From positions 1 to 24,034 of IMG/VR virus record IMGVR_UViG_3300021964_005532: a stretch of 24,034 bases of DNA, one strand, 5' to 3'. The notes below the pieces were generated by a model. It made no database searches and was not told the origin of the DNA. It saw only the letters and a program-made list of their open reading frames with translations. The translations under genes were made by a program, and so were the position numbers. Shown piece after piece: positions 1 through 24,034 of the stretch (positions within the stretch are counted from its first letter, which is position 1; each line of letters opens with the position of its first letter). This DNA comes from a virus.

Positions 1-1271
1 CCTTCCGCAATATATTCTCTCATTAGGTGTTGGAAACTTTCTTCTATCTCTGCCTTTAGTTTTTTAGCAGTCCTTTCAAACTTGTGATCCTTGTGCTTGA
101 ACCCTATGCCTCCGGCACTTTCCCACGCTGCAATGTTAACACCATAATCGTCTATAAGGATATTAGGTGTGCCGGTGGAGTTTGTTGCATACTTCGCCTT
201 ATCCTTGGTTATGATGACTTCAGTTGGTGGAAAGAAGTCTAGGTTCTTTTCAATCCACTCACGCTTATGTGGTTCCGAATTAGGATCATCTGCTAGTGGA
301 GAACTTAGAATCTTGTAATCGCCTTTTACTTGTTTAATAATACCAAGCAGTTTCTTTGCGTTTGAAGTAAGAGGAATGTTTAACCAAAAGTCATCCTCAT
401 CTCTAATCTTTTTAAGTGCAGGCTCTATTTCGTCCTTGCCAATTTCTCTCCAGTCCTTGCCAACCAACTTCTTCCACTCGCCAAAGAAGTCTGCTAGGAC
501 ACCGTCCATATCTACATAAATTTCTGATTTAGGGTTAAGCCCTTGAAACATATCTTCATAGGCTATGCTTTCTTTTTTCTTTTTCTTTTTAGGGAATAAT
601 TTCTTAACGTTCATATACTCGCCACCTACAGGAACGTCTGCGGTAGCATTTTGTTTTGTTACAATACCAACACCTGCTGCTTCTTCACCGTGATACTCCT
701 GCTTGTGTTGTTCGCTTTCATCTGGAACTTCGTCTGTAAATGTTACATGCTTTTCTGGAACAACAACTGCTTCCATGCTATCTACTTTTGCTATTCTTGC
801 AGCAAAGTATCTATGATGTCCGTCCAGTATAAGATACTTGCCGTCTTTTGGTGTTACTATGATTGGTTTTACTTTTTCGCCTGCTTTGATTTTATCCGCA
901 AACTTCTTCATATTGTCTGCAGATTTTTTACCCTTCATTTTATCTGCTGGCTCAAATGGTTCCAGTTTATCAAAGTCTATTTGTTGTGAAGATTTTGAAT
1001 TCCAGTATTTGTCATCAAGCGTGGCACCCTGATAGGAAGGATCTGTGTATACGGTTATTTCTGCACCTTCGTTGGTTTTCTTTTTTGCGGGTAAGCCTTT
1101 ATGTTTGGTTTTAGCAAAGTCCTTTACATCACTCTTTTTCATATCCTTGGCAACTTCGCCAGCAGCACCACTCTTGGGAATGTCTCCCTTTTGCATTGCT
1201 CTGGCAATGCCAAAGAACTGCTGTTGCTTCTTGCTTACTGCCTTTTCTGATATGAACTGATATGCTCTCAT
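1..1271 (-). CDS. DUF3008 / ParB-like / HAD 5'-nucleotidase fusion protein, C-terminus cut by window
   Basis: This frame is open from an ATG at 1271 to the window edge (about 423 codons, no stop), so the C-terminus is missing. Three parts are visible. Residues 12-60 resemble the small DUF3008 family (SKKQQQFFGIARAMQKG). Residues about 130-172 hold a ParB/sulfiredoxin-type motif, LDGHHRYFAAK. From residue 250 there is a HAD domain of the 5'(3')-deoxyribonucleotidase type: DMDGVLADFF (254-263) carries the nucleophile aspartates, ILSS is motif II, and ILIDDYGVNIAAWESAGG carries the metal-binding aspartates. A lysine-rich stretch (228-233) links the last two domains. Expected activity is dephosphorylation of (deoxy)nucleotides; the role of the ParB-like part is unknown. 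The start overlaps the upstream stop as ATGA. The N-terminus MRAYQFISE resembles the T4 capsid-targeting peptide. Domain calls are firm; the biological role is inference. Confidence 0.85.
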   Translation of the reverse strand, partial: MRAYQFISEKAVSKKQQQFFGIARAMQKGDIPKSGAAGEVAKDMKKSDVKDFAKTKHKGLPAKKKTNEGAEITVYTDPSYQGATLDDKYWNSKSSQQIDFDKLEPFEPADKMKGKKSADNMKKFADKIKAGEKVKPIIVTPKDGKYLILDGHHRYFAARIAKVDSMEAVVVPEKHVTFTDEVPDESEQHKQEYHGEEAAGVGIVTKQNATADVPVGGEYMNVKKLFPKKKKKKESIAYEDMFQGLNPKSEIYVDMDGVLADFFGEWKKLVGKDWREIGKDEIEPALKKIRDEDDFWLNIPLTSNAKKLLGIIKQVKGDYKILSSPLADDPNSEPHKREWIEKNLDFFPPTEVIITKDKAKYATNSTGTPNILIDDYGVNIAAWESAGGIGFKHKDHKFERTAKKLKAEIEESFQHLMREYIAE

Positions 1272-1468
1272 CCTATGGGTTTCTCACCTGTTAGTTTTGG
1301 TAGTGCGAACCACAACTTAAACCATTCAGGGGTTCCTGGTTGTATGTCGTGCTTCTTTTCTAGATATTGTTTTTCCGTGCCCGTGATCGATAGATTGGGT
1401 CCGTCATACTGTTTCCAGCCGTGACGTTCATATATGCCTGCAAGTCTTTTTAACTCTTCTATCTCCAT
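1268..1468 (-). CDS. Small conserved phage protein (66 aa), unknown function
   Basis: A 66-residue protein starting MEIEELKRLAGI, a short leucine-rich opening that I recognise from many small proteins of marine T4-like phages, and ending with the segment GTPEWFKLWFALPKLTGEKP, also familiar from such phages. It has no catalytic motif, signal peptide or membrane segment. The start overlaps the upstream stop as TAATG and its own stop overlaps the next start as ATGA, so it is probably translated by coupling within the 4.3-0 kb operon. The tight packing supports it as a real gene. Function is unknown. Confidence 0.7.
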   Translation of the reverse strand: MEIEELKRLAGIYERHGWKQYDGPNLSITGTEKQYLEKKHDIQPGTPEWFKLWFALPKLTGEKPIG

Positions 1469-2694
1469 TACATCTTAACACAGTTGTCTACAGTCTTGCC
1501 GCCCTTCTTTTTAGTGCCCATGCGCTTGTAGCCCTTCCAGCATACCTTGCCATCAACACCCTTTTGCTTTTCTTCGTTAACGCTTTCATACTGCTTTTGG
1601 ATTTCTTCAGGCATTGCTACGAATCTAGCCTTGCCACATTCAGAGCATACTGCTTCGTTAGTGTCAATATCTTCCTGTGTTGCCTTAATGGCATTCTGTA
1701 TTGCAGGCTCTTCACTCATGCCCGGAGCAACCTTTTCAATTGCCTTTAGTGCGCCTGACATGTTGCCCTGCTTGTAGCGAGGATCGTTTAGGATACCATA
1801 GGCCATCTTAATCTGCTTTTCATCATAGCCAGCGTCCTGTAGGTCCGTCTTTAATTCCTTTGCATCTTCCTTGTCCAAGTAGTCCTTGGCAGCATTCATG
1901 TTGAAGGGATCCTTGAATTGTGCTTTTGTTGCGCCCCAACCCTGTTTGATATCTGTTTTAAGTTTATCTAAGATATCTGCTTCCTCAACACCTTCTTCAG
2001 TTCTATCACCGCCCACATCCGGAACGTTGATTTCATTTTCTAAGTAGTGCTTGGCCTTGCTAATCATTGATAGGCTCTTAACAACCTTTGCCTGCCACCA
2101 GTGGGGGAAATCACTATCAGCGGGTAGGTCTTCCAACATTTGGAACATTTCTTTAGCATAGGTAGCCATTTGGTAAAGTTCCTTGCGGATCATGTTGCGT
2201 TCATCATCAGTGTGTCCGATAGGGGTATTCTCGGCAGCGTATGATTCTTCCTTGTCGTCCTCATCATCAGGCTTGGGATCTGGATCCTTGACTTTCTGCA
2301 ATGAAGTATCTTCCTGGCCCTGTGCCCACTTAAGAAGTTTCATGATCTGTTCCTTGCTGAGTCTAACCTTCTTGGAGAGTTCGTCAATGCTTCTTGCACC
2401 ACCTGCTTCGCCATAGCGTGTTAGTTCATCGCCAAGTCTTCCCAGCACGTTTGATAGTGCATCGTCCTTAACCGTTACTGATTTGTCCATAAGGATCCTT
2501 CCCATGCGGGCAAGTTCGCCTCCTTGTGGATTTGTGTAGATAGATTCGTCCATTGTTTTCCCCTTGTGTTTGACTTTACCTAGTTTTTGTTCTTTTTTCT
2601 TATCACGATGTGATCCGGCAGCACCACTCTTGCGCAGTGCTTCCATGTCTCTCCAGTTAGGATCTCTAGCCTTGATCGTCTTCTGGTTGTTCAT
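1468..2694 (-). CDS. Modular low-complexity phage protein (408 aa), unknown function
   Basis: This is a charged, mosaic protein. Its N-terminal part (about residues 10-46) contains DPNWRDMEALRKSGAAG followed by a KHKGK motif, a module I recognise in many marine T4-like phage proteins. A DE-rich linker lies near residues 138-150. The middle segment includes ELYQMATYAKEMFQML and FPHWWQAKVVKS, a recurrent helical module in cyanophage-type proteins. Near the C-terminus a CSECGK motif and a last segment VCWKGYKRMGTKKKGG with a final Cys resemble another shared tail module. No enzyme motif is visible. The start ATG overlaps the nucleotidyltransferase gene by 29 bp, and the stop overlaps the next start as TAATG. 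It may be a virion-associated scaffold or linker, but this is a guess. Confidence 0.75.
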   Translation of the reverse strand: MNNQKTIKARDPNWRDMEALRKSGAAGSHRDKKKEQKLGKVKHKGKTMDESIYTNPQGGELARMGRILMDKSVTVKDDALSNVLGRLGDELTRYGEAGGARSIDELSKKVRLSKEQIMKLLKWAQGQEDTSLQKVKDPDPKPDDEDDKEESYAAENTPIGHTDDERNMIRKELYQMATYAKEMFQMLEDLPADSDFPHWWQAKVVKSLSMISKAKHYLENEINVPDVGGDRTEEGVEEADILDKLKTDIKQGWGATKAQFKDPFNMNAAKDYLDKEDAKELKTDLQDAGYDEKQIKMAYGILNDPRYKQGNMSGALKAIEKVAPGMSEEPAIQNAIKATQEDIDTNEAVCSECGKARFVAMPEEIQKQYESVNEEKQKGVDGKVCWKGYKRMGTKKKGGKTVDNCVKM

Positions 2695-3292
2695 CTGATA
2701 ACCCCATTCCTTTTCTTACAGCAGCGAATAATTCCTCCGCATGCTCACCCGCACCCGTGTGCTGTGTGAATTTTTTAATATCGTTGTTGGCAGCATCCTC
2801 TCTAGCCTGTGTTCCGCTAATGCCCTCAACACCTTCCGCGCCATCCTCTCTTGCGCCTGCACTTACAAATTCTAGTGTTTCAAATTTGTATGCGTTCTCA
2901 ATTGGTCCTTTCTTGCCCTCGGTCTTGCCATTGTATGCAACCAATTGATCGTATAAATTCTTTCTATCATCACCACCAACAAATGTAGCGTGTGTATAAT
3001 TCTGTTCATTGAGGTATTGTGCTACCTTGGTAATGGTGTTAAGGCTTGTGTCCTCAACTACATTGTCTGCATAATCAGGATGTATCTTTCTTATGAAATC
3101 TATCTTGGTAGCATAGTCTAAAGGATTCTTTTTTGCATCCTGGCTCATTGTAGTGAAAATTTTCATATCTCCACCCTGTGCATCCATGGTCTTGAATACT
3201 TCCTTGTGTCCTAGCGTTGGAGGATTAAACCTTCCGAAACAGAAGGTTACATGCTTGTCAGTATCTGCTTCGAATAGTTCTCTAATCTTCAT
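2666..3292 (-). CDS. Nucleotidyltransferase, HxGH cytidylyltransferase/NMNAT-like fold
   Basis: About 208 aa. The Rossmann-type nucleotidyltransferase signature is present: CFGRFNPPTLGHKEVF carries a TLGH version of the (H/T)xGH nucleotide-binding motif, and ISGTQAR near residue 165 matches the ISxTxxR motif at the end of these domains. The enzyme should join a nucleoside triphosphate to a small phosphorylated substrate, releasing pyrophosphate; the substrate (nicotinamide nucleotide, choline/glycerol phosphate or other) cannot be read from sequence. I chose the ATG at 3292 (MKIRELFEAD) over a GTG at 3301, because MKIRELFE is a common opening in marine phage proteins. It overlaps the upstream gene by 11 bp. 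The opening peptide also resembles a capsid-targeting sequence. Fold is confident; substrate is unknown. Confidence 0.85.
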   Translation of the reverse strand: MKIRELFEADTDKHVTFCFGRFNPPTLGHKEVFKTMDAQGGDMKIFTTMSQDAKKNPLDYATKIDFIRKIHPDYADNVVEDTSLNTITKVAQYLNEQNYTHATFVGGDDRKNLYDQLVAYNGKTEGKKGPIENAYKFETLEFVSAGAREDGAEGVEGISGTQAREDAANNDIKKFTQHTGAGEHAEELFAAVRKGMGLSDEQPEDDQG

Positions 3293-3617
3293 AGTCACCA
3301 CGCTCTATGTATTTTTCCTGTTCACCGGCAATCTTTCTCGCCATGTTGATCAGTGTTTCCTTGGAAAACTTTTCTCCCGGTTCTTCAATACCATATTTGC
3401 TACAATACATTTCTTTGCAGGTTTGTATTGGTTTGATGTAAATTTTATATGCGTCCGGGTGACCTTTATAATTTGTGTGTTTCTTTATTGCAGGAAACAT
3501 AACATTAGATAAAACTTCATTGTCATTGTCCATGAAGAATTTTAAATCTTCAAGCCAATTAACATCATCGTTTTCTTTAGGTGCGCCTATAGGTGAGAAT
3601 AATTCTTTTAATAACAT
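3282..3617 (-). CDS. Conserved marine-phage protein (111 aa), unknown function
   Basis: The longest frame begins at 3746 but would overlap the upstream gene by over 100 bp. The ATG at 3617 (MLLKELFSPIGAP) sits one base after the upstream stop and is the better start. The protein is about 111 aa, acidic in the first half, with two Cys in ...TCKEMYCSKYG and a hydrophobic helix-like stretch VLSNVMFPAIKKH. The pattern FFMDNDNEVLSNVMFP followed by YKIYIKPIQTC resembles small proteins that sit next to this type of nucleotidyltransferase in T4-like marine phages, as far as I recall. No enzymatic motif is visible. It is co-transcribed with its neighbours. Function is unknown. Confidence 0.7.
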   Translation of the reverse strand: MLLKELFSPIGAPKENDDVNWLEDLKFFMDNDNEVLSNVMFPAIKKHTNYKGHPDAYKIYIKPIQTCKEMYCSKYGIEEPGEKFSKETLINMARKIAGEQEKYIERGDYED

Positions 3618-3618
3618 T

Positions 3619-4296
3619 TTACCATTTCCTACATGACCAGTATCTTGCTTTAGTGCGTGGACCTGGATTATCACAATTGTGTCTAGCACGGAATGATTTT
3701 CTACGCTTAGGGTTTGACTTCTTGATGCGCATGTTAGGATCACCAAAGTTTACTTTCTTTACATTTTTAGTCTTTGGATCACGGACATATACTTTAAACT
3801 TCTTAACATCACCTTGCATAGGCTTGCCAAGTTTTACTTTACGTCCTCTGTATTCTGCTTCGTCTACAATATCTTCGTGCCAAGGCAGGTATCCATAATA
3901 CTCGTAGAACTCCTCACCTTCAAATGTTTGTTCGTCGGAATCATCAATGCTTTCTTGCGGAATATCTGTGTCTGAATTTTTAATTAGATCCATTGCATCG
4001 TCGAATGCTGCATCCATTGCTGCTTCGTGATCTGGTCCGTCAGGTTGAACTAAAATTGTGGCAAATTCGTCATCAACTTTAGCATTACCTTCATATTCTG
4101 ACTCGCCTCTCAGTGATTTAGGATCAACTTCAGCATAGTAACCGTGTTCATCGCTTTGCTTAACTTCTGCTTTATAGTATAGTGTTCCAAACGCTGTTTC
4201 ACCGTCATCTCCAGTGAATTCAAATTCAGTTTCGCCTTCTATCTCTTTGGGCATGAAGCCTTCTAATAATTGTAGTTTGTCCAATAGATCACGCAT
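3619..4296 (-). CDS. Conserved phage protein with basic, Cys-containing C-terminal domain (225 aa)
   Basis: The N-terminal two thirds is strongly acidic (many D/E) and begins MRDLLDKLQLLEGFM, where LLEG fits a T4-type prohead protease site (L-x-E). From about residue 148 the protein becomes very basic: EYRGRKVKLGKPMQGDVKKF, then VNFGDPNMRIKKSNPKRRKS, then FRARHNCDNPGPRTKARYWS and a final Cys near the end. I recognise this C-terminal block as highly conserved among T4-like phages with no firm function; the Cys/His arrangement could bind a metal and the charge suggests nucleic-acid or capsid contact. It is the first gene after promoter 4318-4330, with an AAGGG ribosome binding site. Role in the virion is an inference. 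Confidence 0.75.
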   Translation of the reverse strand: MRDLLDKLQLLEGFMPKEIEGETEFEFTGDDGETAFGTLYYKAEVKQSDEHGYYAEVDPKSLRGESEYEGNAKVDDEFATILVQPDGPDHEAAMDAAFDDAMDLIKNSDTDIPQESIDDSDEQTFEGEEFYEYYGYLPWHEDIVDEAEYRGRKVKLGKPMQGDVKKFKVYVRDPKTKNVKKVNFGDPNMRIKKSNPKRRKSFRARHNCDNPGPRTKARYWSCRKW

Positions 4297-4317
4297 AGTA
4301 TTAACCCTTATAGATTT

Positions 4318-4330
4318 ATACTGTATTTAG
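4318..4330 (-). promoter_or_regulatory. T4-type late promoter for the 4296-to-0 operon
   Basis: On the minus strand the site reads CTAAATACAGTAT, followed by AAATCTATAAGGGTTAATACT and then the ATG at 4296. TAAATA is the late-promoter core of T4-like phages; here it is followed by a start region and an AAGGG ribosome binding site at a normal distance. The CAGTAT extension is shared with sites at 4717-4729 and 22418-22436. Confidence 0.6.
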
Positions 4331-4344
4331 CGTTAAAAGCAAGA

Positions 4345-4716
4345 TTAATAATTATAACGAATTTCGCGAATGGTGCCGTTTTGTAGTTCGTATTTCGCTC
4401 TTATCCACACAAATTTGCCCGTAAACGTGTTGGAAAAGTCATAATCAACGCTGTCGTCATTATTAGGTTGGTTGTATAGAGTGCTATCGCCTGCGAATGT
4501 AGTTACATCTACCCAGTCCGTGTCGTCTGTGCTTGGATACTGTTCCAGTGTTCCTTGTATAGTGATATCACCTAGAAAAGCATTCACTATGGTGTATACT
4601 GTATGAACACCATCACCATTCTTATAATACCCGCCGCCTATTTTCTTTTCAGTGTATTGTGCTGAAGTAGTGACCGTATTAAGGTTTTCTAATAGTGTTT
4701 TGCTTTCGTTGATCAT
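4345..4716 (-). CDS. Putative virion-associated protein (123 aa), unknown function
   Basis: A 123-aa protein rich in Thr, Asp, Tyr and Asn with alternating hydrophobic residues, suggesting an all-beta fold: GDITIQGTLEQYPSTDDTDW, then a C-terminal FTGKFVWIRAKYELQNGTIR. Such composition is common in phage tail or head-decoration proteins. The opening MINESKTLLENL contains LLE-N, a possible prohead protease site. The ATG lies four bases after the TAAATAC core of a late promoter, with no Shine-Dalgarno sequence. No family recognised with confidence. A structural role is inference from composition and promoter type. Confidence 0.65.
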   Translation of the reverse strand: MINESKTLLENLNTVTTSAQYTEKKIGGGYYKNGDGVHTVYTIVNAFLGDITIQGTLEQYPSTDDTDWVDVTTFAGDSTLYNQPNNDDSVDYDFSNTFTGKFVWIRAKYELQNGTIREIRYNY

Positions 4717-4729
4717 ACTGTATTTATCG
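4717..4729 (-). promoter_or_regulatory. T4-type late promoter abutting the start codon at 4716
   Basis: The minus strand reads CGATAAATACAGT directly followed by ATG (4716-4714). By the T4 rule (start about six bases after TATAAATA) transcription would begin within one base of the start codon, leaving no room for a ribosome binding site. Confidence 0.6.
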
Positions 4730-5413
4730 TATTAATTCGTATTTGAAAACTTGGCCCAATAGGCTAGGACTGCGTAGTTTTATCATGAGCAGAGTTTGTT
4801 CATTGTCAATATAGATGTATCTACGATCCCAATTTTGATCAGTATTTATTAACCACTTTTTAATTGAACTTGTAAATGTAATCTTGGGTTTTTGATTTGA
4901 TAACCAGTTAACCAATAGTTGTTTATCGTCATGCGCTATCTTGTGGGGATGTAGATATGCGCGATACTCGTAATTATCATGCGGTAATTTTTTTACGAAT
5001 ATCTTTTTTTCTTCTTCAAGCATTTGGGTTTCCATGCCCTTAGGGGGTTGGAATCTAAGCCTTACAAATTCACTAAACTTATTACACACACCTTGGTAAA
5101 ATGCTTTATCGTTTGTATATAAATCGATATGATCGCCTTCTAGTCTTTTAAAGTATGTTCCTTTTTCAACACCGTTAAGATAAGGGATAAGTTTCATCCA
5201 GACATGCTTGTTTGATATCATTTGATTCATAACTCTATCTTTCCATGTAAGATCCGGAGAGGATACTAACTCTTGTGTCTGACAAATTTCTATAAACTTA
5301 TGCAGATCATAATAGCGAAGTCCGCTTATTCCAGGTATCTCTAAAGAAACTTTGTAGATATACTTGTTATAAAACTTTTTCTTAGTTTTCTTGGCTGTCG
5401 GTAACTTCTTCAT
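4724..5413 (-). CDS. Unknown protein (229 aa), last gene of the dnaJ-def-clpA operon
   Basis: A 229-aa protein with a very basic N-terminus (KKLPTAKKTKKKFYNKY), many aromatic residues and no membrane segment. A WDRRYIYIDNEQTLLMIKLR stretch near the C-terminus looks like two beta strands. I do not recognise the family. The gene begins 32 bp inside the end of clpA, with a GAGG sequence 12 bases before the ATG, and the preceding in-frame codon is a stop, so no nearer start is possible. Its position suggests co-translation with ClpA and possibly a related role such as an adaptor or nucleic-acid-binding factor, but this is only context. Basic charge would suit nucleic-acid contact. Confidence 0.7.
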   Translation of the reverse strand: MKKLPTAKKTKKKFYNKYIYKVSLEIPGISGLRYYDLHKFIEICQTQELVSSPDLTWKDRVMNQMISNKHVWMKLIPYLNGVEKGTYFKRLEGDHIDLYTNDKAFYQGVCNKFSEFVRLRFQPPKGMETQMLEEEKKIFVKKLPHDNYEYRAYLHPHKIAHDDKQLLVNWLSNQKPKITFTSSIKKWLINTDQNWDRRYIYIDNEQTLLMIKLRSPSLLGQVFKYELIR

Positions 5414-7733
5414 TTAGCAATTTTTCCTCTCTGGCTTCTTGCTTTGCCTGCCTCTTTAACTCTTTTGGAGTTGGCTTCGGTGCAGGAGTTACTTCAAAGT
5501 CTGGTTCGTCATCCTTGATAAAAATGTTTACAATCCCGCCATCTACAAGATCACCAAATAATACTCTCTTACTTAACGGAGTTTTAATTTTATTATCGAT
5601 GATTCTGCCTAATGGTCTTGCACCCATCTTCTTGCTGTAGCCTTTGGACGCTAACCAATCAACAGTATTTTCATCAGCCTTAATTACAATATTCTTGTCA
5701 TTAAGTTGTGAATTTAATTCGTCAATAAACTTAGTTACAATCGACTTAACAACATGCTTAGACAGTTTACTAAATTTAATAATACCATCTAATCTATTTC
5801 TAAACTCTGGAGGAAAGAAGTTTTTAACTGCTTTATCGTCTTCATCAGTTTTTTCTAAATCATCAAATCCAATACTATTGCGTTCGTTATCAGCAGCCCC
5901 TAGATTTGATGTCATAATAAGAATACTGTTACGACCATCTGCTTGTTTACCATTAGATCCTGTAACAAATCCATTATCCATAAATTGTAATAAAATATTT
6001 GAAACATCCGGATGTGCTTTTTCTATTTCATCTAATAATAAAATTGCGTTCGGATTTTCCTGTAATTTAGTAATAAGTTGACCAGCATTTTCATCAAAAC
6101 CTACATACCCTGGAGGAGCACCAATCAATCTTGCCACAGAATGTTTCTCTTGATATTCACTCATATCAAATCTAATTAGATGCATACCCATTTTATCTGC
6201 AAGTTGTTTTGCAGTTTCAGTTTTACCACACCCTGTTGGGCCTAGGAACAGAAAACTACCAATAGGCTTATCTGGAGATTTTAATCCTGCTTGTGCAACA
6301 AATATCTTATCCAACAATGTATCAACAGCATCATCTTGACCAAATACTGCGGACTTCATCGAATCTTCTAACCCTGCTAGATTCTTGCTTTCCTTTTGTG
6401 CAACGGTCTCTAATGGCATGCCGATCATTTTTGATAATTCGTATGTTACCTGTTCCACATCAACTATTTGTCGAATACCGTCTTCAACAGGATCGTCATT
6501 TAATTTATAACGTGCAGATGCACAGTCAATAACATCAATGGCTTTATCTGGTAGTTTCTTATCGGCCATGTATTTGACTGACAATTTAACAGACTGTTCA
6601 ATGGCTTCGTTAGTAATAGCAACGTTATGGAATTTTTCGTAGTATTTTTTAAGACCCTTAATAATTTTAACAGTTAGTTCTGGAGTTGGCTCATCCAGTG
6701 TAACACGTTGGAATCGTCGCATCAACGCACGATCCTTTTCAAAGTATTTGCGATATTCTTCCCAGGTAGTTGAAGCAATAACTTTCATACCGCCTTTGGC
6801 TAGAGCTGGTTTTAACATGTTTGCTAAATCATTAGAACTTTGTGATCCTCCACCTGCACCTGCACCGCTCATCATGTGTGCTTCGTCTATGAATAATATA
6901 ATCTTGCCCTTGCGTTCTAACGATACAAGAACTGCTTTTATTCTTTCTTCAAAATCACCTCTATATTTAGAACCAGCAACTAGAGCTCCAATATCTAAAC
7001 TATAAACAGAATGATCCTGAATAAACTTAGGAACTTTCTTTTCAAAAATCTTACGAGCAAGACCTTCAGCAATAGCAGTTTTACCCACTCCTGGATCGCC
7101 TACCATTAATACATTTGATTTTTGTCGTCTTGCTAATACAAGTGTAATGTCTTCTAATTCTGTTTCTCTGCCAATAACAGGATCTAATGATTTTTGTTTT
7201 GCCTTGAGCGAAAGATTTGTGCAGAACTGATCAATAATTTTATCTACTTGGTCGTTAGATAACACAGTGTCTCCACCATTTTCAAAGAAATCATCTTCTG
7301 TTACTATGTGTTTTTGGAAGTGTTGAACAAACTTATCTTTTAGTATTCCACCTTTTGTAAGAAAATAAAATGCAAATGAATTCTTTTCGTTGAGTATGCT
7401 GATAATAACATCAGCAGTTTCCATTTGATTTCTTCCGCTAAACAAAACCTGTGTAAAGCATCTATTTAATACACGCTCAACTGAATTTGTTTTCTTTGGT
7501 AGAACCTTTTCCTCGATTATAATATCATTTAAATTGTTTTTTAGATAGTGTTCTAGATTAGATTTAATATAGTCAACATCGGCACCGTAGGCTTTTAATC
7601 CTTCGTAGGCTTCCTTATCAGACATGATCGCAAAAAGCAAATGCTCTAATGTAATTAATCTATGCTTAAAACTTTTAGATATTTCTACGGAACTATCAAA
7701 AATATTTTGTAACTGCTGACTTGGTTCAATCAT
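5382..7733 (-). CDS. clpA: ClpA-type AAA+ unfoldase
   Basis: At 783 aa this is close to full ClpA length. Order of parts: Clp N-domain (about 1-145), first AAA+ module with Walker A GDPGVGKTA (212-220) and Walker B ILFIDEAH (279-286), second module with Walker A GPTGCGKTE (498-506), Walker B LLLDEIEKAH, and sensor-2 GARPLGR (704-710). There is no ClpB-style long middle coiled coil. The loop before PPEFRNRLD contains SIGF (620-623), matching the IGL/IGF tripeptide by which ClpA and ClpX dock on ClpP. Thus it should unfold proteins in the cytoplasm and feed them to a protease; no clpP is in the window, so host ClpP is the probable partner. The last 35 residues are a charged extension. Overlaps the upstream deformylase by 8 bp. 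Function of the enzyme is firm; targets are unknown. Confidence 0.95.
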   Translation of the reverse strand: MIEPSQQLQNIFDSSVEISKSFKHRLITLEHLLFAIMSDKEAYEGLKAYGADVDYIKSNLEHYLKNNLNDIIIEEKVLPKKTNSVERVLNRCFTQVLFSGRNQMETADVIISILNEKNSFAFYFLTKGGILKDKFVQHFQKHIVTEDDFFENGGDTVLSNDQVDKIIDQFCTNLSLKAKQKSLDPVIGRETELEDITLVLARRQKSNVLMVGDPGVGKTAIAEGLARKIFEKKVPKFIQDHSVYSLDIGALVAGSKYRGDFEERIKAVLVSLERKGKIILFIDEAHMMSGAGAGGGSQSSNDLANMLKPALAKGGMKVIASTTWEEYRKYFEKDRALMRRFQRVTLDEPTPELTVKIIKGLKKYYEKFHNVAITNEAIEQSVKLSVKYMADKKLPDKAIDVIDCASARYKLNDDPVEDGIRQIVDVEQVTYELSKMIGMPLETVAQKESKNLAGLEDSMKSAVFGQDDAVDTLLDKIFVAQAGLKSPDKPIGSFLFLGPTGCGKTETAKQLADKMGMHLIRFDMSEYQEKHSVARLIGAPPGYVGFDENAGQLITKLQENPNAILLLDEIEKAHPDVSNILLQFMDNGFVTGSNGKQADGRNSILIMTSNLGAADNERNSIGFDDLEKTDEDDKAVKNFFPPEFRNRLDGIIKFSKLSKHVVKSIVTKFIDELNSQLNDKNIVIKADENTVDWLASKGYSKKMGARPLGRIIDNKIKTPLSKRVLFGDLVDGGIVNIFIKDDEPDFEVTPAPKPTPKELKRQAKQEAREEKLLNEEVTDSQEN

Positions 7734-8259
7734 TTCTTATTTTTTTCCTCAATTTATTTAATTTCTTCATTGCTAATTGTAACTTCAACTTACCTACTCT
7801 GTCAACAAAACAAACACCATTTAGGTGATCAAATTCGTGTTGAAAGCATTTGGCTAAGTAACCCTGTATTTTGCCTTCCTTAGTTTCACCTTTTGAGTTT
7901 TGCCATTGCCCTACAATCCATGCAGGTCTTGATACCTTTAATAACAGCCCTGGAAAACTTAAACAGCCTTCAGTATCTAATACTCTTTCCTTACTCGCTT
8001 CTAGTATTGTAGGATTAAAAAGTGCAAACGGTTTGGGAAAATTAGGCAAGTCTGTGCTGCCCATAACAAACACTCTTTTCTTCAGATCAATTTGATTGGC
8101 TGCTAACCCAATACCTTTATTATTAATCATAAAGTTACACATATCCCACTCTAATTTTTCAGGATCGTATTTTTCCTTGTTAAAATCCCAAACATCGCTT
8201 GCTTGGTTGAGTGCTTCGTGTAACCCTAACTTATAATCTATGTCTAATTTATATTCCAT
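7726..8259 (-). CDS. def: Peptide deformylase
   Basis: The 177-aa protein has all three deformylase motifs: GIGLAANQ (49-56, motif I GxGxAAxQ), EGCLS (97-101, motif II with the metal-binding Cys99) and QHEFDH (140-145, motif III with His141, Glu142 and His145). It removes the formyl group from the N-terminal methionine of new proteins, using a divalent metal. Phage deformylases are often short; this one keeps a C-terminal basic helix ([15 protein letters not shown]), which many phage versions lack. It starts 11 bp inside the end of dnaJ and ends 8 bp inside clpA, so it is translated within the operon. Marine phages are known to carry deformylase genes, thought to help maturation of proteins made during infection. 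Confidence 0.95.
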
Positions 8260-9097
8260 CTTTTAGGTTCTTTATTTGTTGTCTTTGTTGTTCATTGTAT
8301 CTTGGTATTTCTGCTTTTATTTTTATTTGCAGATTCCCCCTAACTTTATTTCTCATGTTAGGAAGCCCTTCTCCCTTGCAACTTAATACAGTATCTGGTT
8401 GTGTGCCAGCAGGAATATTAATTTCTATATTCTTTCCGTCCAAAGTTTTTACTAGAGTTTTTGATCCTAACATTAAATCCCATGCACTAACTTTTGTTTC
8501 ACATAGTATATTATCACCAAACCTCTGGAATGATGGATGATTGCGAACGCGAATCTGTATTAATAAATCACCAGCCGGTAAGTTTGGATTATTTTGCTCT
8601 CCCATTCCTCGATATCTTATTGTTTGTCCGTGTTCAACCCCCGAAGGAACATCTACGGTTACTACCTTTGTTCTGCCTGTTGGTAAAGCAATTTCCATTC
8701 CTATAGTTTTACCATTCAAAACATCTTCGAGAGTTACATCAACTGCAACTTGAATCGGTCTGTTACTCCTTTGTCTGTTTCCAAACGGCGATCCTCCCCC
8801 AAACATTTGTTCAAAAATATCATCCATGCCTCCACTAAACGGGGAACCGTTAAAATTAAATTCAAAATTTTGTGAGTTATATTGGCGTTGTCTCGGATCA
8901 GCAGTTCCAAACTGATCATACATCTGTTTCTTTTGGGGATCGTTAAGTGTTTGGTAGGCTTCGTTTATTTCTTTAAATTTGGAATCGTCACCGCCTGTGC
9001 GATCAGGATGGTGCTGCATACTCATCTTTTTATATGCTTTCTTTATTTCATCCTGGCTGGCGTTTTTATTAACACCTAATGTAGAATAGTAATCCAT
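8249..9097 (-). CDS. dnaJ: DnaJ/CbpA-like Hsp40 co-chaperone
   Basis: The 282-aa protein starts with a J domain (YYSTLGV through YDQFG, residues 3-64) with the HPD motif at 30-32 that stimulates DnaK ATPase. A Gly/Phe/Asn-rich stretch follows (about 75-115), then two C-terminal substrate-binding domains (from about 118). The four CxxCxGxG zinc motifs of classical DnaJ are absent, so this is a class B protein like CbpA. No dnaK is in the window, so it should work with host DnaK in the cytoplasm. The J domain begins at residue 2, which fixes the start although the AAGGAGG ribosome binding site is 13 bases away. First gene of the dnaJ-def-clpA-unknown operon; promoter at 9131-9140. Confidence 0.94.
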
Positions 9098-9103
9098 AAT
9101 AAT

Positions 9104-9129
9104 AAAGGATCCTCCTTAAGCAATCCTTT
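9104..9129 (-). promoter_or_regulatory. Inverted repeat with the dnaJ Shine-Dalgarno in its loop
   Basis: On the minus strand AAAGGAT (9129-9123) and ATCCTTT (9110-9104) can pair around a 12-base loop that contains AAGGAGG, the dnaJ ribosome binding site. If transcription starts near 9126, as the upstream late promoter predicts, only four base pairs of the stem would be present. The repeat is seen; a regulatory role is speculative. Confidence 0.35.
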
Positions 9130-9130
9130 A

Positions 9131-9140
9131 GTATTTAATC
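9131..9140 (-). promoter_or_regulatory. Late-type promoter for the dnaJ operon
   Basis: The minus strand reads GATTAAATAC, a one-base variant of the TATAAATAC core, 34 bases before the dnaJ ATG. The predicted start is near 9126. It is weaker than the sites with GATAAATAC or TATAAATAC but stands in an intergenic gap where a promoter is expected. Confidence 0.45.
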
Positions 9141-9164
9141 TAGTTTGCGTGGTGCAGAAAATTT

Positions 9165-9494
9165 TTACTTGTCTAGTTTCTTGCTTGAACCTGTGTATAG
9201 TCCAAACCAAGCCGCACCAGCACCAACTACAATACTAATCAAACCGGATTGTTCCATTGTTGGGTTTGGTAATTCCATATACCAAATTACACACTTGTAA
9301 AGTAAGATAATATATGTGGTAATGAATACACGTGGAAAAATTCTCCAACTATCCACGGCTTTTGCTAAATGGATTAATTTAGCATATGGGTTAGGACCTA
9401 GGTCCTTTACGCTTGTATCAACTTCCAATTCGACAGATACTTTTTTTGAAGCAGTATCCTTGTCTGCTGGAACTATAATTTTATCATCTGCCAT
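9165..9494 (-). CDS. Putative holin-like small membrane protein (109 aa)
   Basis: The first 50 residues are hydrophilic. Two hydrophobic segments follow, about 54-73 (VFITTYIILLYKCVIWYM) and 83-101 (GLISIVVGAGAAWFGLYTG), joined by a short PNPTMEQS loop, with a basic end (SSKKLDK). This pattern, with PNPTxEQS before a Gly/Ala-rich helix, resembles proteins annotated as holins in T4-like marine phages. Placement next to a spanin pair and near the endolysin supports a lysis role: a holin permeabilises the inner membrane so the endolysin reaches the cell wall. It has its own late promoter (9513-9528) and a good AAGGAG site eight bases before the ATG. A non-lysis membrane role remains possible. 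Confidence 0.6.
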   Translation of the reverse strand: MADDKIIVPADKDTASKKVSVELEVDTSVKDLGPNPYAKLIHLAKAVDSWRIFPRVFITTYIILLYKCVIWYMELPNPTMEQSGLISIVVGAGAAWFGLYTGSSKKLDK

Positions 9495-9512
9495 TGCACA
9501 CGCTCCTTAATA

Positions 9513-9528
9513 TACAGTATTTATTTTG
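9513..9528 (-). promoter_or_regulatory. T4-type late promoter for the holin-like gene
   Basis: The minus strand reads CAAAATAAATACTGTA, followed by TATTAAGGAG and then the ATG at 9494. The TAA stop of the o-spanin gene (9523-9521) lies inside the TAAATA core, so the promoter overlaps the end of the upstream gene. Predicted start is near 9512. Confidence 0.6.
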
Positions 9529-9907
9529 CTTTATCCGTTTTGTCTTCCGGCTTAACAGCATTTTCGTAATATACAATAATTTGTTTCTGTTGTTCTATGT
9601 AACGTCTTAGTTCAGAAAAGTTAAGTGCTAAATTTTCATAGTCCTTAACACTGATAGCAATATAAGCATCAGCACCGTTTTTAGATTCAAACTCTTTTAC
9701 AAATTCGTCATAGTTTTCTTTTGAAACTACATAGATTTTAACATCATTCAATTGAACTGCTTTTGGATGAGCAACAATAGGAACTGTAGTTTTTACGGTA
9801 TTAGTTACTACTTGAATCTGTGGTTCCGGTCTCAGTAGACTGCACCCCGCTGTCAGCGTTAGGATCAGTAATAGACTCAAGATCGTCCCAAAGTTTATTG
9901 GTCGCAT
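9521..9907 (-). CDS. Outer-membrane spanin lipoprotein (Rz1-like)
   Basis: From the ATG at 9907 the 128-aa protein has a lipoprotein signal: MRPINF, a hydrophobic stretch, and lipobox LTAGC with Cys22 as the acylated residue. A TTG at 9925 is in frame, but the ATG at 9907 has an AGAGGA site seven bases upstream. The mature part is 106 residues and ends in a helix-like QQKQIIVYYENAVK. The gene starts in another frame inside the i-spanin gene and overlaps it by 107 bp, which is the classic Rz/Rz1 arrangement. Together the two proteins would link inner and outer membranes and fuse them at the end of lysis, implying a Gram-negative host. The mature part is longer than lambda Rz1 and not proline-rich. 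Confidence 0.75.
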   Translation of the reverse strand: MRPINFGTILSLLLILTLTAGCSLLRPEPQIQVVTNTVKTTVPIVAHPKAVQLNDVKIYVVSKENYDEFVKEFESKNGADAYIAISVKDYENLALNFSELRRYIEQQKQIIVYYENAVKPEDKTDKAK

Positions 9908-10232
9908 TTTGCATCCTCTTTTCAATTAAACCTGGCTTTTTATTTGCCAGGTGTGTTAAATTATGTTTCTGTAAAGTAGCACGAAGTTCATCTCCATACT
10001 GCTCTGCCTTTTGTAAATCAGAACTTAATTGGTTGTTTAGTTCTCCAAGTCTAACGGTTTCTGCTCTTTCAAGTTTAAGGCTTGCTTCACTAGTTTGAAC
10101 AGCAATCTCCATCTTGGCTACATTTGCTCTTGCCGTTTCTAAATCACTCTGTAATTTTTTAACGTATAAGATACCACCTCCTGCCGCAGCAAGTAGGACA
10201 AGTATCATAGCAATTCTAATTGAACTAAACAT
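9801..10232 (-). CDS. Inner-membrane spanin (Rz-like)
   Basis: A 143-aa protein from the ATG at 10232: an N-terminal membrane anchor (about residues 6-24, AMILVLLAAAGGGILYV) without a cleavage site, then a long coiled-coil region with heptad-like Leu/Ala spacing (LQSDLETARANVAKMEIAVQ to about residue 90), and a Ser/Thr/Asp-rich end. This is the topology of i-spanins, with the body in the periplasm. The downstream o-spanin gene overlaps its 3' end out of frame. A longer frame from 10271 would include the promoter and the end of the halogenase gene, so it was rejected. No Shine-Dalgarno is visible before the ATG, which directly follows a perfect late promoter. Identification rests on topology and the overlapping partner. 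Confidence 0.75.
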   Translation of the reverse strand: MFSSIRIAMILVLLAAAGGGILYVKKLQSDLETARANVAKMEIAVQTSEASLKLERAETVRLGELNNQLSSDLQKAEQYGDELRATLQKHNLTHLANKKPGLIEKRMQNATNKLWDDLESITDPNADSGVQSTETGTTDSSSN

Positions 10233-10246
10233 ATATGTATTTATAC
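10233..10246 (-). promoter_or_regulatory. Perfect T4-type late promoter abutting the i-spanin start
   Basis: The minus strand reads GTATAAATACATAT directly followed by ATG (10232). It contains the full TATAAATA consensus of T4 late promoters. The predicted transcription start, six bases after the last A, coincides with the A of the start codon. The halogenase stop codon (10243-10241) lies within the promoter. Confidence 0.7.
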
Positions 10247-11455
10247 AAAATAATCTGCAAGAGAATACCAACTATATTCCGAAAACAATCGACCCTCAAC
10301 CCATTTTCCATAGTCAGATCTTTGAGATTTTTCAACAGCATGGTCTTTAGTGTTTAGATTTTGCTCAAGATTATTGTAATATTTCCAATATTCTGTATCA
10401 TCGCGATCACTTAAGGTGTAATGACAAAGCACGAAATTTTTTGTTTCGTCGAAAATTCTGACTGCATTTCTGTTTAGAACTTTAGCACTACGCTCCCCTA
10501 TCACATATTTATAGGCCTGTCTAACCATAAAAAATGAAAGAAAAACACTAGTTCCTTCGAGAGGTTCTATAAATCCGCCACTGAGTCCTGCAACAGCAAC
10601 GTTGCCCTTAATAGATTCAGTGCATACTTCAGGATTAAATTTAAAGTGTCTTACTTCATCTTTGTTTACGGAAGGATACTCCTTCAAGAATTCTTCAGTT
10701 GCTTGATCTTTGTTAATGAACTTATCACTATAGACATACCCGCACCCATGTCGGTTTTGTAAAGGTATGTGCCATATCCAGCCTGCAGATCTTGCTTTGG
10801 TCGTAGTCACTCTTTCTGAGGTATCTAACCCAAACACGCTCGACGCGACAGCACTGTTATTAATTAGTTCGGGATATGATTTATATTTCATTCCTATTTT
10901 TTCTGCAAGCAATTTCCTAAACCCACTACAATCAATAAAAAAATCTGCTGTGATCATCCTACCACTCTTTGTGTGTAGAGATAGAACTTTATCATCTTGT
11001 GTTTTTATATCTTCTATATGATCTATGATATGTTCGCAATTGTTTTTAAGTGCTGATTCTTTACAAATTGTCTCACCAAATTTGTATGCATCAATGTGAT
11101 AACCGTATTCCAACAAATCAAAAGGAGGAAGTGTTCCGTCTTCGATGTGTTTCATTTGAGTATGGTGTTTGCGTCTGTCGTAAAGGAACCAGTGCCACCA
11201 AGGTTGTTTATTTTTTCTCCAGTCTTCGTGTTTAATACCGAGTTTGTATGTTGCATTGGCTAATGGCATCCACTCATCTTCTGATAGACCAAGTTCGCCT
11301 GCTAGCCAATTTATTGCAGGAACCGTGCTTTCACCAACTCCTACTATACCAGTATCACTACTTTCGATAAGGGTAACTTTGTATTTTTTTGCAGCAAAGT
11401 ATCCAGCCGCTATCCAACCAGCCGTTCCTCCGCCTACTACGCAGATTCTATCCAT
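10241..11455 (-). CDS. Flavin-dependent tryptophan halogenase-like protein
   Basis: A 404-aa protein of the tryptophan halogenase family. It opens with the FAD-binding VVGGGTAGWIAA (6-17), followed by GVGESTVPAIN (39-49). The family motif GWxWxIP is present as AGWIWHIPLQ, the feature separating halogenases from monooxygenases. A Lys (K71, in ATYKLGIKHEDW) lies where PrnA has its catalytic Lys79, and EPLEGTS lies where PrnA has its catalytic Glu346. The enzyme would use reduced FAD, oxygen and halide to halogenate an aromatic substrate. It is shorter than PrnA-type enzymes (about 530 aa), so the substrate may not be free tryptophan. No flavin reductase is in the window. The ATG is fixed by the FAD motif starting at residue 5 and follows a late promoter without a Shine-Dalgarno. 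Such genes are known in marine T4-like phages. Confidence 0.88.
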   Translation of the reverse strand: MDRICVVGGGTAGWIAAGYFAAKKYKVTLIESSDTGIVGVGESTVPAINWLAGELGLSEDEWMPLANATYKLGIKHEDWRKNKQPWWHWFLYDRRKHHTQMKHIEDGTLPPFDLLEYGYHIDAYKFGETICKESALKNNCEHIIDHIEDIKTQDDKVLSLHTKSGRMITADFFIDCSGFRKLLAEKIGMKYKSYPELINNSAVASSVFGLDTSERVTTTKARSAGWIWHIPLQNRHGCGYVYSDKFINKDQATEEFLKEYPSVNKDEVRHFKFNPEVCTESIKGNVAVAGLSGGFIEPLEGTSVFLSFFMVRQAYKYVIGERSAKVLNRNAVRIFDETKNFVLCHYTLSDRDDTEYWKYYNNLEQNLNTKDHAVEKSQRSDYGKWVEGRLFSEYSWYSLADYFV

Positions 11456-11469
11456 GAAAATATTTATAG
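11456..11469 (-). promoter_or_regulatory. T4-type late promoter abutting the halogenase start
   Basis: The minus strand reads CTATAAATATTTTC directly followed by ATG (11455). It has the full TATAAATA consensus; the predicted start falls on the A of the ATG. No Shine-Dalgarno can be placed between them. Confidence 0.65.
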
Positions 11470-11499
11470 ATTAGAAATATCTGGATACAGATATCTGAA

Positions 11500-11655
11500 C
11501 TAAACGTGCAAATGCCAAAACTCTTCCTTTGTCATAGTTTTGTATCTGTGCTGTTCGCAGACAACTATTTCCACAGGCTTGTTATCACCATCGGTAAATG
11601 TTTCTATTAACTTACCTTCGTGTTCTCTACCGCAATTTTGGCAAATCTTGGTCAT
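11500..11655 (-). CDS. Zinc-finger microprotein (51 aa)
   Basis: A short frame of 51 codons reading MTKICQNCGREHEG..., with a CxxC pair (Cys5, Cys8) and a CxxH pair (Cys33, His36) spaced by 24 residues, the pattern of a small treble-clef or zinc-ribbon metal site. The start overlaps the endolysin stop as TAATG, so it is probably translated by coupling. Codon choice resembles the neighbours. It may be a small regulator or nucleic-acid/protein-binding factor; nothing more can be said. The TAATG junction, zinc-ligand spacing and lack of other coding in this gap make it likely to be real. Confidence 0.65.
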   Translation of the reverse strand: MTKICQNCGREHEGKLIETFTDGDNKPVEIVVCEQHRYKTMTKEEFWHLHV

Positions 11656-12167
11656 TAGATCATTGATATAGCAAGTTCAGTAGTTTCGTCAACTCTGCGA
11701 GTCCATCCTCTACCAAAAGTTTCAAAGGTGCTTAATGATTCATAATACCCTTGGCGTGCTTCTTGGAATGATTTGATTGCACCCTCAACACCGTTTGCAT
11801 CAACATATGCATCTAGTGCCTTGAGAGTGTTAGGACCAATGCCACCGTCAGCAACTGTGCCAATCATTGTTTGCAAATATTTTGCTGAACGCCCTGTTCC
11901 TGCATTAACACCAAAGTCGAATACGCACAAATCTAAACCTGCAGGAATATCATCGCACTTCATTCTGTCCCAGTAATTCTTTCTGTAGATGGGTGCAACG
12001 TCCTCAACTAAAAGATCTTTCATATCCTTAGTTCCACCCCATTCTTCGTAAACTCTTTTTGTAACACCTAGATTAGTTTCACCACCTGGATCTTTTGGAT
12101 GGTTTACATATCCACCTTCGTGATGTAGAATAGTTTCTAAACACTTATCGTAGTTTTCGCTAGCCAT
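11655..12167 (-). CDS. Endolysin, glycoside hydrolase family 108 (N-acetylmuramidase)
   Basis: The 170-aa protein begins with LETILHHEGGYVNHPKDPGG, the signature of GH108 lysozymes, where Glu17 in EGGY is the catalytic acid. It continues with GVTKRVYEEW, NYWDRMKCDDIPAGLDLCVF and DFGVNAGTGRSAKYLQ, all typical for the family, and includes a C-terminal peptidoglycan-binding-like segment with GGIGPNTLKALDA. It should cut the glycan strands of the host cell wall at the end of infection. There is no signal peptide, so export would need a holin; the 9494 gene is the candidate. A GAGG site lies nine bases before the ATG. It sits after two unknown genes in the unit driven from 13436-13449. Confidence 0.92.
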   Translation of the reverse strand: MASENYDKCLETILHHEGGYVNHPKDPGGETNLGVTKRVYEEWGGTKDMKDLLVEDVAPIYRKNYWDRMKCDDIPAGLDLCVFDFGVNAGTGRSAKYLQTMIGTVADGGIGPNTLKALDAYVDANGVEGAIKSFQEARQGYYESLSTFETFGRGWTRRVDETTELAISMI

Positions 12168-12170
12168 TGA

Positions 12171-12914
12171 TTATATCCTCTTTAAAATCATAGTTTTGTT
12201 TTCATTAGTAAAAACATATCCGTCGCCTACTTTAGTGATGTTATAGTCTCCCATAATTTTTGTAAGCCAGAACGTTTCTGCTACTGCCTCCTCGTCTATA
12301 CTTGGAGCATCTACTAATCCCTCAATTAATTTTCCATCTCCCTCTTGCACCAATTCAAACTTGAATTCATTATTAAATGGTTTATAGATTGTAATGATGT
12401 TACCTTCCAATGTTAGGTCATCCATTAGAGTCTTACTAAAGAAACTCTTTACTTCGTCTGTTCTAAAACGCTGCATGGTCTGTTCATATATCTTAGATGA
12501 TGTTGGAATACTCTTTTTTAAATTTTCAGTTGTGGCGTCTTTCTTATCCTTAGACTTATAGTATGAAAACTCCCAATCATTGATACCTGTAATTTTTCCA
12601 ACTCCGAATAATAGTTCTTTGATGTTTTCAATTAATTTTGAAGTTCTTTCCATTTCGACGAATATAGAATATTCACCATCTTTGTTTTCTCCAGCACTAA
12701 CATCTGCATCAAGAACAAATGGATAACCTTTTTCGACAAACTCCATAAAGTCCTTTGCAGGATATCTATCCTTAGCCTGGAATGTAATAACACACACATC
12801 GGGATCTTCGCCCATTTTTGATTTAAATGTGTCCACTTCAAAAATCGGATAAACTAAATCTTCTAGATCATTAGCACGAAGTCCTTCATTTAAAATTGTA
12901 TTATTCTTGTTCAT
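12171..12914 (-). CDS. Conserved marine T4-like phage protein (247 aa), unknown function
   Basis: A soluble 247-aa protein with no membrane segment. The opening TILNEGLRANDLEDLVYPIF and the following EVDTFKSKMGEDPDVCVITF resemble a protein conserved in T4-like marine phages, usually unnamed; LNEG could also be a prohead protease site (L-x-E). The next part (GYPFVLDADVSAGENKDGEY) looks like a beta-rich fold, and a C-terminal repeat of short strands (YNITKVGDGYVFTNENK) follows. It starts 14 bp inside the upstream gene and ends four bases before the endolysin, so it is translated in the same unit. A virion role is possible but not shown. Confidence 0.7.
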   Translation of the reverse strand: MNKNNTILNEGLRANDLEDLVYPIFEVDTFKSKMGEDPDVCVITFQAKDRYPAKDFMEFVEKGYPFVLDADVSAGENKDGEYSIFVEMERTSKLIENIKELLFGVGKITGINDWEFSYYKSKDKKDATTENLKKSIPTSSKIYEQTMQRFRTDEVKSFFSKTLMDDLTLEGNIITIYKPFNNEFKFELVQEGDGKLIEGLVDAPSIDEEAVAETFWLTKIMGDYNITKVGDGYVFTNENKTMILKRI

Positions 12915-13425
12915 TTGGTGTTCCTTGTGCTGCTTGTTCTTCGGCTGGTTCTGGTTGCTTCATTGCTGTGTTTGATGCAAGAATATCCTGAACCTTGTTC
13001 TTGTCTAAGTTAGTATAACCTCGATCAATATTTTTCATCAAACGCTTAGGCATCTTAATTTTAACCATCCATACTTGATCATAATCAATCTTGCCTTTTC
13101 TTGTTCCCGGACGTATGTCGTCTGGTGTTTTAATCCTTCTTACTTTTGCCATTGCCGTTTCAGCATAGGCTACCTTGCATCCGTATTCTAACAAACGCTT
13201 ACCACCTGCTGGTTCAGGCATTTTATCCTTGGGCCACATAAATGTGCATTCTATAAAATATCTATCTTCCTTGGGTCCTGCGGCTAATTCGCCGTCCATC
13301 CAATTTTCAAACACGTATAGATCTAATTCATCTACCACACGCTCAAAGTCCTTTAGAAGGTTTAAACTGTTGTTAGAACCATAAATCTGTTCTATATTTG
13401 CTATAACGTCTTTTATGCTGGCCAT
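12901..13425 (-). CDS. Conserved marine T4-like phage protein (174 aa), unknown function
   Basis: The central part LDLYVFENWMDGELAAGP, then CTFMWPKDKMPEPAGGKRLL with YGCKVAYAETAM, forms a block I recognise from T4-like marine phages, where it also stands next to a homologue of the following gene. The C-terminal 25 residues are a Pro/Glu/Gln-rich tail, probably disordered. No enzyme motif is visible. A GGAG site lies six bases before the ATG, and the late promoter 13436-13449 is immediately upstream, so the leader would be only about ten bases. Conservation of the pair suggests that the two proteins work together, possibly in virion assembly; this is inference. Confidence 0.7.
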   Translation of the reverse strand: MASIKDVIANIEQIYGSNNSLNLLKDFERVVDELDLYVFENWMDGELAAGPKEDRYFIECTFMWPKDKMPEPAGGKRLLEYGCKVAYAETAMAKVRRIKTPDDIRPGTRKGKIDYDQVWMVKIKMPKRLMKNIDRGYTNLDKNKVQDILASNTAMKQPEPAEEQAAQGTPNEQE

Positions 13426-13435
13426 ATTAGTCTCC

Positions 13436-13449
13436 TAATGTATTTATCG
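13436..13449 (-). promoter_or_regulatory. T4-type late promoter for the endolysin unit
   Basis: The minus strand reads CGATAAATACATTA, followed by GGAGACTAAT and then the ATG at 13425. The predicted start is near 13435, so the ribosome binding site would lie at the very 5' end of the message. Confidence 0.6.
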
Positions 13450-13584
13450 TTTTCTTTATGTTACGCTATTATTTTCTGCTGTTGAACTTAAATAATAGTA
13501 TGTTCGGATACGGACTTTTTACATTGTTGGATTTATTAAGGCACTGTGTCTGGACTTTTTCAAACACGGAGGACAATCCTTAAT
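13450..13584 (+). promoter_or_regulatory. phoH upstream region with a possible late-like promoter and a direct repeat
   Basis: This divergent gap has no gene. On the plus strand TTAAATAATAGTATG (13488-13502) resembles the late sites used on the minus strand, with one change in the core. GGACTTTTT occurs twice (13512-13520 and 13552-13560), 40 bases apart. GGAGG at 13568-13572 is the probable phoH ribosome binding site, 12 bases from the ATG; AGGACAATCCT between them could form a tiny hairpin. None of these was tested. Confidence 0.35.
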
Positions 13585-14304
13585 ATGAAAAGAAAACACA
13601 AGGCCCACGCGGGTCAAAACGCAGCGTATAACAACATAGTAAACATCAACACACATAAATCAAAAAGAATACATATTACCCCTAAGAACTTCAGCCAAGA
13701 AATTTATCTTAGAAAACTAGATGAAGCGAACAAAAACATTGTATTTGCCATAGGTCCAGCAGGAACTGGCAAAACAATGATTGCTGTTCAATGGGCAATT
13801 AATGAATTCAAGGATAAATTATGTGACAAGATTGTTATTACTAGACCTGCTGTTTCAGTAGACGAGCAACATGGATTTTTACCAGGTGATCTAAATGAGA
13901 AAATGGCACCATGGACTCGACCTATTTTTGACGTTTTTTCTGACAATTTTTGCCAAGCAGAAATTGAAAGACAAGTAAGGGAGGGAGTTGTAGAAGTAGC
14001 ACCACTTGCATATATGCGAGGTAGAACTTTTAAAAACTCTGTGATTATCGCAGATGAAATGCAAAACGCAACACCGAGTCAGATGAAAATGCTTTTGACA
14101 AGGTTAGGTGAAGGATCAAAGATGGTGGTAACCGGAGATTTGCAACAGGCAGACAGGCCTAGCAATAATGGGTTGCTTCAGTTCCTCGAGTTGTATAACA
14201 ACTTTAGTAACCATCAGTATGTGGACATATGCCGCTTTTCTAAACAGGACATCGAAAGGCACGAAGCGGTTAAAGAAATACTAGAAATCTACGGAGACGA
14301 ATAA
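13585..14304 (+). CDS. phoH: PhoH-like ATPase
   Basis: From the ATG at 13585 the protein is 239 aa. It has Walker A GPAGTGKT (57-64), the family block ITRPAVSVDEQHGFLPGD, Walker B VIIADEMQNATPSQMK and MVVTGDLQQADRP, all typical of PhoH. The fold is that of a P-loop ATPase, related to superfamily 1 helicase cores; the role in phages is unsettled, with RNA-related activity suggested for the family. A GTG at 13546 is in frame but the GGAGG site lies after it, so the ATG was chosen. It is one of only two plus-strand genes and is convergent with the ferredoxin operon, separated by a strong hairpin. phoH is a common marker gene of marine phages. Confidence 0.93.
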   Translation: MKRKHKAHAGQNAAYNNIVNINTHKSKRIHITPKNFSQEIYLRKLDEANKNIVFAIGPAGTGKTMIAVQWAINEFKDKLCDKIVITRPAVSVDEQHGFLPGDLNEKMAPWTRPIFDVFSDNFCQAEIERQVREGVVEVAPLAYMRGRTFKNSVIIADEMQNATPSQMKMLLTRLGEGSKMVVTGDLQQADRPSNNGLLQFLELYNNFSNHQYVDICRFSKQDIERHEAVKEILEIYGDE

Positions 14305-14309
14305 CAAAC

Positions 14310-14331
14310 AGTGGGGGCAGAGGCCCCCACT
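14310..14331. terminator. Bidirectional hairpin terminator between phoH and the ferredoxin gene
   Basis: GTGGGGGC and GCCCCCAC pair perfectly around AGAG (extended by one A-T pair), making a nine-pair, GC-rich stem in an AT-rich genome. It stands between two convergent genes and touches the ferredoxin stop codon. T-tracts are weak on both sides, so termination may be partial or the hairpin may protect 3' ends. Confidence 0.7.
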
Positions 14332-14656
14332 ACTTTGCCTTAAATAGTTTAGTCTTATCTTCGGAACTTTTTGAATACTGTTCGTATTCAGGCATTGGAT
14401 CTTTCTCGTCAGTGATATTGGGCCATCCACCGGTGGTAGAAAAGTATTCATTGTGTTTCCACCATTTATCATTAACATCGTCTGTCTGATAAATTGCTTC
14501 CTCTGGGCATTCCGGAATGCACACTCCACAGTCAATACATTCGTCAGGATTGATCACTAACATATTAGGTCCTTCGTAGAAACAATCCACAGGACATACT
14601 GAAACACAAGTGGTGTGTTTACACATTATACATTTATCGTCTACTAGATGTGCCAT
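14330..14656 (-). CDS. fdxA: 7Fe (3Fe-4S/4Fe-4S) ferredoxin, FdxA-like
   Basis: A 108-aa ferredoxin. Cysteines are at 9, 12, 17, 21, 25, 40, 43, 46 and 50, matching, with an offset of one for the initial Met, the nine Cys of Azotobacter ferredoxin I. In that protein 8, 16 and 49 bind the 3Fe cluster and 20, 39, 42 and 45 the 4Fe cluster. The block [20 protein letters not shown] is typical for bacterial FdxA. It would carry electrons in the cytoplasm. The C-terminal half ([18 protein letters not shown]) also matches FdxA-type proteins. It is the last gene of the operon started at 17059, two bases after the small membrane protein gene. Phage ferredoxins are usually of the plant-like 2Fe type; the 7Fe kind is less familiar to me. 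Electron partner is unknown. Confidence 0.93.
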
Positions 14657-14657
14657 T

Positions 14658-14906
14658 CTATACTCCTATCCAATTCCATACACCTCTGATTGCTAATAAC
14701 AAATACATTAGTTCCATTAACGCTCTTGGTGTATCCTTATCTTTAATTCCCATCCATATCCATATACTACAGGATATCAATGCAACTGCCCAGCCTAGCC
14801 ACTGCACATCTGGATTGCCACCACTTAGTGTGAAGGCACTTACCATTGCTAGTATAAACCCTAACCAACGCCATCCGTCTATATCGCTGTAGTATCTTAT
14901 CTTCAC
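14658..14906 (-). CDS. Small membrane protein with three predicted helices (82 aa)
   Basis: The start is GTG, overlapping the gp44 stop as TAGTG, which is a translational coupling arrangement. Three hydrophobic segments are visible: about 13-29 ([17 protein letters not shown]), 34-53 ([20 protein letters not shown]) and 64-81 ([19 protein letters not shown]). The last segment, [16 protein letters not shown], recalls small membrane proteins of cyanophage-type genomes and the helices of PnuC/NMN-transporter-like proteins, but the similarity is too slight for a call. It lies in a replication/metabolism operon between the clamp loader and the ferredoxin. Function is unknown. Confidence 0.65.
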
Positions 14907-15820
14907 TACAGCCTTGCAAGTTTAATTAATACCGCCGCTAGATTAATTTCTGGATCAGCAACTAATGTGTGATCAACCAAGCCCTGTTTAATAATTAACA
15001 CGGCTGTATCCTGTTTTTCTTCCTCTCCAAATATAGAAAGATTATCATAAAGCCAACGATAGACTTCTTCCATCTCTTCTGCTTTTAGTTTTCCGCATAG
15101 CAATTGCCTTGCTTCCGTAATTTTTCCTGCCTTGAATAGTTCAACCATTTCAAGTTTCCAGTCAGCAGTTCCTTCATCTCCCTGAGATGGCGCATGCAAT
15201 ACATTATCACTTACATTCTGTTGCACCATATTAATGCATTTACGCAGATCTGGATAAGTTGCTTTTACATAAGTGTCAAGTGTGTCTAAGTCCGGAGTCA
15301 CTCCTTCAGTGATGAGGATTTCAGCCACACGGGCTGTAAACTCTGTTTGGTCAACTTTTGCAATATGGAACCCTTGGCACCTTGAGTGGATAGCAGGAAT
15401 AATTCTGTTAGGATAATTACAAGTAAGAATAAAACGAGCAGTGCTGTGATACTCTTCCATAACTCCACGCAACGCCGCTTGAGCGTTCGGACTAAGATAA
15501 TCAGCCTCATCTAGTAATACTACCTTGAATGGTCCAAATGGAATCATTTGAACAAAGTTCGTAATTTTATTTCTTACTTCATCTACAGAGTTTGTCCGAG
15601 ATGCGTTAATCTCTAGCACATCATAGTCTGGAATTTCCAGTTCATTGATGAGAATTTTTGCCATTGTAGTCTTACCAATACCAGCACTACCACTGAATAA
15701 CAAGTGAGGAATGGACTTTTCCTTAATCCAACTCTGCGCCTGTTTGCGTTGATGATCGTCTCTAAAGACGTAACCGTCTAAACTCTTAGGACGATACTTT
15801 TCTACCCATAATTCTTTCAT
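14906..15820 (-). CDS. 44: Clamp loader large subunit, T4 gp44-like
   Basis: A 304-aa AAA+ protein of the RFC/DnaX-like kind. The N-terminal LWVEKYRPKSLDGYVF is the RFC box; Walker A GSAGIGKT is at 44-51; Walker B VVLLDEADYL includes DEAD at 104-107; and SRC at 146-148 (IHSRCQGFHI) supplies the arginine finger. With its partner gp62, not in this window, it would open the sliding clamp (gp45) onto primed DNA for the phage polymerase. Length is close to T4 gp44 (319 aa). It overlaps the upstream cytidylyltransferase as ATGA and the membrane protein as TAGTG. In T4 this gene stands between 45 and 62; here the order is different, as in several marine relatives. Confidence 0.92.
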   Translation of the reverse strand: MKELWVEKYRPKSLDGYVFRDDHQRKQAQSWIKEKSIPHLLFSGSAGIGKTTMAKILINELEIPDYDVLEINASRTNSVDEVRNKITNFVQMIPFGPFKVVLLDEADYLSPNAQAALRGVMEEYHSTARFILTCNYPNRIIPAIHSRCQGFHIAKVDQTEFTARVAEILITEGVTPDLDTLDTYVKATYPDLRKCINMVQQNVSDNVLHAPSQGDEGTADWKLEMVELFKAGKITEARQLLCGKLKAEEMEEVYRWLYDNLSIFGEEEKQDTAVLIIKQGLVDHTLVADPEINLAAVLIKLARL

Positions 15821-16227
15821 TTTGCCTCACTTATCCTTTTACGTAAACCACTCGTGCTAAAAGAGTGTTGTCTACTATTATAGTAGATTTCTATGTCCTT
15901 GTCAAGACATAATTGCTTACCAGTATAGTCTTTTGACTTATATTCTTCACCAATAAAACGAACATCGATCTTGTAGGTTAGAAAAATGTCCAATAAGTCC
16001 TGTTCAGTAGCATAAGGAATGATTTCATCAATGTATTTGCAACCTTCCAATTGCACGTATCTTTCAAACACGCTTTGTATTGGGCTGTTCTTTTCTGGTC
16101 GATCTATTGTAGGATCAGTCTGCAATCCAACAATCATGTAGTCACAATTTGCTCGTGCTTCCTTTAGCATGGCAACATGCCCGCTATGGAATAAATCAAA
16201 TGCTGATGCAGTAAATCCTATTCTCAT
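15817..16227 (-). CDS. Cytidylyltransferase-like nucleotidyltransferase (TagD-like)
   Basis: From the ATG at 16227 the protein is 136 aa. Motif HSGH (14-17) in SAFDLFHSGHVAMLKEA and the later FSTSGLRKRI match glycerol-3-phosphate cytidylyltransferase (TagD) and ADP-heptose synthase type domains. It would make a CDP- or ADP-activated compound. I prefer MRIGF to the in-frame ATG at 16239, because GGGAGAG stands just before it and it overlaps the upstream stop as ATGA. At 136 aa the protein is a single catalytic domain, close to TagD (129 aa). The substrate is unknown; such genes in T4-like phages may serve lipid or sugar activation. It is the second nucleotidyltransferase in the window, in a different operon from that at 2666. 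Confidence 0.85.
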   Translation of the reverse strand: MRIGFTASAFDLFHSGHVAMLKEARANCDYMIVGLQTDPTIDRPEKNSPIQSVFERYVQLEGCKYIDEIIPYATEQDLLDIFLTYKIDVRFIGEEYKSKDYTGKQLCLDKDIEIYYNSRQHSFSTSGLRKRISEAK

Positions 16228-16580
16228 ACTCTCTCCCATGTGCTGTCTGCTGTAAGTTTAAAACTTCCCTTGCTTTCCCAATTGACCCTTTCGGGTTCAA
16301 TTATGCTTAAGAATAGTTTATCATCACTACCCACGTATAGATGATACGTTTTACCCACAACAGGAATAAAAGCATACTTTGCATTATACACTAGTTCAGT
16401 GTCATTTGCAAGTTCTACTAGTTCAAAATATTTCCGTTTTAGATCTTCGAACTTGGTTTCCAAAAGGTGCGTGGCATTAACACCACGCTCATTCTTGTGC
16501 TTTAGGACGTCAGGAATGGTAAATGCCGGCGCACCCACGTTGGTCGGATAAGGTAAAGAATTAGCCTTATCCGTTACCAT
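16224..16580 (-). CDS. DUF2452-like protein (118 aa)
   Basis: The ATG at 16580 (MVTDKANSLPYPTNVGAPAF) gives a 118-aa protein 13 bases after the MazG-like stop; a longer version starting at 16637 would overlap that gene by 44 bp and has no family support. The segments FEDLKRKYFELVELANDTEL and GKTYHLYVGSDDKLFLSIIE, with the YHLY motif, match the DUF2452 pattern, a family of unknown function in phages and bacteria. No catalytic residues are known. It ends as ATGA with the cytidylyltransferase. The role in the replication operon is unknown. Confidence 0.72.
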   Translation of the reverse strand: MVTDKANSLPYPTNVGAPAFTIPDVLKHKNERGVNATHLLETKFEDLKRKYFELVELANDTELVYNAKYAFIPVVGKTYHLYVGSDDKLFLSIIEPERVNWESKGSFKLTADSTWERV

Positions 16581-16593
16581 ATCTGGCTTTTTC

Positions 16594-17010
16594 TTAGAGA
16601 TCTCCGTCCTTCCTATTCTCGCTGTAATGCACATCAAACTCTCCGCCCGGATATCGAGACTTGAGCTTATTCACATTCTCAGCAATAACTTCGTTTGGAT
16701 CTATACCCATTGCAGTGCAACTATTAATCCAATACCAAATAATATCGCCAAGTTCTCGTTTAATATGAAACTGAGTTTCATCATCCATAGGTTTACCTTG
16801 GAATACACATTTTTTAACAATTTCTGCAAACTCGCCTCCTTCTGACGCAATGCCAATGGCACCTGTCATTAGCAGTGCCATGTTTACTTTTAGTTTTGAT
16901 TCTACGGTTTCGATATCGATCATGCGGTTATACATCTGCATGCTTGATAGTGATTCACTTGATGTGACCTGTTTTACGAAATCCTGATATTTGTTTAGAT
17001 CTACTGACAA
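16594..17010 (-). CDS. MazG-like nucleoside triphosphate pyrophosphohydrolase
   Basis: The start codon is TTG at 17010, with GAGGAG six bases upstream; no ATG lies closer to this site. The protein is 138 aa and all-alpha. Glu57 and Glu60 in ASEGGEFAEIV followed by Glu86 and Asp89 in KRELGDIIWYW form the ExxE-25-ExxD magnesium site of MazG/dUTPase-like pyrophosphohydrolases. It would hydrolyse nucleoside triphosphates to monophosphates, as phage MazG proteins do, which may clean or adjust the nucleotide pool. It is the first gene behind the perfect sigma70 promoter and so is probably expressed early. Confidence 0.85.
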   Translation of the reverse strand: MSVDLNKYQDFVKQVTSSESLSSMQMYNRMIDIETVESKLKVNMALLMTGAIGIASEGGEFAEIVKKCVFQGKPMDDETQFHIKRELGDIIWYWINSCTAMGIDPNEVIAENVNKLKSRYPGGEFDVHYSENRKDGDL

Positions 17011-17035
17011 TTTAAACTCCTCTAATGTATACTAT

Positions 17036-17064
17036 ATTATATACTAGCAGTTAATCGTTGTCAA
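17036..17064 (-). promoter_or_regulatory. Perfect sigma70 promoter for the replication/metabolism operon
   Basis: The minus strand reads TTGACA (17064-17059), a 17-base spacer, then TATAAT (17041-17036). Both boxes and the spacer match the consensus exactly. The expected start is near 17029, 19 bases before the TTG start codon, leaving room for GAGGAG. It can be read by unmodified host RNA polymerase, so the genes down to the ferredoxin are probably early. Confidence 0.85.
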
Positions 17065-17114
17065 GAGATCTGGTAAATATTTTTATAACAATCGTTATGC
17101 AAAAGGAGAATCCT

Positions 17115-17303
17115 ATGATTAAGAATATTTCACTAAACCTAGAAGTAGGACAAGAAATTCTTGTCGGACAAAATAATGAAAAAGCTCGTATCACAAAGAT
17201 CGAGTTTCATCCAAAATCAGGGGAGGTATCCATTAATACCACTAAGGGTCCTAGAAAGGCGCTAACGTTTAGATTGTGTCCTGAAACACAATACTCTTAT
17301 TAG
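17115..17303 (+). CDS. Small plus-strand protein (62 aa), unknown function
   Basis: The ATG at 17115 has a good AAGGAG site (17103-17108) six bases upstream. The 62-aa product begins MIKNISLNLEVGQEILVG and continues with alternating polar and hydrophobic residues (KARITKIEFHPKSGEVSINT), suggesting a small beta barrel, perhaps SH3- or OB-like. It has a net positive charge. It converges on the co-chaperonin gene; the two stop codons overlap by four bases. Upstream, TTGTCA (17058-17063) overlaps the -35 box of the opposite promoter, with a weak TATAAC at 17084-17089. Function is unknown, perhaps an early host-takeover protein, but nothing supports that beyond size and place. Confidence 0.65.
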   Translation: MIKNISLNLEVGQEILVGQNNEKARITKIEFHPKSGEVSINTTKGPRKALTFRLCPETQYSY

Positions 17304-17689
17304 TTGTTAATAAACATACCAGGATCGAAGGTTGCTGTTGCACCATCGTTGTATTCCTGTGCCATATAGTTAACATCTGGCACTTCGGTTTGCCAGGCGA
17401 GTATTGATTCTACTTCTACTTTTTGTAGTTCGATCTTGTCGTTGTTTTCGTCTTCAATTTCTATCTTACGAGTCCAACGTCCATGCTCAATAAGGATCCA
17501 ATCACCTACATTGTAAGGATCATTATTCTCTGGACCCTTGGCATATACTTTTGCCCAACGTGGCTTAACGCCATGTGCCTTAGCATCGTCGGATGGAATG
17601 TATAAGCCACTGGCTGTTTTCATTTCGCCGAAATGCATATCGCATACTAATACATCGGCATGGATTGGTCTTACCTTACCTTTAATCAT
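17300..17689 (-). CDS. GroES-like co-chaperonin (T4 gp31-like)
   Basis: A 129-aa protein with GroES features: VRPIHADVLVCD near the start, a mobile-loop-like region MKTASGLYIPSDDAKAHG (residues 23-40) whose SGLYIP occupies the place of the GroEL-binding GGIVL of GroES, then WAKVYAKGP and YNVGDWILIEHG, the core barrel strands. It would cap host GroEL to fold phage proteins, as gp31 does for the T4 capsid protein. The last 25 residues form an extra tail not seen in GroES. An AAAGGTG site precedes the ATG. It is the last gene of the unit beginning at 19229. Similarity to both GroES and gp31 is modest, so the call is probable. Confidence 0.68.
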   Translation of the reverse strand: MIKGKVRPIHADVLVCDMHFGEMKTASGLYIPSDDAKAHGVKPRWAKVYAKGPENNDPYNVGDWILIEHGRWTRKIEIEDENNDKIELQKVEVESILAWQTEVPDVNYMAQEYNDGATATFDPGMFINN

Positions 17690-17698
17690 TAATCACCT

Positions 17699-17929
17699 TT
17701 AACTTTTTTTATTTCTGCTTACTAATTCTTCTTCAAGTGCTCTAGGATTGTCCTTATAGTAATCCTTAAGAACTTCTTCTCTTGTTCTTATTACTTTTCC
17801 GCCCTTACCAATTTCATCGCCACGAGCGTTGACTTTCATATTTCCTACAGCAGGAAGAGTTTCATTGCGTAGGTTAAGTTTTTCCATGTCAATTTCTTTA
17901 CCTCGCATGCTTCTGTGTGTCTTACCCAT
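17699..17929 (-). CDS. Small conserved T4-like phage protein (76 aa), unknown function
   Basis: A basic 76-aa protein: MGKTHRSMRGKEIDMEKLNL, then PAVGNMKVNARGDEIGKGGK. I recognise this pattern (KxRSMRGKxxD followed by VGNxxxNARGD) from many T4-like marine phages, always without a known function. It has no membrane segment or metal site. An AAAGGAG site stands six bases before the ATG; the gene overlaps the upstream gene by 8 bp. Strong conservation across phages suggests a core structural or assembly job, which is inference. Confidence 0.75.
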   Translation of the reverse strand: MGKTHRSMRGKEIDMEKLNLRNETLPAVGNMKVNARGDEIGKGGKVIRTREEVLKDYYKDNPRALEEELVSRNKKS

Positions 17930-18392
17930 TGTTTTCTCCTTTAAAGAATTCGTTTAGTGGTATGTCATATTTAATAGAATCTATCTTATGGACCCCTAAT
18001 AAGTGGAGAACATAACTGGCTACACTAGATCCTCTACCCACACCCCAAACGATATTATGTTTTCTTAGCGTATCTACTATGTATTTCATTTGCTTTAACA
18101 GCATAATTAAATTTCTTTTTTCGTATTCTACTAGTTCTATGTTAACCCGATCCAATTCTTCTTGAGTTTTACACAAATCCAGCACATATTTTTTAATATC
18201 CATTTCCTTATAATTATTAGGCATAAACCAATTAGTTGAATCTACTGTCTTTTTGGGTTTTGGATAGTTTAAGAATTCTGCTTCTAACCTATTTAAATAG
18301 TTGTCAACATTATCCGCAATGACACAGTGCTCCAGAATATCCGGACCATATTTTAGGATACTTTTGGTTATTTTATCTATTTCAGTCGACAT
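17922..18392 (-). CDS. Short DNA polymerase III alpha-like protein (156 aa)
   Basis: The C-terminal half resembles the start of the C-family polymerase palm: IVWGVGRGSSVASYVLHLLG (115-134), then KIDSIKYDIPLNEFF. In bacterial DnaE the corresponding segment is the GRGS motif followed by a DPIxYxLLFERF-like sequence. The catalytic aspartate motif (PDxDxDF) that would follow is absent because the protein ends. The N-terminal half is helical and charged. It therefore cannot be a polymerase by itself and may be a reused fold or decoy. The start overlaps the upstream gene by 11 bp; the end overlaps the next by 8 bp. I recall similar short proteins in other T4-like marine phages. Function is unknown. 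Confidence 0.7.
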   Translation of the reverse strand: MSTEIDKITKSILKYGPDILEHCVIADNVDNYLNRLEAEFLNYPKPKKTVDSTNWFMPNNYKEMDIKKYVLDLCKTQEELDRVNIELVEYEKRNLIMLLKQMKYIVDTLRKHNIVWGVGRGSSVASYVLHLLGVHKIDSIKYDIPLNEFFKGENNG

Positions 18393-18618
18393 TGATTAGT
18401 TGATCCAAATCCTTATCTTGATCATTTGTTTTCATAGGTTGCATTGCTCTTCTGCGTAATTCATCTCTATATATTGTAACAAATGTTTGGAGTTGTGTCA
18501 ACAGTTGACCTTGGCCTAAACGTGCGGCTTGGGTATATTTTTTGCTCAATTCGGATATTTTCTGAGTTAATTCAGTATCAGTGAGTTCTTTTGGGTCTTC
18601 CTGGAACGGATGAAACAT
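18382..18618 (-). CDS. Small helical conserved phage protein (78 aa), unknown function
   Basis: A 78-aa protein: MFHPFQEDPKELTDTELTQK, then a long amphipathic helix pattern (ISELSKKYTQAARLGQGQLL, TQLQTFVTIYRDELRRRAMQ) and an acidic tail. The LTDTELxxKIxELxKKYxxAxRxG pattern is familiar from small T4-like phage proteins without function. It starts as TAATG with the upstream virion gene and overlaps the next gene by 11 bp, so translation is probably coupled. It could form a coiled coil. Confidence 0.7.
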   Translation of the reverse strand: MFHPFQEDPKELTDTELTQKISELSKKYTQAARLGQGQLLTQLQTFVTIYRDELRRRAMQPMKTNDQDKDLDQLINVD

Positions 18619-19229
18619 TATGCAAATGCGCCGATATATCTCATATAGATTACATCAGCACTGTGTCTCCATACTTCAATAAACACAGGATCAGTGTTTG
18701 ATGTGAGTGTTAATACAGGAGAACCTGATGCGTATCCTGGAAATCCACTAGACTTAATTACAGTCCCGCCCGAAGTAAGAAAACTTAGTGTTCTTGTAGA
18801 ACCATCGCTATACAATTCTAAAGTTACCTTACCCATACCAATCGGAGTTGTTTCCGATGTGTATGCCGTGTCTCCTGGAAAAAGACTAAAGTCTACAGCA
18901 ATATCACCGCCGACCCTTGCTATTTGATAATTACCGTTTGGATACTCGATAGTTCGATTAGTTGTAAATGGATCACCGTAATCAAATTTTCCAACTCTAT
19001 TGTTAAGTAAAACTGCTCTACGAATATTATTCAACTCAAAGTCATTATCTTCATCCTTAAACGCGGCATTGGAGAGGATATCTGTTAGTTCGTCCTTGGC
19101 ATTTCTTAGACTTGTTTTGATTGTGTCGGAATTGTCTCTAAAAACCTGTGTGTCATTATCCTGCCCAGCAACTGGGAAGTTTTCATTAATGCTTAGATAG
19201 TTAATTAAACTGTTATTCGATCTTGCCAC
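18618..19229 (-). CDS. Putative tail fibre/virion protein (203 aa)
   Basis: The start codon is GTG at 19229, with GGAG eight bases upstream; an ATG between them is out of frame. The N-terminal part INENFPVAGQDNDTQVFRDN followed by a helix is a recurrent opening of T4-like marine phage virion proteins that attach to fibres or baseplate. The remainder is beta-rich with many Thr, Ser and Gly (TLELYSDGSTRTLSFLTSGG, VFIEVWRHSADVIYMRYIGA), like a tail fibre tip or a small decoration domain. It is the first gene after late promoter 19251-19265. Exact position in the virion is unknown. Confidence 0.72.
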   Translation of the reverse strand: MARSNNSLINYLSINENFPVAGQDNDTQVFRDNSDTIKTSLRNAKDELTDILSNAAFKDEDNDFELNNIRRAVLLNNRVGKFDYGDPFTTNRTIEYPNGNYQIARVGGDIAVDFSLFPGDTAYTSETTPIGMGKVTLELYSDGSTRTLSFLTSGGTVIKSSGFPGYASGSPVLTLTSNTDPVFIEVWRHSADVIYMRYIGAFA

Positions 19230-19250
19230 GTCATTATCTCCGTTGTATTC

Positions 19251-19265
19251 AGTATATATTTATCA
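19251..19265 (-). promoter_or_regulatory. T4-type late promoter for the 19229-17300 unit
   Basis: The minus strand reads TGATAAATATATACT, with the GATAAATA core at 19264-19257, followed by GAATACAACGGAGATAATGA and the GTG start. The predicted start is near 19251, leaving a leader of about 20 bases with a proper ribosome binding site. Confidence 0.55.
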
Positions 19266-19277
19266 TACTAGATTTGT

Positions 19278-21821
19278 TTAGAATCCACTTGCGGCTACTC
19301 TGAAGCCACTATCCTTGTCATTTTGATCTGGTTTTGGTGCAGAATCTGTGTGTTTTGTTATTCTGTCCTGTGGAAACTGTAGGTATGTATCTTGTATCTG
19401 TCCTTCCACAATATCAATAACATATCTATCTGCAACAAAATTAATAGTCTTAAAATCAAAATTACTGGCTCTTATTTTAGCCAATATGCTATCAGCCCTT
19501 CCTGGTTTTGCATAACACAGAACCATTGCCTTGGTATATCCAAGTTCAAAAGTTGCAGTTTCCTGTATGCTTCTCATCCATAATGGTAAGAATTCTCTGT
19601 CTCTTTCGCCAATTTCTCTAATTCTAGATCTCATATTTTTAACGGAATTAGGGAATACTCTCTGTAGATCACTATCGCTGGCAAATGGAATGTCACTATC
19701 GATAGTGATATTATCAAAACTTGTTAGCACTTTGCTGTTGATATTATCCTTTAGTTCTACCGTAGAAGATATACTCTTGCCTGATTTTTCAAATTCATCT
19801 ATAATTTCTACATATATCACTTCATAGATAGTTTCTTGTGTTTCTAAATCCTTTGCCTGTGCAGTTTTAAGATCTCCAAACGTAAATCTTTTATTATAAT
19901 GATTCCTGCTCATTGCCTGAATAAATTCTACTGCTGTCTTGCTTTCAATACCGCCGAATACCAAAGTCTTTATTTCTGTCTGGACTCCGAAATTGTCATC
20001 GCCGTATCTATAGATATCATCAGGAACAAAAATAGTAGCATCAGTTATAAAATTAAACCAATTTAATCTTTTTTCTTTGGTTTGAAATGCTTTCATATAT
20101 AAGTTAGAGAATGTTTTTTGTGTGTCTGCTATTACCTTAACTGTAAATGTTTTTTCTAGTTCAGCAAAATTTGCACCGTCTTTAGCCATAACGGTAAATG
20201 TAAACTCTTTATCGTAACTGGTGACATCATCGTCGAAGGTTGTATTAAAACTAAATGTTCCAGAAGAATCTACATTACTACTATCTCTATCGAAAAATCT
20301 TGTTAATCCTTCTTGATCGTCATCTGCAAACTGCGTAACTTTTCCTTTTATTATTCCGTTGGGTAAAAATTCTAATCCGGGAGGTAATTCACCTGAAGTT
20401 AGTTCATAACTTAATCTCCCACCATATAATAAACTGTTTGCTTCGACAAACAGTCGACTGGGTTGATTTGGTTTTATGGTTCCTAAGTTACTGTCACTGA
20501 TCCAACTAATTGCACTTTCTATTTCACCGATTATGTCAACAGTAAATGTCTTATCAACTGTTCCTACACCAAGATTCCAATATGCTGAATCGGCTGCATC
20601 TGGAATTTGATAAATGTTATCTTGTATACAGACATATATAAATCCACCAAATCTTACTGCTTCATTTACTCGATAGATTCTAGTCGAACTCCAATCACCT
20701 ACTAGTGTGTAATTGTCATCAGCAGCAGATCTTGGAAAGTTAACTGCCTTTAATGTAAATTGATATTGTTTGGTAACTGCGGCCTGATATGGAACCTTTC
20801 CAGCCAGTTCGCCGGATATTGTATCTAGCGTTAATCCTGGAGGCAATTGGCTTGTAGATCCGTCTGGATTCTGATCAACAAAAAAGTAACTTATTGTTCC
20901 AGAAAGTGTTGGTGGGTCATAAACTTCTAGAAAAAGGGTAACATAGTTATTTGCTCTCCATCTTCCTAAATATGAATCAGTCACCCAAAGAGGAACTCTA
21001 TCACTTGTGTTGTCTGCTTGGAATAGATTTGTATCAACCTGCACCAGTGTGTTATCAGCTCTTAGGAATTCTTCGGATACAACATAAATTTTAAAAATTC
21101 TGTTTATGGCGTTTAGTCCGTCAGTAACCGCAACTCCGAATGTATACACTCTACTTAATTTTTTTGGAACAATTCCTTGCTCACCATAATCAAAGGTTTG
21201 ATTATCATAAAAATAAGAGTCAAACCCTAGGCTGTTATTCTTAGCGATGTCTAATGGAACAGTATCAAAAGAATGGGTATCATATGCTCCGGTTACAACA
21301 GTTGCGTAATCAATTGCAGGAATGGACTGTGTAAACCCACTTATTCTACCAGTCTTGGAAAGTGTAAGACCATAAGGAAGTATTCCACTATTTGGAACAA
21401 CATAGTATTCTAAATTTTCTCCTGCAATAGCATCAGGATCTGTAGCCTGTAGTTGAAAATCAACCTGTGCATCATCAAGAACAAAGTATGATTCGCCTGC
21501 TCCTACATTTAAAAATCCTTCCTCGGTAATCCATTCAGGAAAGTCTGCACCGTCGACACCTATTTTAAAAGTTCTGTCTTTCTCATCTTCACCGTCGTAG
21601 GCTCTTATAACAAATCTTGATTCTGTAAATTTAGTTACTTCAGCAGGAGAACCTTTAATTTCATTTCCTTGAATTAGCATACCTCTCGGAAGATTTCCCG
21701 CTATCAGTGTGTATGTAATAGAATTGTTAGTGTCGGTAGTTGCCTGTAATGGAATGCTTGTGATTATTCTTTCTTCTAGCGTTCCGAGGTTTCCTACTGG
21801 CGTTATCCATGTCACTGCCAT
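19278..21821 (-). CDS. Large virion protein with four Ig-like (He_PIG) repeats and a carbohydrate-binding module (847 aa)
   Basis: The first 570 residues hold four Ig-like repeats of the He_PIG kind, each with a LPxGLxL-type turn: GNLPRGMLI (42-50), GILPYGLTL (146-154), QLPPGLTLD (325-333) and ELPPGLEFL (478-486). Each repeat ends in a strand like DRTFKIGVD or EKTFTVKVI. Within the third repeat, residues 371-417 (WSSTRIYRVNEAVRFGGFIY, ...AYWNLG) match a family 5/12 chitin-type carbohydrate-binding module. The C-terminal 270 residues have another fold, with helices, and may join the virion. The protein probably binds surface sugars as a fibre or baseplate appendage. An AGGAGG site precedes the ATG by seven bases; it follows the 22408 gene by 11 bases. 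Domain reading is good; location in the particle is inferred. Confidence 0.85.
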   Translation of the reverse strand: MAVTWITPVGNLGTLEERIITSIPLQATTDTNNSITYTLIAGNLPRGMLIQGNEIKGSPAEVTKFTESRFVIRAYDGEDEKDRTFKIGVDGADFPEWITEEGFLNVGAGESYFVLDDAQVDFQLQATDPDAIAGENLEYYVVPNSGILPYGLTLSKTGRISGFTQSIPAIDYATVVTGAYDTHSFDTVPLDIAKNNSLGFDSYFYDNQTFDYGEQGIVPKKLSRVYTFGVAVTDGLNAINRIFKIYVVSEEFLRADNTLVQVDTNLFQADNTSDRVPLWVTDSYLGRWRANNYVTLFLEVYDPPTLSGTISYFFVDQNPDGSTSQLPPGLTLDTISGELAGKVPYQAAVTKQYQFTLKAVNFPRSAADDNYTLVGDWSSTRIYRVNEAVRFGGFIYVCIQDNIYQIPDAADSAYWNLGVGTVDKTFTVDIIGEIESAISWISDSNLGTIKPNQPSRLFVEANSLLYGGRLSYELTSGELPPGLEFLPNGIIKGKVTQFADDDQEGLTRFFDRDSSNVDSSGTFSFNTTFDDDVTSYDKEFTFTVMAKDGANFAELEKTFTVKVIADTQKTFSNLYMKAFQTKEKRLNWFNFITDATIFVPDDIYRYGDDNFGVQTEIKTLVFGGIESKTAVEFIQAMSRNHYNKRFTFGDLKTAQAKDLETQETIYEVIYVEIIDEFEKSGKSISSTVELKDNINSKVLTSFDNITIDSDIPFASDSDLQRVFPNSVKNMRSRIREIGERDREFLPLWMRSIQETATFELGYTKAMVLCYAKPGRADSILAKIRASNFDFKTINFVADRYVIDIVEGQIQDTYLQFPQDRITKHTDSAPKPDQNDKDSGFRVAASGF

Positions 21822-21832
21822 AAAGTTACCTC

Positions 21833-22408
21833 CTAAGTTAGACCGCCACAGTCTAAATCAATATCCGATGAATAAGTTAGTGTTCCGAAATCAATGTTTG
21901 CTGCCTGCATGGCTAATTGTATAGCATTAGCATATGTTCCGTTAATTGAACCAAAATCATATGTTGTAAGGTATTCAGTTACAGGAATAATTGTTTTAAA
22001 GTTTACTGAACTACCTAATGTTGTAACTTCAATATCCTTTATACCAGTCTCTGACAACGGTGCAGAGATTCCCTGCATCGTAATCTGTTCATGTGAACTT
22101 GCTTCAACACTTCCGCTGTCTGTATCTATCTTGATAAACGCATCAGGTTGTGTGCTGGCAATATCGATACTATCATTACCTTCAGTTATTAGTATCTTCG
22201 TTCCACCGACCAGTGATTTAAATCGTAAATCGTTGTTTACTTTTTCCTTAAACACGGATGATCCAGTTCCTGTGTTGGATGCAGTAATTGTTAGTCCTGC
22301 ATTAAGTTCAGCAAAGTTAGCATTAACTTTTAAGAACGCAGTTCTTAGGTCATCACCTAAACCGTCGTTTACTAAGTTTCCTACATTAATTGTTTGTAAA
22401 TCTGCCAT
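21833..22408 (-). CDS. Putative tail fibre protein (191 aa)
   Basis: The N-terminus INVGNLVNDGLGDDLRTAFL, then KVNANFAEL, is the fibre-attachment motif common in marine T4-like phage fibres (I-G-x-x-x-N-D-G-x-G-D-x-L-R-T-A-F-x-K-I-N-x-N-F-x-E-L) and is shared with the 517-aa neighbour. The remainder is beta-rich (TKILITEGNDSIDIASTQPD), ending in a GGLT tail. It has no adhesin tip of recognisable type. It starts after the late promoter at 22418-22436 and an AGGA site. It is probably a small fibre or whisker component made with the 847-aa protein that follows. Confidence 0.78.
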   Translation of the reverse strand: MADLQTINVGNLVNDGLGDDLRTAFLKVNANFAELNAGLTITASNTGTGSSVFKEKVNNDLRFKSLVGGTKILITEGNDSIDIASTQPDAFIKIDTDSGSVEASSHEQITMQGISAPLSETGIKDIEVTTLGSSVNFKTIIPVTEYLTTYDFGSINGTYANAIQLAMQAANIDFGTLTYSSDIDLDCGGLT

Positions 22409-22417
22409 TTTGCTTTC

Positions 22418-22436
22418 CTATATACTGTATTTAACC
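22418..22436 (-). promoter_or_regulatory. T4-type late promoter for the 22408-19278 unit
   Basis: The minus strand reads GGTTAAATACAGTATATAG, directly after the stop codon of the upstream fibre gene. The TAAATACAGTAT core is shared with the sites at 4318 and 4717. The predicted start is near 22422, so the AGGA site lies close to the 5' end of the message. Confidence 0.6.
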
Positions 22437-23990
22437 TTATGCATTTGCTATTGTTCTCCAAGCACCGCCTAGATAAACAACCATGGTTTCTGTGCCTGTT
22501 CCTGTTGGGTTCCAGTTGGTTCCATCAGCCACTGCCATCATACCACTCTTAGGTGTTGTTGGAGCACTGTGTAGCACGGGTAAACTTGCTGTTGCTCTTG
22601 GAGCAACCACTGCCGTTCCACCTGACACATATGCTGTGAATGCTGAACTGTTAAGTGGTGTTGTTAGTGCCGCATCTGTAAACAATTCATTTGAACTGTT
22701 CATGTAATATGTTTGATTGTTTAATTCAGTTGTTCCCACAACACCCGTAATCGTAACCGTTGAGTTAGGATTAGCGTAATATGGATCGCTAAAATTCAAA
22801 CTGGTTGTTGCACCCAGTGTAACGCCTGAGATTGTTTTGGTAACTTCAGCACCAATCTGTAGGTTTGCTTGATCGTTGTCTAATTGATACGTTGGACCGT
22901 TTGAATACATATCACCCGACCAAGTCATTTCATTAGAACCATTGTTGGCTGAATAACCTAGTGTTCCGCCACCTGCATCGCCGTCCATCCAGAAAATAAG
23001 TCCACCGTATTTTGGTTCAATGGACATATAAGAACTTGAATACAATGCGGAAGTGTTTATTCCTGCACTGGATTGTAATTGTCCATCACTATTATAAGTT
23101 AAAGTTGCGCTTGCAAATTGGCCAGTTCCAATTACCACGCTGGTTTTGAAATAACCTGTTCTTAGGAAATTGCCTGCCGCAATACCTAAATCGTATGCGT
23201 TATCAGTATCTGGAGCATAGTTCTCATCAACTGCTGATAAGTCTGCTCCACTGGCTGATATAGTAACATCACCAGAGCCAAGTAATGAAGTTCCGTTAAC
23301 GGTCTTAATGCTGGTTCCTGATACTAGTGTAGTTTGATAACCACTTAGGTCTGGTGGAGTGTATGTGAACACACCTGTAGAATTATCGTATGCAATACCA
23401 CCATCGCCACTTGCTGATGCTTCCGCACCAACTGAAAGATCTGTTAGTGCAATACCACCTGCACCTAATAATCCACCTGTGTCAGTTAAGTCTCCAACGT
23501 CTGCTGGAATGGTCGGTTTGCCTGTTAATGAACTGTATGCACCATCAAACAGTGTAGGTTTATTCTGTATATCGTTATAATCAATTACTGATGAAACACT
23601 AGCACCGCCTACAGTAAGATCACCGCCTGAGCTAACACCCAGTGAAGTATTGCCTAGGAAAATTGTGTTGTTGCTGATGTATAGATCCTTGAATCTCTTT
23701 GTTGCTGATCCTAAACTGCTGCCTAGGTCAGTGCTTGGAACAACATCACCGCCTACCGTTAGATCGCTTGATACTGTTACAGCCTGATCAATAGTGATTG
23801 CACTGGAGTCAGTGGTAGTCATTACACTACCCGTAAATTCAAATGCTCCTAGATTTAAACTTGCATCATCTAATCCTAGTTCAGTATATAACTCATCAAA
23901 GTTTTGATTAATCTTGTTAAACGCTGTGCGTAGGTTATCACCCGTTCTGTCGTTTGCGCTTGTTCCGATGTTTACTGTTAGTTTAGCCAT
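22437..23990 (-). CDS. Tail fibre protein (517 aa)
   Basis: The N-terminus VNIGTSANDRTGDNLRTAFN, then KINQNFDELY, is the standard attachment motif. Next come elements seen in many phage fibres: GSSLGSATKRFKDLYIS (residues about 90-106), DYNDIQNKPTLFDGAYSSLT (about 138-157), and VNGTSLLGSGDVTIS. Sequence is rich in Gly, Ser, Thr and Val, consistent with a beta-helical or triple-stranded fibre. The last 60 residues (PTTPKSGMMAVADGTNWNPT, then MVVYLGGAWRTI) form a small conserved tip domain common at fibre ends. It would reach host receptors. No late promoter is seen before its start, so it is probably read from a promoter outside the window. Confidence 0.85.
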   Translation of the reverse strand: MAKLTVNIGTSANDRTGDNLRTAFNKINQNFDELYTELGLDDASLNLGAFEFTGSVMTTTDSSAITIDQAVTVSSDLTVGGDVVPSTDLGSSLGSATKRFKDLYISNNTIFLGNTSLGVSSGGDLTVGGASVSSVIDYNDIQNKPTLFDGAYSSLTGKPTIPADVGDLTDTGGLLGAGGIALTDLSVGAEASASGDGGIAYDNSTGVFTYTPPDLSGYQTTLVSGTSIKTVNGTSLLGSGDVTISASGADLSAVDENYAPDTDNAYDLGIAAGNFLRTGYFKTSVVIGTGQFASATLTYNSDGQLQSSAGINTSALYSSSYMSIEPKYGGLIFWMDGDAGGGTLGYSANNGSNEMTWSGDMYSNGPTYQLDNDQANLQIGAEVTKTISGVTLGATTSLNFSDPYYANPNSTVTITGVVGTTELNNQTYYMNSSNELFTDAALTTPLNSSAFTAYVSGGTAVVAPRATASLPVLHSAPTTPKSGMMAVADGTNWNPTGTGTETMVVYLGGAWRTIANA

Positions 23991-23994
23991 CTAC

Positions 23995-24034
23995 TTACGC
24001 CCCCGTTCCAGCATTTAATGTTTTGACCAATGTG
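23995..24034 (-). CDS. Possible C-terminal end of an upstream virion gene
   Basis: The last 40 bases can be read on the minus strand as TLVKTLNAGTGA followed by TAA at 23997-23995, four bases before the fibre gene's ATG. The tight spacing fits the rest of the genome. Only 12 codons are visible, so no product can be named. Confidence 0.35.
   Translation of the reverse strand, partial: TLVKTLNAGTGA

Follow-up and report, generated by a model that had tools for sequence, protein, structure and literature searches.

Sequence analysis of a conserved dnaJ-def-clpA operon in large T4-like phages

Genes and features of the locus

The DNA analysed here, called the window, is a piece of a virus genome 24,034 bp long. 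Its features of interest, with coordinates on the window, are:

4345-4716, minus strand: dn1, fifth gene of the operon, encoding a 123-aa beta-sandwich protein, probably a virion protein (HMM homology)
4724-5413, minus strand: gene of a 229-aa protein, two tandem ferredoxin-like domains predicted (AlphaFold2 model)
5382-7733, minus strand: clpA, Hsp100/ClpA-type AAA+ unfoldase (Pfam/PHROG, alignment with E. coli ClpA, tree)
5865-5873, minus strand: IGF tripeptide, clpA codons 621-623, predicted ClpP-docking loop (motif alignment)
7726-8259, minus strand: def, peptide deformylase, its three motifs complete (Pfam Pep_deformylase, E=2.5e-38)
8249-9097, minus strand: dnaJ, class B J-domain protein (Pfam DnaJ + DnaJ_C)
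9104-9129, minus strand: leader hairpin with the Shine-Dalgarno sequence AAGGAGG (9111-9117) in its loop
9130-9138, minus strand: late-type promoter motif TTAAATACT, 33-41 nt ahead of the dnaJ start codon
9165-9494: gene that follows the spanins directly and precedes dnaJ, encoding a 109-aa protein with a hydrophobic stretch of membrane type (phrog_10198, no function); candidate holin
9521-10271: two Rz-like spanins of the lysis module
11655-12167: GH108 endolysin of the lysis module, upstream of the operon
17300-17689: GroES/T4 gp31-like co-chaperonin (Cpn10, E=2.4e-5)

The block of this marine phage joins genes that trim, refold, and unfold or degrade proteins. The original prediction described four overlapping genes at this locus. 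Its coordinates and overlaps proved exact: 11 bp are shared by dnaJ and def, 8 bp by def and clpA and 32 bp by clpA and the 229-aa gene. dn1 starts 7 bp past the end of the 229-aa gene. Upstream of the operon, besides the lysis module, two virion proteins adjoin an opposite-strand PhoH gene. The GroES-like gene, proposed as a fourth quality-control gene, is present; as a member of the operon it was ruled out by distance, since it lies 8 kb away at a separate locus.

Two further genes of the region were recorded. A tryptophan halogenase gene (10241-11455) is located within the lysis module, with the endolysin on one side and the spanins on the other, and TATAAATA is found at 11461-11468, immediately ahead of its start. 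At 14330-14656 a ferredoxin-type 4Fe-4S protein is encoded (identified by its cysteine pattern), with clamp loader and PhoH on either side.

Conservation of gene order and of the encoded proteins

For comparison, 92 distinct viral contigs were collected by searches with ClpA and with the 229-aa protein. Presence of clpA and of the 229-aa gene in this sample is therefore by construction, whereas presence of dnaJ, def and the fifth gene is not. All 69 contigs that reach far enough upstream have dnaJ ahead of clpA and in the same orientation. def sits between the two in 61 of these, and in the remaining 8 dnaJ lies directly ahead of clpA. The 229-aa gene was found directly 3' of clpA in 91 of the 92 contigs. 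Gene junctions were likewise kept: the dnaJ/def overlap is exactly 11 nt in 50/71, clpA and the 229-aa gene overlap in 86/86, and the gap between the 229-aa gene and the virion gene measures 3-10 nt in most contigs. In loci newly fetched by a profile search with the 229-aa protein, clpA was again upstream; the one exception is cut off by a contig end.

Among cultured phages, dnaJ-def-clpA is present in Sinorhizobium phage Phosso and dnaJ-clpA in Atu_ph07 and PA5oct, in the latter flanked by virion proteins detected by mass spectrometry. RaK2, 121Q and Vibrio phage 2.275 carry clpA alone. A search for conserved dnaJ-def-clpA order among marine and other phages, suggested as a check on the original prediction, was thus answered positively. 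The order is not unique to the window, and because it is shared by 92 contigs and cultured jumbo phages it is not a product of chance. The block formed by dnaJ, def, clpA and the 229-aa gene is a real, old operon. The phage group carrying it is large and T4-like/RaK2-like.

The window ClpA has the Pfam architecture Clp_N/AAA/AAA_lid_9/AAA_2/ClpB_D2-small and matches E. coli ClpA over its whole length (residues 11-742). This alignment is continuous, and alignments with ClpB and ClpC chains are split in two; a ClpB/ClpC-type middle domain is absent. Both Walker A/B pairs and both pore loops are present. Conservation across 86 ClpA sequences covers the Walker, pore-loop, arginine-finger and sensor motifs, with the pore loops kept as SKYRGD (D1) and PPGYVGFD (D2). 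A SIGF loop had been noted at the ClpP-docking position next to two intact Walker sites, and this description holds: in the alignment, the IGF of the window falls on the IGL that E. coli ClpA has there. The docking tripeptide reads (I/V)GF in 83/86 sequences and IGV or IGM in the other 3. In the aquatic clade its G and F are invariant (79/79) while the neighbouring loop residues vary. At the level of sequence, this conservation is strong evidence for selection for ClpP docking.

In the ClpA tree, all 17 phage sequences were split from 20 bacterial ClpAs by one branch with 100/100 support, which marks clpA as an old viral gene and not a recent capture. Branches of the cultured phages are long, and the order and placement among them are unsure. 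The nearest bacterial ClpAs are mostly alphaproteobacterial (42-48% identity). The likeness to E. coli ClpA of the ClpAP protease (PDB 1ksf/1r6b, 6w1z) extends to the N-domain, the two AAA+ modules, the pore loops and the IGL-type loop. The window protein differs from bacterial ClpA in being phage-encoded, with 44% identity to Acinetobacter ClpA in the alignment, and in contrast to the E. coli system its gene does not adjoin clpS. A top match named 'Acinetobacter phage MD-2021a' was rejected as a phage sequence because it stands among bacterial housekeeping genes, in a clpS-clpA pair. Its locus (CAKLQF020000008.1 / CAKLQH020000043.1) looks like a bacterial chromosome, with clpS-clpA among metabolic genes.

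The window DnaJ comprises a J domain with HPD, a G/F-rich linker and a DnaJ C-terminal domain, without a zinc finger. HPD was found in 80/80 aligned DnaJ sequences and the zinc-finger motif CxxCxGxG in 0/80; the nearest solved structure is Thermus DnaJ2 (6psi, E=1e-45). By these features the protein classifies as a class B J-domain protein. The deformylase motifs GxGLAAxQ, EGCLS and HExxH are present in the window def and kept in relatives (75 sequences aligned). No deformylase turned up in 15 records that were searched because def is missing at their locus; 5 of these are cultured phages, whose records were searched whole. def is missing from several relatives and is therefore not essential to the module; it is an accessory whose slot is fixed. 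In principle, deformylase could be linked to N-end-controlled degradation.

The 229-aa protein had no Pfam or PHROG match, and tblastn against cultured phages gave no match. Its AlphaFold2 model (mean pLDDT 95) shows a tandem pair of beta-alpha-beta type domains, both ferredoxin-like. A Pfam scan of 75 relatives gave scattered weak matches on which the members did not agree. Son-of-sevenless, the best profile match to PDB sequences, was rejected (E 0.06 only). Foldseek against PDB gave nothing below E 0.06, and a second structure comparison (VIA) gave Z <=5.1 with generic ferredoxin-like domains only, e.g. EF-2; no ClpS-like match was among the matches listed. The proteins matched in BFVD are uncharacterised and come from phages, one of them from Atu_ph07. 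The strict linkage to clpA fits a ClpA-related role, but also simple hitch-hiking in a tight operon. The fifth gene, dn1, is homologous by HMM to PA5oct EST35_0299, which is annotated as a structural protein by mass spectrometry. The dn1 model (pLDDT 86) has the phage protein XepA as its best structural match (Z 9.6), and its product is probably a virion protein.

The control element ahead of dnaJ

Within the window, occurrence of TTAAATACT alone is no better than chance. Counts of TATAAATA (3 matches vs 2.7 expected, so not evidence alone) and of a generic sigma70 scan (26 vs 29 expected) are likewise at background. TATAAATA was found ahead of dnaJ in 0 of 80 upstream regions; the window has TTAAATACT at this place, kept as (T/G)TAAATA(A/C)T in its nearest relatives. 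Across the phage family, ATAAATA occurs in 141/528 upstream regions vs 0 antisense, and the motif class (N)TAAATA(C/T) is strand-specific and strongly enriched ahead of genes. The form (G/A/T)ATAAATA(C/T)A, taken from intergenic regions of loci L001-L098, is the probable late promoter consensus of the phage group, and the family-wide (N)ATAAATA(C/T) motif is consistent with T4-type late promoters. This enrichment makes the original reading of TTAAATACT as a late promoter plausible.

A sigma70-type site was detected ahead of dnaJ in 30/46 sequence clusters, compared with 16/337 for other genes (Fisher p 1.3e-21); unclustered, the counts are 46/78 dnaJ upstream regions vs 5/234 control stretches. 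In 31/31 upstream regions having both, the promoter hexamers overlap a terminator-like hairpin. The commonest spacing in relatives places the -10 six bases ahead of the dnaJ ATG, from which a leaderless or nearly leaderless message is predicted. L009, L012, L014, L015, L017, L020 and others combine this spacing with a -35 in the terminator loop.

The window and its nearest relatives have neither the promoter hexamers nor the T-run any more, but retain the hairpin with the Shine-Dalgarno sequence in its loop. The 7-bp stem is paired in 8/8 sequences, and two of the pairs have changed at both positions (MFE -10.4, z -2.3). The leader hairpin is possibly what is left of the composite element, terminator plus promoter, that the relatives have; the sigma70-type promoter was lost in the window's subclade. 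As cited in PMC4503421 and PMC5348500, the PeSL of T4-like phages (Comeau et al. 2014) joins an early, sigma70-type promoter to a stem-loop terminator. The relatives resemble it, and 31 of them qualify as PeSLs, but their -35 is placed in the hairpin loop or their -10 in the hairpin stem. The window, with a hairpin that has neither a T-run nor good promoter hexamers, lacks the promoter half and does not qualify. Late-only control of the operon, as originally proposed, therefore fits the window's subclade but not the majority of relatives with their sigma70-type promoter (30/46 clusters), and 'late in infection' covers half of the picture at most.

Partner proteins and interpretation

As the window is only a 24,034-bp fragment, lack of ClpP and DnaK inside it says little. 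For six cultured relatives the entire record was searched; five are deposited as complete genomes and the Vibrio phage as a partial one. A ClpP-family protein is encoded elsewhere in 6/6 and ClpS in 6/6; DnaK was found in 0/6. In metagenomic records, which are mostly fragments, ClpP-family genes were found in 10/53 (two of them divergent), ClpS in 7/24 and DnaK in 2/30. Phage ClpPs inspected by eye have the Ser/His/Asp positions in the expected motifs. No ClpP was detected in contigs of the window's closest subclade (29-80 kb; ClpA 78-83% identical) or in several records of 188-270 kb at 66-72% ClpA identity, and the latter would favour host ClpP in those phages. Two large relatives (G017, loci L107/L212; G011, loci L108/L207) carry dnaK and clpS on one strand, no more than about 1 kb apart, and so have a second protein-quality-control cluster.

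These counts bear differently on the two partnerships that had been proposed. Coupling of DnaJ to host DnaK is favoured by the DnaK counts, and DnaJ most likely works with the host protein. That ClpA must plug into host ClpP could not be upheld: a phage clpP elsewhere in the genome had itself been named as evidence against this claim, and one was found in all six cultured relatives and in 10 of the 53 metagenomic records, while contigs of the window's closest subclade extend over 29-80 kb only. From this distribution it is more likely that a phage ClpP is available to ClpA in much of the group.

The favoured interpretation is a conserved five-gene operon around a phage-owned ClpA and a J-protein, acting by the mechanism proposed below (probability roughly 0.6). 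Operon structure, gene order, the intact ClpA elements, the HPD of DnaJ, the metal-site motifs of deformylase and a control element of its own can be read from the DNA itself. ClpA hexamers would dock on ClpP via their (I/V)GF loops, as suggested by the loop itself, the partner being phage ClpP where encoded and otherwise host ClpP. ClpAP, with ClpS where present, would unfold and degrade chosen host proteins or misassembled phage proteins. DnaJ would deliver unfolded proteins of the phage, chiefly those of the virion, to host DnaK, and deformylase may be an accessory enzyme by which N-termini mature faster when new phage proteins are made in a burst. In most relatives the operon would be fired by the sigma70-type promoter shielded by the terminator hairpin and read by host polymerase, so that expression is probably also early; a part of them would use a late-type motif in addition. 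The window's subclade would rely on the late-type motif only, together with the hairpin carrying the ribosome-binding site. An extended version, in which ClpA, ClpP and ClpS with the J-protein and deformylase form a complete, self-owned system of regulated proteolysis, expressed from a dedicated host-polymerase promoter and again late, with the 229-aa protein serving ClpA as a new, dedicated substrate adaptor, is considered rather improbable.

Three other explanations were weighed against this operon model. If ClpA and DnaJ plugged only into host ClpP and DnaK, host proteolysis would be redirected late in infection. The window without either partner, the late-type motif ahead of dnaJ, the closest-subclade contigs and the 188-270 kb records without ClpP, and the cultured relatives without DnaK all agree with such a hijack. 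It is nevertheless judged unlikely, given ClpP and ClpS in every cultured relative, ClpP in several metagenomic ones, the sigma70-type promoter in most relatives and the fragmentary nature of the window. Alternatively, ClpA could act with DnaJ mainly as an unfoldase or disaggregase without proteolysis that assembles or clears tail and head subassemblies. This would account for the place of the operon among virion and lysis genes. Iyer et al. (PMC7824862) propose that ClpA/ClpX and DnaJ of jumbo phages act in assembly, virion genes flank the operon both in the window and in PA5oct, and the fifth gene is related to a structural protein detected by mass spectrometry. A ClpP-free unfoldase would, however, have no need of a docking tripeptide that stays invariant amid varying flanks, all six cultured relatives have ClpP together with ClpS, and a promoter of sigma70 type points to expression that does not depend on the late phase; a purely assembly-related machine is accordingly regarded with doubt.

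Counter-defence, with ClpA(P) degrading host defence proteins and DnaJ interfering with DnaJ-dependent phage sensing, is very unlikely. No target or adaptor is known, the locus points to no specific defence system, and the cassette is core-like in the clade instead of patchy. Such a role would suit an early-type promoter, and the moraphage paper discusses DnaJ and chaperones in these terms, citing DnaJ-dependent bNACHT25 sensing (PMC12619734).

Among known systems, Phosso (PV764938) and Atu_ph07 (MF403008; PMC6102473) share the gene order of the window and have a fifth-gene homologue downstream, but have no 229-aa gene after clpA and encode ClpP and ClpS elsewhere; in Atu_ph07 def is absent from the entire record. 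PA5oct (Wroclawvirus) resembles the window in the succession of opposite-strand PhoH, related virion genes, dnaJ, clpA and fifth gene, but is without def, the 229-aa gene and the intervening lysis genes, and its J protein is divergent. Moraphages (PMC12619734) too are large phages of aquatic habitats; ClpA belongs to their core genes, and they have DnaJ/DnaK. That paper reports gene presence, not an operon, and deformylase is unmentioned. Deformylases of cyanophages and huge phages (Frank et al. 2013, as cited in PMC7162821) belong to the same enzyme family and have intact motifs; there they are read as translation genes, whereas the window def is locked between dnaJ and clpA.

Phage ClpA, DnaJ, ClpP, ClpS and deformylase are each already known (PMC7824862, PMC6102473, PMC12619734, PMC7162821), and ClpA and DnaJ of Atu_ph07 are consecutively numbered (gp292, gp293; PMC6102473). 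In the literature searched on jumbo phages and pelagiphages, no report joining deformylase, DnaJ and ClpA was found. Nor did the literature searched yield a description of the dnaJ-def-clpA operon or its control element, though other papers may have one. The components are thus known and their pairing is partly known; the conserved operon and the composite control element appear undescribed.

Papers on jumbo phages name ClpA, ClpP, ClpS, DnaJ and deformylase each on its own, as scattered genes. One old, packed operon of DnaJ, ClpA and often Def with a control element of its own, together with the ClpP and ClpS of its relatives, turns this annotation list into a testable hypothesis of a phage-owned AAA+ protease. 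As the operon or its core is present in the cultured phages Phosso, Atu_ph07 and PA5oct, direct laboratory testing is possible.
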